From Pseudonocardia asaccharolytica DSM 44247 = NBRC 16224 (GTDB taxonomy: Bacteria > Actinomycetota > Actinomycetes > Mycobacteriales > Pseudonocardiaceae): a stretch of 64,000 nucleotides of DNA. The stretch covers positions 62,001 to 126,000 of the forward strand of contig NZ_AUII01000007.1 in the NCBI RefSeq assembly GCF_000423625.1, given 5' to 3'. Within the stretch, counting starts at the first letter, position 1. Each line of letters begins with the position of its first letter. Made by a program: the position numbers and the translations under genes. Below, piece after piece: positions 1 to 64,000 of this stretch. The notes beneath the pieces are model-generated. The model was not told the origin of the DNA, did not search any database, and saw only the letters and a program-made list of their open reading frames with translations.

Positions 1-714
1 CCGCAGGATCCGGGACTGCCGCTCGGCCTCCGCGTTGAGGATCGCCGCCTGCTTGGCACCCTCCGCGGTGAGGATCTGCGACTGCTTCTGCCCCTCGGCG
101 CTGCGGATCGCCGACTCCCGCTGGCCCTCGGCGGTGAGGATCATCGCGCGCTTCTCGCGGTCGGCCTTCATCTGCCGCTCCATCGACTCCTGGATCGACG
201 GCGGCGGGTCGATGGCCTTGATCTCCACCCGCGCGACCCGGATCCCCCAGCGGCCGGTGGCCTCGTCGAGCTCACCGCGCAGCACGGTGTTGATCTGGTC
301 GCGGGAGGTGAGCGTCTCCTCCAGCGTCATCCCGCCGACGACGTTGCGCAAGGTCGTGGTGGTGATCTGCTCGACGCCGGTGATGTAGTCGGAGATCTCG
401 TAGACCGCGGCCTTGGGGTCGGTCACCTGGAAGTAGACGACGGTGTCGATGTTGACGGTCAGGTTGTCCTGGGTGATCACCGGCTGCGGCGGGAAGGACA
501 CCACCTGCTCGCGCAGGTCGATCCGCTCCCGGATCTTGTCGATGAACGGCACCAGGAAGCACAGGCCCGGTGGTTGCGTCGTCTTGTAGCGGCCCAGCCG
601 CTCGATGACCGCGGCGGTGGCCTGCGGAATGATCTGCACCGCCTTGACCACCGAGACCACGACCAGCAACACGATCAGGACAACGACAATGAGCACTACC
701 GCCCCATCGGCCAC
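1..714 (-). CDS. SPFH/band 7 (stomatin-like) membrane protein, 3' end outside window
   Basis: The first 238 codons are visible. A hydrophobic N-terminal segment (about residues 5-22) is followed by a band 7/SPFH domain (about 25-185) with features such as VVYFQVTDPKAAVYEI, and then by a Glu/Arg/Ala-rich stretch with repeated AEGQ/AEGAK units that should form a coiled coil. Such proteins form membrane microdomain scaffolds and are usually partnered by an NfeD protein, which is the next gene upstream here. The GTG at 714 is chosen because a GGGAGGGGG ribosome site lies about 5 bases before it. The order NfeD-SPFH matches mycobacterial Rv1487-Rv1488. The C-terminus lies beyond base 1. Confidence 0.9.
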   Translation of the reverse strand, partial: MADGAVVLIVVVLIVLLVVVSVVKAVQIIPQATAAVIERLGRYKTTQPPGLCFLVPFIDKIRERIDLREQVVSFPPQPVITQDNLTVNIDTVVYFQVTDPKAAVYEISDYITGVEQITTTTLRNVVGGMTLEETLTSRDQINTVLRGELDEATGRWGIRVARVEIKAIDPPPSIQESMERQMKADREKRAMILTAEGQRESAIRSAEGQKQSQILTAEGAKQAAILNAEAERQSRILR

Positions 715-804
715 CTCGATCCCCTCCCCCGCTTCTCCGCAGCTCGCTGCGGTTGCTCATTCCTCGTCGACTGCCCGTGCGGGCCGCACCGTAACGGCCG
801 CGGG

Positions 805-1242
805 TCAGTCCTCGGCGAGCACCATGGCCGTCGCGCCGGTGATCGTGACGATCCGAACCCGCGCTCCCGGCTCGATCACCTGCTGGTGGTCGTAGGCCCT
901 GGCCGACCAGATGTCGCCGTCGATCTTGATCCGGCCGCCGCCGTGGTCGCCCTGCACCCGCTCGACGACCACCGCCTCCCGCCCGAGGAGCGCGTCGGAA
1001 TGCATGGCGGTGTTGTCGATCGCGCGGTTCAACCTGCGGCGCAGACCCGGGCGGACCGCGAACAGCAGCAGCACCGACGCGCCGCCGAACACGATCGCCC
1101 CCGCCACCGGGCCCGCGCCCAACACCGAGGCGAGCGCCGCGATCAGCGCGCCGCCGCCGAGCATGAGCAGAACGAACTCGCCGGACAGCACCTCCGCAGC
1201 GACCAGCACAATTCCGGCGATGAGCCAGATCACTGCCGCCAT
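805..1242 (-). CDS. NfeD family membrane protein
   Basis: A 145-residue protein with two or three hydrophobic segments in residues 1-65 and a soluble C-terminal OB-fold domain (about 80-145). It contains the typical LLGREAVV start of that domain and an ARVRIVTI strand near the end. NfeD proteins are short membrane partners of SPFH scaffold proteins, and the SPFH gene starts 90 bases downstream on the same strand. The length is normal for the short NfeD1b class, which lacks the ClpP-like protease domain. An operon with the SPFH gene is likely. Confidence 0.9.
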   Translation of the reverse strand: MAAVIWLIAGIVLVAAEVLSGEFVLLMLGGGALIAALASVLGAGPVAGAIVFGGASVLLLFAVRPGLRRRLNRAIDNTAMHSDALLGREAVVVERVQGDHGGGRIKIDGDIWSARAYDHQQVIEPGARVRIVTITGATAMVLAED

Positions 1243-1261
1243 GCCCTGATCTTGCCAGAGA

Positions 1262-2083
1262 TCAGCCTTCCGCAGTCACAAAATCGATCAACTGCTCGAC
1301 GGCGCCGATCAGCGGCGCCTCCAGATCGCGGAAGCTGCGGACCGCACCGAGCACCCGGCGAGCCCCGTCAGCGGGCTCGCCCCAGCGCAACGCGGCGCAG
1401 ACCCCGGTCTTCCAGTCGGTGCCGCGCGGCACCGCGGGCCACTCCCGGATCCCGACGACCGACGGCTTCACCGCCTGCCAGACGTCGACGTACGGGTGCC
1501 CGGTGACCAGCACGTCCGCCCCGCTCACCGCGCGGGCGGCTCGCATCTCCTTCGAGCCCTCCACCAGGTGGTCGACCAGGATGCCCAGCCGCCGCTGCGG
1601 CGCCGAGCCGAACTCGCGGACGGCCGAGACGAGATCGTCCATCCCGTGCATCGGTTCCACGACGATCCCCTCGACCCGCAGGTCGTGCCCCCACACCGTC
1701 TCCAGCAGCGCGGCGTCGTGGATGCCCTCCACCCAGATCCGGCTGGCCCGCGCCGTGCGCGCCGCCGCGCCGTGGAGCTTCACCGATCCCGAGGCGGAGC
1801 GGGCGGCTCCGGTGGGCGCCGCCCGGGGTGGCACGAGCGTCGCGGGCCCACCCTCGACGAGGAACCCGCCGGCGCGCAACGGGAACACCCGGCGTCGTCC
1901 GTTCCGGTCCTCCAGCGTGACCTCGCGAACGTCGACCAGCACGACAGCGCCGCAGAACCCGCTCACCGGGTCCTCGACGACCAGACCTGCCTCGGCGGGC
2001 AGCTCCGGGAGCCGGGTGCGTACCCGGTTGCGGGTTCCGTCGGCGGTGAAGGCACCGCGGTAGTCGTGCGCGTGCAAAGCCAC
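1262..2083 (-). CDS. DUF3097 family protein
   Basis: A 273-residue cytoplasmic protein of the actinobacterial DUF3097 family. The signature region IWVEGIHDAALLETVWG followed by LRVEGIVVEPMHGMDDL is present at about residues 117-150, with LVTGHPYVDVWQAV near 190. Its biochemical role is unknown. It lies 20 bases upstream of the NfeD gene on the same strand, and in mycobacteria a protein of this type lies between the ferrochelatase and NfeD genes. It therefore marks the left resumption of the conserved backbone after the accessory island. Length is normal for the family. Confidence 0.85.
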   Translation of the reverse strand: MALHAHDYRGAFTADGTRNRVRTRLPELPAEAGLVVEDPVSGFCGAVVLVDVREVTLEDRNGRRRVFPLRAGGFLVEGGPATLVPPRAAPTGAARSASGSVKLHGAAARTARASRIWVEGIHDAALLETVWGHDLRVEGIVVEPMHGMDDLVSAVREFGSAPQRRLGILVDHLVEGSKEMRAARAVSGADVLVTGHPYVDVWQAVKPSVVGIREWPAVPRGTDWKTGVCAALRWGEPADGARRVLGAVRSFRDLEAPLIGAVEQLIDFVTAEG

Positions 2084-2216
2084 CCGGTCCTTCTACCGGG
2101 CCGTCGCGCCGGTTTCGCGGACCGACACGCTCGGTGGCGAGAACCGCTCCGCCTGCCGCGGCGAGCCGGGGCGGCGGAAGTGTCGGGTTCGGAGCGCCTT
2201 CGTTAGCCTTGCGCAC

Positions 2217-3014
2217 GTGCCCTGTCCCTCGGCGACACTGACTGTCTGGACCTCGGCGTGGCTGGCCGGAGCCGCCGCGCCCGATGACGTCCTCGACGCG
2301 CTCGAGCCCTGGGCGCAGGCACACGATGTGCTGGCCGCCGACCCGCAGACCGCGGCCGCCACCGACCTGCCCGCCCCGGGGGCACCGGCGTCATCGGTGA
2401 CGTTCCTGCTGGCGGCGCTGCGCCGGACCGCGCCCCGGGGCCACGCCCGGTTCGTGCTTCCCGCCCCCGGGGACATCCGCGGGCTGCCCGGACCCGGCCC
2501 GTTCAGCCGCGAGGCGACCGCCGCAGGCGAGGGCGCGCTGTTCGTCGACGCGGGTCTCGGGGTGGTGCCGACGCCCGTCGCCGACGGGGTGCTGCGCTGG
2601 ACGGTCTACCCGGTCTCCCAGACCACCCCGCCCACCGAGTTCGTGGCGCTCAGCTACGCCGAGTACGAGCTGCGCGAGCAGGTGCGGCAGTCCGCGTCGA
2701 TTCTGACCTCGCTGGGTGTGGCGCGGCATCGCCCCGGGGTCCGCGAGGAGATCGCCGCAGCGCTGCGTGCCCGGCCCCGATCGTTGTGGCCGGCCGGGAT
2801 GCCCGGCCGGGCGCTGCGCGTGCTGCAGCACGCCGATGAGGTCGCGGCGATCCTCGCCGCGGCCGCGATGGATGAGCCGGGCGGCGCGCTGTCCGCCTCA
2901 GCAGCGGCCGCCCGCCGGGAAGCGTTGCGGCCCATCGAGACCGCGGTGCGGGTGGCCCGCCGCGCGGCGGTGGCCGAGGCGGTGCGGGTGCTGGCGTCCG
3001 GTCCGATGGTCTGA
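2217..3014 (+). CDS. Conserved hypothetical actinobacterial protein
   Basis: A 265-residue Ala/Arg-rich protein with no signal peptide or membrane segment. I do not recognise a domain. The C-terminal third is helical and rich in Ala and Arg. The GTG at 2217 is the first start of the frame and lies 133 bases from the divergent DUF3097 gene, so the two may share a regulatory interval. Codon usage with GC-rich third positions is consistent over the whole frame, supporting a real gene. It stands at the edge of the conserved block and next to a decayed region. Confidence 0.7.
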   Translation: MPCPSATLTVWTSAWLAGAAAPDDVLDALEPWAQAHDVLAADPQTAAATDLPAPGAPASSVTFLLAALRRTAPRGHARFVLPAPGDIRGLPGPGPFSREATAAGEGALFVDAGLGVVPTPVADGVLRWTVYPVSQTTPPTEFVALSYAEYELREQVRQSASILTSLGVARHRPGVREEIAAALRARPRSLWPAGMPGRALRVLQHADEVAAILAAAAMDEPGGALSASAAAARREALRPIETAVRVARRAAVAEAVRVLASGPMV

Positions 3015-3085
3015 GCGGTCCGGCCGCCGCCAGCAGTACCCGGTGGCGGCCGGACCGCGCGGCGCGCCACCGACCGGTGGGGAGC

Positions 3086-3304
3086 TCAGTGCCCGAGCAC
3101 CTGCTGCACGCAGGCGAGGTCGGCCTGCGCGGCGGCGAGTGGGTCGCCCAGCACACCGGTGATCGCTGCGAGCGGATCCGCGACGACGCCGGTGACACTC
3201 TGCTGCAGGCAGCTGGGGTCCGCGCTGGCGACTCCGGCCCCGACGACCAGCAACCCGGCGGTCGCGACGCCTCCGGCAAGCAAGCGAAGAGCAGTGGTAC
3301 GCAT
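3086..3304 (-). CDS. Small secreted hypothetical protein
   Basis: A 72-residue protein. MRTTALRLLAGGVATAG begins a classical signal peptide with a basic start, a hydrophobic core and a probable AxA cleavage site in VASADPSC. The mature part, about 43 residues, has two cysteines (SCLQQ and ACVQQ), suggesting one disulfide outside the cell. The ATG at 3304 is chosen because GAGGAGG lies 4-10 bases upstream; a longer reading from 3391 lacks support. Function unknown; such small exported proteins are common in Pseudonocardiaceae and mycobacteria. It is convergent with the hypothetical gene at 2217-3014. Confidence 0.7.
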   Translation of the reverse strand: MRTTALRLLAGGVATAGLLVVGAGVASADPSCLQQSVTGVVADPLAAITGVLGDPLAAAQADLACVQQVLGH

Positions 3305-3410
3305 GGTCCTCCTCGTGCGGTTGAGTGGCAGCGATCTTCGTTGTCTTGTGGTGTACAACACAACCCGGACCGTCGACACGATCGGGTGCACTTGGGCCTC
3401 GTGCGCAGCT

Positions 3411-3590
3411 CAAGTCGGGAACCTGCTCGCCAAGCTCGGCCTGCGCACCCGGGCCGAGGCCGCGGCGTATGCCGCCCGCCGGAAACCAGCCGCGGAACAG
3501 AGGAACTCCCGGATCCACCCGCGACAGAATCGCGTCATCCTCTCCGACCGTGTCCGAGACCTCGTCGGGTCCGTCCCTCCGGAGGCATGA
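3411..3590 (+). pseudogene. 3' scrap of a LuxR/NarL-type regulator
   Basis: The frame reads QVGNLLAKLGLRTRAEAAAY, the last helices of a LuxR-type HTH domain (normally HVGNILAKLGLRTR). It then runs into an unrelated tail ending at 3590. No upstream receiver, ATPase or remainder of the HTH is visible, so only about 25 codons of the original gene survive. It lies next to other scraps and marks the start of a decayed region. Family recognition is by motif only. Confidence 0.6.
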
Positions 3591-3599
3591 GATGGGTTC

Positions 3600-3870
3600 A
3601 GCAGCGGCGCCGGGCTCGCGTTGCGGCTCGCCCACGAGCGCGGGGCGACGGTCACCGGGCTCGACGCCGCCGCGGGGCTGCTCGGCGTGGCCGTTCCCGG
3701 AGCGCCCGTCGCGGTGGCGAGGTGGGCCGAGGCGAGACACTGCGAGACCCGTCGCGGACGCCATTCGCGCCGCACTCGCCGACAGCCTGCGGCGCGATGG
3801 CAGCTCGTGGCAGGACAACGCGTTCCGGTACGTGATCGCGACCGCGGCGGGAGCGGCCGCAACCTCGCCG
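3600..3870 (+). pseudogene. Decayed SAM-dependent methyltransferase
   Basis: Two pieces of a class I methyltransferase lie in different frames. The first, near 3612-3720, reads GLALRLAHERGATVTGLDAA, the glycine motif I and following acidic strand end. The second, near 3745-3850, reads VADAIRAALADSLRRDGSSW followed by QDNAFRYVIA, resembling the C-terminus of such enzymes. The middle of the protein, about 130 residues, is missing and the frame shifts between the pieces, so this is not functional. The ending abuts the 3' end of the VOC gene on the other strand. Confidence 0.55.
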
Positions 3871-3871
3871 G

Positions 3872-4660
3872 TCAGCCCGCCGGCGTCGTCTCGTTCGGCC
3901 CGACCAGCTTGAACTGCGCCCCGGTGGGGTCGATGGCCGCCGCGAGGCGGCCGTACGGCGTGTCCTGGGCCGGCACCACGATCGAGCCGCCGAGCTCGAC
4001 GGCCTTCGCCAGCGCGGCGTCGGTGTCGTCCACCCCGAAGTAGACCGACCAGTGGGCGGGAACGCCCTCGGGGAGTGTTCCCGAGGCGTCCATGATGCCG
4101 GCCAGCCAGCTCTCGCCCTGCCGCAGCGTGGTGTAGCGGAACTCCGGGGTGTCGCTCACGGCGTGCGTGTCCCACCCGAACACGTTGCGGTAGAAGCCGA
4201 TCGTGGCCTCGTAGGCGCGGGTGTGCAGCTCGAACCAGCTCGGGGCTCCGGGCTCATCGAGGACCCGGAATCCTTGGTGGCGGCCGGGTTGCCAGAGGCC
4301 GATCCACGCGCCGCCGACATCGGTGATCAACGCCATGGTACCGAGGTCGCCGACCGGCATGGCGTCCACGTGGACCTCGCCGCCGCTGGACGCGGCGGCC
4401 TCGAGTGTCTTTCGCGCGTCGTCGGTGGCCAGATACACCGACCACAGATCCGGCGCCTGCTCGCCGGGCTGCCTGGCCATGCATCCGGCCACCAGGATGC
4501 CGTCCTTCAGGAAACTGAAGTAACCGCCGAACTTCTCGGCGGGTTCTTCGGCTGTCCAGCCGAACAGCTCGCAGTAGAAAGCCCGGCTGCGCCCGACGTC
4601 AGAGCTGGTCAGGTCGACCCAGCAGGGTGCGCCGACGGGGGCGGTGTCTCGGGTGGGCAT
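3872..4660 (-). CDS. Two-domain VOC (glyoxalase/bleomycin-resistance-like) protein
   Basis: A 262-residue protein with two tandem vicinal-oxygen-chelate domains. Domain one (about 8-120) starts GAPCWVDLTSSDVGRSRAFY and domain two (about 135-260) starts APSWFELHTRAYEATIGFYR. Members of this subgroup, including the mycobacterial CFP30B type, are cytoplasmic proteins of uncertain substrate. The ATG at 4660 is preferred over one 11 codons upstream because AAGGAG lies 10-15 bases before it. No operon partner remains: the downstream sequence is the methyltransferase scrap and the upstream gene is a broken epimerase. Confidence 0.85.
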   Translation of the reverse strand: MPTRDTAPVGAPCWVDLTSSDVGRSRAFYCELFGWTAEEPAEKFGGYFSFLKDGILVAGCMARQPGEQAPDLWSVYLATDDARKTLEAAASSGGEVHVDAMPVGDLGTMALITDVGGAWIGLWQPGRHQGFRVLDEPGAPSWFELHTRAYEATIGFYRNVFGWDTHAVSDTPEFRYTTLRQGESWLAGIMDASGTLPEGVPAHWSVYFGVDDTDAALAKAVELGGSIVVPAQDTPYGRLAAAIDPTGAQFKLVGPNETTPAG

Positions 4661-4721
4661 CTGATGGCTCCTTGGTGGTTGTCCGGTCCTCACCCGTGTT
4701 GACGCCGCAAGGGCCCGGGAT

Positions 4722-5252
4722 TCATCGATCCTGGGGATCTGGCGGGTGGATTCGCCGCGGCTTCACGAGCGCGGTGAGGTGTGTCCGAGAAAATGAACCA
4801 GGTGGCCGATGAAATATCCGACCATGAGCGGGTAGTGACCATCGTTGGTCCTCGGTTGTGGTTCGACGGTAGTTGATCGGTGCTTTGCGGGCCGCGCCAA
4901 GCTCGTCGCGGCGGGCCCGGGTGAAGTGGATGAAGCTGACCACGTGCCCTTCGGCGTCGTACATCACGGCGCCCGGCTGGCCGTTGACCCAGGCACGGAA
5001 TCCCTCCCGCCAGCTCCCGTACCGCGGCTCCCAGCCGAGTTCCTTCCTCTCCGGCGCGGAGGCCCGCACCGCCGCGATCACCGCCTCGCGATCCAGCCCG
5101 TCGACGACCACCGGGTCCGCGCCCGCCTCGCGCAGCTGCGCGACCTTGCCGGGCGTCCTCGTGGTGGCGGTGACCTCGTGACCCGCCGCGACCAGCCCAG
5201 AAACGAGGTGCCGTCCCAGTGCCCCGGTCGCTCCCGTGACGAAGACTCGCAT
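4722..5252 (-). pseudogene. Chimeric NAD(P)-dependent epimerase remnant
   Basis: Residues 1-70 are the N-terminal Rossmann part of an NmrA/epimerase-like protein (MRVFVTGATGALGRHLVSGL). It then jumps directly to ERKELGWEPRYGSWREGFR, which is the C-terminal motif of such proteins, so about 150-180 residues are deleted in frame. The following part, NGQPGAVMYDAEGHVVSFIH, resembles the SnoaL-like C-terminus of SigJ-type ECF sigma factors, suggesting a second fusion point. The last 50 residues are unlike either family. A good start context (GGAAAGATC before ATG) remains, so a product could be made, but an active enzyme is unlikely. Confidence 0.6.
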
Positions 5253-5285
5253 GATCTTTCCTTCCGCATGGTGCTTTCCCTTGAA

Positions 5286-5335
5286 GACAAGGCACCACCC
5301 GAAGTTGTGACATTTTTCGGCCTCGGTGCCTTGTC
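5286..5335. promoter_or_regulatory. Inverted repeat upstream of the epimerase remnant
   Basis: Perfect 11-bp arms, GACAAGGCACC at 5286-5296 and GGTGCCTTGTC at 5325-5335, are separated by 28 bases. They lie 34 bases upstream of the start of the broken epimerase gene. The spacing suggests a pair of operator half-sites or a leftover element end; no regulator gene is adjacent. Confidence 0.35.
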
Positions 5336-5439
5336 GGGCTTCGACCTGCTGCAGGAAATCCGGTATCTACTGCGGCAGCAGCCGAGCCGCGGCCACACTG
5401 ACCTCGCGGCCGCCGGTGCGCGGCCGTGGTCGAGGTGTA

Positions 5440-5693
5440 CGCATTTACTGCGGCAAGGCGGATCGGCGTTGGCCACGGTGCAGCTACGAGTCGTGCGCCA
5501 GAGCAGAGGAGATCCTCACCCTCGACATCGAAGACCTCGCCCCGGCCGACAAGCGCGCCCGCGTCATCGCCAAAGGCGGCGCGACCGAATGGATCCGCTG
5601 GCAGTCCGGCACCGCCCAGCTGCTGCCGTGCCTGCTCGGCGGGCGGATCCGCGGGCCGGTGCTCCTCACCCAGCCCCGGGGATCAGCAGGCGG
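5440..5693 (+). pseudogene. Internal fragment of a tyrosine recombinase
   Basis: The frame reads CARAEEILTLDIEDL, then KRARVIAKGGATEWIRWQSG, then TAQLLP. This is the arm around the first catalytic Arg and the catalytic Lys (KGG) of phage-type integrases common in actinobacteria. The N-terminal DNA-binding part and the C-terminal HxxR and Tyr motifs are absent. It merges without a gap into a Tn3-type transposase scrap. The tail of a related recombinase occurs at 18865-19113 inside another Tn3-family element. Confidence 0.65.
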
Positions 5694-5925
5694 CGGCGTA
5701 CGGACGGTTCGTTGAGGAGCCGGCGCGGCCGGAGCTGGAGCGGTTCTTCCTCCTGGACGACATGGACCGGGACCTGATCGTGCTGCGTCGGACGACGGCC
5801 CACCATCTGGGGTTCGCGGTGCAGATGTGCACCGTCCGCAACGCTTCCGCGCCTCCACCCCGGCTGGCGGCGGCCTGTGGCCCCTGCGCGACCCGACCAC
5901 CGCCGACGTCGACGAGGAGGGATGA
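5678..5925 (+). pseudogene. Tn3-family transposase (tnpA) reduced to its two ends
   Basis: The first about 54 codons match the start of actinobacterial Tn3 transposases: YGRFVEEPARPELERFF, then LDDMDRDLIVLRR, then HHLGFAVQMCTVR. After a frame change the sequence reads GGGLWPLRDPTTADVDEEG and stops at 5925, resembling the usual C-terminal tail of these enzymes (LRPLRDP). If so, about 900 residues have been lost by an internal deletion joining the two ends. It is inactive. It precedes the rifampin monooxygenase gene by about 390 bases. Confidence 0.65.
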
Positions 5926-6022
5926 GCCCCAGGTGTGTTCATCTGGCGGCGGCACCGCCGTACGCGGCGCGTCACCGCTTCGGGAGGAGCTTGTCCGTCC
6001 ACAGCGGATGGCGTAGGGCAAA

Positions 6023-6048
6023 GGCAAGAAGGCTACCCACTTCTTGCC
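6023..6048. other. Hairpin upstream of the rifamycin-associated element
   Basis: Perfect 9-bp arms, GGCAAGAAG (6023-6031) and CTTCTTGCC (6040-6048), enclose an 8-base loop. No T-run follows, so a Rho-independent terminator is unlikely. It lies just ahead of a possible TATAGC -10 box (6059-6064) and could end upstream transcription or bind a regulator. Confidence 0.4.
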
Positions 6049-6063
6049 ACTCTCAACGTATAG

Positions 6064-7737
<1,674 letters not shown>

Positions 7738-7819
7738 GCGCGCAGTTGTGGCTCGAAAGGGGCGGGACCCATCTCCGGCCGCGCTCGCCGTGGTCCCGGC
7801 ACCTCGGACCGAGCGGCCG

Positions 7820-8013
7820 GTGCGGATCGGGTACGCGAGGACGTCGACGCCCGCCAGGAGCTGGCGAGGTCAAGGTCCGGCCCGAGCTGGAGAAGGCGCT
7901 TCCGGCCCAAGCCCGTCCGTATCCGGCACCCCGACGACCCGCTGACGCCCGAGGAAACCGACCTTCGGGAACGCCTCCAGGCCCAGGTCCCCCAGCGCCC
8001 GGAGGACGAGTAG
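7820..8013 (+). pseudogene. Decayed serine resolvase of Tn3 type
   Basis: VRIGYARTSTPA at 7820-7855 is the start of a serine recombinase catalytic domain, including the catalytic Ser of YARTST. In the next frame VKVRPELEKAL (about 7870-7902) matches a later segment of the same domain. About 30 residues between them are missing. A third frame, ending in RLQAQVPQRPEDE at 8013, is not recognised. The sequence is a scrap. With the tnpA scrap at 5678-5925 it brackets the rox gene. Apart from these pieces I see nothing coding in 7738-8180. Confidence 0.55.
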
Positions 8014-8180
8014 CCAGCAAGATCAATCTCAGCGCCGACCACGGTTCCATTGATCCCCGGGGCCGAAGACCTGACTGACGCCGCCTTCCTCGTCGGCCCG
8101 CCGCCCGACCCGCCTACCTGGCGGAAGTCTCACCCGCGGCCCCTTTCTGCCGTATTCCGGCCGGACCCGTCATTCCGGGC

Positions 8181-9257
8181 CTATTCGGCCGCGTCGTCGC
8201 CCCCGTTCAGCGCACGGACCAGGGCGCGTAGGTCGTCCGGGTGCAGCGGTCGCGGTGACCCGGCCCGATCGAGTTCGGCGCGCAGCCGTTCCGCCTCGAC
8301 GTCCGCGCGAACCCGCAGCGCGGCCTCGCGTTCGGCGCGGTCGCGGGCGGATCGGATCTGCCCGGTGAGCTCGGCACGCTCGCGGTCGCGTTCGACAGCG
8401 AGTTCCGCGGCATCGCGCACGGCGGCGTCCCGCTCGCTGACGGCCTGCTCCCGGGCCGCGGCCGCGGCGTCCCGAGCGGCAAGCGCCGCGGAGGTCTCGG
8501 TGCGCGCGGCGGCGAGCGCGCCACGCAGCTCGCCGGACTCCGCGCGCAGCGCGTCGAGGGAGCTGCGCAGCTCGTCGAACCGCGCCCGCACGGCGTCGCG
8601 CTCCCCGGTGGCCTGCTCGGCCGCGACCGCAGCGGCCCGGGCGTCCCGTTCGGCGGCGACCGCCCGTTCGTCGGCGGTCGCGGCGCGCTGCTCGGCCGCC
8701 CGGCGCCCGGCCGCGGCGTCCTCGGCCGTCTGTTTCGCCGCGCCCAGCGCCTCGGTCGCCTCGAGGGCCTGCCGCGCCGCGGCCGAGGCGCGCTGCACGG
8801 CCTCGGCACGCTCCTGCGCGGCCCGTTCCGCAGCCTCCGCGCCCTGCCGCGCCTGCCGCTGTGCCTCCTCACGCGCCTGTTCGGCCGCGATGCGGGCCCG
8901 GTCCGCGTCGGCGACCTTCCGGTTCGCCGCCTCGACCGCGGCGACGGCGTCGCGTTGGACCTCGTCGAGCCTGGCGGACACCCCGGCGAGCGCCTCACTG
9001 AGCGCCTGAACCGGCGCGCGGACGGCGCCCACATGCTCGCGCAGCCGGTCGGCGTCCAGCTGGAACGCGTTGGTCCCGGAGTCCAGGCCCAGAGCGCCGA
9101 GCGCTTCCCGCTCGGCGCGGGCCATCTGCGCACACGTCCGTCCACCGGGCCACCGGGTGTCGCGGCAGAAGGACCGCCGGCGTCCCCCCTGAGGGCCGGG
9201 CGCGGGCAACTCGGCGCGGCAACGGCTGTAACCGCAGCGTGCGGGCTCGTCGATCAC
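8181..9257 (-). CDS. Coiled-coil protein with N-terminal Cys motif
   Basis: A 358-residue protein. Residues 1-45 hold a possible zinc knuckle (CGYSRC, then FC, then TC further on). Residues about 65-335 are an uninterrupted Ala/Glu/Arg-rich heptad region typical of a long coiled coil. A short C-terminal segment, PLHPDDLRALVRALNGGD, follows. There is no membrane segment. Similar proteins of unknown role occur in actinomycetes; the layout recalls KfrA-like DNA-organising proteins, but no HTH is visible. It is divergent from the MerR-like gene across a 202-base AT-rich spacer. The start at 9257 is the first of the frame. Confidence 0.75.
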   Translation of the reverse strand: MIDEPARCGYSRCRAELPAPGPQGGRRRSFCRDTRWPGGRTCAQMARAEREALGALGLDSGTNAFQLDADRLREHVGAVRAPVQALSEALAGVSARLDEVQRDAVAAVEAANRKVADADRARIAAEQAREEAQRQARQGAEAAERAAQERAEAVQRASAAARQALEATEALGAAKQTAEDAAAGRRAAEQRAATADERAVAAERDARAAAVAAEQATGERDAVRARFDELRSSLDALRAESGELRGALAAARTETSAALAARDAAAAAREQAVSERDAAVRDAAELAVERDRERAELTGQIRSARDRAEREAALRVRADVEAERLRAELDRAGSPRPLHPDDLRALVRALNGGDDAAE

Positions 9258-9306
9258 GAACCGATCGTATCAGTTTCTATGTTTTCAACGTTCTAACTAG
9301 TTCTAA

Positions 9307-9322
9307 GTTCAGTTAACTGAAC
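9307..9322. promoter_or_regulatory. 16-bp palindrome in an AT-rich intergenic spacer
   Basis: GTTCAGTTAACTGAAC is a perfect palindrome in the 9258-9459 spacer, which is far richer in A and T than its surroundings. A second hairpin, ACCAAC with GTTGGT arms, follows at about 9329-9354. The spacer separates the divergent coiled-coil and MerR-like genes and probably holds both promoters and an operator. Confidence 0.5.
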
Positions 9323-9459
9323 ACTAAACCAACGAAACCACCGTTTTGTTGGTGAAGCTCGCGGGAGCCGCGACGCGCGCCACCCAGCGCACTCGCAGGG
9401 AGTTCGGCAGGATCTGTAGCAATGACAGTAGTAAACTTGCATCATAGATTTCACGTGAG

Positions 9460-9828
9460 ATGCTGCGACAGGTGAGCGTGAAGCGGCTTGACGACGAGGA
9501 CTACCCGTCCATCACGATGGGACGGGCCGCGGAGCTGCTCGGCGTGCAGCCCGCGTTCCTGCGCAGCCTCGACGCGGCCGGGGTGCTGCACCCGCACCGC
9601 TCCCCCGGCGGGCATCGGCTGTACTCCCGGCGTCAGCTCGCGCTGGCCACCCGGGTGCGCGCCCTGCTCGATGAGGGCCTTTCGCTGGATGCCGCGCGGC
9701 GCATCGTCGGCCTGCAGGACGACCTCGACGTGGCCCACGCCCGGATCCGCGAGCTGGAAGACGAACTCCGCACCAGCCTGAACGGCCGCGACCCTAGCGA
9801 GGCTGGCGACGACAGCCGAACCCTGTAG
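9460..9828 (+). CDS. MerR-like helix-turn-helix protein
   Basis: A protein of up to 122 residues. The motif ITMGRAAELLGVQPAFLRSL, followed by HPHRSPGGHRLYSRRQL, is a MerR-type winged HTH (about residues 18-70). A short helix, DLDVAHARIRELEDEL, follows for dimerisation. No effector domain is present, so this is a minimal MerR-like regulator. Starts at 9460 (ATG), 9472 or 9478 (GTG) are all possible, and none has a strong ribosome site. It probably acts at the AT-rich spacer in front of it. The 3' end touches the IS256 remnant. Confidence 0.75.
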   Translation: MLRQVSVKRLDDEDYPSITMGRAAELLGVQPAFLRSLDAAGVLHPHRSPGGHRLYSRRQLALATRVRALLDEGLSLDAARRIVGLQDDLDVAHARIRELEDELRTSLNGRDPSEAGDDSRTL

Positions 9829-10324
9829 ACCGGACCGCTGGGCCGCCTGGATGAGCTCGAAGGCCATGGCCAGCCTGGCCGCCCGCGATCCCGGTCCTTT
9901 GGTGATCTTGCTTCGGTTCCTGTCCGTGGCGAAGGTCGACTCGATCGGGTTGGTCGTACGCAGGTGGATCCCGCGCCCGGCGACGACACCTCGACCTCGC
10001 TGGCCGAGACCTCGCTGGCCGAGATGAGCACCTCGCGTGGCTGGTGGTAGCCGTTGCTCACCACCAGTCGGCTGCCGGTCTCGTCGTGCTCGGTGACGAC
10101 GCGGGCGATGTAGGCGTCGACCTCGCGGCCTGCAACGCCTCGGCCGGCATCCGCCGGGCGCCCTCTCGCCCGATCTGGTCGATCAACGATGCCGACGCTC
10201 GATCCCCACCGCCGGTGGGGTGGTCATCGCGGCCGTTGAGCTCCTCGGAGACCACGGTGAACACGGGCCGTACCTTCCCGACGAGCCTGGCAGCGCCGGT
10301 CTTGCTCGACAGCTTCACGATCAC
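9829..10324 (-). pseudogene. IS256 (Mutator)-family transposase remnant
   Basis: Reading leftwards, an N-terminal part contains LIDQIGREGARRM at about 10165-10205. After a frame change it continues as VSNGYHQPREVLISA near 10060-10015. It then joins directly to the C-terminal motif HLRTTNPIESTFAT, then KGPGSRAARLAMAFELI (9970-9840). The DDE catalytic core between these parts is missing. A near-perfect tandem copy of about 15 bases lies at the join (10000-10030). The element is dead, and no terminal inverted repeats were found. Confidence 0.75.
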
Positions 10325-10811
10325 CGGGAGGGTACGGCCCCTCGTGATCCACAGGTTTCAAGCATTGCTCCTGCCGGGAAGCCGCTGCGCGGAGCTTGGC
10401 TGCGACGAGGCTGGCCAGGGCCGCACATGCGGGGAGAGCGACGAGGCCCGGCCAGTCGGCGTGGGTGAAGGTGAGCTCGCCGAACTTGTTGACCAGGAAA
10501 CCGTCCCACAGGGCCCAGAACTGGATGGCGGCCCCGATCGCACCTGGCGCGCTCGTCAGTGTCGCCAGGGCAACGGCCGTCGCGGTGAGGACGGCCAGTC
10601 CGAACAGGGGCGCGTCGTGGGCGCCGAGCCCCGCAGCGGCGAAGGTCGCCACGGTGCCTGCGGGCAATCCCAGCGCAAAGGCCATTCCGCTGCCGATCGG
10701 CGGATGCGGTCCCGTCACCGATGGATGTGGGTCGTCTCGGACAGACGGCGGGGAGGCAAGCAGCACCTGTCCAGCATGTGATCGCGGCCGGCGCTCGGGG
10801 CGGATCTTCAC
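10224..10811 (-). CDS. Small polytopic membrane protein, 3' end disrupted by IS remnant
   Basis: The convincing part (about 10718-10360) encodes four hydrophobic segments, for example MAFALGLPAGTVATFAAAGLG and AIGAAIQFWALWDGFLV, of a small membrane protein of the type often found near actinobacterial kdp loci. The last about 45 residues are charged and overlap the IS256 remnant, so the original C-terminus has probably been replaced. The start is uncertain: GTG at 10811 opens the frame, and GTG at 10718 or ATG at about 10685 would give a protein beginning just before the first membrane segment. It is divergent from the kdp operon. Confidence 0.5.
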   Translation of the reverse strand: MKIRPERRPRSHAGQVLLASPPSVRDDPHPSVTGPHPPIGSGMAFALGLPAGTVATFAAAGLGAHDAPLFGLAVLTATAVALATLTSAPGAIGAAIQFWALWDGFLVNKFGELTFTHADWPGLVALPACAALASLVAAKLRAAASRQEQCLKPVDHEGPYPPGDREAVEQDRRCQARREGTARVHRGLRGAQRPR

Positions 10812-10882
10812 GGGATCCTGACGGCTGGTCGCTGAATCCTCACACCTCCCTGACCGGGGGCATTGAGCGTGATGACGCGCGG

Positions 10883-10904
10883 CACAAGGTCGTCACAAGG
10901 TCGT
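10883..10904 (+). promoter_or_regulatory. Tandem 11-bp repeat, candidate KdpE box
   Basis: Two adjacent perfect copies of CACAAGGTCGT lie at 10883-10893 and 10894-10904, 95 bases upstream of the first gene of the kdp operon. Direct repeats one helical turn apart are the usual site form for OmpR/PhoB-class regulators, to which KdpE belongs. No other regulator is encoded nearby on this strand. The rest of 10812-10998 shows no gene. Confidence 0.5.
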
Positions 10905-10998
10905 TAGGAACCCGTCAGGACCTGTGGTCGTGGCCCGCAGCGGGTCGCATGCTTGCGGCCGCGCGGCCACCCGGCCGACGCCGAGGAGGTTCTGAGAG

Positions 10999-11082
10999 AT
11001 GGCCGACCTGGCCTATCTGTTGCTGCTGATCGGCGGGTTCGCCCTGCTGGTGCTGACGTTGCGGGGGTTGCAGCGGCTGTGA
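10999..11082 (+). CDS. 27-residue membrane peptide leading the kdp operon
   Basis: MADLAYLLLLIGGFALLVLT followed by LRGLQRL is a single hydrophobic helix with a basic C-terminus. A strong GAGGAGG site ends 11 bases upstream of the ATG. Its stop codon overlaps the GTG start of kdpF (GTGA), the coupling pattern of the whole operon. Similar short peptides occur just before kdpF in other actinomycetes. The role is unknown; it may assist assembly of the KdpFABC complex. Confidence 0.7.
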   Translation: MADLAYLLLLIGGFALLVLTLRGLQRL

Positions 11083-11168
11083 ACGTGCCGAACCTGATCG
11101 GTGGGGTGCTCGCGCTCGCGCTGGTCGTCTACCTGTTCATCGCCCTGGTCCGCCCGGAGAAGTTCTGA
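11079..11168 (+). CDS. kdpF: KdpF, small subunit of the potassium-importing P-type ATPase
   Basis: A 29-residue hydrophobic peptide (LIGGVLALALVVYLFIALVR, then PEKF) with the family's PE-F ending. In E. coli KdpF stabilises the KdpABC complex in the membrane. The GTG start overlaps the stop of the preceding peptide gene, and the TGA stop overlaps the ATG of kdpA (TGATG), so translation is coupled. Confidence 0.9.
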   Translation: MNVPNLIGGVLALALVVYLFIALVRPEKF

Positions 11169-12832
11169 TGAGCCCTACTGTTGCCGGCCTGGTCCAGGTC
11201 AGCGCGTTGCTGCTGGTGCTCGTCGCGGTGTACGTGCCGTTCGGCAACTACCTCGCGCACGTGTACACGTCCGACAAGCACTGGCGGGTGGAGCGCGCCC
11301 TGTACCGGCTGGTCCGGGTGGATCCGGGCACCGAGCAGCGGTGGACGGTCTACGCGGCCGGGGTGCTCGGCTTCTCGTTCCTCTCCATCGTGCTGCTCTA
11401 CCTGCTGCAACGGCTGCAGCCGCTGCTCCCGTTCGACTTCGGGCGGGCCGCGGTGGAGCCGTCGGTGGCGTTCAACACGGCGATCTCCTTCGTCACCAAC
11501 ACCAACTGGCAGTCCTACGTCCCGGAGACGACCCTCGGGCATAGCGTGCAGATGGCCGGGCTGACCGTGCAGAACTTCGTGTCCGCCGCGGTGGGCATGG
11601 CGGTCGCGGTGGCGCTGGTCCGCGGGTTCGCCCGCTCCGGCACCGACCGGCTCGGGAACTTCTGGGTCGACCTGGTGCGCGGCACGGTCCGGGTGCTGCT
11701 GCCGATCTCGTTCGCCGCGGCGATCCTGCTGGTCGGGCTGGGCGCGGTGATGTCGTTGCGGGCCGGTGTCGACGTCACCGGCGTCGACGGGCGGCAGAGC
11801 ACGCTCGCGCTGGCCCCGGCGGCCTCCCAGGAGGTGATCAAGATGCTGGGAACGAACGGCGGCGGGATCTTCAACGCGAACTCCGGCCACCCGTTCGAGA
11901 ACCCGAACGGCGCCAGCAACCTGCTGGAGTACCTCCTGGTGCTGGTCATCCCGGTGTCGCTGACCCGGGCGTTCGGGGTCATGGTCGGCAACCCCCGGCA
12001 GGGGCACGTCCTGGCCGCCGTCATGGGGGTCATCTGGGGTTCGCTGCTGAGCGTCGCCTGGTGGGCCGAGACTCACCCGAACGGGACGGCCACGCTGGCC
12101 GCCGGCGCGGCGCTGGAGGGCAAGGAGGTGCGCCTGGGCATCCCGAGCTCGGTGCTGTTCGGGATGGCCACCACCGGCACCTCGACCGGCGGGGTGGACT
12201 CGATGCACGACAGCTACACCGGGCTGGGTGGCGGGGTGCTGCTGCTGAACATGCTGCTCGGCGAGGTGACGCCGGGCGGGGTGGGCACCGGGCTCTACAA
12301 CATCCTGGTGCTCGCCGTGATCGCGGTATTCCTGGCCGGGCTGATGGTCGGGCGCACCCCGGAGTACCTGGGCAAGAAGCTGGGCCGGGTCCAGATCACC
12401 GCGGCCGCGATCGCGATCCTGGCGATGCCGGCGGTGGTGCTGCTCGGCGCCGGCGCCGCGCTGGCCCAGCCCGGTGAGCTGGACGCGGCACTGAACAACG
12501 ACGGCCCGCACGGCCTGTCCGAGGTGCTCTACGCCTACGCCTCGACGGCCAACAACAACGGCAGCGCGTTCGCCGGGCTGACCGTGACCAGCGACTTCTT
12601 CCAGTCCACCCTCGGGCTGGCGATGCTGTTCGGGCGGTTCGTCCCGATCCTGGCGGTGCTCGCGCTGGCCGGTTCGCTGGCCGCGCAGAAACGCGTCGAG
12701 CCCGGCGTGGGGAGCCTGCCCACCCACGGACCGATGTTCGGCGTGCTGGTCGGCGGCACCGTCGTCCTCGTCGCCGCGCTGACCTTCTTCCCGGCCCTGG
12801 CGCTGGGCCCGATCGCGGAGGCACTCAAATGA
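11168..12832 (+). CDS. kdpA: Potassium-transporting ATPase subunit KdpA
   Basis: A 554-residue polytopic membrane protein, the potassium channel-like subunit of KdpFABC. The four selectivity-filter loops are recognisable: VTNTNWQSY near residue 112, [15 protein letters not shown] near 235, [14 protein letters not shown] near 340 and [13 protein letters not shown] near 460. It binds and conducts potassium driven by KdpB ATP hydrolysis. Length is normal for the family. Its stop overlaps the start of kdpB by four bases. Confidence 0.97.
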
Positions 12833-14943
12833 GCACCACCCCCACCCTGGACCGGTCGATCATCGAGCGGCAGGAGCTGCATGCCCAGCGCACCGGACGG
12901 GCGGTGGTGGCCGGGGCGTTCTCCCCGCGGCAGCTGTGGCAAGCACTGCCGGGTGCGGTGCGCAAGCTGGGCCCGCGGGCGCAGCTGCGCAACCCGGTGA
13001 TGTTCGTGGTCTGGGTCGGCTCGGTGCTGGTCACCGGGCTGTCCGTCGCCGACCCGAGCCTGTTCGCCTGGCTGATCGCGGCCTGGCTGTGGTTCACCGT
13101 GCTGTTCGCCAACCTGGCCGAGACGGTGGCGGAGGGCCGGGGCAAGGCGCAGGCCGACACGCTGCGCCGGACCCGCACCGAGACCGTCGCCCGGCGGTTG
13201 CGCGCCGACGGCTCCGAGGAGGCGGTTCCCGGCACCGCGCTGCGGATCGGCGACCGGGTCGTCGTCGAGGCCGGCGAGGTGGTCCCCGGCGACGGGGACA
13301 TCGTCGAGGGCATCGCCACCGTGGACGAGTCCGCGATCACCGGGGAGTCCGCGCCGGTGATCCGGGAGTCCGGTGGGGACCGCTCCGCCGTCACCGGCGG
13401 CGCCACGGTGCTGTCCGACCGGATCGTCGTGCAGGTCACCACCAAGCCCGGCGAGTCGTTCGTGGACCGGATGATCGCGCTGGTCGAGGGCGCGCAGCGG
13501 CAGAAGACCCCCAACGAGATCGCGCTGACCATCCTGCTGTCCACGCTGACGATCATCTTCCTGCTCACCGTGGTGGCACTGCAGCCGATGGCCGGCTACT
13601 CCGGGGCCCAGCAGTCGCTGGTCGTGCTCACCGCGCTGCTGGTGTGCCTGATCCCGACCACGATCGGTGCACTGCTGTCCGCGATCGGCATCGCCGGCAT
13701 GGACCGGCTGGTGCAGCGCAACGTGCTGGCCACCTCCGGGCGCGCGGTGGAGGCCGCAGGCGACGTCGACACCCTGCTGCTCGACAAGACGGGCACGATC
13801 ACCTTCGGCAACCGGCAGGCCACCGAGCTGCTCCCGGCCGAGGGGGTGAGCCTGGCCGAGCTCGCCGCCGCGGCCAGGCTGTCCAGCCTGGCCGACCCGA
13901 CCCCCGAGGGCCGCAGCATCATCGAGCTGTGCGCCCGGGCGCACGAGCTGCCCGCCGAGGCGACCGCCGGGGAGGCGGCCGCGCAGTTCGTGCCGTTCAC
14001 CGCGCAGACCCGCATGTCCGGGCTGGACCTGAACGGCTGCCGGATCCGCAAGGGCGCCGCGAGCGCCGTCGCCGGCTGGGTGGACGAGGCCGATGGCGGA
14101 CTGCCGCGCGGGCTGCAGGACAAGGTCGACCGGATCTCCCGCGAGGGCGGCACCCCCCTCGTCGTCGCCGAAAAGAACGGGGCCGAACAGAACGGGGATG
14201 GGGGGCGGGTGCTCGGGCTCATCCGGCTCTCGGACGTGGTCAAGCCGGGGATGGCCACGCGGTTCGCCGAGCTGCGCGCGATGGGCATCCGGACGGTGAT
14301 GATCACCGGGGACAATCCGCTGACCGCGAAGGCGATCGCCGCCGAGGCCGGGGTGGACGACCATCTCGCCGAGGCCACGCCCGAGGACAAGATGGCCCTG
14401 ATCCGCCGCGAGCAGTCCGGCGGGCGGCTGGTCGCGATGACCGGCGACGGCACCAACGACGCCCCGGCCCTGGCGCAGGCCGACGTCGGCGTCGCGATGA
14501 ACACCGGGACGGCCGCGGCCAAGGAGGCCGGCAACATGGTCGATCTCGACTCCGACCCGACCAAGCTGATCGACATCGTTGAGATCGGCAAGCAGCTGCT
14601 GATCACCCGGGGGGCGCTGACCACGTTCTCGGTGGCCAACGACCTGGCCAAGTACTTCGCGATCCTGCCCGCGATGTTCATGGTGCTCCACCCGTCGCTG
14701 GGCGCGCTGAACATCATGCGCCTGGCCACCCCGCAGTCCGCGATCCTGTCCGCGGTGATCTTCAATGCGTTGATCATCGTGGCGCTGATCCCGCTGGCAC
14801 TGCGCGGCGTGCGCTACCGGCCGACCACCGCCGCGCGCCTGCTGCGGCGCAACCTGCTGGTCTACGGCCTCGGCGGCGTGCTCACCCCGTTCGCCGGGAT
14901 CTTTCTCATCGACCTGCTCGTCCGACTCATCCCCGGGATCTGA
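12829..14943 (+). CDS. kdpB: Potassium-transporting ATPase subunit KdpB
   Basis: A 704-residue P-type ATPase catalytic subunit. It has the actuator motif TGES, the phosphorylation motif DKTGTIT with Asp319, and the hinge motif [10 protein letters not shown] near residue 540. It hydrolyses ATP to power potassium uptake through KdpA at low external potassium. Full length for the family (E. coli has 682). It overlaps kdpA by four bases and is followed by kdpC after two bases. Confidence 0.97.
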
Positions 14944-14945
14944 CC

Positions 14946-15578
14946 ATGCTCTCGCTGCTGACCCGCCAGGCCGCCGCGGCGGTGCGGGTGCTGATCCTGC
15001 TCACCCTCGTGCTCGGCGTCGCCTACCCGCTCGCGGTCTGGGGGGTCTCCCGGATACCCGGGCTCCACCACCGCGCCGAGGGATCGGTGCTCACCGTGGA
15101 CGGGCGGCCGGCCGGCTCGTCGCTGATCGGCATCGATCCGGTACCGGCCGACCCGGCGGCGGACCCGTTCTTCCACACCCGCCCGTCCGCGACCGCCGAG
15201 GACCCGCTCGGGATCGGGCCAGCCGACCCGTCGGTCTCCGGCGGCTCCAACAAGGGCGGCTTCTCCGAGACCCTGCTCGGCGCCGTCGAGCAGCGGCGCG
15301 CACTCATCGCCGCCCGCGAGGGCGTCGACGCCGCACGGGTGCCGGCGGATGCGGTGACCGCGTCGGCGTCGGGACTGGACCCGAACATCAGCCCCGCCTA
15401 CGCCGCGCTGCAGGTGCCGCGGGTGGCCCGGGTGACCGGGCTGTCCGAGGCGGACGTGGCGCGGCTCGTCGCGCAGCACACCGACGGCCGGCCCCTCGGC
15501 TTCCTCGGCGAGCCGGGGGTGAACGTCCCCGAGCTCAACCTGGCCGTCCACGCGGCGGCGAGCATGATGAGGCCATGA
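14946..15578 (+). CDS. kdpC: Potassium-transporting ATPase subunit KdpC
   Basis: A 210-residue protein with one N-terminal membrane helix (VLILLTLVLGVAYPLAVWG) and a periplasmic-side domain with the family motifs GSxLIG (here GSSLIGID), FHTRPSAT and ASGLDPNISPAYA. KdpC stabilises the complex and raises its apparent ATP affinity. Its stop overlaps the ATG of kdpD, which is unusual in E. coli-like operons only in that the coupling is this tight. Confidence 0.97.
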   Translation: MLSLLTRQAAAAVRVLILLTLVLGVAYPLAVWGVSRIPGLHHRAEGSVLTVDGRPAGSSLIGIDPVPADPAADPFFHTRPSATAEDPLGIGPADPSVSGGSNKGGFSETLLGAVEQRRALIAAREGVDAARVPADAVTASASGLDPNISPAYAALQVPRVARVTGLSEADVARLVAQHTDGRPLGFLGEPGVNVPELNLAVHAAASMMRP

Positions 15579-18094
15579 CCAGGCGCGGTGAGCTGCGGAT
15601 CTACCTCGGCGCAGCGCCCGGGGTGGGCAAGACCTACGCCATGCTCGGCGAGGCCCACCGCCGAGCGGGGCGGGGCACCGACGTGGTCGTCGGGGTGGTC
15701 GAGACCCACGGCCGCGCCAAGGTCGCAGCGCAGCTCGAAGGCCTGGAGGTCCTGCCCCGCCGCCCGGTCTCCTACCGCGGAGTCGCGCTCGCCGAGCTGG
15801 ACGTGGCGGCGGTGCTGGCGCGGGCGCCGCAGGTGGTGCTGGTCGACGAGCTGGCCCACACCAACGCCCCCGGGTCGCCCAACCCGAAGCGCTGGCAGGA
15901 CGTCGAGCAGATCCTCGAGGCCGGGATCACCGTGCTGAGCACGCTCAACATCCAGCACCTGGAATCCCTGGGCGACGTCATCGAGCGGATCACCGGGGTG
16001 CGCCAGCAGGAGACCGTCCCCGACGAGATGGTGCGCCGCGCCCAGCAGGTCGAGCTCATCGACATCACGCCCGAGGCGCTGCGCAGGCGAATGGCCCACG
16101 GCAACATCTATGCCCCGGAGAAGGTCGACGCCGCCCTGGCCAACTACTTCCAGCCGCGCAACCTCACCGCGCTGCGCGAGATGGCGCTGCTGTGGGTGGC
16201 CGACCAGGTCGATGTCGCCCTGCAGCGCTACCGCACCGAACAGCGGACCACCGACGTGTGGGAGACCCGGGAACGCGTGGTCGTGGCGGTGACCGGTGGC
16301 CCGGAGAGCGAAACGGTGCTGCGCCGCGCGGCACGGATCGCCGAACGCTCCGGCTCGGCCGAGCTGCTCGCCGTACACGTGCTGCGCGGCGACGGCCTCG
16401 CCGGTGCCACCGCCGGGGCGCTGGCCGGGCTGCGCCGGCTCGCCGACGACCTGGGCGCCTCGTTCCACACCGTGCTCGGCGACGACGTGCCGGCCGCGCT
16501 GCTCGACTTCGCGCGCGGGGTCAACGCCACCCAGCTGGTGCTGGGGACCTCGCGCCGCTCCCGGCCCGCCCGCGCCCTCGTCGAGAGCATCGGCGCGCGG
16601 GTCGCGCAGGACTCCGGGCCCATCGACGTGCACATGGTCACCCACCCGGAGGCGGGCCGCGGGCTGCGGCTGCCGCGCCGGTTCAGCGCGGTCCCAGCCC
16701 GGCGGCGGGCCGCGGGCTGGGCGCTCGGCCTGGCCCTGCCGGTGACCGCGACCGGGCTGGGCGTGCTCGGCACCGGTGTGTACGGCCTGTCCACCGACGT
16801 CGTGCTGTTCTTCCTGGCCACGGTGGTCGTGGCGCTGGTCGGCGGGCTCGGGCCGGCGCTGCTCGCCGCGCTGGCCGGTGGCCTGCTGCTCAACTTCTTC
16901 CTCACCCCGCCGCTGCACACGCTCACCATCGCCGAACGCGAGAACGTGATCACGCTGGTGGCGATGGTGCTGGTGGCGATCCTGGTCGCCCTGGTGGTCG
17001 ACCGGGCCGCGCGCCGGGCACAGCAGGCCGCGGCCGCCCGCGCCGAGGCGGCGCTGCTCGCCTCGTTCTCCCGCACCGTGCTCACCCGCCCCGACCCGCT
17101 GCCGCGGCTGCTGGAGAAGGTGCGCGAGGCCTTCGGGCTGACCACCGTCGCCGTGCTGCAACGCCACGACGGGCGGTGGGCCGCCTCCGCCTGCGCCGGC
17201 CCGCCGGACTGCCAGCGTCCCGAGCAGGCCGACGTCGACGTCGCGGTCGACCCGGACATCCACCTGGTCGGACGGGGTCGGTCGCTGCCCGCCGCGGACC
17301 GCCGGCTGCTCGAGGCGGTGGCCGGGCAGGCGCTGCTGGCGCTGCGTCACCAGCAGGTCGCCGCCGAGGCCACCGAGGCCCGGCACCGCGCCGAGGCCAC
17401 CGAGCTGCGCAGCGCGCTGCTCGCCGCGGTCGGGCACGACCTGCGCACCCCGCTCACCTCGATCAAGGCCGCGGCCGGCAGCCTCCGCGACCCGAAGCTG
17501 CGGCTCTCCGAACACGACCGCGCCGAGCTCGCCGCCACCGTCGAGGAGTCCGCCGACCGGCTCACCCGGCTCGTCGCCAACCTCCTCGACTCCTCCCGCC
17601 TGGCCACCGGGGCCGTCGTCCCCGACCTGCGACCCGTGGGTTACGACGAGATCGCCGCCCAGGCGCTCGCCGGTGTGGAGGACGCGCGCCGCGTCAGCGT
17701 GGACATCGACGAACGCCTGCCCGAGGTCCTCGCCGACCCCGGACTGTTGGAACGGGTCGTCGCCAGCGTCGTGGACAACGCGATCCGCCACGGCGCGGGC
17801 GCGCCGGTCGCGCTGCGGGCCAGCGCCCTGGCCGACCGGGTCGAGCTCCGCGTGGTCGACTCCGGTCCGGGAATCCCCGCGGGCGACGCCGACCAGCTCT
17901 TCGCCCCCTTCCAACGCCTCGGCGACCGCGACCGCGGCGGACTCGGTCTCGGCCTCAGCGTGGCGCGCGGGTTCACCGAGGCCATGGCCGGAACCCTCAC
18001 CGCCGAAGACACCCCCGGCGGCGGGCTCACGATCGTGATCAGCCTGCCCGCGACCGTCCCTGCCACGCTGCTCGACCCGGCGAGCGCGCCGTGA
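15575..18094 (+). CDS. kdpD: Sensor histidine kinase KdpD
   Basis: An 839-residue membrane kinase. Residues 1-210 are the KdpD N-terminal domain with Walker A GAAPGVGKTY. A universal-stress-like domain lies at about 235-360, four membrane helices (DUF4118) at 380-480, and a GAF-like region at 500-600. The dimerisation/phosphoacceptor helix with GHDLRTPLTS carries His621, and the ATP-binding domain includes DSGPGIP and GLGLGLSVARGF. It senses potassium limitation or turgor and phosphorylates KdpE. Its end overlaps kdpE by four bases (GTGA). Confidence 0.97.
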   Translation: MTRRGELRIYLGAAPGVGKTYAMLGEAHRRAGRGTDVVVGVVETHGRAKVAAQLEGLEVLPRRPVSYRGVALAELDVAAVLARAPQVVLVDELAHTNAPGSPNPKRWQDVEQILEAGITVLSTLNIQHLESLGDVIERITGVRQQETVPDEMVRRAQQVELIDITPEALRRRMAHGNIYAPEKVDAALANYFQPRNLTALREMALLWVADQVDVALQRYRTEQRTTDVWETRERVVVAVTGGPESETVLRRAARIAERSGSAELLAVHVLRGDGLAGATAGALAGLRRLADDLGASFHTVLGDDVPAALLDFARGVNATQLVLGTSRRSRPARALVESIGARVAQDSGPIDVHMVTHPEAGRGLRLPRRFSAVPARRRAAGWALGLALPVTATGLGVLGTGVYGLSTDVVLFFLATVVVALVGGLGPALLAALAGGLLLNFFLTPPLHTLTIAERENVITLVAMVLVAILVALVVDRAARRAQQAAAARAEAALLASFSRTVLTRPDPLPRLLEKVREAFGLTTVAVLQRHDGRWAASACAGPPDCQRPEQADVDVAVDPDIHLVGRGRSLPAADRRLLEAVAGQALLALRHQQVAAEATEARHRAEATELRSALLAAVGHDLRTPLTSIKAAAGSLRDPKLRLSEHDRAELAATVEESADRLTRLVANLLDSSRLATGAVVPDLRPVGYDEIAAQALAGVEDARRVSVDIDERLPEVLADPGLLERVVASVVDNAIRHGAGAPVALRASALADRVELRVVDSGPGIPAGDADQLFAPFQRLGDRDRGGLGLGLSVARGFTEAMAGTLTAEDTPGGGLTIVISLPATVPATLLDPASAP

Positions 18095-18786
18095 CCGCGG
18101 CGGCAGCGCCGGTCACGGTGCTCGTCGTCGACGACGACGTCCAGATCCTGCGGGCGCTGCGGATCAACCTCACCGCGCGCGGCTACCGTGTGTTCACGGC
18201 CGTCGGCGGCGCCACCGCGCTGCGCGCCGCCGCCGACGTACACCCCGACGTCGTCGTGCTCGACCTAGGCCTGCCCGACATCGACGGCACCCAGGTCATC
18301 GCCGGGCTACGCGGCTGGACCACCGTGCCGATCATCGTGCTCTCCGCGCGCACCGACTCCAACGACAAGGTCCACGCGCTCGATCAGGGCGCCGACGACT
18401 ACGTCACCAAGCCCTTCGGCGTGGACGAGCTGCTCGCTCGGCTCCGCGCCTCGGTCCGCCGCGCCACCACCATCGGTGGCACCGAACCGCGCGTCGAGGC
18501 CGGCGAACTCACCATCGACCTCGGCGCACGGATCGTCGAACGCGCCGGGGTCGAGGTCCACCTCACGCCCACCGAGTGGAACATTCTCGAACTCCTCGTC
18601 CGCCACCGCGGCCGGTTGGTCACTCGCCGACGGCTCCTCGAGACGGTGTGGGGACCCGGCGACCGCAAGGAAACCAGCTACCTGCGCGTCTACCTCGGGC
18701 AGCTCCGCCGCAAGCTCGAACCCGATCCCGCCCAGCCCCGACACCTGATCACCGAAGCCGGCATGGGTTACCGGTTCCGCACCTGA
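18091..18786 (+). CDS. kdpE: Response regulator KdpE
   Basis: A 231-residue OmpR/PhoB-class regulator. The receiver domain has the acidic pair in LVVDDD, the phosphoacceptor Asp58 in VLDLGLPD, a conserved Ser in VLSAR and Lys in VTKPF. The winged HTH occupies about 135-228 with LTPTEWNILELLV and the GMGYRF end. Phosphorylated by KdpD, it should activate the kdp promoter, probably at the tandem repeat at 10883-10904. The GTG start is fixed by overlap with kdpD. A Tn3-family element is inserted only 30 bases after its stop. Confidence 0.97.
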   Translation: MTAAAAPVTVLVVDDDVQILRALRINLTARGYRVFTAVGGATALRAAADVHPDVVVLDLGLPDIDGTQVIAGLRGWTTVPIIVLSARTDSNDKVHALDQGADDYVTKPFGVDELLARLRASVRRATTIGGTEPRVEAGELTIDLGARIVERAGVEVHLTPTEWNILELLVRHRGRLVTRRRLLETVWGPGDRKETSYLRVYLGQLRRKLEPDPAQPRHLITEAGMGYRFRT

Positions 18787-18816
18787 CTATCCGGGCCCCC
18801 GCGGTTCCGACCTTCT

Positions 18817-18871
18817 GGGGTCGCCGTAGTACTCGGGAAAATTCGGGCGGATATGGCCGAGTAGGCTTCTG
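18817..18871 (+). repeat. Left terminal inverted repeat of the Tn3-family element
   Basis: Starts GGGGTCGCC and includes the core CTCGGGAAAATTC followed by GGGCGGATATGG. Aligned with the complement of 25226-25172 it matches at about 46-48 of the first 55 positions, including an unbroken stretch of 26 bases. Tn3 ends normally begin with GGGG and are about 38 bp, so similarity extends past the usual limit. Confidence 0.85.
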
Positions 18872-19113
18872 AGCTGGGGAAACCTGACACCGCCGGCACG
18901 AACCTGATCCGCAACAGTGAGGACATCGTCACCGTCGCCGAGATCCTCGGACACTCCATCGAGACCGCCCAGCGCTACAGCCTGCCCCCTGACGCCGACG
19001 CTGATAACCAGGCCGCGATCGAACGCCTCGCCGTGGACCAGTGGGCCCAGACATGGAGCCAGCGGCCGGCTGATCATCCGGCCGTCGCCCGGCGGCAGCC
19101 GGACCCCCGATGA
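18865..19113 (+). pseudogene. C-terminal fragment of a tyrosine recombinase
   Basis: The frame opens inside the inverted repeat and reads GTNLIRNSEDIVTVAEILGH, then SIETAQRYSLP. This is the last part of an integrase with the catalytic His (LGH) and the nucleophile Tyr (RYS). The Arg-Lys half is missing and no start is visible. The final 25 residues diverge and end at 19113, overlapping the next ATG by four bases. It could be the remains of a TnpI-like recombinase belonging to the transposon. Confidence 0.7.
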
Positions 19114-19856
19114 TCGGCCGGCGGCTTGTGCCGGACACCATCGAGCACGTGGCGAGTTCCGCTGATCCCTACGTCATTGCTGGTATTGACCTGCGCGTCT
19201 TCGTCGCGGGCTGGTTGTCCTGCCTCCAGGCCGGCGACGGCGAGGCGGTGGGCCTGCTGGAGCACGCCCGGTCCGATCCGGAGGCCGGGGAGCGGTATGA
19301 GTATGGCGCGCTCTACATGTCTGCCAACATCGCTCCGCGAGCGACCGAACCCACGGCAAGTCCCGAAGAACTGCTGCTGTTCGCGGTCATGGCCCTCTAC
19401 CAGGACGCTGGGTTCCCCGGTGCTGACCCGACCGTGTGGGATGGCGAGGAGGCACACGCGCGCCGCGCCTTCGGCTTCTTCCACGAGCTGGGCGAACAGG
19501 AAGCCGCACGACGGCTCCGGGCCGAGGTCTATCGACGCAGCGCGCGCGAGCGGCCACCGGGCTACGAAGCAACGCTGCAGCGGTCGCTGGGCAACGACCC
19601 TGCTCGGATGGCCGTGCACGACCAGCGGATGGCGTCGATCCATGACCGCAGCTTCCGCGCAGCTCACCTGCTCAACCCCGGCGGAACTGCCCGCCGAGGC
19701 AGCCGCTCCGCTCCCCGATCCGCGTTCACACCGAGGCGGTCTGGTCGATCCCGGTATCGCCTCGCGAGTTATAAGCCCGGTCGCCGATGTCGGCGCCGGG
19801 CTTTTCAGCCGAGGTGTCGTGGCAACGCGGTGTGCCTCAGCCGTGGAAGGCGATGA
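19110..19856 (+). CDS. Hypothetical protein, C-terminal reading uncertain
   Basis: The first about 190 residues look coding: an acidic, helical sequence with DLRVFVAGWLSCLQAGDGEA and AHARRAFGFFHELGEQEAARR. I recognise no family. The last about 55 residues are Arg-rich and run through a terminator-like hairpin at 19773-19805, so the true end is probably earlier, either in another frame after a frameshift near 19660-19690 or by damage. The ATG overlaps the stop of the recombinase scrap (ATGA). It lies inside the Tn3-family element. Confidence 0.45.
   Translation: MIGRRLVPDTIEHVASSADPYVIAGIDLRVFVAGWLSCLQAGDGEAVGLLEHARSDPEAGERYEYGALYMSANIAPRATEPTASPEELLLFAVMALYQDAGFPGADPTVWDGEEAHARRAFGFFHELGEQEAARRLRAEVYRRSARERPPGYEATLQRSLGNDPARMAVHDQRMASIHDRSFRAAHLLNPGGTARRGSRSAPRSAFTPRRSGRSRYRLASYKPGRRCRRRAFQPRCRGNAVCLSRGRR
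19773..19805 (+). terminator. Rho-independent terminator-like hairpin
   Basis: AAGCCCGG and CGCCGA pair with TCGGCG and CCGGGCTT, followed by TTT on the + strand. The stem is strong, with a two- or three-base loop and one bulge. It lies between the + strand hypothetical gene and the 3' end of the VOC gene on the - strand, so it may serve both convergent units. Confidence 0.7.
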
Positions 19857-20292
19857 ACTCAAGCTGCACGCCGTCTGGGTCGCAGAACGTCACCAGCGAG
19901 AGCGGGAAGCCCGGCATGGGGTACACGCCGGAGTTTGGTACGCCCTGGCTCTCCAGGTGCGTCACCCAAGCGTGCAGTGCGTCGACCGACTCGACCTGGA
20001 AGGACAGGTGGTCCAGGCCGGTCCGCGTCGGGTCGAAGCCGTCCCCCGTGTTCGCCGGGTGGTGATCGATTCCCAGGCTGAACGACCCGTCGGGCGGACC
20101 GAGCACGATCGTGTAACCGTTCGCCTCGCTGCGGTAGTGGCGTACCTGAAAGAGGCGGCCGAGCCCGAGCACCCGCTCGTACCAGGCAGCGCTCGCCTCG
20201 ACGTCGGTGACCGTGATGCCGATGTGATGGATCCCGGTGAGCGTCGGACGCACCGTGGCCTTGGCGGCCGGCGCCGTTTCGGTGGGGGTCAT
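19837..20292 (-). CDS. VOC-family (glyoxalase-like) protein
   Basis: A 151-residue single-chain vicinal-oxygen-chelate protein with two beta-alpha-beta-beta-beta units. GIHHIGITVTDVEASAAWY begins the first, GLDHLSFQVESVDALHAWV begins the second, and QLEFIAF ends it. The His of each unit's start and the Glu of QLEF fit the usual metal ligands. Substrate unknown. GAGGAGG lies 7-13 bases before the ATG. It follows the MBL-fold gene by 20 bases on the same strand, forming a likely operon with it and the LuxR-type regulator inside the transposon. Confidence 0.85.
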   Translation of the reverse strand: MTPTETAPAAKATVRPTLTGIHHIGITVTDVEASAAWYERVLGLGRLFQVRHYRSEANGYTIVLGPPDGSFSLGIDHHPANTGDGFDPTRTGLDHLSFQVESVDALHAWVTHLESQGVPNSGVYPMPGFPLSLVTFCDPDGVQLEFIAFHG

Positions 20293-20312
20293 GTCGTCCT
20301 CCTCACGGTCGA

Positions 20313-21125
20313 TCAGGCGGGTGGAGTTGGGGCAGCTGCACCGAGCGCGGCGAAGATCGACGCGAAGGCAGCGTGGTCCGGCGGGACGAACGGTGGGCGG
20401 GCGGGAACGGACGCGATGACCTCGACGAACTGCCTGGCCATACGGCCGGACGCGCTGGGCAGGTGGGAACTGAAGATGGTCGTAGGTTGCAGCCGTGCGA
20501 CCTCATTGGCCGCCGCCCGGAAGCGGTCGTGGTCGACGAGCTGCGTCCACGGGGAGTCGAACGCCGCCCAGCCGGCGATTCCGTCGACGAGGTCCGCTTC
20601 GGAAACGTCGTCGCAGCTCTCCGGGACGCTCGGCAGGATCGCACCGAACGTGTCGACCGTGTACATCGCGCCGGTCCGCTCGTCGAGCAGGCCGGTCGTC
20701 ATCGGATTGTCGAACAGCGGTGGCCGCACACCGCGGAGGTAGCGGTCCCCCACGTCGAGCCGGCCCCCGGGCTGCAGAGCGCTCACCCGATCGAGGGGAA
20801 CGGGCCACCAGGTGGACATGCGCAACGCGCCGAGGCCATGCGTCAGCAGGCGGGCCGCCGGAGCCAGCGACATGACCCGCTCGAGGTTGCCGGTGTGGTC
20901 TGCGTCGTCATGGGTCAGCCAGATCCAGCGGATGTCTGCCGGGTCCACGATCGAGCGCAGCGCGTGCTCGAACTCCTCGCCGTCCATGGCGAGCCCTGTG
21001 TCCACCAGGACCGGCTCCCTGGCCAGAATGACGTACGCGTTCACGACCAATGTGCCGATGCCCGGAATGGGCAAGCTGCTAGGCAGGACGTGGACATCGT
21101 TGCCGACGCGGTAGATGGGGTCCAT
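20313..21125 (-). CDS. MBL-fold metallo-hydrolase
   Basis: A 270-residue metallo-beta-lactamase-fold protein. The metal motif reads THDDADHTGNL (about residues 75-85), so the second His of the classical HxHxDH motif is Asp, as in HxExDH or HDDxDH subgroups that may bind iron. Further expected positions are DTGLAM near 43 and SSHLPSASG near 220. No signal peptide. The reaction is unknown. It lies between the LuxR-type regulator and the VOC gene; the gap of 126 bases to the regulator may hold a promoter. Confidence 0.8.
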   Translation of the reverse strand: MDPIYRVGNDVHVLPSSLPIPGIGTLVVNAYVILAREPVLVDTGLAMDGEEFEHALRSIVDPADIRWIWLTHDDADHTGNLERVMSLAPAARLLTHGLGALRMSTWWPVPLDRVSALQPGGRLDVGDRYLRGVRPPLFDNPMTTGLLDERTGAMYTVDTFGAILPSVPESCDDVSEADLVDGIAGWAAFDSPWTQLVDHDRFRAAANEVARLQPTTIFSSHLPSASGRMARQFVEVIASVPARPPFVPPDHAAFASIFAALGAAAPTPPA

Positions 21126-21251
21126 TCCCCTTCGCCTTCTTTCGTGCGCGTCAATGACCTACCGAGAGATGAGGTGCTCCCTTGTCGACGGGATGCATAC
21201 ATGATCGAGACGGCGGTGCCCTCGGGCATCAGGCCGACCCCCATCTTTAGG

Positions 21252-24149
21252 TCATCTCACCCCTAGAAGATGGCGTGCGGCGAGGGAAACGAGCTCCGAC
21301 CGGCTTTCGACGCCCAGCTTGGTGGCCAGGTTGGCGATGTGACGCTCCACGGTCTTGGGAGACAGGTACAGGCGGGCAGCGATGTCCCTGGTGGAGAGTC
21401 CTTCGGCCAGCAATGTCAACACTTCGGCCTCCCTGGGGGTCACCCCGGCGGCGGCCAAGGCGTCGGGCAGGTCTGGTGCCGGCCGGCGACGGCGGGGCAC
21501 CGGGGCGCCGGCCTGCCGGAGAAGGGAGCGGCAGGCGGAGGCCACCGCGGGCGGCCCGGTCGCATCGAAGAAGGCGAGCGCTTCGGCCAACCAACGCTTC
21601 GGGTTTCCCCACCGGTCGCGTATCGCCGCCTCAGCCACCAACCGGCGGGCGTGGTGGCGATACCAGTCACAGGGGGCCAGGTCGGCGTCGGCTCTGGCGA
21701 AGACCTCCTCCGCCTCTGCAATGTGGCCCCGTCGGCCCAGCTCGACCGCGCGTGCGTGGCCCACCCATCCCCGGATCAGCCAGTACACGATCAGGCCCGA
21801 GGCCTCCACCTCGGCCACCGCGTCTGCCCCATCGTCGCGGTCGAGGGTATGCAGGAGCGCCCACAGACCCCGGTTGGGTGTCGTGACCGGCGTGTCTCGC
21901 AACAGCTCCATACCCGCGTCGAGCTCGGCCAGTGCCCGCCGACGGTCCTCCCGGACCAGCCACAGCAGCGCCCGGGCCATGAGGGCGGCGTCCCCACGGA
22001 CCTCGCGATGGCCGCCGGAGACGGTGACGGCCTTATCGATGGCCGCTTCCATCTCCGCGCGCTGATCCAAAAGAGCGTGACCGACCGCTTGCAGGACGTA
22101 CCCCACCCCGGCGACGAGAGGAAGCCGCAGCCGGCCCGCCTCGGTGGCGCACGAACGAGCCGCTTTGATCACGCCCTCGGGTTCGGCATGGTTGGTGGAC
22201 CAGGCGGCCATCTGCAGGCTGACGGTGGCGGCGGTCGCCAACGCGCCGGCATCTAGCGCGGCTTGGCGGGCCTGGGCGAGCCGGTCGAGCGGACCGCCGC
22301 CGATGAGATCGATCGTGCCCAGCTCGTGGAGGGCCCGGATGCGCCACAGGGGAAGACCGTGCTGGTCGGCCAGAACCAGAGCGGCGCTGAAGGCATCTTC
22401 GGCGGCGGCGAGGTCGTGCTGGCGTTCGCGTTGCCCGAGTACCTCCAGTGCCTCACAGGCCAGCTCGTAACGTCCGTCCGTCTGTGCGGTGGCCAGTGCC
22501 GTGCGGGCCAGCGTGGCGGCGTCGTCAAGCTGGCCTTCCCCGAGGGCCACCCGGGCGGCCAGCACCTCGGAAACGCCGGCAACGCCACCAGATTCGGACA
22601 GCTCCTCGGCGAGGTGGAGCTGGTCGCGGGCCCGAGGCCAATCGGCCGAGACGATCGCGGCCCGAGCCAGCAGCAGATGCGCCCGCGCCCGGCGTGCCGG
22701 TGGCGCGGCCACGGCACCGAGACTGGACAGCAACCGCTGGCCCACCTCGCTCACCCGTTGCGCGCTACCGGTCGCGACGAATACCTCGCACAGCACCTCA
22801 TCGATCTCGGCGGCACGTTGAGCATCGTCACCGACCAGGCCTCTGGCCCGCTCGAGCGTGGCCTCGGCGCTGGCCAGAGCGCCCCGAGCGAAAGCGCGTC
22901 GTGCCGACTCGAGGTGTAGTTCGGCTGCCCGGGCCGGCTGGTCCGCCGCTTCGGCGAGCTCGGCGGCCAGCTCACACCACCCCCCGGGCAACCCAGGATG
23001 TGCCTGCTCGACAGCGCGCAGACCGCTCGAAGCGAGGATGACCTGCTCCGGCGGGAAGAGTTCGGCCAAAATCGCCTCGCGGGTCAGGGCATGCCGGAAA
23101 CGGAAGCGGGGACCTGTACCAGTGGCTTCGACGGACAGCAGCTGGACGTCGGCAGCCCAGCGAAGGTGCTTAGCCACGCTCGCTTCGTCCTGGCCTTTGA
23201 TCATGTCGGGCAGCAGGCGCCAGTCGAAACTCCGGCCGAGCAGCGCCGCCGCCCCCAAAAGTTCCCGCGTCCCCGGTGTCGCCTCGAGGCGTCGGCGAAC
23301 GGTCTCGGCGAACGTGACGGGAATGGCAGCACCACGGAAACGATCCAGTATCCAGCCCTCGGCCGTCTGTCGCAGCTCGCCAGCCTGGACCATCGCCGCG
23401 ATCAGCTCCTCGACCAGAAACGGCAGACCATCAGCCCTGATCGCCAGCACCTCGGCCAGCGCGGCGGGAACGGCCACGCTTCGCAGACATCCCGCGGCGA
23501 CCGCGGTGACCTCCTCGGCGGTCAGCCTTTGAAGCCGCAGAACGGAAGCCGAGCGCCGAGCTGCCAAGCTGTGGACACGTGACAAGGCGAGACTGGGTTC
23601 CTCGTCGCGAAGCGAGATCAGGCACAGGATTGGCTGGTCGGCTACGTTGTCGGCCAGATACTCCATGACCTCGAGCGTTTCGGTGTCCGCCCAGTGCAGA
23701 TCTTCCAGCACGAGCACACTGCCAGCGCTTTCGGTTACCGCGGCGAGCACCCTGAGCACGGCCTCGCCCAACACCACAAGCGATGCCTCCCCGGGCGGCT
23801 CACCGGCAAGGCGCCACTCCGGAATCAGTCGACCCAGGATCGGGCGAAACGGGGCCAACTCGGGGACCTGCGGCGGTCCCGACCGACGGAGGTGGGAGAA
23901 CAGCGCCTCCGCAAGAGGTCGAAAAGCACGCGGGTTGTCGCGCTCAACGGCCCGACCGGTGAGCACCGATACTCGCCGGCTGACGGCATCGGCGGCAGCC
24001 TCCCGAACCAGGCGTGACTTGCCGACGCCGGCCTCGCCAACGATCACCAGCGTCGCGCCGTGACCTCTGGCCACGCGATCGAGCGCGGATCGCAGCTCTC
24101 CCAACTCCCGGTCGCGACCCACTAGCACCGGGCACAACAGCTCCGGCAT
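21252..24149 (-). CDS. LAL-type (large ATP-binding LuxR family) transcriptional regulator
   Basis: A 965-residue regulator. The N-terminal AAA/NACHT-like ATPase has Walker A VGEAGVGKSRL near residues 38-47 and Walker B SVLVLEDLHWAD near 150. A long helical TPR-like middle follows (about 350-870). The C-terminal LuxR HTH reads LTLLAEGLSTRDIAARL, then LSPKTVERHIANL (about 900-960). Such MalT-like proteins activate transcription on binding an inducer and ATP. The ATG at 24149 starts the MPELLCPVLVGRDREL motif usual for the family; a 160-residue longer reading is antisense-like and rejected. It overlaps the end of the truncated tnpA by 28 bases. Probable regulator of the MBL/VOC genes. Confidence 0.88.
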   Translation of the reverse strand: MPELLCPVLVGRDRELGELRSALDRVARGHGATLVIVGEAGVGKSRLVREAAADAVSRRVSVLTGRAVERDNPRAFRPLAEALFSHLRRSGPPQVPELAPFRPILGRLIPEWRLAGEPPGEASLVVLGEAVLRVLAAVTESAGSVLVLEDLHWADTETLEVMEYLADNVADQPILCLISLRDEEPSLALSRVHSLAARRSASVLRLQRLTAEEVTAVAAGCLRSVAVPAALAEVLAIRADGLPFLVEELIAAMVQAGELRQTAEGWILDRFRGAAIPVTFAETVRRRLEATPGTRELLGAAALLGRSFDWRLLPDMIKGQDEASVAKHLRWAADVQLLSVEATGTGPRFRFRHALTREAILAELFPPEQVILASSGLRAVEQAHPGLPGGWCELAAELAEAADQPARAAELHLESARRAFARGALASAEATLERARGLVGDDAQRAAEIDEVLCEVFVATGSAQRVSEVGQRLLSSLGAVAAPPARRARAHLLLARAAIVSADWPRARDQLHLAEELSESGGVAGVSEVLAARVALGEGQLDDAATLARTALATAQTDGRYELACEALEVLGQRERQHDLAAAEDAFSAALVLADQHGLPLWRIRALHELGTIDLIGGGPLDRLAQARQAALDAGALATAATVSLQMAAWSTNHAEPEGVIKAARSCATEAGRLRLPLVAGVGYVLQAVGHALLDQRAEMEAAIDKAVTVSGGHREVRGDAALMARALLWLVREDRRRALAELDAGMELLRDTPVTTPNRGLWALLHTLDRDDGADAVAEVEASGLIVYWLIRGWVGHARAVELGRRGHIAEAEEVFARADADLAPCDWYRHHARRLVAEAAIRDRWGNPKRWLAEALAFFDATGPPAVASACRSLLRQAGAPVPRRRRPAPDLPDALAAAGVTPREAEVLTLLAEGLSTRDIAARLYLSPKTVERHIANLATKLGVESRSELVSLAARHLLGVR

Positions 24150-25171
24150 GCCATTGAGCGTGCCACCAGCGCAGCCGACCGGTCGAGAACTACGGTGCAC
24201 CCGGAAGAACAGGCCGCCCCGGCGACCTGCTCGCCCGCTCCTCGGACGATGGCCAGGATCGCGTCCAGCAACGCCTGGCGGTCTTCCCCGGACTTGGCGC
24301 GCTCGGCCAGGTAGTCGCGCATCTTGTACGCGGCCTTGCTCTCCCGCGCGGACACGGCCTGGTCGAACAGCCCCACGACCTCGTCCAGCACCTCGGTCGC
24401 CGACTGCGCCAGCAGGGTCAGCAGGATCGGGTACCGGCGTTGCGGCTCCCGCCGCTGTAGTGCCTGCGCCGTCAGGCGGTGGCCGACTGTGGCCAGGAAC
24501 CGGCGCCGCTCCGCCGGCAGCACCGACAGGTCCAGGGTGTGCGCGTCCATCCCGCGCAGGAACTCCAGCTTCGCGATCTCGGCCTTCACCGCCGCGGGCG
24601 AGGCTTCCACCGGCCCCTTGCCCAGCCACCGCAGCCGGGTCATCCCGATCCCGGCGTCCACCACCAGCAGGCCGTCCAGGGCGGCGCGGCGCTCGTCGGT
24701 GAACTCGTGCGCCAACCGGTCAAACGTCTCCTGCCGCGCCACCTCGCAGGCATGGGCGACCCGCTTGACCACCGTCACCGGGCCCGGCCGAATCACCCGT
24801 GCCGAGATCAGGTACTCACACGCCAGCCGGAACAGCAGCGTCGGTGAGTCGTGCTCCATCGCCCGCGCGAGCAGGAACTCGTCGAGCTCCTTCAACTCCA
24901 GCGGCGTCGCGGCCCGCCACCCCAGATACTGCGCCGCCAGCCGAAGATGCTCGGTGCGGGTCTTCGCCCGCCGCCCGTAGGAGCGAAGCGCATCCGGGTC
25001 GACCTGGAGGCGCTCGGCCAGCCGCACCACCGCCGCGCGCGGCGCCGACGCCACGTCGTCGGGCACGAACCCCAACCACGGCAACGTGCAGAGGGCTACG
25101 GCGAGCCCCAACCGGTCTGCCGGCCCCCGACCCCGGCCGGGGTCAACGAACGCAACGTCCGCCGGGGTCAA
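24122..25171 (-). pseudogene. tnpA: Truncated Tn3-family transposase (tnpA)
   Basis: About 310 residues match the N-terminal part of an actinobacterial Tn3 transposase: LAVALCTLPWLGFVPDDV, then FLLARAMEHDSPTLLF, then GMTRLRWLGKGPVEASPAAV, and RRYPILLTLLAQSATEVLDE. A full enzyme has about 1,000 residues including the DDE core. Here the frame runs into 35 unrelated residues and stops where the LAL regulator gene starts, so the catalytic part is lost. The frame starts with TTG at 25171, immediately inside the right inverted repeat, and lacks the usual first about 50 residues. No strong ribosome site. Confidence 0.85.
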
Positions 25172-25226
25172 CAGGAGCCTACCCAGCCATATCCGCCCGA
25201 ATTTTCCCGAGCACTAGGGGGACCCT
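25172..25226 (-). repeat. Right terminal inverted repeat of the Tn3-family element
   Basis: Read on the - strand from 25226 it starts AGGGTCCCCC and continues with the same CTCGGGAAAATTC plus GGGCGGATATGG core as the left end. Bases 25227-25231 (CTTCT) repeat the five bases in front of the left end. Confidence 0.85.
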
Positions 25227-25308
25227 CTTCTGGTCGAGGCGGTTGATGGCGGTTGTGGCGTGTGGATTGGGTGTCTCACCGGCTGAGGTTGATCGTTTTT
25301 AGTTGTTA

Positions 25309-25333
25309 CGTCAATGAATGAACGACGTTGAAG
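25309..25333 (+). repeat. 25-base direct repeat, copy 1
   Basis: CGTCAATGAATG followed by AACGACGTTGAAG. Copy 2, at 25561-25585, differs at three positions. The copies are 252 bases apart, and the 227 bases between them show no convincing gene. They could be attachment-site halves, regulator sites of the following recombinase gene, or members of a dispersed repeat. Confidence 0.6.
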
Positions 25334-25560
25334 CTGCCCGGATCCCGGCGGCCGCGCAGGACCATGACCATGCACGTGCTGATCGCCACCCCCTGGACGT
25401 GGCGACGTCCGGATCGTGAGGGCCCGATGGTCTTCGTCAAGGCGGAGCCGGCTGCAGCCAGCGATGCCGGCCGAGGCGTTGCCAGGATGACGGCGCCTCG
25501 GCGGGTGCTCCCCTGACCTGAGGTTCGACGGCCCAGCCACATTCTCAAGATCCACCGGTG

Positions 25561-25585
25561 CGTCAATGAATGGATGACATTGAAG
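25561..25585 (+). repeat. 25-base direct repeat, copy 2
   Basis: CGTCAATGAATG followed by GATGACATTGAAG, matching copy 1 at 22 of 25 positions. It lies about 125 bases upstream of the recombinase start. The interval 25227-25708 as a whole contains only this repeat pair and the palindromes at 25629-25688. Confidence 0.6.
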
Positions 25586-25628
25586 AGCGAGGCGACCGTG
25601 CCATCCCCGAGCGGCACCACCGCCACCG

Positions 25629-25688
25629 CGTTGTGGAGCCATGACGTCGTGGGCGGATGGTCGCCACGCGCGTTGTGGAGCCATAACG
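25629..25688. repeat. Pair of 18-bp palindromes, spaced 42 bp
   Basis: Copies CGTTGTGGAGCCATGACG (25629-25646) and CGTTGTGGAGCCATAACG (25671-25688) belong to the family whose perfect form is CGTTATGG-AG-CCATAACG. Related groups lie at 43433-43504 and 51925-52036. The second copy ends 20 bases before the recombinase start. Confidence 0.75.
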
Positions 25689-25708
25689 CGACAGAGGAAG
25701 ATCGAGCC

Positions 25709-26908
25709 GTGAGCGCAGACGCCCTGGTGCTGCTGGAAGCCGTCCGCGAGGACACCGTCGGGAAGCCCGTGCTGCCCGAGGCGGGCTGGCCCGGGGTCAC
25801 CGACCCCGACACGTTGCGTGCGCAGCTGCTCGACTGGCTCAGCCAGTACGACAACGCCGGCACCCGGCGGACCTACGCCTACGCCCTGGGCCTGCCCATC
25901 GCCTGGGTGGACGCCATCGGCGGCACCCCCGCGGCCCCGCCGCAGGCCGGTTCGACGCGCTGCCCTCCCCCGGCACCGCCCGGGCCGCTGCACCAGCTGG
26001 CCTGGTTCCGCTGGTGCGCCCGGCAGTCGCTGGACCCGCGGGCGGCGACGTCGGCCCAGGTCAAGGCGTGGCTGCACGCGCTGTCGTCCGCCGGGGCGCA
26101 GCGGCGGACCCGCCAGCGGATGCTCTCGACCCTCTCGGCGCTCTACGGCCATCTCGCCGAAACCGGCGTCGTCCCGGCCAACCCGGCCGCGCTGAACCGT
26201 TCGCGGCTCGGGCTGGCGAGCAGCGCGCGCGAGCCCTCACCGACCGTCCGGCTCACCGCCGCCCAGCTGCGCGCCCTGCTCACCGGTGCGGCGACGTTGC
26301 ACTACACCGCCGATCCCCGGCTGCGGCGGCTGTATCCGCTGCGCGGCGTCGCCGTGGTGGCGCTGCTGACCCTGGGCCTGCGGATCTCCGAACTCACCGG
26401 GCTCGACCGCGGCGACATCTACCGCACCGGCGGCGAGGAGGTGGTGCGGGTGCTGGGCAAGGGCGGGCTGCGCCGCGAGGTGTACCTGACCGACCTGGTG
26501 CGCACCGCGCTCGACGCCTATCTCGCCGAGCGCGACCGGCTCTCCGGCGGCGCGGTGCCCGCCCGGCGGGGCCGCACCGCCGCGGGCGGCTCACCGCTCA
26601 TCGCCACCCGCGACGGCGGTCGCTGCTCCCGGGTGGATCTCTACCGGCTGCTGCGCCGGATCGCGGCGGGCGCGGGTCCGGAGCTGGCCGACGTGGCCGA
26701 CCGGGTGCACCCGCACGCCCTGCGGCACGCCTATGTGACGATCGCGCTGGAGCGGGACGCGCCGATCCAGCACGTCCAGGCCGACGTCGGGCACGCGACG
26801 ATCGCGACTACGCAGCACTACGATCGCGGCCGCCGCACCCGCGACACCACCGCCGCCGACCTGGTCGCCGCGGCGATCGCCGCCGTCGGGTCGTCCGGCC
26901 CGAGCTGA
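25709..26908 (+). CDS. Tyrosine recombinase/integrase (XerC/XerD-like)
   Basis: A 399-residue recombinase. The N-terminal SAM-like core-binding domain spans about residues 30-190. The catalytic domain shows Arg in LGLRISELTGLDRGD, Lys in VLGKGGLRREVYL, HPHALRHAYVTI with His-x-x-Arg, His in DVGHATIATTQHY and the final Tyr. All five key residues appear present. It acts in cytoplasmic DNA integration or excision. The GTG at 25709 is chosen for AGAGGAAG at -18 to -11; a longer reading would translate the palindromic repeats. It lies beside the Tn3-family element but outside its ends, near the right border of the island. Confidence 0.88.
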   Translation: MSADALVLLEAVREDTVGKPVLPEAGWPGVTDPDTLRAQLLDWLSQYDNAGTRRTYAYALGLPIAWVDAIGGTPAAPPQAGSTRCPPPAPPGPLHQLAWFRWCARQSLDPRAATSAQVKAWLHALSSAGAQRRTRQRMLSTLSALYGHLAETGVVPANPAALNRSRLGLASSAREPSPTVRLTAAQLRALLTGAATLHYTADPRLRRLYPLRGVAVVALLTLGLRISELTGLDRGDIYRTGGEEVVRVLGKGGLRREVYLTDLVRTALDAYLAERDRLSGGAVPARRGRTAAGGSPLIATRDGGRCSRVDLYRLLRRIAAGAGPELADVADRVHPHALRHAYVTIALERDAPIQHVQADVGHATIATTQHYDRGRRTRDTTAADLVAAAIAAVGSSGPS

Positions 26909-26953
26909 GCGAACTCGGCCTCCGACCGACGTCGCGCCGGTAGGCTGCCAGCT

Positions 26954-27203
26954 ATGGCTCAGCCGGACGACCGCGACGTGAACGAGCTCCGCGGGTAGAT
27001 CCGGGATTTCCGTCGCGCCACCACGTCCAGCCTCAGCGCCATGCGTGCCGATCCGGCCGACCAACGCTCCGAGCTGGCCGAGCTGCGCGGACTGCTGGAC
27101 GCCCTCGGCGCCGGGCAGCAGCGGATCGTCGACGCAGCAGCGGATCGTCGACCTTATGGGCACGCTGACCGAGCAGCGGGGTGAACGACCCGACGCCACG
27201 TAG
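26954..27203 (+). pseudogene. Broken small helical protein gene
   Basis: ATG at 26954 starts MAQPDDRDVNELRG, then a TAG stop; the same frame continues SELAELRGLLDALGAGQQRIVD. A perfect 19-bp tandem duplication (27115-27133 and 27134-27152) then shifts the frame, and if one copy is removed the reading continues LMGTLTEQRGERPDAT and stops at 27203. An ancestral helical protein of about 77 residues is thus inferred, now with a nonsense codon and a slippage duplication. Function unknown. Confidence 0.6.
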
Positions 27204-27245
27204 CCCGCGTACCGCCGCACGGGGTCCGGCGGTACGCGATCGGGG

Positions 27246-28289
27246 TTATTCGGGGCGGACCGGATGCCGCGCGGGCAGGCAGCACTCGACCGCGCACGGC
27301 GCGCCGTTGACCGTGCATCCCGCGCGCGGGACCCGGCCCAGCCCGCGCGGCGCGGCGCCCTCGGTGTGCTCGGCGATCAGCTCGACGACCATGTCGGCGA
27401 ACCGCGGATCGGGCCCGGCCGTGGCCGCGCGGGCGAAACCCATCCCCAGCTCGGCGGCCCGCCCGGCAGCCTCGGTGTCCAGGTCCCACACGACCTCGAC
27501 GTGATCGGAGACGAATCCCACCGGCGCGATCACCACGGCCGGCGCGCCGCGCGCGTGCAACACCTCGATGTGGTCGAGGACGTCCGGCTCCAGCCACGGC
27601 ACCTGCGGCGGCCCGGAACGCGACTGCCACACCAGGTCGTGCCCGGCCGCCCCGACCTCCGCGGCGACGAGCCGGGCCGCCTCGGCCACCTGGCGGGAGT
27701 AGCGATGGCCCCCCTCGGCGGGCGGACCCGCGGCGGCGTCCGCGGCCGTCGGGATCGAATGCGCGGTGAAGACCAGCCGTGCGGCGTCGCGGACCGCGGC
27801 CGGCAACCGCGCTCGTGCCGCGCGTACCGCGTCGGCGTTGGCCGCCACGAACAGCGGATGGTCGAAGAAGTGCCGCAGCTTCACCAGCTCGGGGGCGGCG
27901 GGCCCGGCGGCCGCGCGGGCGTGCGCGATGTCCTCGTCGTACTGCCGGCACGCCGAATAGCCGCCGTAGGCGCTGGTGGCCAGGACCAGGGCGCGGCGCA
28001 CCCCGTTGCGGGCCATCGCCGCGACGGTGTCGGAGACCATCGGATGCCAGTTGCGGTTGCCGAAGTAGACCGGCAGGTCGGTGCGCTCCCGAATGGCCGC
28101 GATCAGCTCGCGGTTGCGTGCGTTGAGCGGCGAGACGCCGCCGACGCGGCGGTAGTGCTCCTCGACGGCGTCCAGCCGCTCGGGCGGGACGTCGCGGCCC
28201 CGCACGACGTTCTCCAGGAAGGGACGCACGTCGTCCGGGTGTTCGGGACCGCCGAACGACAGCACCAGCAGCGCGTCGACCGTGCTCAC
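27246..28289 (-). CDS. hemH: Ferrochelatase (coproporphyrin III type)
   Basis: A 347-residue protein that inserts ferrous iron into a porphyrin; actinobacteria use coproporphyrin III, hence the alternative name cpfC. Conserved parts are [19 protein letters not shown] at the start, [10 protein letters not shown] near 75, LVFTAHSIP with the catalytic His near 172, and [16 protein letters not shown] with the second active-site region near 258. Cysteines in the C-terminus ([15 protein letters not shown]) may hold the 2Fe-2S cluster found in actinobacterial enzymes. It follows inhA by four bases, as in mycobacteria. Confidence 0.95.
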
Positions 28290-28293
28290 CGGC

Positions 28294-29070
28294 TCACACC
28301 CCGACCGCGTGGAACCCTCCGTCGGCCCACACCATCGAGCCGGTGGTCACCGGCAGCCAGTCCGACAGCAGCGCGCACACGGTCTTCGCGACCGGAACCG
28401 GGTCGTTGACGTCCCAGCCCAGCGGTGCCCGGGCATCCCAGGCGTCCTCGAAGGCCGCGAAGCCGGGGATCGACTTCGCCGCCATCGTCCGCACCGGTCC
28501 GGCCGCGACCAGGTTGACCCGGATGCCGTTGCGCCCCAGATCGCGGGCCAGGTAGCGGGTCACCGACTCCAGCGTCGACTTCGCGACGCCCATCCAGTCG
28601 TAGGCCGGCCAGGCCTGCCGGTTGTCGAAATCCATCCCCACGATCGAGGCACCCTCGCCGAGCAGCGGCAGCAGGGCCGTCGACAGCGACTTGAACGAGT
28701 ACGCGCTCACCTGGATCGTCGTCGCGACGTCCGCCCAGGGTGCGTTCAGGAACGCGCCGTCACCCAGGCAGGATGCGGGCGCGAAGCCGATCGAGTGCAG
28801 CACGCCGTCGAGCGCCGGATCGTCGCCCAGATGCGGCGAGACGCGCTCGACGAGGCTGTCGAGCTGGTCCTGGTCGGCGACGTCGAGTTCGACGACCGGG
28901 GCGGGCTTCGGGAGCCGCTGCGCGATCCGCTCCACCAGCCGCATCCGGCCGTAACCGGTGAGGACGACCTCGGCCCCCTGCTCCTGGGCGAGCTTCGCGG
29001 CATGGAACGCCAGCGAGGCGTCGGTGATCACGCCGGTGATGAGCAGCCGCTTGCCGGCGAGCAGTCCCAT
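28294..29070 (-). CDS. inhA: Enoyl-ACP reductase (NADH), InhA
   Basis: A 258-residue short-chain reductase of fatty-acid or mycolic-acid elongation. It has the InhA-type start [20 protein letters not shown], Ser93 in HSIGFAP, and the active-site pair Tyr157 and Lys164 in [10 protein letters not shown], close to Ser94, Tyr158 and Lys165 of M. tuberculosis InhA, the target of activated isoniazid. It reduces trans-2-enoyl-ACP with NADH in the cytoplasm. The ATG is preceded by AAAGG. It lies downstream of the fabG gene across a 12-bp tandem repeat and upstream of hemH. Confidence 0.95.
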
Positions 29071-29100
29071 GAGATGCCTTTCGGTGAGTCGCGTCGGGTC

Positions 29101-29169
29101 GGGGCCGATTCCGGGGCCGATTCCGGGGCCGATTCCGGGGCCGATTCCGGGGCCGATTCCGGGGCCGAT

Positions 29170-29172
<3 letters not shown>
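29101..29172. repeat. 12-bp tandem repeat between fabG and inhA
   Basis: Five perfect copies of GGGGCCGATTCC (29101-29160) are followed by a sixth copy with one change (29161-29172), which overlaps the fabG stop codon. The array fills most of the fabG-inhA gap and lies about 30 bases upstream of the inhA start, so copy-number change by slippage could alter spacing or mRNA structure ahead of inhA. Confidence 0.9.
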
Positions 29173-29928
<756 letters not shown>

Positions 29929-29943
29929 TCAGGCTCGCGGGGG

Positions 29944-30936
29944 TCAAGGGAGGCGGCGGCCCAGCAGCAGGCCGCCGCCGAAACCGGCGACCAGCAGCAG
30001 GACCCCGCCGGCGAGCCAGGGCCTGCTCGTATCGACCCGGCGCACCTCGTAGCCGATCTGCTCGCCCAGCTCCGAATAGACCTGACGCAGCTCGCTCTCG
30101 GAGGCTGCGGTGAAGAACTGGCCGCCGGACAGCCGGGCGATCTCGCGCATCGAGGCGTCATCGACCGCCACCCGGGTGCGGCCACCCTCGATGTCGATCG
30201 TCCCGTACGCCGTGCCGAAGGAGATCGTCGAGACCGGGATCTCGGCCTCCGCCGCCTTCTTCGCGGCGGTGAACGCACCGCGCGGCTCGTTCTCGCCGTC
30301 CGGCCCCGGCACCGTCTGTTTGCCGTCGCTCATCAGCACGATCCGCGCCGGCGGCGGACCCTCGGAACCGGCCCCGCCTGCGCTCGCGATCGACTGCGAG
30401 AACGACTCCACCGATTGCATCGCCGCGAAGATCGCCTCACCGGTCGCCGTGGACTCCGACAGCTTCAGCCCGTCGACCGCGCGCTTGACCGCCTCCCGAT
30501 CCGTCGCCGGGGACACCAGCACCGCGGCGGTCCCGGCGAACGACACCAGGCCGAGGTTGATCCCCGGCGTGAGCTGGTCGGCGAACGCCTTGGCCGCGGT
30601 CTGCGCGGCGGCGAGCCGGGACGGCTGGACGTCGGTGGCCTTCATCGACAGCGACACGTCGATGACCAGCATGACCGTCGCCCGGTTGCGCGGCACCTTG
30701 GCCTCCGCCTGCGGCCCGGCGAGCGCGACGGTCAGCACCGCCAGCGCCGCGAGGAACGCCGCGGCCGGCAGATGCCGGTACCGGCCCGGACGCTTCGGCG
30801 CGACGCTGTCGAGCAGTTCCAGGTTGGTGAACCGGACGACGTCACGGCGGCGGCGGCGCAGCAGCAGCGCGTAGCCCGCGACGAGGCCGGCCACGACGAG
30901 CAGCCCGAGCAGCCACCAGGGATGCGCGAAGCTCAC
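29944..30936 (-). CDS. VWA-domain membrane protein of the MoxR operon
   Basis: A 330-residue protein. The N-terminal FAHPWWLLGLLVVAGLVAGY and a second hydrophobic segment near 60 anchor it. The von Willebrand A domain (about 85-290) has the MIDAS motif DVSLS. A third membrane helix lies at the C-terminus. It corresponds to mycobacterial Rv1481 and belongs to the moxR-DUF58-VWA set, thought to act in chaperone-like maturation of envelope or metal proteins. The GTG at 30936 is chosen because it starts the family's hydrophobic N-terminus. It overlaps no gene; DUF58 ends 43 bases upstream. Confidence 0.88.
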   Translation of the reverse strand: MSFAHPWWLLGLLVVAGLVAGYALLLRRRRRDVVRFTNLELLDSVAPKRPGRYRHLPAAAFLAALAVLTVALAGPQAEAKVPRNRATVMLVIDVSLSMKATDVQPSRLAAAQTAAKAFADQLTPGINLGLVSFAGTAAVLVSPATDREAVKRAVDGLKLSESTATGEAIFAAMQSVESFSQSIASAGGAGSEGPPPARIVLMSDGKQTVPGPDGENEPRGAFTAAKKAAEAEIPVSTISFGTAYGTIDIEGGRTRVAVDDASMREIARLSGGQFFTAASESELRQVYSELGEQIGYEVRRVDTSRPWLAGGVLLLVAGFGGGLLLGRRLP

Positions 30937-30979
30937 GGCGCCACCGCCGCCGCACGTGAGCGGCGCACGCGCCACCGGG

Positions 30980-31969
30980 TCACCGGCCACCCCCGGACCA
31001 GGCGCGTTTGCGGGCCAGCACGAACCGCACGATGTCAGCGATCCAGTCCGAGTCGGTGCGCAGGGTCAGCTGCGCGGCCCCGCACCGGCGCAGCGTCGCG
31101 GCCACCCGGTCGCGGTGCGCCGCGGCGGCCGCCGCGAACTCCCGGCACAGCAGCGGCGAGGTGACCACCTCGCGCTGCCGGCCGGTCTCCGGATCGGCCA
31201 GCACGACCGTGCCGACGTCGGGCAGCTCCAGCTCCCGCGGGTCGAGCACCTCGACGGCGAGCAGGTCGTGGCGCGCCGAGAGCGCCCGTAACGCGCGCTC
31301 CCAGGTCGGCTCGCCGAGGAAGTCCGAGATCACCACCGCCAGGCCGCGCCGCCGCGGCGGGCGGCGCAGCTGCTCGATCGCCGCGGCCAGCTCGCCGCGA
31401 GTGCCCTCCGGCGCGCGCGGTGTCTCGGCGACCCGCCGAACCAGGCCCCTGGCGTGCGCGAGCCCGCCCCGGGCGGGGATGCGCAGGGTCTGCGCGCCGG
31501 TCGCGACCAGTGCGCCGATCCGGTTGCCGCCGCCGCGGGTCAGATGCGCGACCGCGGCGAGCGCGGCCACCGCGAGATCCCGCTTCTCGCAGGCGGCAGT
31601 GCCGAAGTCGAGGCTGGGCGACAGGTCGAGCACCACCCAGATCTCCAGCTCGCGGTCGGCGACGGTCTCCCGGACGTGCGGCGCGGTGGTGCGTGCGGTC
31701 ACCGCCCAGTCCATCCGCCGGACGTCGTCGCCGGGCTGGTAGATCCGGGCCTCGCCGGGTTCGCTGCCGGGTCCGGGGACCAGCCCGAGATGGTTGCCCT
31801 GCAGCAGGCCGTCGAGCCTGCGGCGGACCGACAGCTCGAGATTGCGCAGGGCCGCCTCGAGCCTGCCGTCGCGCAGCGAAGGGGGCGCGGTCGCCGGGCG
31901 GCGCACCGCGGGCCCGGACCCGGCCGCAACGATCGGCCGCTCCGGGGTCGGCGCGGCGTCAGCGGTCAC
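30980..31969 (-). CDS. DUF58 domain protein
   Basis: A 329-residue cytoplasmic protein with the DUF58 signature YQPGDDVRRMDWAVTARTTAPHV near residue 75 and a VWA-like fold including VVLDLSPSLDFG. It corresponds to mycobacterial Rv1480, which lies between moxR1 and Rv1481. It is thought to cooperate with the MoxR ATPase, though the substrate is unknown. The GTG start overlaps the moxR stop by four bases (GTGA), so translation is coupled. Confidence 0.9.
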   Translation of the reverse strand: MTADAAPTPERPIVAAGSGPAVRRPATAPPSLRDGRLEAALRNLELSVRRRLDGLLQGNHLGLVPGPGSEPGEARIYQPGDDVRRMDWAVTARTTAPHVRETVADRELEIWVVLDLSPSLDFGTAACEKRDLAVAALAAVAHLTRGGGNRIGALVATGAQTLRIPARGGLAHARGLVRRVAETPRAPEGTRGELAAAIEQLRRPPRRRGLAVVISDFLGEPTWERALRALSARHDLLAVEVLDPRELELPDVGTVVLADPETGRQREVVTSPLLCREFAAAAAAHRDRVAATLRRCGAAQLTLRTDSDWIADIVRFVLARKRAWSGGGR

Positions 31970-33003
31970 GACGCGCTACCCGCCGGGCTGTACTGGGGCC
32001 GCGCGGTGACCTGCGGCAGCGGGACGGTCTGCAGCACCCGGGAAATGATGTGGTCGATCGGAACCTGGTCGGCCACGGCGTCATAGGACAGCACCAGGCG
32101 GTGGCGCAACACGTCGGGGGCGACGTCGAGGATGTCCTGCGGGAGGACGTAGTCGCGACCCCGGACCAGCGCCAGCCCCCGGGCGCCCGCGACGATGCCC
32201 AGGCTCGCTCGCGGCGAGGCGCCGTAGGACACCCAGCCCGCCAGGTCGGGCAGACCGTGTTCGGCGGGCGTGCGGGTGGCGACCACCAGGCGCACCACGT
32301 AGTCGACGAGCGCGTGGTGCACGAACACCCGCGAGGCCACCCGCTGCAGCCGCCGCAGCGTCTCCGGGTCGATGATGCGCTGGGCCACCGGGGGTTCGGC
32401 GCCCATCCGGTAGACGATCTCGCGTTCCTCCTCGACCCCTGGATACTCAATTATGATCTTGAAGAGGAACCGGTCCCGCTGCGCCTCGGGCAGTGGGTAG
32501 ACACCCTCGTTCTCGATCGGGTTCTGGGTGGCCAGCACGAGGAACGGATCGGGCATCGGGAAGGTCTTCCCCCCGATCGACAGATGCCGCTCGGCCATCA
32601 CCTCGAGCATCGCCGACTGCACCTTCGCCGGCGCCCGGTTGATCTCGTCGGCGAGCACGAAGTTCGCCACGACCGGGCCGAGCTCGACGTCGAACTCCTC
32701 GCGGCCCTGCCGGTAGATCCGGGTGCCGATGATGTCGGCGGGCACCAGGTCCGGGGTGAACTGCAGGCGGGCGAACGTGCCGCCGATGACCTTCGCCGCG
32801 GTCTCCACCGCGAGCGTCTTCGCGACGCCGGGCACGCCCTCCAGCAGCAGATGCCCCCGGGCCAGCAGGCCCACGAGCATCCGCTCGATCAGCCGGTCCT
32901 GCCCGACGATCACCCGCTTGATCTCGAAGACGACGTGCTCGAGCAGCTCGGCGTCGCCGGCGGGACCGTCGGACTGCTCCGGGGAGGCGGGGTGCGTGCT
33001 CAC
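31966..33003 (-). CDS. moxR: MoxR-family AAA+ ATPase
   Basis: A 345-residue AAA+ protein with Walker A LEGVPGVAKT near residue 56, Walker B FVLADEINRAPAKVQ near 120, sensor ATQNPIENEG and a C-terminal helical lid. MoxR proteins act as chaperones with VWA-domain partners, and DUF58 and VWA genes follow directly. It corresponds to Rv1479 (moxR1) of M. tuberculosis. GTG start at 33003. It is the first gene of this - strand run that continues to hemH. Confidence 0.93.
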   Translation of the reverse strand: MSTHPASPEQSDGPAGDAELLEHVVFEIKRVIVGQDRLIERMLVGLLARGHLLLEGVPGVAKTLAVETAAKVIGGTFARLQFTPDLVPADIIGTRIYRQGREEFDVELGPVVANFVLADEINRAPAKVQSAMLEVMAERHLSIGGKTFPMPDPFLVLATQNPIENEGVYPLPEAQRDRFLFKIIIEYPGVEEEREIVYRMGAEPPVAQRIIDPETLRRLQRVASRVFVHHALVDYVVRLVVATRTPAEHGLPDLAGWVSYGASPRASLGIVAGARGLALVRGRDYVLPQDILDVAPDVLRHRLVLSYDAVADQVPIDHIISRVLQTVPLPQVTARPQYSPAGSAS

Positions 33004-33061
33004 GAGCCCATTTCAGCGCATCCAGCGTGAGAAGGGGGTGAACCAAAGCGATTCGGGCGGC

Positions 33062-33739
33062 TCAGCGCCGGGCGGGCGAGTGCCTGCGCCGCTCGCCGGC
33101 GACCGCGTCGATCAGCCCGTAGTCCCGCGCCTCGTCGGCGGTGAGGATGCGGCCGGTGTACATGTCCCCGGCCACCTCGTCGAGCGGGCGGCGGCAGGCC
33201 GTGGCGAGGCGTTCCTGCAGCAGCCGCAGCCTGCGCCGGTGCTCCTCGGCGCGGGCCTCCACGTCGGCCGCGTGGCCGCTGGTCTGCATACGCGGCTCGC
33301 GCAGGGCCAGGACGGCGCGCGCACCCGCGACGCGCCGGTCGGCGACGGCGAGGAGGGCCACCGCAGCGCCGGTGAGGCCGCCCACGCACGTCGCGTGGAC
33401 CGGCACGCTCACCAGGTCGAGGGCGTCGAGAAGGGTGAGGGTGTCGTCGAGGTCGGCGTCCACATCGCAGAGCCGCAGCTCGACCGGATCGTCCCCGGAG
33501 GCGTCGATGATCGCCAGCGACGCGGTCGCGCGGTTGACCACGGCCGGGCCGAGCCGGCCCGACAGCGCCACGATCCGTTGGTCGAGCAGCCGTTGCGCCA
33601 GCCAGTCCGGGCCGGTCTCGACGGTGGTGGGGGGCATGGTGGGCAGCGGCGCCTGCGGGTGCGGCCCGGGTTGCCACGGCGTGCGCCGCGGCTCGCCCGG
33701 CGGTGGCGGGAGCGGGGGCGGCGGCCAGGTGTCGTTCAT
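33062..33739 (-). CDS. ClpP-like protein, probably without protease activity
   Basis: A 225-residue protein with a Pro-rich start (about 1-35) and a ClpP/crotonase fold (about 45-215): DQRIVALSGRLG, then LVSVPVHATCVGGLTGAAVALLA and YTGRILTADEARDYGLID at the end. At the place of the ClpP nucleophile (usually GxAASMG with Ser) the sequence is GGLTGAAVA, and the usual MHQP His segment reads ALREP. The catalytic Ser and His therefore seem absent. Paralogues of this type occur next to HTH genes in actinomycetes. Its start overlaps the stop of the HTH gene by four bases. Confidence 0.8.
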   Translation of the reverse strand: MNDTWPPPPLPPPPGEPRRTPWQPGPHPQAPLPTMPPTTVETGPDWLAQRLLDQRIVALSGRLGPAVVNRATASLAIIDASGDDPVELRLCDVDADLDDTLTLLDALDLVSVPVHATCVGGLTGAAVALLAVADRRVAGARAVLALREPRMQTSGHAADVEARAEEHRRRLRLLQERLATACRRPLDEVAGDMYTGRILTADEARDYGLIDAVAGERRRHSPARR

Positions 33740-33999
33740 GGGGGCTCCTCAGGCGATCGGATCGTCCAGTCGACCGTGCGGCCGAGCGCGGCGGCATACC
33801 GCTCCAGTGTGGACAGCCGGGCGTCGACGTCGCCCCGCTCCAGACGTGCCACCGCCGACTGGGACGTACCCATCCGGGCGGCGATCTCGGTCTGGCTCAG
33901 TCCGCCCTCCCGCCGGGCCGCGACGAGCTCGTCGAGCAGCGCGCGGCGGCGGTCGAGCATCCCCTGGAGGCCGGGGAAGGACGTGCGACGCAGGGGCAT
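33736..33999 (-). CDS. XRE-family HTH regulator
   Basis: An 87-residue protein with a Cro/C1-type HTH: LSQTEIAARMGTSQSAVARL followed by ERGDVDARLSTLERYAAALG (about residues 34-75). It should bind DNA as a dimer. Its stop overlaps the ClpP-like gene start (ATGA), so the two are made together, recalling regulator pairs in which a ClpP-like partner modulates the repressor. A repeated ATATC/GATAT sequence directly upstream is the likely operator and lies between this gene and the divergent alpha-mannosidase gene. Confidence 0.85.
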   Translation of the reverse strand: MPLRRTSFPGLQGMLDRRRALLDELVAARREGGLSQTEIAARMGTSQSAVARLERGDVDARLSTLERYAAALGRTVDWTIRSPEEPP

Positions 34000-34031
34000 A
34001 TCGAAGACGATATCTCACAAACGTGATATGC
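33996..34031. promoter_or_regulatory. Candidate operator between the HTH gene and the mannosidase gene
   Basis: GCATATC (33996-34002) and GATATGC (34025-34031) are perfect inverted arms, and a third GATATC lies between them (34009-34014), with ATATCTCAC facing GTGATAT. The site covers the HTH gene's start and upstream region and is 52 bases before the GH38 start, fitting autorepression plus control of the glycosidase operon. Confidence 0.5.
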
Positions 34032-34082
34032 GCCGCGGCGTTGCCGGCGGATACTCGGACGGGCCGGAGGAGGGAGTTCGGC

Positions 34083-37000
34083 GTGCACGACGACCGCGTA
34101 CTCACCGAGGACCGGATCGCCCGGGCCGTCCGCGACCGCATCGAACCGGCCATCCACTGGCCGACGCGGCCGCTGCGGGTCGGCGCGTGGGAGGTGCCGG
34201 ACGAACCCGTCGGGGTCGCGGCGGCCCTGGGCGCCGACTTCCACCCGGCCCGGCTCGGCGACCGGTGGGGCAGGCCATGGGGAACCACCTGGTTCCGGTT
34301 CGACGCGACGGTGCCCCCGGACTGGGTGGGTCGGCGGGTGGAGGCGCTGGTGGATCTCGGTTTCGACCTGCCGATACCGGGGTTCCAGGCCGAGGGCCTC
34401 GCCTTCACCGCCGCCGGCGTCCCGCTCAAGGGGGTGCAGCCGCGCAGCATCCACGTCCCGGTCGACGCGCCGCCCGGCGGGCCGGTGCGCTTCCTGGTGG
34501 AGGCCGCGGCCAACCCCGACGTCGCGGGCGACTGGTCGTTCCGCCCGACCGGGATGGGCGAGAAGGCGACGGCGCCACCCGGGCCGTTGTACCTGCTGCG
34601 CCGCGCCGAGCTGGCGGTGTGGAACGAGACGGTCTGGGAGCTGGCCCAGGACGTCGCGGTCGCCGACGGGCTCATGCGCCAGCTCGACGTGCGCGACCCG
34701 CGCCGCCACGATCTGCTGCGCGCGCTGGAGCGGATGCTCGACCGGCTGGATCCGGACGACGTCGCCGGCACCGCGCCGGACGCCCGCGCCCAGCTTGCCG
34801 CGGCGCTCGGCAGGCCCGCGCACCGCTCGGCCCACCGGATCGTCGCGGTGGGGCACGCCCATATCGACTCGGCGTGGCTGTGGCCGGTCCGGGAGACGAT
34901 CCGCAAGGTGGCGCGGACCGTCTCGAACGCGCTGCGGCTCATGGAGCACGACCCGCGGTTCGTGTTCGCCTGCTCGCAGGCCCAGCACTACCAGTGGCTC
35001 AAGGACCACTATCCGGGCATCGACGCCGAGCTGCGCAAGCGCGTGGCGGCCGGGCAGGTCGTGCCGGTCGGCGGGATGTGGGTGGAGCCCGACGCGAACC
35101 TGCCGGGCGGCGAGTCGATGGTCCGGCAGCTCGTCACCGGCAAGCGCTTCTTCCTCGCCGAGTTCGGCGTCGACCCCGCCGTCGGTTGGCTGCCGGACTC
35201 GTTCGGCTACAGCGCGGCGCTGCCGCAGCTGCTGCGGCTCGCGGGCGCGCGGTGGTTCGTCACCCAGAAGCTCTCCTGGAACCAGCGCAACCGGATGCCG
35301 CACCACACGTTCTGGTGGGAGGGCCTCGACGGGAGCCGGATCTTCACCCACTTTCCGCCGGTGGACACCTACAACGCGGAGCTGTCGGGCGCCGAGCTGG
35401 CGCACGCCGCGCGCACCTATGCCGAGCACGGCCGGGGGTCGATGTCGCTGGTGCCGTTCGGCCACGGCGACGGCGGCGGCGGGCCGACCCGGGAGATGCT
35501 CGCCGCGGCCGCCCGCACCGCCGACCTCGAGGGCTCCCCGCGGGTCACGCTCGCCTCGCCGGAGGAGTTCTTCGCGGCCGCGCAGGCCGAGTACCCGGAT
35601 GCCCCGGTCTGGCGCGGCGAGATGTACCTGGAGCTGCACCGCGGCAGCTACACCAGCCAGGCCCGGACCAAGCAGGGCAACCGGCGATGCGAGCACCTGC
35701 TGCGGGAAGCCGAGCTGTGGTGCACCACCGCCGCGGTCGCGGGCCGGATCGACTACCCCTACGACGATCTCGACCGGATCTGGAAGGTGGTGCTGCTCAA
35801 CCAGTTCCACGACATCCTCGCCGGCAGCTCGATCGCCTGGGTGCACCGGGAGGCCGAACAGGCCCACGAACGCTGCGCCGCGGAGCTGGAGGAGATCATC
35901 GCGGGCGCCCAGTCGGCGTTGCTCGGGCCGGGGGATGGCGAGGTCGCGTTCAACGCCGCCCCCTACCCGCGCGACGGCATCTCCGCCCTCGGTGCGCGAC
36001 CCCGCCCGCGGGCCGGCCAGAACCCGGTCGTGGCGCGGCGCGACGGCGACGGATACCTGCTGGACAACGGCGCGCTCCGGGTCCGGGTGGACGCCCGGGG
36101 GCTCGTCACCTCGATCCTCGACGTCGGGTGCGGGCGGGAGGTCGTGGCGCGCGGCGGCGCCGCGAACCGGCTGCGGCTGCACCGGGATCTGCCCAACCGG
36201 TGGGATGCCTGGGACGTCGACGAGCACTACCGGCGCACTGCCGTCGACCTCATGGACACCGAGGGGATCGCCGTTGTCGGCGGCGGGGTGAGCGTCAGCC
36301 GTTCCTTCGGCGATTCGATCCTCACCCAGCGCCTCGCCCTCGGCACCGGCGAGTCCGCCCGCACGGTCGAGTTCGAGACCGTCGTCGACTGGCACGAGTC
36401 GGAGAAGCTGCTGAAGGCCTGCTTCGACCTCGACGTCCACGCCGAGCGGTACGCCGCGGAGACCCAGTTCGGGCACGTGTTCCGCCCGACGCATCGCAAT
36501 ACGTCCTGGGACGCGGCCCGGTTCGAGACCTGCGGGCACCGCTGGGTGCACGTCGGCGAGACCGGGTACGGGATCGCACTGGTCAACGACTCGACCTACG
36601 GCCACGACGTCTCCCGCACCAGCGGCCCCGGGCCCGCCACCACCACCCAGGTCGGGCTGTCGCTGCTGCGGGCGCCCCTGTTCCCCGATCCGCGAGCCGA
36701 TCACGGTCGCCACACGTTCCGCTACGCCCTGGTGGCCGGCGCCGACATCGCCGACGCGGTGCGGGCGGGTTACGCGGCGAACCTGGCGCTGCGCACGGTG
36801 GCCGGGCGCGGCGCCGTCGAGCCGATCGTGCGGGTCGACCACCCGGCCCTCGTTGTCGAGTCGGTCAAGCTCGCCGAGGACCGCTCCGGCGATGTCGTCG
36901 TGCGGCTCTACGAGGCGGTGGGCGGACGGGCGGCGGGGCGGCTCGCGGTCGGGACGCCGCTGGCCGCGGCGACCCAGACGGACCTGCTCGAACGGGAGGT

Positions 37001-37115
37001 CTCCCCCACCGGGCTGGTCGCCGCCGACCGCGGCGGTGTCGCGGTGGCGCTGCGTCCGTTCCAGATCCTCACCGTGCGGCTGCGCCTGGATCAGGGGCCG
37101 GCGGTGCCGCGATGA
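34083..37115 (+). CDS. Alpha-mannosidase, glycoside hydrolase family 38
   Basis: A 1,010-residue GH38 enzyme of full length. The zinc site begins GHAHIDSAWLWPVRET with His260 and Asp262. The likely nucleophile is Asp372 in PDSFGYSAALPQLL, and another conserved block is LNQFHDILAGSSI near 570. It should release alpha-linked mannose; the absence of a signal peptide places it in the cytoplasm. The GTG at 34083 follows GGAGGAGGGA by seven bases. The stop overlaps the start of the GH172 gene (ATGA), so both are translated together. The divergent HTH gene upstream is the likely regulator. Confidence 0.93.
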   Translation: MHDDRVLTEDRIARAVRDRIEPAIHWPTRPLRVGAWEVPDEPVGVAAALGADFHPARLGDRWGRPWGTTWFRFDATVPPDWVGRRVEALVDLGFDLPIPGFQAEGLAFTAAGVPLKGVQPRSIHVPVDAPPGGPVRFLVEAAANPDVAGDWSFRPTGMGEKATAPPGPLYLLRRAELAVWNETVWELAQDVAVADGLMRQLDVRDPRRHDLLRALERMLDRLDPDDVAGTAPDARAQLAAALGRPAHRSAHRIVAVGHAHIDSAWLWPVRETIRKVARTVSNALRLMEHDPRFVFACSQAQHYQWLKDHYPGIDAELRKRVAAGQVVPVGGMWVEPDANLPGGESMVRQLVTGKRFFLAEFGVDPAVGWLPDSFGYSAALPQLLRLAGARWFVTQKLSWNQRNRMPHHTFWWEGLDGSRIFTHFPPVDTYNAELSGAELAHAARTYAEHGRGSMSLVPFGHGDGGGGPTREMLAAAARTADLEGSPRVTLASPEEFFAAAQAEYPDAPVWRGEMYLELHRGSYTSQARTKQGNRRCEHLLREAELWCTTAAVAGRIDYPYDDLDRIWKVVLLNQFHDILAGSSIAWVHREAEQAHERCAAELEEIIAGAQSALLGPGDGEVAFNAAPYPRDGISALGARPRPRAGQNPVVARRDGDGYLLDNGALRVRVDARGLVTSILDVGCGREVVARGGAANRLRLHRDLPNRWDAWDVDEHYRRTAVDLMDTEGIAVVGGGVSVSRSFGDSILTQRLALGTGESARTVEFETVVDWHESEKLLKACFDLDVHAERYAAETQFGHVFRPTHRNTSWDAARFETCGHRWVHVGETGYGIALVNDSTYGHDVSRTSGPGPATTTQVGLSLLRAPLFPDPRADHGRHTFRYALVAGADIADAVRAGYAANLALRTVAGRGAVEPIVRVDHPALVVESVKLAEDRSGDVVVRLYEAVGGRAAGRLAVGTPLAAATQTDLLEREVSPTGLVAADRGGVAVALRPFQILTVRLRLDQGPAVPR

Positions 37116-39046
37116 CGGGTGCCCCGGTCCACGGCCTCGCCGCGCTGACCCGCCTCGACCAGCTGCCGCTGCTGCGCCCGCACACCCTCGCGGGCGGGCA
37201 GTCCAGCTACCAGCGCGACACCCGCGGCCCCGGCCGGGGCAACCACGACTGGAACAACTTCCTCGGGGTGCGCGGGGACGAGAAGGTGATGCTCGACCAG
37301 CGGGGCCCGGGTGTGGTGTACCGGATCTGGGTCACCGGCTTCGATCCGGCGACGGACTGGTTGCGGGTCTACTTCGACGACGATCCCACGCCGCGCATCG
37401 ACATCCTGCTGGCGGACCTGTTCTCCGGCACCCACGCGCCGTTCCTCGCCCCGCTGGTCGCCGACGACACGGTTTCCAGCGGCGGTTTCACCTGCTACCT
37501 GCCCCTGCCCTACCAGCGCGCGATCACGATCACGACCAACATGGGCCGCTATTACAACATCGGCTTCCACACCTTCGGCCCCGGCACCCCCGTGACGACC
37601 TGGACCGGCGCCGAGGACACCACCCCGGCGCGCCGGGCGTGGATGAACGCCGGCGCCCACCCGAAACAGCCCTCCGGCGAGGCCACGGTGGCAGGCGTCG
37701 GGCAGCTGCGGCCCGGCTCCGTGCGGACGATCTTCGAGGCGGACGGGCCACGGTCGATCTCCGCGATCATGCTCACGGTGCCGGACGTCACGGCCGCCCG
37801 GACCGGCCCCGAGACGGCCGAGATCCTCAACGGGCTGGCGATCCGGATGTACTGGGACGGCGAGGCGACCCCGAGCGTGGACGCCCCCCTCGGTGCCTTC
37901 TTCGGGATGGGCCGGTTCGGGTCCTGTCCCATCCGGGCGCTCGTGGTCGGCCTGGACGCCGCCGACCGGCTCTACGTCTACCTGCCGATGCCGTTCCGCC
38001 GGCACGCCCGCATCGAGCTCGCGAGCACGGGTCCGACCGCGGCCGTCGGCTACCTGCTCCGCCACCACCCACTCACCGGCGACCTCGCCGACGTCGGCTA
38101 CCTGCACACCCGCCTCACCGCCACGACCCCGTCGGTCGCCGGCCGCGACATCCCGATCCTCGACGTGACCGGCAGCGGCAACCTCGTCGGGGTCACCGCC
38201 TCGTACGCCGGCCGCCCGGACCGCTGGTTCCTGGAGGGCGACGAGCGCATCTATGTCGACGACAGTGGTTCGCCCGCGTGCCACGGGACCGGCACCGAGG
38301 ACTTCTTCAACGGCGGCTGGTACTTCGCCCGCGGCCCCTACACCCAGCCGATGAGCGGCAACACCGCGCACCTGCTCGACGACGGGGCCGCGCGGATCGC
38401 GGCCTACCGGTTCCTGCTGCAGGACGCGGTGCCGTTCCGGCGGCGGATCCGGGTGTCCATCGAGCACGGCGGCCACAACGACACCACCACCGACGCCTGG
38501 ATGCTCGCGTACTACTACCACCAGCCGCGGATCCGCCTCGTGCTCACCGACATCCTCGACGTCGGCGACCGCGCGAGCGAGGCCGCCCACGGCTACCGGA
38601 TCAGCGGGCAGCGGTGGGCCGGTTCCCGCCGCTACCAGTACGAGGGGGTCGCCGACACCGTCGACGTGCCCGACACCGGCCGGGCGCACCGGGGCACCAG
38701 CCGGTTCGTCCTGCGGATCGACCCGGACAACGACGGGGTGCTGCTGCGGCGGCGGTTCGACCAGACGATCGCGAACCAGCGCGCCGACGTGCTGGTCGAC
38801 GCCAAGGTGATCGGGCCCTGGTACGTCGCCGGGGGCAACCCCTTCCGCCAGTGGCGCGACGCGGAGTTCCTGATCCCGCCGTCCGCGACGGCGGGCAGGA
38901 AGACGATCGAGGTGACCATCCGGTTCGTCGCCTCGGCGCTGGACTGGAACGAGTTCACCTACTGGGCGTACTGCCTGCGCCCGAGCGGACTCACAGCACC
39001 CGCGACACCGTCGGCAGCAGGCCCCCGGAGTAACGCACCGGGCTGA
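37112..39046 (+). CDS. GH172 (DUF2961) family glycosidase
   Basis: A 644-residue protein with DUF2961 features: QSSYQRDTRGPGRGNHDWNN at about 30-49, GVVYRIWVTGFDP near 70, and the signature CHGTGTEDFFNGGWYF near 390. GH172 includes exo-acting D-arabinofuranosidases of mycobacterial arabinan and difructose-dianhydride enzymes. No signal peptide is seen. It is translationally coupled to the GH38 mannosidase, suggesting shared breakdown of a mannose- and arabinose-containing glycan. It is longer than many members (about 350-400 residues) by a C-terminal beta-rich domain. The 3' end overlaps the convergent ripA-like gene by 56 bases. Confidence 0.85.
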   Translation: MTGAPVHGLAALTRLDQLPLLRPHTLAGGQSSYQRDTRGPGRGNHDWNNFLGVRGDEKVMLDQRGPGVVYRIWVTGFDPATDWLRVYFDDDPTPRIDILLADLFSGTHAPFLAPLVADDTVSSGGFTCYLPLPYQRAITITTNMGRYYNIGFHTFGPGTPVTTWTGAEDTTPARRAWMNAGAHPKQPSGEATVAGVGQLRPGSVRTIFEADGPRSISAIMLTVPDVTAARTGPETAEILNGLAIRMYWDGEATPSVDAPLGAFFGMGRFGSCPIRALVVGLDAADRLYVYLPMPFRRHARIELASTGPTAAVGYLLRHHPLTGDLADVGYLHTRLTATTPSVAGRDIPILDVTGSGNLVGVTASYAGRPDRWFLEGDERIYVDDSGSPACHGTGTEDFFNGGWYFARGPYTQPMSGNTAHLLDDGAARIAAYRFLLQDAVPFRRRIRVSIEHGGHNDTTTDAWMLAYYYHQPRIRLVLTDILDVGDRASEAAHGYRISGQRWAGSRRYQYEGVADTVDVPDTGRAHRGTSRFVLRIDPDNDGVLLRRRFDQTIANQRADVLVDAKVIGPWYVAGGNPFRQWRDAEFLIPPSATAGRKTIEVTIRFVASALDWNEFTYWAYCLRPSGLTAPATPSAAGPRSNAPG

Positions 39047-40310
39047 TCCGGACGTGGCCGCCGGAGTACGGCGCCTCGATCATCTTGCCGCCGCCGATGT
39101 AGAGCGCGATGTGATAGCTGCGGCCGTTGCGCGCCCAGCCCAGCATGTCGCCCGGCCGCATCTGCGACAGCGGGACCTGGCGGCCGAAGGCGTGCTGGTT
39201 GCCGCTGTAGCGGGGCAGCCGCACGCCGACCCCGGCGAACGCGTAGAGCATCAGCCCCGAACAGTCGAAACCGATCTTGTTGTAGTCGCCCATGAGGTCG
39301 GCGTAGCCGCCGTCGCGGATGCCTCGGCTCGGCCCGCGGGCGGTACCGCCGCCCCAGGCATAGGTGACGCCGAGCTGCGACATCGCCCGGTCGATCACGA
39401 TCTGCACGGCACTCGCCCCGGCCCTGGGCGCGGGTGCGGGAGTAGCGGCCCGGCCCGCCGCGCGCGCGGCCGCCGCCTGCTGCGCGGCGCGCTGCCGGGC
39501 CGCCTCGGCCTCGGCCTGCTGGCGCTGCCAGTCCTCGAAGCGCCTGCGCTGCGACCGCAGCCCGGCGTCGGCGGTCTCGGCGGCCTCGAGCCTGCGCTGG
39601 ACGTCGGCCTGTTCGGCGGCGACCGCGGCCAGTCGCCGGGCCTGCTCGGCGGCCGCCTGCTGGGCCTGCGCGACCGCGGCGTCGGCGGCCTGCTTGGCCT
39701 CCTGCGCGGCGACCCGCCGCGCCTGGGCCTCCTCCTCCGCGGCGCGGGCCCGCGAGTCGGCGTTCGCCTTCTCGACCCGCGCGCGTTCGAGGCCGTCCAG
39801 TGCCGCCGCCTGCTGCCGGCTGATCGCATCGGTGAGCCGGGCGCGGTCGACGAAGTCCTCGGGGCCCGTCGCGGAGGTGAGCAGTCCGAGCGGGCCCAGA
39901 TCGATGCCGAGCTGGTAGGTGCTGGTGACGAACTCGTCGAGCCTGCGGCGGGCGGCCTCGATGGCCTTCCCGGCGGCCTCGGTCTCCGCGCGGGCGGCCT
40001 GCGCACGCGCCGCCGCCGCGGCGGCCTCGGCCTGGGCGGCGTCGAGCACGTCGCGCGCCTCGTTCGCGGCCTCGCGCTGCTCGGCGAGCAGGATCTGCAG
40101 CTCGTCGGCCTCGGCGTCCAGCTGGGCGAGCCGGCCGGTCAGCCGGGCGACCTCGGCGGCGCGGCGGGCGACGGCGTCGCGGCTGTTCTGCAGATCCTGC
40201 TCGCTGGGGTTCGGCGGGGGTGGCGGGGTGGGCGGCTGGGCCAGCGCCGTCGAGGCCCCGGCCAGCATCGCGAGGACGACGAGCACGACGACGACGCGAC
40301 CGGAGCGCAC
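38991..40310 (-). CDS. Secreted NlpC/P60 peptidoglycan hydrolase, RipA-like
   Basis: A 439-residue protein. The N-terminus VRSGRVVVVLVVLAMLAGAS ending in ALAQPP is a signal peptide. A long Ala-rich coiled coil follows (about 40-300), then a NlpC/P60 domain (about 320-439) with the catalytic Cys in FDCSGLMLYAF and His in SYHIALYIGGG. It cleaves peptide stems of peptidoglycan; the coiled coil probably keeps it inactive or binds FtsEX-like partners. It corresponds in position to mycobacterial ripA (Rv1477), next to moxR and acn. The GTG at 40310 has GGGAGG ending five bases upstream; GTG at 40313 is an alternative. Confidence 0.9.
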   Translation of the reverse strand: MRSGRVVVVLVVLAMLAGASTALAQPPTPPPPPNPSEQDLQNSRDAVARRAAEVARLTGRLAQLDAEADELQILLAEQREAANEARDVLDAAQAEAAAAAARAQAARAETEAAGKAIEAARRRLDEFVTSTYQLGIDLGPLGLLTSATGPEDFVDRARLTDAISRQQAAALDGLERARVEKANADSRARAAEEEAQARRVAAQEAKQAADAAVAQAQQAAAEQARRLAAVAAEQADVQRRLEAAETADAGLRSQRRRFEDWQRQQAEAEAARQRAAQQAAAARAAGRAATPAPAPRAGASAVQIVIDRAMSQLGVTYAWGGGTARGPSRGIRDGGYADLMGDYNKIGFDCSGLMLYAFAGVGVRLPRYSGNQHAFGRQVPLSQMRPGDMLGWARNGRSYHIALYIGGGKMIEAPYSGGHVRISPVRYSGGLLPTVSRVL

Positions 40311-40506
40311 CACACCTCCCGCGACAGGCCACCAGCGATGATCACTTCCACAGTGGTCCGACTCTGCCACTTTCGTGCATCCAGTTGCAGTAGCCCCACC
40401 GGTATTCGTGCGTAACTTCCACCACATGGGGTAAGGGGGCGGGCCCGAGCGGCGGACGAGACCGCCCGAGGGAGCCCGCGCCGCCACCCTGCGCTCGACC
40501 CATTAA

Positions 40507-40522
40507 TAGGACAGGCGTACTG
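40507..40522 (+). promoter_or_regulatory. Candidate AcnR operator upstream of aconitase
   Basis: TAGGACAGGCGTACTG matches the Corynebacterium glutamicum AcnR site, remembered as CAGNACnnncGTACTG, at every defined position except the first. It lies 98 bases upstream of the acnA start, and a TetR gene of AcnR type is in this window (51347-51940). The rest of 40311-40619 contains only the divergent promoters of ripA-like and acn genes. Confidence 0.65.
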
Positions 40523-40619
40523 TTTGAGGGGAGCGGGGTCACGCTGCCGGGCAGGGCGCCGTGCGCGAGACTCCGGAACCGAACAGTCGCGCCTACCACC
40601 GCCAGGGAGGACACCCATC

Positions 40620-43424
<2,805 letters not shown>

Positions 43425-43432
43425 CCCACCAG

Positions 43433-43504
43433 CGCGTTATGGCTCCATAACGCGGTCCGGGCCCGGCCCCGCAGGAACGTTGTGGAGCCATAACGCGGTC
43501 CGGA
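43433..43504. repeat. Pair of palindromes of the CGTTATGG family after acnA
   Basis: Copy one (43433-43454) has perfect 10-bp arms CGCGTTATGG and CCATAACGCG. Copy two (43478-43495) reads CGTTGTGGAGCCATAACG. Their centres are 43 bp apart, and both are followed by CGGTCCGG. They start nine bases after the acnA stop, so they might end or process the transcript, but they have no T-run. Confidence 0.8.
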
Positions 43505-43529
43505 GTGGCGGGCTGCCTACCGTGGTCGG

Positions 43530-44240
43530 GTGGAGGTCGTTGCCGCCGGGCTCATCGTGGCCTTCGGCGCCCTGGTGCAGGGCACGGTCGGGTTCGGGAT
43601 CGCGCTGGTCGCGGCACCGCTGCTGGCGATCCTCAACCCGGCGCTGGTCCCGGTCCCGGTGCTCCTGCTCGCCGCGGCGCACGCGCTGCTGACCCTGGCC
43701 CGCGAGTTCCGGGCCACCGACTGGCGCGGCGTGGCCTTGGCGATGATCGGCCGCGTCCCGGGCGCGGCGCTCGGGACGCTCGCCGTGACGCTGCTGCCGG
43801 ACCGCGAGTTCTCGATCCTGGTGGCGCTGACCGTGCTGACCTGCGCCGGGATGTCGGTGCTGCGCTGCCGGCTGCGGCCCACGGCACCCATCCTGCTGGC
43901 GGCCGGGCTGGTGAGCGGGGCGTCGGGGACGGCGTCGTCGATCGGCGGACCGCCGATCGCGCTGGTCTACCAGCACGAGACCGGCCCGCGGGTGCGGTCC
44001 ACGCTGGGCGCCTACTTCGCCCTCGGTGCCGTGCTGTCCCTGCTGTTCCTCGGGGCGGCCGGGCAGGTCCACGTCGCCGGGCTGCTCGACGGCGCGCTGA
44101 TGCTGCCGTTCATGGTCGGCGGGTTCCTGCTGTCCAACCCGGTCCGGCACGTCCTCGACCGCGGCTGGACGCGGCCCGCCGTCGTCGCGCTGGCGGTGCT
44201 CAGCGCGCTGGGGCTGCTCGCGAAGGCCCTGCTGACCTGA
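43530..44240 (+). CDS. TauE/SafE (sulfite exporter-like) membrane permease
   Basis: A 236-residue protein with seven or eight hydrophobic helices. The family start is visible (AFGALVQGTVGFGIALVAAP), and the second repeat carries SGASGTASSIGGPPIALVYQ. TauE/SafE proteins are thought to export small sulfur or carboxylate anions. The GTG at 43530 gives the normal N-terminus. It lies after the palindromic repeats behind acnA and has no operon partner. Confidence 0.85.
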   Translation: MEVVAAGLIVAFGALVQGTVGFGIALVAAPLLAILNPALVPVPVLLLAAAHALLTLAREFRATDWRGVALAMIGRVPGAALGTLAVTLLPDREFSILVALTVLTCAGMSVLRCRLRPTAPILLAAGLVSGASGTASSIGGPPIALVYQHETGPRVRSTLGAYFALGAVLSLLFLGAAGQVHVAGLLDGALMLPFMVGGFLLSNPVRHVLDRGWTRPAVVALAVLSALGLLAKALLT

Positions 44241-44282
44241 GCCCTGCCGATCCCAGCAGAGCCGCTGTCGTGACCGCGGACG

Positions 44283-44547
44283 TCACGGCAGCAGCCGTTC
44301 CTCGAGCCGGTCGACGGCGGGTTGCTCGCCGGGCACCCGCGGCTGGCCGGTGCGCTCGAGCAGTGCCGGCGCCCCTCCGCCGCGACGGCCCTGGCCAGCG
44401 CCGCGGCGTTGAGCCTCGGCCGCGAACGGTCCCGGCCACCTTGGCCCACGCCGCCGCCACCCGGTCCGGATCGGCCAGCTCGCAGGCCCGGGGCAGGGCC
44501 CGTTCCACCATTCCCGAGGCGAACCCGAAGAACAGCGCGGTTCGCAC
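44283..44547 (-). pseudogene. Possible decayed gene of unknown family
   Basis: One frame opens MRTALFFGFASGMVERALPR, then ADPDRVAAAWAKV, a plausible helical protein. After a frame change the sequence reads PALLERTGQPRVPGEQPAVD and ends at 44283. I do not recognise the family. It overlaps the start of the GNAT scrap on the other strand, so at most one can be real at that point. Evidence is weak. Confidence 0.25.
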
Positions 44548-44975
44548 CGCCGTCGCTGAGCTGGTCGGCGCGTGTTCGCCGGAGTCGCTGAGCCGGTGGT
44601 TCTTCCTCCCGGGGATCGATGCGGCGCGCGTCCTCGATGGGCTACCTGCGTTTCCTGCTCCCGGACGCCGGGGCGAGGCGCTGCTGGCGAGTGTCGAGGC
44701 CCGTGGGGTTGCTCACCGCGTTCTGGCACGAACCTCGCCGGGCCGAGATCACCCTTCTCGTCGCCGACGAGTGGCAGCGCCGCGGGATCGGAACCCAGCT
44801 GGTGCGCCACGCCCGCGGCGCCTGGGCGAGCTGACAGATCACCGCGACGGTGCAGCCCACCAACACCGGTTCGGTCGCGTTGCTCCGCACACTGGGTCCG
44901 CCGCTGCGGGGCGGCGCGTACGAGCTCGGTCCGCTCGAGTTCGAGTTCGTGCTCAGCCCGCAGGCGGATGGATGG
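44545..44975 (+). pseudogene. GNAT N-acetyltransferase pseudogene
   Basis: Pieces in two frames add up to a GNAT protein: CSPESLSRWFFLPGIDAARV, then GYLRFLLP, then LTAFWHEPRRAEITLLVADE followed by WQRRGIGTQLVRHA, which contains the acetyl-CoA loop. An in-frame TGA interrupts it at 44832-44834, after which the same frame continues ITATVQPTNTGSVALLRTLG. At least one frameshift and one stop are present, so it is inactive. Its end runs into the 3' end of the cupin gene. Confidence 0.7.
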
Positions 44976-45411
44976 GGTCGATCCACGGCACATGCTCGGG
45001 ATCGGCGATCCCCTCGATGTCGAGGTTGACCACGATCGGGTCGCGGCCGCTGCGGGTCAGCACGCATTCCAGCGGCTCGTCGTCCAGAGCGTTGATCTCC
45101 TGATGCGGGACATAGGGCGGCACGAAGATGAACCCGCCGGGCCCGGCCTCGGCGGTGAACTCCAGCCGCTCGCCCCAGCGCATCCGGGCCCGCCCACGGA
45201 CCACGTAGATCACGCTCTCCAGCTCGCCGTGATGGTGCGCGCCGGTCCGCGCCCCCGGGTGGATCGTGACGGTGCCCGCCCACAGCTTCTGGGCGCCGGC
45301 CCGGTCGTAGGTGATCGCCGCCGCGCGGTTCATCCCGGGGGTCTGCGGGGTGTTGGTGTCGAGCGCGTCACCGGGGATGACGCGGACGCCGTCGGTGCGC
45401 CAGTCGGTCAT
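44953..45411 (-). CDS. Cupin-domain protein
   Basis: A 152-residue protein with one cupin beta-barrel. Motif one, GARTGAHHHGELESVIYVVRG, has the metal-binding His residues and Glu; motif two is GGFIFVPPYVPHQEIN. Many such proteins bind a metal and act as dioxygenases, isomerases or sensors; the substrate here is unknown. The 3' end overlaps the GNAT pseudogene. ATG start at 45411 with a weak purine-rich leader. Confidence 0.85.
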   Translation of the reverse strand: MTDWRTDGVRVIPGDALDTNTPQTPGMNRAAAITYDRAGAQKLWAGTVTIHPGARTGAHHHGELESVIYVVRGRARMRWGERLEFTAEAGPGGFIFVPPYVPHQEINALDDEPLECVLTRSGRDPIVVNLDIEGIADPEHVPWIDPIHPPAG

Positions 45412-45500
45412 GGGGGCAGGCTAGCGGTACTGCCCACGGAGGCCCACCGGCCAGGTCCGCCCTGGCGCCGCACGCCGGAGGTCGTCTCCTGACGCGAGAT

Positions 45501-45515
45501 GTCTCAGTCTGAGAC
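45501..45515. promoter_or_regulatory. Palindrome ahead of the decayed GAF regulator
   Basis: GTCTCAGTCTGAGAC is a perfect palindrome around a central T. A second imperfect one, TGTGTCACAGTCACA, follows at about 45543-45557. Both lie between the cupin gene and the regulator remnant and may have been sites for that regulator. Confidence 0.45.
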
Positions 45516-45599
45516 TCCCGGCCCCGCGTGTTCGGCGTTGCCTGTGTCACAGTCACATCAGCAGGGAGAACGCAACGAGGCGTGCGACGGAGGTCTGGA

Positions 45600-46390
45600 G
45601 GATGAGCGAGCGGGCCCGGCTCTCGGGACGGGAGCAGATCGCGATGTCACGAGGCGCGCCGGGAGCCACGACGATCGCCCGCGGCTCACCGACAGCGAGG
45701 GTCTGGTGCTCAGCCGCACCTGCGGCGAGCGCTCGCTGCTGCGGGCGCTCGCCGACGTGTATCTCGCGCCGGGGTTCAGCTACGCCGAGCGCGATACGGG
45801 AGCGACCGGGCTCGGCCTCGCCCTCGCCGACCGTGCTCCGTCGCTGGTCAGAGCGGACGAGCACTACTGCACGGCGCTGTGGGGCTACACCTGCGCCGCC
45901 GTTCCGGTGACGGATCCGGTGACCGGAGAGCTCGTCGGCAGCGTCAACCTGACCACCTGGGCCCAGCAGTCGGCCAACCTCCTGCTGGCGCTGGCGCAGA
46001 CGGCGGCGGGGAGCACGGCCGCCCTCATGCTGGCCCGCGGTCGTGGCCGGACGCCCGTCCGGTGTCTCGCGGGGAGATGTTCCGGGTCCGGCTCCCGCAT
46101 TCCGAGGACGAGGTGCCCCTGCCCGAGCTGTCCGTGGGCTGGCAGGCCGGGCTCGCCGACGTCGAGGCCGCGCTGGCCGACGACCGGGCGGTCGCTGTCG
46201 TCGGCGAGCCCGGGGTGGGCAAGACCGCGTTACTCGCCGCCGCCCACCACCGCGTGCCCCCGCACGACCGAGCCCTCACCGCCCGCCCGCCGGAGCCGGC
46301 GGATGCGGAGTCGTGGCTCGCGCTGTGGAGCCCGGAACTCGGCAACAGAACACCAGCGTCATCGTGGGCCGGGTCGGCGCGGGGCCTCGG
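45600..46390 (+). pseudogene. Decayed GAF-domain activator of acetoin/glycerol-metabolism type
   Basis: One frame reads LTDSEGLVLSRTCGERSLLR, then GFSYAERDTGATGLGLALAD, then HYCTALWGYTCAAVPVTDPV with GELVGSVNLTTWAQQSANLL, a GAF domain of these activators (45690-46040). After a frameshift near 46060 another frame gives VGWQAGLADVEAALADDRAV and AVVGEPGVGKTALL, the Walker A of the following ATPase part. It changes frame again near 46350 (NTSVIVGRV) and is cut off at the egtD 3' end. The receptor N-terminus is also broken. The gene is not functional. Confidence 0.7.
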
Positions 46391-47362
46391 TCAGCGGGCG
46401 GTGGCCAGGCTCAGGCCGAAGCGGTCCTGCGGATCGGCCCACCAGCGGCTGGGCTCGAACCCGGCGTCGGTGAGCATTGCGCCCACCCCGTCGCGCCGGA
46501 ACTTCGCCGAGATCTCGGTGCGCATCTCCTCCCCGGCCGCGAACCGCACGACCAGGTCGAGCGCGGCGATGGTGACGGTCATGTCCCGTTCGGCACGCAA
46601 CCGCATCTCGATCCACTCGTTCTCGGCGTCCCACGCCGCGACGTGGGCGAAGGCCTCCGGATCGAAGTCGGCGCCGAGCTCGCGGTTGAGCACGTGCAGC
46701 ACGTTGCGGTTGAACTCCGCGGTGACCCCGGCGGCGTCGTCGTAGGCGGGAACGACGATCGCCGGATCGATGACGAGTCCGGTACCCAGCAGCAACTGCT
46801 CGCCGGGTTCGAGGACCGAGCGGACATGCGTGAGGAACGCGGCGCGTTCCGCGGGCAGCAGGTTCCCGACCGTCCCGCCGAGGAAGGCGATCATCCGACG
46901 GCCGCCGCGGGGCAGCCCGCTCAGGTCGCGGGTGAAGTCGCCGACCACGCCGTGCAGCTCCAGGCCGGCGTACTCGTCGGCCAGCGCGTGCAGCGCGAGC
47001 CGGAGCGCGGGCTCGCTGACGTCCTGCGGCACGTACCGGCGCAGGGTGCCGGCACGGGTGAACGCGTCGAGCAGCAGCCGGGTCTTGGCCGACGATCCGG
47101 AGCCCAGCTCGACGACGGTGTCCGCGCCGGAGGCGGCGGCGATATCGTCCACGCTGGCCCGCAGCAGTGCCCGCTCGGTCCGGGTCGGGTAGTACTCCGG
47201 CAGCTCGGTGATCTTCTCGAAGAGCTCGCTGCCCCGCCCGTCGTAGAACCACTTGGGCGGCAGCTGTTTGGGTTCGGCCATGAGGCCGGCGCGGGCGTCG
47301 GCCCGCAGGGCGGTCTCGGCGGCGGACTCGGTCAGGTGGACGTCGAGCAACACGGAACTCAT
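46391..47362 (-). CDS. egtD: L-histidine N-alpha-methyltransferase EgtD
   Basis: A 323-residue SAM-dependent enzyme that trimethylates histidine to hercynine, the first step of ergothioneine synthesis. It has PPKWFYDGRGSELFEKITEL followed by PEYYPTRTE near residue 35, the SAM loop VVELGSGSSAKTRLLLDA near 85 and FLGGTVGNL near 165. Length equals that of the mycobacterial enzyme (about 321). The ATG at 47362 overlaps the egtC stop by four bases. It is the last gene of egtABCD. Confidence 0.95.
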   Translation of the reverse strand: MSSVLLDVHLTESAAETALRADARAGLMAEPKQLPPKWFYDGRGSELFEKITELPEYYPTRTERALLRASVDDIAAASGADTVVELGSGSSAKTRLLLDAFTRAGTLRRYVPQDVSEPALRLALHALADEYAGLELHGVVGDFTRDLSGLPRGGRRMIAFLGGTVGNLLPAERAAFLTHVRSVLEPGEQLLLGTGLVIDPAIVVPAYDDAAGVTAEFNRNVLHVLNRELGADFDPEAFAHVAAWDAENEWIEMRLRAERDMTVTIAALDLVVRFAAGEEMRTEISAKFRRDGVGAMLTDAGFEPSRWWADPQDRFGLSLATAR

Positions 47363-48186
47363 CGGACTCCCTGTGGGTGCGGGGACTGCGGGGACGGCGG
47401 GGACGGCAGGGATCGCGGGACCGTGAGCGCGACGAGGCGGTGTCGTCCGGGGAGTGCCACGACCAGGTGCCGGTCGGGCACCGCGGTCCATCCGGGCGAC
47501 GGATCGAGCGGTTCGGAGGCGACGGTGATCGAATCCGGTGTCGTGCGCAGGGACAGCGCGTGGCCCCACACCGTGGCCCAGATCGTCGAGCCGTCGGTGA
47601 GCAGCAGGTTCAGCCGCGATCCCGGGGCCGCCGCCTCGACCGCGACGACGACGTCGGCGAGCGCCGTGCCCGGATCCTCGCCCCCGCGCAGCCGGTGCCG
47701 CACCAGCGCCCACAGCAGGGCGGAATCGGTGGGCGCGTCGAGGGTCAGCAGGTCGGTCACCGGCAGTCCGGACGCGAGCGCGGCGACGCTGCCCGGCCAG
47801 CCGCGCACCACCCCGTTGTGGCTGAACAGCCAGCGTCCCTCGGCGAACGGGGCGGCCGCGGTGCTGACCACGGGCATCCCCGGCGTCGCCGAGCGCACCG
47901 CCGCGAGCACCGCCGAGGTGGCGGTGGCGGCGGCGAGCGTGTGGAACGAGGTGTCCGACCACAGCGGCCGGTCGCTGCGGTAGCGGACCGGCTCGAGCCC
48001 CGCCCGATCACCGTCGCCCGCCGACGGGGGCACATACCAGCCGGCCCCGAATCCGTCGGCGTTGACGGTGCCCCCGCCGCGCATATCGGCCGGGGCGTAG
48101 GACTGGTGCAGCAGCCCGTGCGGGGGAGCGAGCAGCAGCGCGCACGGCGTCGTCGGCGGACCGAGGTACGCCAGGTGGCGGCACAC
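47359..48186 (-). CDS. egtC: Gamma-glutamyl hercynylcysteine S-oxide hydrolase EgtC
   Basis: A 275-residue class II glutamine-amidotransferase-fold enzyme. MCRHLAYLG places the nucleophile Cys at position 2 after Met removal. NADGFGAGWY and FSHNGVVRGW are the other conserved blocks. It removes the glutamate from the sulfoxide intermediate. It starts six bases after egtB and overlaps egtD, so translation is coupled. Confidence 0.93.
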   Translation of the reverse strand: MCRHLAYLGPPTTPCALLLAPPHGLLHQSYAPADMRGGGTVNADGFGAGWYVPPSAGDGDRAGLEPVRYRSDRPLWSDTSFHTLAAATATSAVLAAVRSATPGMPVVSTAAAPFAEGRWLFSHNGVVRGWPGSVAALASGLPVTDLLTLDAPTDSALLWALVRHRLRGGEDPGTALADVVVAVEAAAPGSRLNLLLTDGSTIWATVWGHALSLRTTPDSITVASEPLDPSPGWTAVPDRHLVVALPGRHRLVALTVPRSLPSPPSPQSPHPQGVR

Positions 48187-48192
48187 TCGGCG

Positions 48193-49566
48193 TTACCGCT
48201 CGCCCGCGATGACCGCGCGGGTCTCGTGCGGGCTCGCGTCCCGCGCGCACCGGAACCCGGCGAAGATCTGCCGGCGGATCGGGTGGTCCCAGTTGCGGAA
48301 CGTGCCGCGGATCGCCGAGGGGTCGGTGCCGAACGACCCGCCGCGCAGAACCTTGTAGTCGCCGCCGAAGAACACCTGCGAGTACTCCCGGTAGGGGAAC
48401 GCCTCGAAGCCGGGGTAGGGACACCAGCCCGAGTCGCACCACTCCCAGACGTCACCGATCAGCTGCTGCACCCCGTAGGGCGAGGCGCCCGCGGGGTAGG
48501 CGCCCACGGGCGCCGGTTGCAGGTGCCGCTGGCCGAGGTTGGCCTGCGCGGATGTCGGGTCCGTATCGCCCCAGGGGTAGCGCCGGGATCGGCCCGTCGC
48601 CGGGTCGTGCCGGGCGGCCTTCTCCCACTCCGGCTCGGTGGGCAGCCGCTTCCCCGCCCACGCCGCATAGGCGGTCGCCTCGTGGAAGCACACATGCACC
48701 ACCGGCTCACCGGACGGGACCGGTTCGAACACCCCGAACCGGCGCCGCCACCACGTGCCATCGACGTCGCGCTCCCAGAACTCCGGCGCGACCAGACCGG
48801 CCTCGGTGCGATGGCGCCATCCGGCCTCGGACCACCAGCGTGGCTCGTCGTAGCCACCGTCGTCGATGAACGCGGCGTATTCGCCGTTCGTGACGGGATA
48901 GGTGTCGATCACGAAGGCCGGCAGGTCGACGGGATGGGCCGGGCGTTCGTTGTCCAGGGCCCATGGCTCCGTCGAGGTGCCCTGCAGGAACCGACCGGCC
49001 GGGATGAGGACCTCACGAGGTCCGCGGACCCGTGCGGCCGCGGGCGGGGGTTCGGCGTGCAGCACCGGGGCGCCGGTCCGCAGCTGGTGGGTGGCGAGCA
49101 TCGTCTCGTCGTGCTGTTGTTCGTGCTGCACGATCATGCCGAACGCGAACCCGTTCTCGACGAGCCTGCGCCCGGTGAGCGGGCTGCGTTCCAACGTGTC
49201 GAGGGCCTTCTCCCGGACCTGTCCGATATAGGCGTGGGTCTCCGCCGGGGTCAGCAGCGGAAGATCGACCCGGCTGGCGCGGGAGTGCTGGAAGGCATCG
49301 TAGAGCCCGTCGATCTCCGGGCGCAGCGGTGTGCGGCCGCCGACGTCGCGGACCAGCCAGAGCTCCTCCTGGCTGCCGACGTGCGCGAGGTCCCAGACCA
49401 ACGGTGACATCAGCGGCGAGTGCTGGGCGACGAGATCGGCCTCGTCGACGGTCTCGGTGAGCGCGATGCTGCGGGCGCGGGAGCGCGCCAGCAGCTCGGC
49501 GACCTGCGTGCGGAGTTCCTCGGCGCTGCGCTCGGGCAGCGGTGCGGGGTGGCTTCCGCTCACCAT
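48193..49566 (-). CDS. egtB: Hercynine oxygenase EgtB
   Basis: A 457-residue non-haem iron sulfoxide synthase joining hercynine with gamma-glutamylcysteine. The N-terminal DinB-like domain supplies the iron ligands in IVQHEQQHDETM (His-x3-His-x-Glu pattern). The C-terminal formylglycine-type domain has GRFLQGT, WGDTDPTSAQANLGQR, DVWEWC and LRGGSFGTDP with GFRCAR near the end. Length is close to the mycobacterial enzyme. The ATG at 49566 has GGAGGGAG upstream and overlaps the end of egtA by seven bases. Confidence 0.95.
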   Translation of the reverse strand: MVSGSHPAPLPERSAEELRTQVAELLARSRARSIALTETVDEADLVAQHSPLMSPLVWDLAHVGSQEELWLVRDVGGRTPLRPEIDGLYDAFQHSRASRVDLPLLTPAETHAYIGQVREKALDTLERSPLTGRRLVENGFAFGMIVQHEQQHDETMLATHQLRTGAPVLHAEPPPAAARVRGPREVLIPAGRFLQGTSTEPWALDNERPAHPVDLPAFVIDTYPVTNGEYAAFIDDGGYDEPRWWSEAGWRHRTEAGLVAPEFWERDVDGTWWRRRFGVFEPVPSGEPVVHVCFHEATAYAAWAGKRLPTEPEWEKAARHDPATGRSRRYPWGDTDPTSAQANLGQRHLQPAPVGAYPAGASPYGVQQLIGDVWEWCDSGWCPYPGFEAFPYREYSQVFFGGDYKVLRGGSFGTDPSAIRGTFRNWDHPIRRQIFAGFRCARDASPHETRAVIAGER

Positions 49567-50990
49567 CGGGCTCCCTCCGGGCTGTCGGGTTCGTCGGGGT
49601 GGTCGGGCAGCCGTTGCGGCCCGGCGGGCCCGTCGCGGAGGGCGAACGGCGGCCCGGCGGGGGCGGGTTCGCGGTCCACGCCGGTCTCTCCCGGCACCGC
49701 CTCGTCGGCTGGACATCGGCCCCGGCGCACCCGGCGCTCGGTGACGTCCTCCAGCTCGGCGAGATACTCGGGTGGCCCGCCCAGCGCCCGCAGCGCGGTG
49801 CACGCGAGCTCGAAGACGCCGACCGCGGCGCCGGCCAGCACCCGGTCGTCCAGACCGTGCCGGGCTGCGGAGGTCCACCGGCCCTGCGCGGGTTCACTCA
49901 GTTCCAGCGCCTTGTCGGTGACGACCGGGTCGGACAGCAGCGCGACGAGCATCGCGATCGGCAGCATCCAGTGCCGGCCCGGCTGCCCGTCCACGTAGCG
50001 CACCTCGAGATGCCCGCGCGGCCGGACCGGCGGAAACAGCGTGGACACGTGATAGTCCAGGTCGGCCGTGGTGGGTCGGGTGGACAGCGCGCCGCCGATC
50101 CAGTCGGCGAAGGTGACCCGGTCCGGCACCTCCCAGGAGCCGGTGGACCGGCGCACGCACAACAGCGGGGTCTGCAGCACGCGCTCGGCCCAGGCGGTGG
50201 CCGGGTCGCCGGTACGCGGTGGCGGCGGAGCGGTGCGGCCCGGGTCGGCCGCAAGCCAGCAGGCCATCCGGGAGGACTTCCAGCCGGTGCGCCTGCCGTG
50301 CAGCAGCGGCGAGTTGGCGAACGCGGCCAGCAGCACCGGACCGAGCGCATGCAGGGTGTCCCAGCGGTGCGCGATCTCGGCGGCCTCACCGGCGTCCAGG
50401 CAGACCTGCACCGCCGCGGTGGAGCACATTCCGCTGCGCCCGTGCGGACCGATGCGGTCGAAGGCCCGCTCCATCGCGCGATAGCGCGGGAGGTCGAGAA
50501 TCCGGGTGGGGGGACGGATCGGGTCCGACGCGCGGGGCTCGATGTGCAGGCCGTGGGCGGCGAGGCGACGATGCAACTCGGCGACGTCGGCCTTGACGGT
50601 GCGGTCGAGGGCACTCAGGCCGGCCAGTGGGGGGCTTGCCAGCTCGACCTGCCCGCCGGGCTCGACCGTGACGACCGAGCCGTTCGGCAACGGGATGGCC
50701 GGGGAGCAGGGGTGGAGGGTGCTCGGGGTGTGCGGACCGAGGGCGGCGGCGAGGGTGGCCGCGTCAGGAGGCTTCCAGGGAGCGGCGGCGGGGTACACCA
50801 GCCACTCCAGCTCGACTCCGGCCAACCGCGGAGGTCCGTGCTTGAAGCACACCGACGCGACGTAGGCCTCCGCCTCGGCACGACTGTGCAGCACGGTGAT
50901 CGTCGGTGGTGCGGCGGGAGGCGGCGCCCATGTCGGCACCACTCCGTTCGCTGCGGTCGGCGGCTGGACGCCCGTCGCCTCCTGCATCAC
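49560..50990 (-). CDS. egtA: Glutamate-cysteine ligase EgtA
   Basis: A 476-residue ATP-dependent ligase of the GCS2-like family making gamma-glutamylcysteine for ergothioneine synthesis. Seen are LAGVELEWLVYP near residue 55, GRSGMCSTAAVQVCLDAG near 190 and TADLDYHVSTLFPPVRPRG, then HLEVRYVDGQPG near 325. It is the first gene of the egtABCD operon, about 356 bases from the divergent TetR gene. The final about 45 residues are Pro-rich and overlap egtB. Two adjacent Met starts are possible (50990 or three bases later). Confidence 0.92.
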   Translation of the reverse strand: MMQEATGVQPPTAANGVVPTWAPPPAAPPTITVLHSRAEAEAYVASVCFKHGPPRLAGVELEWLVYPAAAPWKPPDAATLAAALGPHTPSTLHPCSPAIPLPNGSVVTVEPGGQVELASPPLAGLSALDRTVKADVAELHRRLAAHGLHIEPRASDPIRPPTRILDLPRYRAMERAFDRIGPHGRSGMCSTAAVQVCLDAGEAAEIAHRWDTLHALGPVLLAAFANSPLLHGRRTGWKSSRMACWLAADPGRTAPPPPRTGDPATAWAERVLQTPLLCVRRSTGSWEVPDRVTFADWIGGALSTRPTTADLDYHVSTLFPPVRPRGHLEVRYVDGQPGRHWMLPIAMLVALLSDPVVTDKALELSEPAQGRWTSAARHGLDDRVLAGAAVGVFELACTALRALGGPPEYLAELEDVTERRVRRGRCPADEAVPGETGVDREPAPAGPPFALRDGPAGPQRLPDHPDEPDSPEGARW

Positions 50991-51130
50991 GTACGGGAAC
51001 GCTACTCGTCGAGACCGACAGCCGCAGGCGACCGCGAGCGGGGACAGGACCGCCGATCACCCGATCCGGCTATCTCCCTCTCCCTGATCTTCGCCTGATC
51101 GCCGGAAAACAGCCGATGCCAGAGGAGAGG

Positions 51131-51150
51131 ACTAGGCAATTCAGCCTAGT
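51131..51150. other. Hairpin upstream of egtA
   Basis: ACTAGGC and GCCTAGT arms enclose AATTCA, about 140 bases before the egtA start on the - strand. It lies in the 356-base divergent interval between egtA and the TetR gene, which shows no further gene. A regulator site or transcript hairpin is possible. Confidence 0.35.
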
Positions 51151-51322
51151 GGATCCCGTGTTGTTACCCCGATCGGGTAGCGGCGGGTCGAGCCGACCTT
51201 CCGTGTGTGCCGCGGCGAGGTGGCGTCGGTGCGGTCGAGATCGCCGCGGCCTCCGGGGTGTGGAACACGGGGTGACCACCGGCGCGCGCCGCGCCGGTCG
51301 CAGCGCGGCGCGCCGCAACAAT

Positions 51323-51334
51323 CCGTACGTACGG
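51323..51334. promoter_or_regulatory. Palindrome directly upstream of the TetR gene
   Basis: CCGTACGTACGG is a perfect 12-bp palindrome ending 12 bases before the TetR start. Position and symmetry fit an autoregulatory operator. It shares the GTAC element of the candidate site before acnA. Confidence 0.5.
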
Positions 51335-51346
51335 GATACTGCGGGT

Positions 51347-51940
51347 GTGCCCAGGGTCAGTACCGATCAGCTCGCCGCACGGCGCCAGCAGATTCTCGAC
51401 AGCGCGCGGTCCTGCTTCGCCCGTTACGGATACGAGGGCGCCACGGTCCGCAGGCTCGAGCAGACCACGGGACTGTCCCGCGGGGCGATCTTCCACTACT
51501 TCCGGGACAAGGAGGCGTTGTTCCTGGCGCTGGCCGAGCAGGACGCCCGGCGGATGGCCGAGATCGTCGCCGATCAGGGCCTGGTACAGGTGATGCGCGA
51601 ACTGCTGGCCGGCGAGGACGGCGACGATCGCAGCTGGCTCGGCACCCGGCTCGAGGTCTCCCGGCGGCTGCGCACCGATCCGGAGTTCCGGCAGCGCTGG
51701 CGGGCGCATTCGGCGGCGCTGACCGCGGCCACCCGCGACCGTCTGGAGCGGCAGGCCGCCGCGGGCGCGCTGCGCGACGACGTTCCGGTGCCGGTGCTGG
51801 CCCAGTACCTGGAGCTGGTGCTGGAGGGCCTGGTCTCGCATCTGGCGATGGGCCTGCCCGCCGGCGACCTGGCCGGCGTCCTCGACGTCGTCGAGCAGAC
51901 CGTCCGGCGTTCGGCTCCCCCCCACGTTATGGAGCCATAA
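51347..51940 (+). CDS. acnR: TetR-family regulator, probable aconitase repressor AcnR
   Basis: A 197-residue TetR protein. The HTH is ILDSARSCFARYGYEGATV, then RRLEQTTGLSRGAIFHYF (about residues 17-57), followed by an all-helical ligand domain. Its closest characterised relative appears to be AcnR, which represses acn in Corynebacterium; M. tuberculosis also has a TetR gene next to acn (Rv1474c). An AcnR-like operator lies before acnA here, 11 kb away. GTG start at 51347. The last codons and stop (HVMEP, TAA) are made by a palindromic repeat. Confidence 0.8.
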   Translation: MPRVSTDQLAARRQQILDSARSCFARYGYEGATVRRLEQTTGLSRGAIFHYFRDKEALFLALAEQDARRMAEIVADQGLVQVMRELLAGEDGDDRSWLGTRLEVSRRLRTDPEFRQRWRAHSAALTAATRDRLERQAAAGALRDDVPVPVLAQYLELVLEGLVSHLAMGLPAGDLAGVLDVVEQTVRRSAPPHVMEP

Positions 51941-52036
51941 CTCGCACACCGGTCCGGGCGGGTTCTGGGCGTCCTGCGCGTCATGGCTCCATGACGGTCC
52001 CACCGCCTGGCTTCCCAGTACGTTATGGAGCCAGCC
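51925..52036. repeat. Three palindromes of the CGTTATGG family
   Basis: Copies are at 51925-51941 (GTTATGGAGCCATAAC core, perfect but for the AG centre), 51979-51996 (CGTCATGGCTCCATGACG) and 52021-52036 (CGTTATGGAGCCAGCC, right arm degenerate). Centre distances are about 54 and 42 bp. They fill the gap between the convergent TetR and ABC transporter genes; the first supplies the TetR stop codon. Confidence 0.8.
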
Positions 52037-52052
52037 AGGACGTACTGCGGTC

Positions 52053-53939
52053 TCAGGCCACCCGGTCGGCGTCCGCCTGGTCGGCGAACTGCGTGCGGTA
52101 CAGCAGCGCGTAGCGCCCACCCGCGTCCAGCAGCTCGGCGTGGGTACCGCGCTCGACGATCCGGCCCGCCTCGACGACGGCGATCTCGTCGGCCGCCCGG
52201 ATCGTGGAGAGCCGGTGGGCGATGACGATCGCGGTCCGCCCGTCGAGGGCCTCCGCGAGCGCGGCCTGCACAGCCGCCTCCGACTCGGAGTCCAGGTGCG
52301 CCGTGGCCTCGTCGAGGATCACCACCCGCGGCTTGGCCAGCAGCAGCCGGGCGATGGTCAGCCGCTGGCGCTCCCCGCCGGAGAGCCGGTAGCCGCGCTC
52401 CCCCACCACAGTCTCCAGCCCATCGGGCAGCTCGTCGACCAGGGCCGACAGCCGGGCCCGGGCGATCGCCGCGCGCAGCTCGTCGTCGGTGGCCTCCGGC
52501 GCGGCGTAGCGCAGGTTGGCCGCGATCGTGTCGTGGAACAGGTGCCCGTCCTGGGTGACGACGCCGACCGCGCCGCGCAGCGCGGCGAACGACAGGTCGC
52601 GCACGTCGACGCCGGCGAGCTCGACCGCCCCGGAGTCCACGTCGTAGAGCCGCGGTACGAGCGAGGCGATCGTCGACTTCCCGGCCCCCGACGAGCCGAC
52701 CAGCGCCAGCAGCCTGCCGGGTCCGACGTCGAGGTCGATGCCGTGCAGCACCGCTCCCCCGGGCCTGCTGTCGAGCACGGCCACCTCTTCGAGCGAGGCC
52801 AGTGACACCCGATCGGCACTGGGGTAGCCGAAGTGCACGTCGCGCAGCCGCACGCCGACCGGCCCGTCCGGCAGCTGCCGGGCGTCCGGCTTCTCGGTGA
52901 TCATCGGCTTGAGGTCGAGGACCTCGAAGACCCGCTCGAACGCCACCAGCGCGCTCATGACGTCGACCCGGGCGTTGGCCAGCGCCGTCATCGGCGAGTA
53001 GAGCCGGGTGAGCAGCAGCGCGAGGGTGACGACGGTGCCGGGCGCGATGCGCCCGGTGACGGCCAGCCAGCCCCCGAGCCCGTACACCAGCGCCTGTGCC
53101 AGCGCGGAGACCAGCGACAGCGCGGTGACGAAGATCCGGGAGACCATGGCGGTGCGCACCCCGATATCGCGGACCCGCTGGGCGCGCGCACCGAACTCGC
53201 GCGCCTCCGCGTCGGGGTCGCCGAAGAGCTTCACCAGCGTCGCGCCGGGTGCGGAGAACCGCTCGGTCATCTGGTTGCTCATCGCGGCGTTGAGGTTCGC
53301 CGACTCGCGTCGCAGGTCGGCGATGGTGCGCCCCATCCGTCGCGCCGGCAGCACGAAGATCGGCAGCAGCACCAGTGCGAAGATCGTGACCTGCCAGGCC
53401 AGCCCGATCATGACCGCGAGCGCGAGCGCGAGCTGGATGACGTTGCTGAGCAGACTCGCCAGCGTCGAGGTGATGGCCGACTGGGCGCCGATGACGTCGT
53501 TGTTCAGCCTGCTGACCAGCGCTCCGGTGCGGGTGCGGGTGAAGAACGCGATCGGCATCGTCTGGACATGGGTGAACACGGCCTGGCGGAGATCCACGAT
53601 GAGGTCCTCGCCGATGCGCGCCGAGAACCAGCGTGAGACCAGCCCGATCACGGCGTCCAGCACCGCCAGGCCCGCGATCCCGCCGGCCAGCCCGATGATC
53701 GTCGCGGCCGCGGCGGAGGTCGTCCCCCCGGACACGATGGCGTTGACGACACTTCCGGCGAGGATCGGGGTCAGCACGCCGATGACCGCCGATCCCACGG
53801 TGAACAGCAGGAACGCGAGCAGCCCGCGCCGATGCGGGTAGGCGAACGCCCAGATCCGGCGGAGCGTCCCCTTCGCGATCTTGCGCGGAGCCTCGGCGCC
53901 GCGAGCGACTCCGCGCATCAACTGCCAGCTGTGATCCAT
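52053..53939 (-). CDS. ABC transporter, fused membrane and ATPase domains
   Basis: A 628-residue half-transporter of the multidrug/lipid exporter class. Six membrane helices occupy about residues 40-340. The nucleotide-binding domain (about 370-620) has Walker A VGSSGAGKST, signature LSGGERQRL and Walker B VVILDEATAHLD. It should work as a homodimer because no partner gene is adjacent. The ATG at 53939 has GGAGG 6-10 bases upstream; an extension of 14 residues is rejected. A TTGCAA-type palindrome precedes it, but no regulator gene is next to it. Substrate unknown. Confidence 0.92.
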   Translation of the reverse strand: MDHSWQLMRGVARGAEAPRKIAKGTLRRIWAFAYPHRRGLLAFLLFTVGSAVIGVLTPILAGSVVNAIVSGGTTSAAAATIIGLAGGIAGLAVLDAVIGLVSRWFSARIGEDLIVDLRQAVFTHVQTMPIAFFTRTRTGALVSRLNNDVIGAQSAITSTLASLLSNVIQLALALAVMIGLAWQVTIFALVLLPIFVLPARRMGRTIADLRRESANLNAAMSNQMTERFSAPGATLVKLFGDPDAEAREFGARAQRVRDIGVRTAMVSRIFVTALSLVSALAQALVYGLGGWLAVTGRIAPGTVVTLALLLTRLYSPMTALANARVDVMSALVAFERVFEVLDLKPMITEKPDARQLPDGPVGVRLRDVHFGYPSADRVSLASLEEVAVLDSRPGGAVLHGIDLDVGPGRLLALVGSSGAGKSTIASLVPRLYDVDSGAVELAGVDVRDLSFAALRGAVGVVTQDGHLFHDTIAANLRYAAPEATDDELRAAIARARLSALVDELPDGLETVVGERGYRLSGGERQRLTIARLLLAKPRVVILDEATAHLDSESEAAVQAALAEALDGRTAIVIAHRLSTIRAADEIAVVEAGRIVERGTHAELLDAGGRYALLYRTQFADQADADRVA

Positions 53940-53953
53940 CGGCGCCTCCGGTG

Positions 53954-53982
53954 CAATTACAACGTTGCAAACTGGAGGCAAC
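53954..53982. promoter_or_regulatory. Candidate operator upstream of the ABC transporter
   Basis: TTACAACGTTGCAA (53957-53970) is palindromic except for one pair, and GTTGC/GCAAC arms overlap it to 53982. TTGCAA-N2-TTGCAA sites are typical of MarR-type repressors. It is 15-45 bases before the ABC transporter start. Confidence 0.4.
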
Positions 53983-54181
53983 GCCCGGACGCGGCGCCCT
54001 CTTCCCGCTCGGGCGATCGGACGGGCGTGAGGACGCCAGTGATCATCGGCGCCCGGCCGGAGATTCGGTGGCGCGCATCGCCTCCGACGTTCCCCGACGG
54101 CGATCAGCGCGACGCGGCTGCGGGCACGTGCGGCCCTGAGCCGCCCCGGAGGGACGGCTCAGGGCTCAACCGGTGCGGTTG

Positions 54182-54391
54182 CTACTTCTTCTTGGTGCGG
54201 GTCGCACCGCCACGACCGCGCAGCGTCACCCCGGTCTCGCTCAGAACCCGGTGGACGAACCCGTAGGAACGTCCGGTCTGCTCGGCGAGTGCCCGGATGC
54301 TGGCCCCCTTCTCGTACTTCTTCCTCAGGTCTGTGGCGAGTTTGTCCCGCTGGGCTCCAGTGATCCGGGCGCCCTTCTTCAGGTCGGCCAC
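54182..54391 (-). CDS. Small helix-turn-helix protein (Rv1473A-like)
   Basis: A 69-residue basic protein: VADLKKGARITGAQRDKLAT, then a HTH in SIRALAEQTGRSYGFVHRVL, then a Lys/Arg-rich tail (GRGGATRTKKK). It is similar in kind and position to mycobacterial Rv1473A, a putative regulator next to the ABC-F gene. The GTG at 54391 is preferred because AGGAGG lies 10-15 bases upstream; a longer reading from 54484 has no site. Confidence 0.8.
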   Translation of the reverse strand: MADLKKGARITGAQRDKLATDLRKKYEKGASIRALAEQTGRSYGFVHRVLSETGVTLRGRGGATRTKKK

Positions 54392-54623
54392 GTCGGTTGA
54401 CCTCCTCTGCCCCACCGCGGCAGTTCGTTGACCGGAAGCCGGTTGGCTCGTCGGTGCGGCAATGATCGTCCAACCACGGCTCATGAGCCAGGAGATCCAC
54501 TCGATGATCGGTGAACGGTTCGCCCGAATGGATCACGCGGACGGGTGATCATGGCTGCACTAGGCAACCTCGGTGTCACCGGGACGTCGGAGGCACGGCG
54601 TCCCCCCGAACTCCTCCGCCGAC

Positions 54624-56246
<1,623 letters not shown>

Positions 56247-56369
56247 GAGAGAAGCTCCAGGGGTCCGGATGGAAGACAGAGGGGATACGGGAAGCCGCGT
56301 TACCCGATCCGGATCACCACCCCAGACTACCGACCGGCACGAGCCGATTTCCCGACGTAGGGTCGCGCC

Positions 56370-56873
56370 ATGACCGACATCACCGGCTCCTCCCCGGATC
56401 TGCGTGACCGGGCCGGACTCGTCACCGGCGGCAGCCGGGGCATCGGCTACGCGATCGCCGCCGAGCTCCTCCGCGGCGGCGCCTCGGTGGTGATCACGGC
56501 GCGCAAGCCCGAGGAGCTCGCCGCCGCCGTCGACCGGCTCGTCGGAGAGGCCGCAGGCGGGGAGAAGGAGCGGGTGATCGGCGCGTACGGCGCCTCGAAG
56601 GCGGCGCTGATCCGGCTCACGGCCGAGCTGGCCGCCGAGCTCGGCCCGGGGATCCGGGTCAACGCCGTCGCCCCGGTGGTGGTGAAGACCCGCTTCGCGA
56701 CGGCGCTCTACGAGCACGACGAACCGGGCGTGGCGGCGGCGTATCCGCTGAAGCGTCTCGGGACTCCCGAGGACGTCGCCGCGGTGGTCGGCTTCCTGGT
56801 CTCCCCGGCCGCGAGCTGGGTGACCGGCGAGACCATCGCCGTCGACGGCGGCGCACTGGCCAGCGGCAGGTGA
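56370..56873 (+). pseudogene. Short-chain dehydrogenase with internal deletion
   Basis: The 167-residue frame is open, but SDR proteins of this type have about 250 residues. The start (AGLVTGGSRGIGYAIAAELL) is normal to about residue 65. Then it jumps to IGAYGASKAALIRLTAELAA with the catalytic Tyr and Lys, and the end (GETIAVDGGALASG) is normal. The missing about 80 residues include the NAG motif and the catalytic Ser, so a classical reductase is impossible. The deletion is in frame, so a stable remnant protein may be made. A strong palindrome follows eight bases after the stop. Confidence 0.75.
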
Positions 56874-56880
56874 ACGCCGC

Positions 56881-56922
56881 TGTGAGTGCGTAACAGTGTT
56901 AGAACACTGTTACGCACTCACA
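56881..56922. repeat. Near-perfect 42-bp palindrome
   Basis: The arm TGTGAGTGCGTAACAGTGTT (56881-56900) is repeated exactly in inverse at 56903-56922, with only AG between the arms. It lies between the deleted SDR gene and the lycopene cyclase start (14 bases ahead). No T-run follows. It could be a transcription end, a regulator site or a copy of a dispersed palindromic repeat. Confidence 0.95.
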
Positions 56923-56935
56923 GGGTGGGGTGAGC

Positions 56936-58105
56936 ATGGACGATGTACTGGTGGTCGGCGGCGGTCCGGCCGGCCGGGCCCTCGCAGCGGCATGCGGGGC
57001 GCGCGGGCTGCGCACCGTCCTGCTCGACCCCGCGCCCGACCGGCCATGGCGGGCTACCTACGCCACCTGGTCCGACGAGCTCCCGGCGGGACTTCCCGAC
57101 CGGATCGTCGCGTCCAGGGCCCCCGGCCGGGTCGTCGCGCTCGGTGAGCACCGGCTGGGCTGGGAGTATGCGGTCCTCGACGTCCCCGCCCTGCGCGGAC
57201 ACCTGGACGCCGAGCTGCACCGCCACGGGGTCGGCGTCCGCGCCGGCCGGGCCGTCGGCGTCCCGGTGCCGCACACCGTCACCCTCGCCGACGGACGGCC
57301 CGCCCGGGCCCGGATCATCGTCGACGCCGGTGGGCACCGCCAGCCGCTGCAATCCGGCGCCGGCCGCGACGCGCGCCGAGCGGCCGAACAGACCGCCTAC
57401 GGGCTGGTCGTGCCCGCCGAGCGCGCCGCGCCGCTCGTCGCGTCGGGCACCGCGACGTTCATGGACTGGCGCCGCGACCACGGTGAGCCCGGTTGGCCGA
57501 CCTTCCTCTACGGAGTGCCGCTCGGCGGCGGCGAGGTGCTGCTCGAGGAGACCTCGCTGGCCCGCCGGCCCGGGCTGCCGATCCCGGTGCTGCGCCGCAG
57601 GTTGCTGGCCAGGCTGGCCCGCCACGGCATCGTGGCCGCCGTGCGGGCCAGTGACGAACGGGTGCGCTTCCCCGTCGATCGCCCCCGGCACCGCCACCCC
57701 GGCGTCCTCGCCTTCGGCGCGGCAGCCCCGCTCGTGCACCCCAGCACCGGGTTCAGCGTCGCCGACGCGCTGTGCCTCGCGCCGCGGGTCGCCGACGCGC
57801 TCACCCGCTCGCCGGCCGCGGCCCGCGCCGTCGTGTGGTCGCCCGCCGCGCGGGCCGTGCACATGCTGCGCCGCCGCGGGCTGGAGGCGCTGCTGCGGAT
57901 GCCACCCCACGAGGTGCCCGCCTTCTTCGAGGTGTTCTTCGGGCTCGGCGCTCGGCATCGCTGGGCCTATCTGACCGGCCGGGACGACCTCGCGGGCATG
58001 GTGGCGGCGATGGCCGCGCTGTTCGGGCGGTCCGGGTGGGCGCTGCGCGGGCGGCTGGTCGGGCCCGCGTTCCTGTCCCCGGCTCCCGCGCTGGATCCCG
58101 GATAG
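56936..58105 (+). CDS. Lycopene cyclase family protein
   Basis: A 389-residue FAD/NAD(P)-binding protein. DDVLVVGGGPAGRALAAACG gives the dinucleotide fold, followed by ATYATWSDELP. Later family blocks are FLYGVPLGGGEVLLEETSLA and FGAAAPLVHPSTGFSVADAL. These match CrtL/CrtY-type lycopene beta-cyclases, which turn lycopene ends into beta-ionone rings in carotenoid synthesis. No other carotenoid gene is in the window. The ATG at 56936 is preferred over GTG at 56930 because GGTGGGG is then correctly spaced. Confidence 0.85.
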   Translation: MDDVLVVGGGPAGRALAAACGARGLRTVLLDPAPDRPWRATYATWSDELPAGLPDRIVASRAPGRVVALGEHRLGWEYAVLDVPALRGHLDAELHRHGVGVRAGRAVGVPVPHTVTLADGRPARARIIVDAGGHRQPLQSGAGRDARRAAEQTAYGLVVPAERAAPLVASGTATFMDWRRDHGEPGWPTFLYGVPLGGGEVLLEETSLARRPGLPIPVLRRRLLARLARHGIVAAVRASDERVRFPVDRPRHRHPGVLAFGAAAPLVHPSTGFSVADALCLAPRVADALTRSPAAARAVVWSPAARAVHMLRRRGLEALLRMPPHEVPAFFEVFFGLGARHRWAYLTGRDDLAGMVAAMAALFGRSGWALRGRLVGPAFLSPAPALDPG

Positions 58106-58167
58106 GCGGTCACGTCAATTCGTCGCCGGCGAGCACCGCGCCCGTCGCCCGCTGGCAGTCTGGACGA

Positions 58168-58377
58168 ATGACGCAGCGATTCCAGTACCGGGTGCTCCAG
58201 CTACGGGAGAGCCTGATCGGCGGGAAGCTCTCGGCGGAGCGGCTGGAGAAGCTCCTGAACGACGAGGCCGCCCAAGGATGGCAGCTCAAGGCGATCACCA
58301 GCACCGAGGTGAAGGGCCGGATCGGGCCCGGCGGTGTGGAGGGGCTGCTGGTCACCCTGGAACGACCGGCTAGCTGA
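58168..58377 (+). CDS. DUF4177 family small protein
   Basis: A 69-residue protein: FQYRVLQLRESLIGGKLSAE, then LLNDEAAQGWQLKAITSTEV, the EAAQGWQL block being typical of DUF4177. Cytoplasmic, role unknown. ATG at 58168; the leader is only weakly purine-rich. It is the last + strand gene before the convergent suf operon and is followed by a hairpin. Confidence 0.8.
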   Translation: MTQRFQYRVLQLRESLIGGKLSAERLEKLLNDEAAQGWQLKAITSTEVKGRIGPGGVEGLLVTLERPAS

Positions 58378-58422
58378 CCCGCTACCCCGCGTTCACGCCG
58401 GCAGCCGGTTCGGGCGATCGGT

Positions 58423-58476
58423 GAGTTCGACCTGAGGGCTCGGAGGCCATGATCACCGGACCCTGAGGTCGAACTC
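58423..58476. terminator. Hairpin between convergent DUF4177 and suf operon ends
   Basis: GAGTTCGACCTGAGGG (58423-58438) pairs with CCCTGAGGTCGAACTC (58461-58476) with one mismatched pair and a 22-base loop. It lies between the ends of the DUF4177 gene and the suf operon, so a bidirectional terminator is plausible, though no T-run follows. Confidence 0.55.
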
Positions 58477-58499
58477 GGTGGGATTCACCCCGAGGGCAC

Positions 58500-58898
58500 T
58501 CAGACCCGGAACCCGAGCGCGCGCAGCTGCTCCCGGCCGTCCTCGGTGATCTTCTCCGGGCCCCAGGGGGGCATCCAGACCCAGTTGATCTTCACGTCGT
58601 CCACCAGGCCACCGCCCGGCCCCTGGGTCAGCGCGGCGCGGGCCTGGTCCTCGATGACGTCGGTCAGTGGGCAGGCCGCCGAGGTGAGCGTCATGTCGAC
58701 GATCGCGGTACCGGACTCCACGGCGACGCCGTAGACCAGGCCGAGGTCGACCACGTTGATGCCGAGCTCCGGATCGACGACATCGCGCATGGCCTCCTCG
58801 AGGTCCTCGATCGACGGATCCTCGGCTCGTTGCGCAGGCGGCTCGGGCAGGCCGGCCGCGCCCCGGACGACGGTCTCGTCGGTGTTGGTCTCGCTCAT
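58500..58898 (-). CDS. sufT: SufT/DUF59 iron-sulfur assembly factor
   Basis: A 132-residue MIP18/PaaD-like protein with IEDLEEAMRDVVDPELGINV, then VDLGLVYGV, then LTSAACPLTDVIEDQ with a conserved Cys, and WGPEKITEDGREQLRALGF at the end. SufT aids maturation of Fe-S proteins. It corresponds to mycobacterial Rv1466, the last suf gene. The ATG at 58898 has AAAGGAG upstream and overlaps the sufU stop by four bases; a 23-residue longer reading is rejected. Confidence 0.92.
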   Translation of the reverse strand: MSETNTDETVVRGAAGLPEPPAQRAEDPSIEDLEEAMRDVVDPELGINVVDLGLVYGVAVESGTAIVDMTLTSAACPLTDVIEDQARAALTQGPGGGLVDDVKINWVWMPPWGPEKITEDGREQLRALGFRV

Positions 58899-59350
58899 GC
58901 CGTCTCCTTTCCCTCGCTGACCCGGACGACGGCGTCCTTGAACGCCATCCATCCGAGCAGCGCACACTTCACCCGGGCCGGGTACTTGGCGACCCCCGCG
59001 AACGCGACGCCGTCGCCGAGCACCTCCTCGTCGGGCTCGACCGTCCCGCGGCCCTGCGCCATCTGCTGGAACGCAGCGAGCACCCGCATCGATTCCGCGA
59101 CGCTCTGCCCCACCACCAGGTCGGTCAGCACGGACGTCGACGCCTGGCTGATCGAGCAGCCGAGCGTCTCGTAGGATACGTCCTCGACCTTCTCCCCCGC
59201 CTCGTCCAGCTTCACCCGCAGGGTCACCTCGTCACCGCAGGTCGGGTTGATCTGGTAGGACTCGGCGTCGAACGGTTCGCGCAGGCCCGCCCGATGGGGT
59301 GACCGGTAGTGGTCCAGGATGATCTCCTGGTACATCTGCTCGAGCTGCAT
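58895..59350 (-). CDS. sufU: SufU, zinc-dependent sulfur acceptor
   Basis: A 151-residue IscU-like protein: MYQEIILDHYRSPHRAGL, Cys in NPTCGDEV, Cys in TLGCSISQAS and Cys in ARVKCALLGW. The three Cys and an Asp form the zinc site that receives sulfur from SufS in Gram-positive type systems. It starts two bases after the sufS stop and overlaps sufT. It corresponds to Rv1465. Confidence 0.94.
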   Translation of the reverse strand: MQLEQMYQEIILDHYRSPHRAGLREPFDAESYQINPTCGDEVTLRVKLDEAGEKVEDVSYETLGCSISQASTSVLTDLVVGQSVAESMRVLAAFQQMAQGRGTVEPDEEVLGDGVAFAGVAKYPARVKCALLGWMAFKDAVVRVSEGKETA

Positions 59351-59352
59351 GG

Positions 59353-61427
<2,075 letters not shown>

Positions 61428-61467
61428 GTAGGTGAGAACTCCGTCGTCTGTGGTGGGGGCGCGCAGA

Positions 61468-62684
61468 TCAGACGCCGCTGATCGCCAGCTCGGACTCGAT
61501 GGCCGCTTCGAGACGCTCACGCAGCTCGGGGAGCGTGATCGCGTTGAGGATCTCGCCGAAGAACCCGCGGACCACCAGCCGGCGGGCCACGTCCTCCGGG
61601 ATGCCGCGGCTGCACAGGTAGAACAGCTGCTCGTCGTCGAACCGGCCGGTGGCGCTGGCGTGGCCGGCGCCGGCGATCTCGCCGGTCTCGATCTCGAGGT
61701 TGGGCACCGAGTCGGCCCTGGCGTGCTCGGTGAGCACGAGGTTGCGGTTGAACTCGAAAGTCTCGGTGTTCTCCGCCGCGGCGCGGATCAGCACGTCACC
61801 GATCCACACGGTGTGGGCGTCCGGGCGGCCCGCCGCACCCTGCAGGGCGTTCTTGTGCAGCACGTTCGACCGGCAGTGGGGCACCGCGTGGTCGACGAAC
61901 AGCCGCTGCTCCAGATGCTGACCGGCGTCGGCGTAGCCCAGGCCCAGCAGCTCGGCGTCGCCACCGGGGCCGCGGTAGGACACCGTCGGGCTGATCCGCA
62001 CCAGGTCTCCGCCCAGCAGCACCGACGTGGCCTTGACCGTGGCGTCGCGGCCCAACGAGAAGTGCTGGGCGCCGACGTGCACGGCGTCCTCGGCCCATTC
62101 CTCGGTGATGACCACGGTCAGCCGTGAGCCGTCGCCGAGCACGACCTCGACATTGTCGGCCACGGTGCCCGAGCCGCGGTACTCGATCACCACGGTGGCC
62201 TCCGTGTGCGCCGTCGTGCGCAGCTGCAGATGCACGGCCGCGTCGGCCCCGGCGCCCGGCCCGGTGACGCTGATCGTCACCGGCTCGGGGGTGCCGTCCA
62301 GGGTCACGACGGTCGCCTCGCGGAACGCGCTCCAGGCCGCGGCCGCAACCCGGTCGGCCGGGACGCCGCCGTCACCGAGCCGGGTGTCGTCCCGGCCGAC
62401 GGTCTCGACGGTGACCCCGCGTGGAGCGTCAGCGGAACGCGCATCGGCAGTGCCGCCGGCGCCACCGACCTCGATCGCGGCGGCGCCGTCGAGCGCGGCG
62501 GTGCCGTCGTGGAGCCCGCGCAGCCGCTTGAGCGGGGTGAACCGCCAGTTCTCCTCGCGCCCGCCGGGAACCTCGAAGGCCTCGACGTCGTAGGAGGTGA
62601 ACCGCTCCCCCGCGCTCGCGACCGGGACCTGGCCCTGGCCCTCCTTCGCCCCCGCGAGTTCGGGGGCGAGTCCTGCGACTTCGG

Positions 62685-62688
<4 letters not shown>
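61468..62688 (-). CDS. sufD: SufD subunit of the Fe-S scaffold complex
   Basis: A 406-residue beta-helical protein. The N-terminal [11 protein letters not shown] is typical, and later blocks are [11 protein letters not shown]-like repeats, [39 protein letters not shown] and [14 protein letters not shown]. It partners SufB and SufC. The ATG overlaps the sufB stop by four bases. It corresponds to Rv1462. Confidence 0.94.

Positions 62689-64000
<1,312 letters not shown>

Follow-up and report, generated by a model that had tools for sequence, protein, structure and literature searches.

A likely non-autonomous Tn3-family transposon with two tnpA-type ends and an intact regulator-plus-enzymes cassette in Pseudonocardia asaccharolytica

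The DNA analysed here (the window) is a stretch of 64,000 nucleotides from Pseudonocardia asaccharolytica DSM 44247, lying on contig C7 of a genome of 5.05 Mb in 71 contigs. Between kdpE and a XerC-like gene, the window contains a unit of 6,410 bp (18817-25226) bounded by inverted repeats (IRs), and the features of this unit and its immediate borders are as follows.

18812..18816, no strand: left copy of the target-site duplication CTTCT, an exact match to the right copy
18817..18880, plus strand: left end, a 54-bp IR with an inner extension of the tnpA-proximal type (IR; inner 25 nt; similarity to locus L047)
18881..19109, plus strand: probable C-terminal remnant of a tyrosine recombinase (reading frame; weak matches only)
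19110..19856, plus strand: ORF of 248 aa overlapping the 3' end of the VOC gene (no Pfam, NCBIfam or PHROG match)
19837..20292, minus strand: VOC-fold protein of the glyoxalase/dioxygenase superfamily (PF00903, E 1.5e-15)
20313..21125, minus strand: MBL-fold protein with an HxDxDH motif (PF00753, E 7.7e-11; PF19583 (ODP), E 5e-8)
21252..24149, minus strand: LAL regulator of 965 aa, with AAA ATPase and LuxR HTH (PF13191, E 9.5e-26; PF00196, E 1.1e-17)
24150..24245, minus strand: junction between the LAL 5' region and the tnpA relic (homology to relatives)
24246..25171, minus strand: tnpA relic, residues 31-339 of about 1004, without start and without DDE domain (Pfam, NCBIfam, PDB, relatives)
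25172..25226, minus strand: right end, a 54-bp IR with a tnpA-proximal extension (IR; inner extension; relatives)
25227..25231, no strand: right copy of the target-site duplication CTTCT, an exact match to the left copy

The two IR arms (18818-18871 and 25172-25225) are 89% complementary across 54 nt, contain an identical 26-nt core and form the top inverted pair within 18000-26500 (8.5 kb), where the runner-up spans 31 nt at 71%. Aligned with the right end, the left 55-mer agrees at 48 of 55 positions; no other site on either strand of the window exceeds 29 of 55. Directly outside the two ends, the CTTCT copies abut their outer edges. Long terminal IRs of at least 38 bp, here common to elements with Tn3 transposases, and a target duplication of 5 bp are both features of the Tn3 family. 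The outermost base of the ends differs, as the left end starts with GGGG and the right end with AGGG, and this one mismatch is a point against transposition as a unit.

Adjacent to the right end lies what is left of a Tn3 transposase gene. The relic matches PF13700 (E 1.7e-35) and NF033527 (E 9e-51; 173 bits, under the cut-off of 500, as expected of a fragment), aligns in a PDB search to residues 47-313 of the Tn4430 transposase (7qd4), and is 89% identical over 309 residues to residues 31-339 of the 1004-residue transposase of Pseudonocardia sp. ICBG1293 (G043). It is truncated at both ends. Compared with intact relatives, ~130 bp including the start codon are missing between the right IR and codon 31, and the tnpA homology starts exactly at the inner edge of the IR (25170-25172 in loci L023 and L113). 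On the other side, homology ends at 24246-24252 in the closest relatives and at 24232 in L047 of Speluncibacter jeojiensis, and the DDE domain (596-983 in L047) is missing. Lacking a Tn3-type DDE transposase, the unit is classed as a non-autonomous Tn3-family derivative rather than an autonomous element. The initial annotation had described a Tn3-family element with IRs of about 55 bp, a 26-base identical core and an exact CTTCT duplication on both sides, and this description is borne out by the IRs, the duplication and the PF13700, NF033527 and 7qd4 matches. It had also placed the cut-off of tnpA near the LAL start, in agreement with the ATG at 24149, while the tnpA start that it had read at the right end is absent.

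The Tn3 family model gave three matches in the assembly, none over the cut-off and none a full-length transposase: the relic itself, a stretch of 139 profile positions with one stop on contig C5, and 42 positions at 5732-5857 of the window. With tnpA truncated and only fragments elsewhere in the assembly, the unit is unable to transpose on its own, and no helper for it is apparent there; the unit is probably stranded, and probably a dead end in this genome. The relic has no internal stop and is still an open frame, with a dN/dS of 0.15 against the G043 gene, suggesting that tnpA was lost recently. No serine resolvase was found by Pfam among the six proteins scanned, and the frame at 18881-19109 gave two weak matches, PF00589 (E 0.007, under its cut-off) and the phrog_1 integrase (E 0.0075). 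Elsewhere in the window, 5426-6016 holds the N-terminal relic of another Tn3 transposase (PF13700, E 8e-12), which the Tn3 family model also matched, preceded by a tyrosine-recombinase fragment recognised by eye, a place where Pfam found none.

The cargo consists of the LAL, MBL-fold and VOC-fold genes, all of which are intact, with dN/dS values of 0.21, 0.28 and 0.29, respectively, against their orthologues in the congener G011. LAL proteins activate catabolic and antibiotic genes as ATP-dependent regulators of the LuxR type. The window protein, whose start codon (ATG 24149) was chosen from relatives, has the N-terminal AAA ATPase and C-terminal LuxR-type HTH of this family, with PF13191 and PF00196 both over their cut-offs, and is 74-75% identical to the proteins of three congeners. 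The nearest PDB matches of the MBL-fold protein are flavodiiron nitric oxide and oxygen reductases, and no flavodoxin domain was found in the 270-aa window protein. Its motif reads HxDxDH rather than HxHxDH, with Asp opposite a His of the aligned flavodiiron protein. All 26 members examined (the window and L117-L142) have this motif and, within P-x-x-D-x-P, another Asp; these positions are metal ligands in flavodiiron proteins. Both cargo enzymes are probably metal-dependent and may act in a catabolic or detoxification step, with LAL as their predicted ATP-dependent activator of the LuxR type. A role as resistance cassette was rejected, in line with the initial annotation, as none of the families listed reaches its cut-off; the best bla model scores 23.8 bits for the MBL-fold protein against a cut-off of 500, and this score and the HxDxDH motif in place of HxHxDH set the protein apart from resistance metallo-beta-lactamases. 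Homologues of the 248-aa ORF were found in four plasmid records, and a partial one in one of 61 other genomes of the genus.

The LAL-MBL-VOC block (window 19838-24169) is also found in three of the 61 other genus genomes (G011, G016 and G042) at 75-76% DNA identity, the four best candidates per genome being scored, and the 5' part of LAL occurs at a contig end in G053 at 85%. A search with the MBL protein recovered the same three genomes at 74% and one further genus genome at 43%. In the wider family, 26 of 390 genomes, including the present one, encode an MBL relative at E <= 1e-50, and LAL adjoins MBL in six of these 26 (the present genome, G011, G016, G042, G034 and G086; 1.5-kb flanks). 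In the three congeners two ORFs, of 773 and 255 aa, border the block; in one of the loci (L035) Pfam identifies them as a CoA-transferase III and an enoyl-CoA hydratase. Next to LAL in L037 lies a pyridine-nucleotide-disulphide oxidoreductase, with an ORF of matching sequence in L036. No such IR is present in the 17-18 kb fetched around these three blocks. A block without IRs in relatives had been named beforehand as an argument against the element. Such blocks do exist, and to the letter this point stands; yet they show the normal setting of the cassette and do not refute transposition here. When 17 kb of the G011 region was compared with the P. asaccharolytica genome, the block gave one strong match and the 27 others were scattered, the longest being 877 bp at 67%; the cassette is therefore present here without its usual neighbours. 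That the block lacks IRs in the catabolic neighbourhood of congeners, and that this neighbourhood is missing here, makes it most likely that the transposon brought the cassette in. A second copy of the cargo between such ends was not found in the loci scanned, which counts against movement as a unit.

The same ends recur in Tn3-family transposons of Pseudonocardia and other actinobacteria, several with intact transposases. These include Pseudonocardia sp. ICBG1293, S. jeojiensis (L047), and Rhodococcus, Nocardia, Embleya and Arthrobacter plasmid copies, which share with the window the end sequence, the tnpA family and the 5-bp flank duplication. Pseudonocardia sp. ICBG1293 holds copies of 3,389 and 4,372 bp, with a tnpA ORF of 1004 aa in those whose ORFs were listed (L023, L025). 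In loci matching all 309 residues or nearly so, the transposases are 79-89% identical to the window relic, more distant exceptions being L033 (78%) and L034 (63%). A degenerate end pattern, searched in one genome per species across 84,980 species, returned 52 stretches, 51 of them actinobacterial by record title and the remaining one from a metagenome bin labelled Deltaproteobacteria, and the tnpA relic and IR match 55 plasmid records, 30 of which are Rhodococcus.

To compare flanks, end pairs were defined as facing neighbours 0.5-15 kb apart, each matching the window's left end at 26 or more of 39 positions, and were taken from loci L023-L114 and the window, with pairs of identical flanks and length counted once; one G043 element contributes several of the resulting 23 pairs, as copies at different sites. 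Identical 5-bp flanks are seen in 8 of the 23 (7 of 22 without the window), compared with 0 of 506 mismatched controls. In addition to CTTCT in the window, the matching flanks are TGGTT, TGCTC, GTTCT, ATTTC, ATGAG, GGGAT and AGGTT. They occur in intact relatives with a 1004-aa tnpA (L025, L049), and in internally deleted ones (L072, L091 and L052, the last with no tnpA match at all), so non-autonomous derivatives of this family do move. The remaining 15 pairs have no matching flanks; a duplication is hence not the rule in this end family, which weighs against the movement of the window unit as a whole.

Intact members have one tnpA-side end, one other end and a full tnpA, whereas the window unit has residues 31-339 only and a pair of tnpA-type ends, its main unusual trait. 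In intact relatives, the tnpA-proximal end usually extends inward as TGGGTAGGCTYCTGACC or similar, and the opposite end does not. The left end of the window, although distant from tnpA, bears CCGAGTAGGCTTCTGAGCTGGGG. Over its inner 25 nt, this end agrees with tnpA-side ends at a mean of 17.1 of 25 positions (best 23; 20 distinct segments, one being the window's own right end), compared with 10.5 for two confirmed opposite ends and a mean of 10.7 (best 21) for 35 unclassified ends, which include tnpA-type ends whose tnpA is lost. Over 18813-18880, the left end is 92.6% identical to the tnpA-side end of L047. Both ends are clearly of the tnpA type in two of the 23 pairs, the window and Arthrobacter sp. 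Hiyo8 (motif read by eye), while a pair of Nocardia cerradoensis (L074) is ambiguous, its inner segments resembling each other with the motif absent. On plasmid pHiyo8-1 (AP014720.1, L114), two tnpA-side ends face outward in inverted orientation around other DNA, as in the window. Unlike the window unit, both Hiyo8 copies retain a long portion of tnpA (the two are 97.9% identical over 1.8 kb), and their flanks differ (TCATG/CAGGG), with no duplication and no sign of movement as a unit.

The twin ends suggest a collapsed composite, in which two inverted copies around captured genes would have shrunk to two tnpA-type ends; by analogy, the window unit could be a collapsed pair of the Hiyo8 kind that did move as a unit. 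Two points argue against this origin. The Hiyo8 pair, its structural precedent, lacks a duplication, and two full copies would once have had inner IRs, of which no further copy (at least 25 of 39 positions) is present in 18000-26500 beyond the two ends. An inversion by recombination between the two IRs was rejected as the source of the twin ends by reasoning, as it merely swaps inner sequences, and gene conversion from the present right end is disfavoured, the tnpA-type homology of the left end reaching further inward (18880) than that of the right.

The unit at 18817-25226 is likely a non-autonomous, partly decayed Tn3-family transposon that moved as one piece and carries an intact cassette. 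Mobilised in trans by a Tn3-family transposase from elsewhere, or by its own tnpA before truncation, both ends of ~54 bp would have been joined to the target, leaving the CTTCT duplication, and the whole unit would have entered between kdpE and the XerC-like gene with a LAL, MBL-fold and VOC-fold cassette that belongs to a chromosomal catabolic neighbourhood in congeners. A rather unlikely alternative is that an ordinary Tn3 transposon with its own tnpA inserted first and later received the cassette, through recombination or a further insertion that removed tnpA, so that the duplication would record the earlier insertion rather than the arrival of the cargo. The seemingly recent loss of tnpA fits this order of events, as does the meeting of the tnpA homology (24246) with the LAL upstream homology, which runs to 24188 in G053 and 24169 in G011, within ~60 bp; it leaves the tnpA-proximal type of the left end unexplained, and no second duplication or other ends are seen around the cassette. 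That two independent Tn3 remnants, a left solo end and a right truncated copy, face each other by chance around genes that were always chromosomal, with CTTCT a coincidence, is highly improbable: a solo tnpA-type end does exist elsewhere in this genome (C43, L030), the two window ends share that type and facing pairs without matching flanks are common, but an in-register 5-bp match is expected at ~1/1024 under equal base use and was absent from the mismatched controls, an AAAATT core variant common to both window ends is absent from the other ends listed (the window's own copy aside), and this genome lacks the remainder of the usual cargo neighbourhood.

If it moved as one piece, the unit represents a Tn3-family transposon with a non-resistance cassette of a regulator and enzymes, for which an immobile counterpart is found in congeners. 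The twin ends further yield a clear prediction as to the Tn3 ends that are sufficient for transposition. Tentatively, and with considerable doubt, it could be speculated that a mobile unit of this actinobacterial Tn3 lineage needs no more than single tnpA-proximal ends of ~54-64 bp, with neither a tnpA-distal partner nor complete miniature elements, and that two such half-elements may lift a regulatory cassette from a catabolic cluster and move it between genomes.

In its logic, a collapsed composite of inverted copies would be similar to TIME-COMPs. TIMEs and TIME-COMPs are described as units bounded by Tn3-family ends and devoid of a transposase, whose movement left duplications of 5 or 6 bp (PMC4133298), and TIME-COMPs with resistance genes were described in Enterobacteriaceae (PMC13367494), a report whose main text does not contain the stems Actinomyc or Actinobact. 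Going by these descriptions, the window unit shares with TIME-COMPs the lack of a working transposase gene, Tn3-type outer ends, a 5-bp duplication outside the outermost IRs and unrelated core genes (PMC4133298, PMC13367494). TIME-COMPs, which are reported to move when provided with a transposase in trans, are bounded by two complete miniature elements of ~250 bp with two IRs each, whereas the window unit has a single end per side, with only two IR copies in 18000-26500, and retains a tnpA relic. Judged by title, literature searches for Pseudonocardia with Tn3 family transposase returned none about such elements, and those for LAL-family regulators with metallo-beta-lactamase none pertinent.

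LAL genes were also observed near two other Tn3 sequences. In the P. asaccharolytica genome, a degenerate LAL gene that has lost its central part (L030, 671-1333) stops 35 bp before the solo tnpA-proximal-type end on C43. In L034 (7091-12417; contig C14 of G033), a Tn3 tnpA ORF of 838 aa, compared with 1004 aa in relatives, ends in ATGA, overlapping the ATG of a different LAL gene. As the LAL query gave 54 matches in the P. asaccharolytica genome and adjacency may arise by chance, no association of LAL genes with Tn3 elements as recurrent passengers is claimed.

An empty site, with the flanks joined at one CTTCT, was searched for in 62 genus genomes including the present one and was not found. 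Outside this genome, the right flank matched a single 48-bp piece, in G039, among the eight best candidates scored per genome, and kdpE is widespread in the genus genomes searched. The XerC-like tyrosine recombinase gene (25574-26908) is present in all 12 relative loci fetched around it, with hemH nearby in eight, and no match to kdpA, kdpB, kdpD or kdpE was found in these loci. The setting of this gene therefore looks conserved, with the kdp genes not adjoining it in relatives. Finally, a near-palindrome, GTT(A/G)TGGAGCCAT(A/G)AC, lies at 25630-25688 of the window and at many other places in the genome, 62 in all with at most one mismatch (0 for the backwards control), often as tandem copies spaced 41-42 bp apart. 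Of 62 genus genomes, 10 contain the form GTTATGGAGCCATAAC, which occurs 39 times in that of P. asaccharolytica, and the near-palindrome could represent either an operator or a repeat dispersed through the genome.
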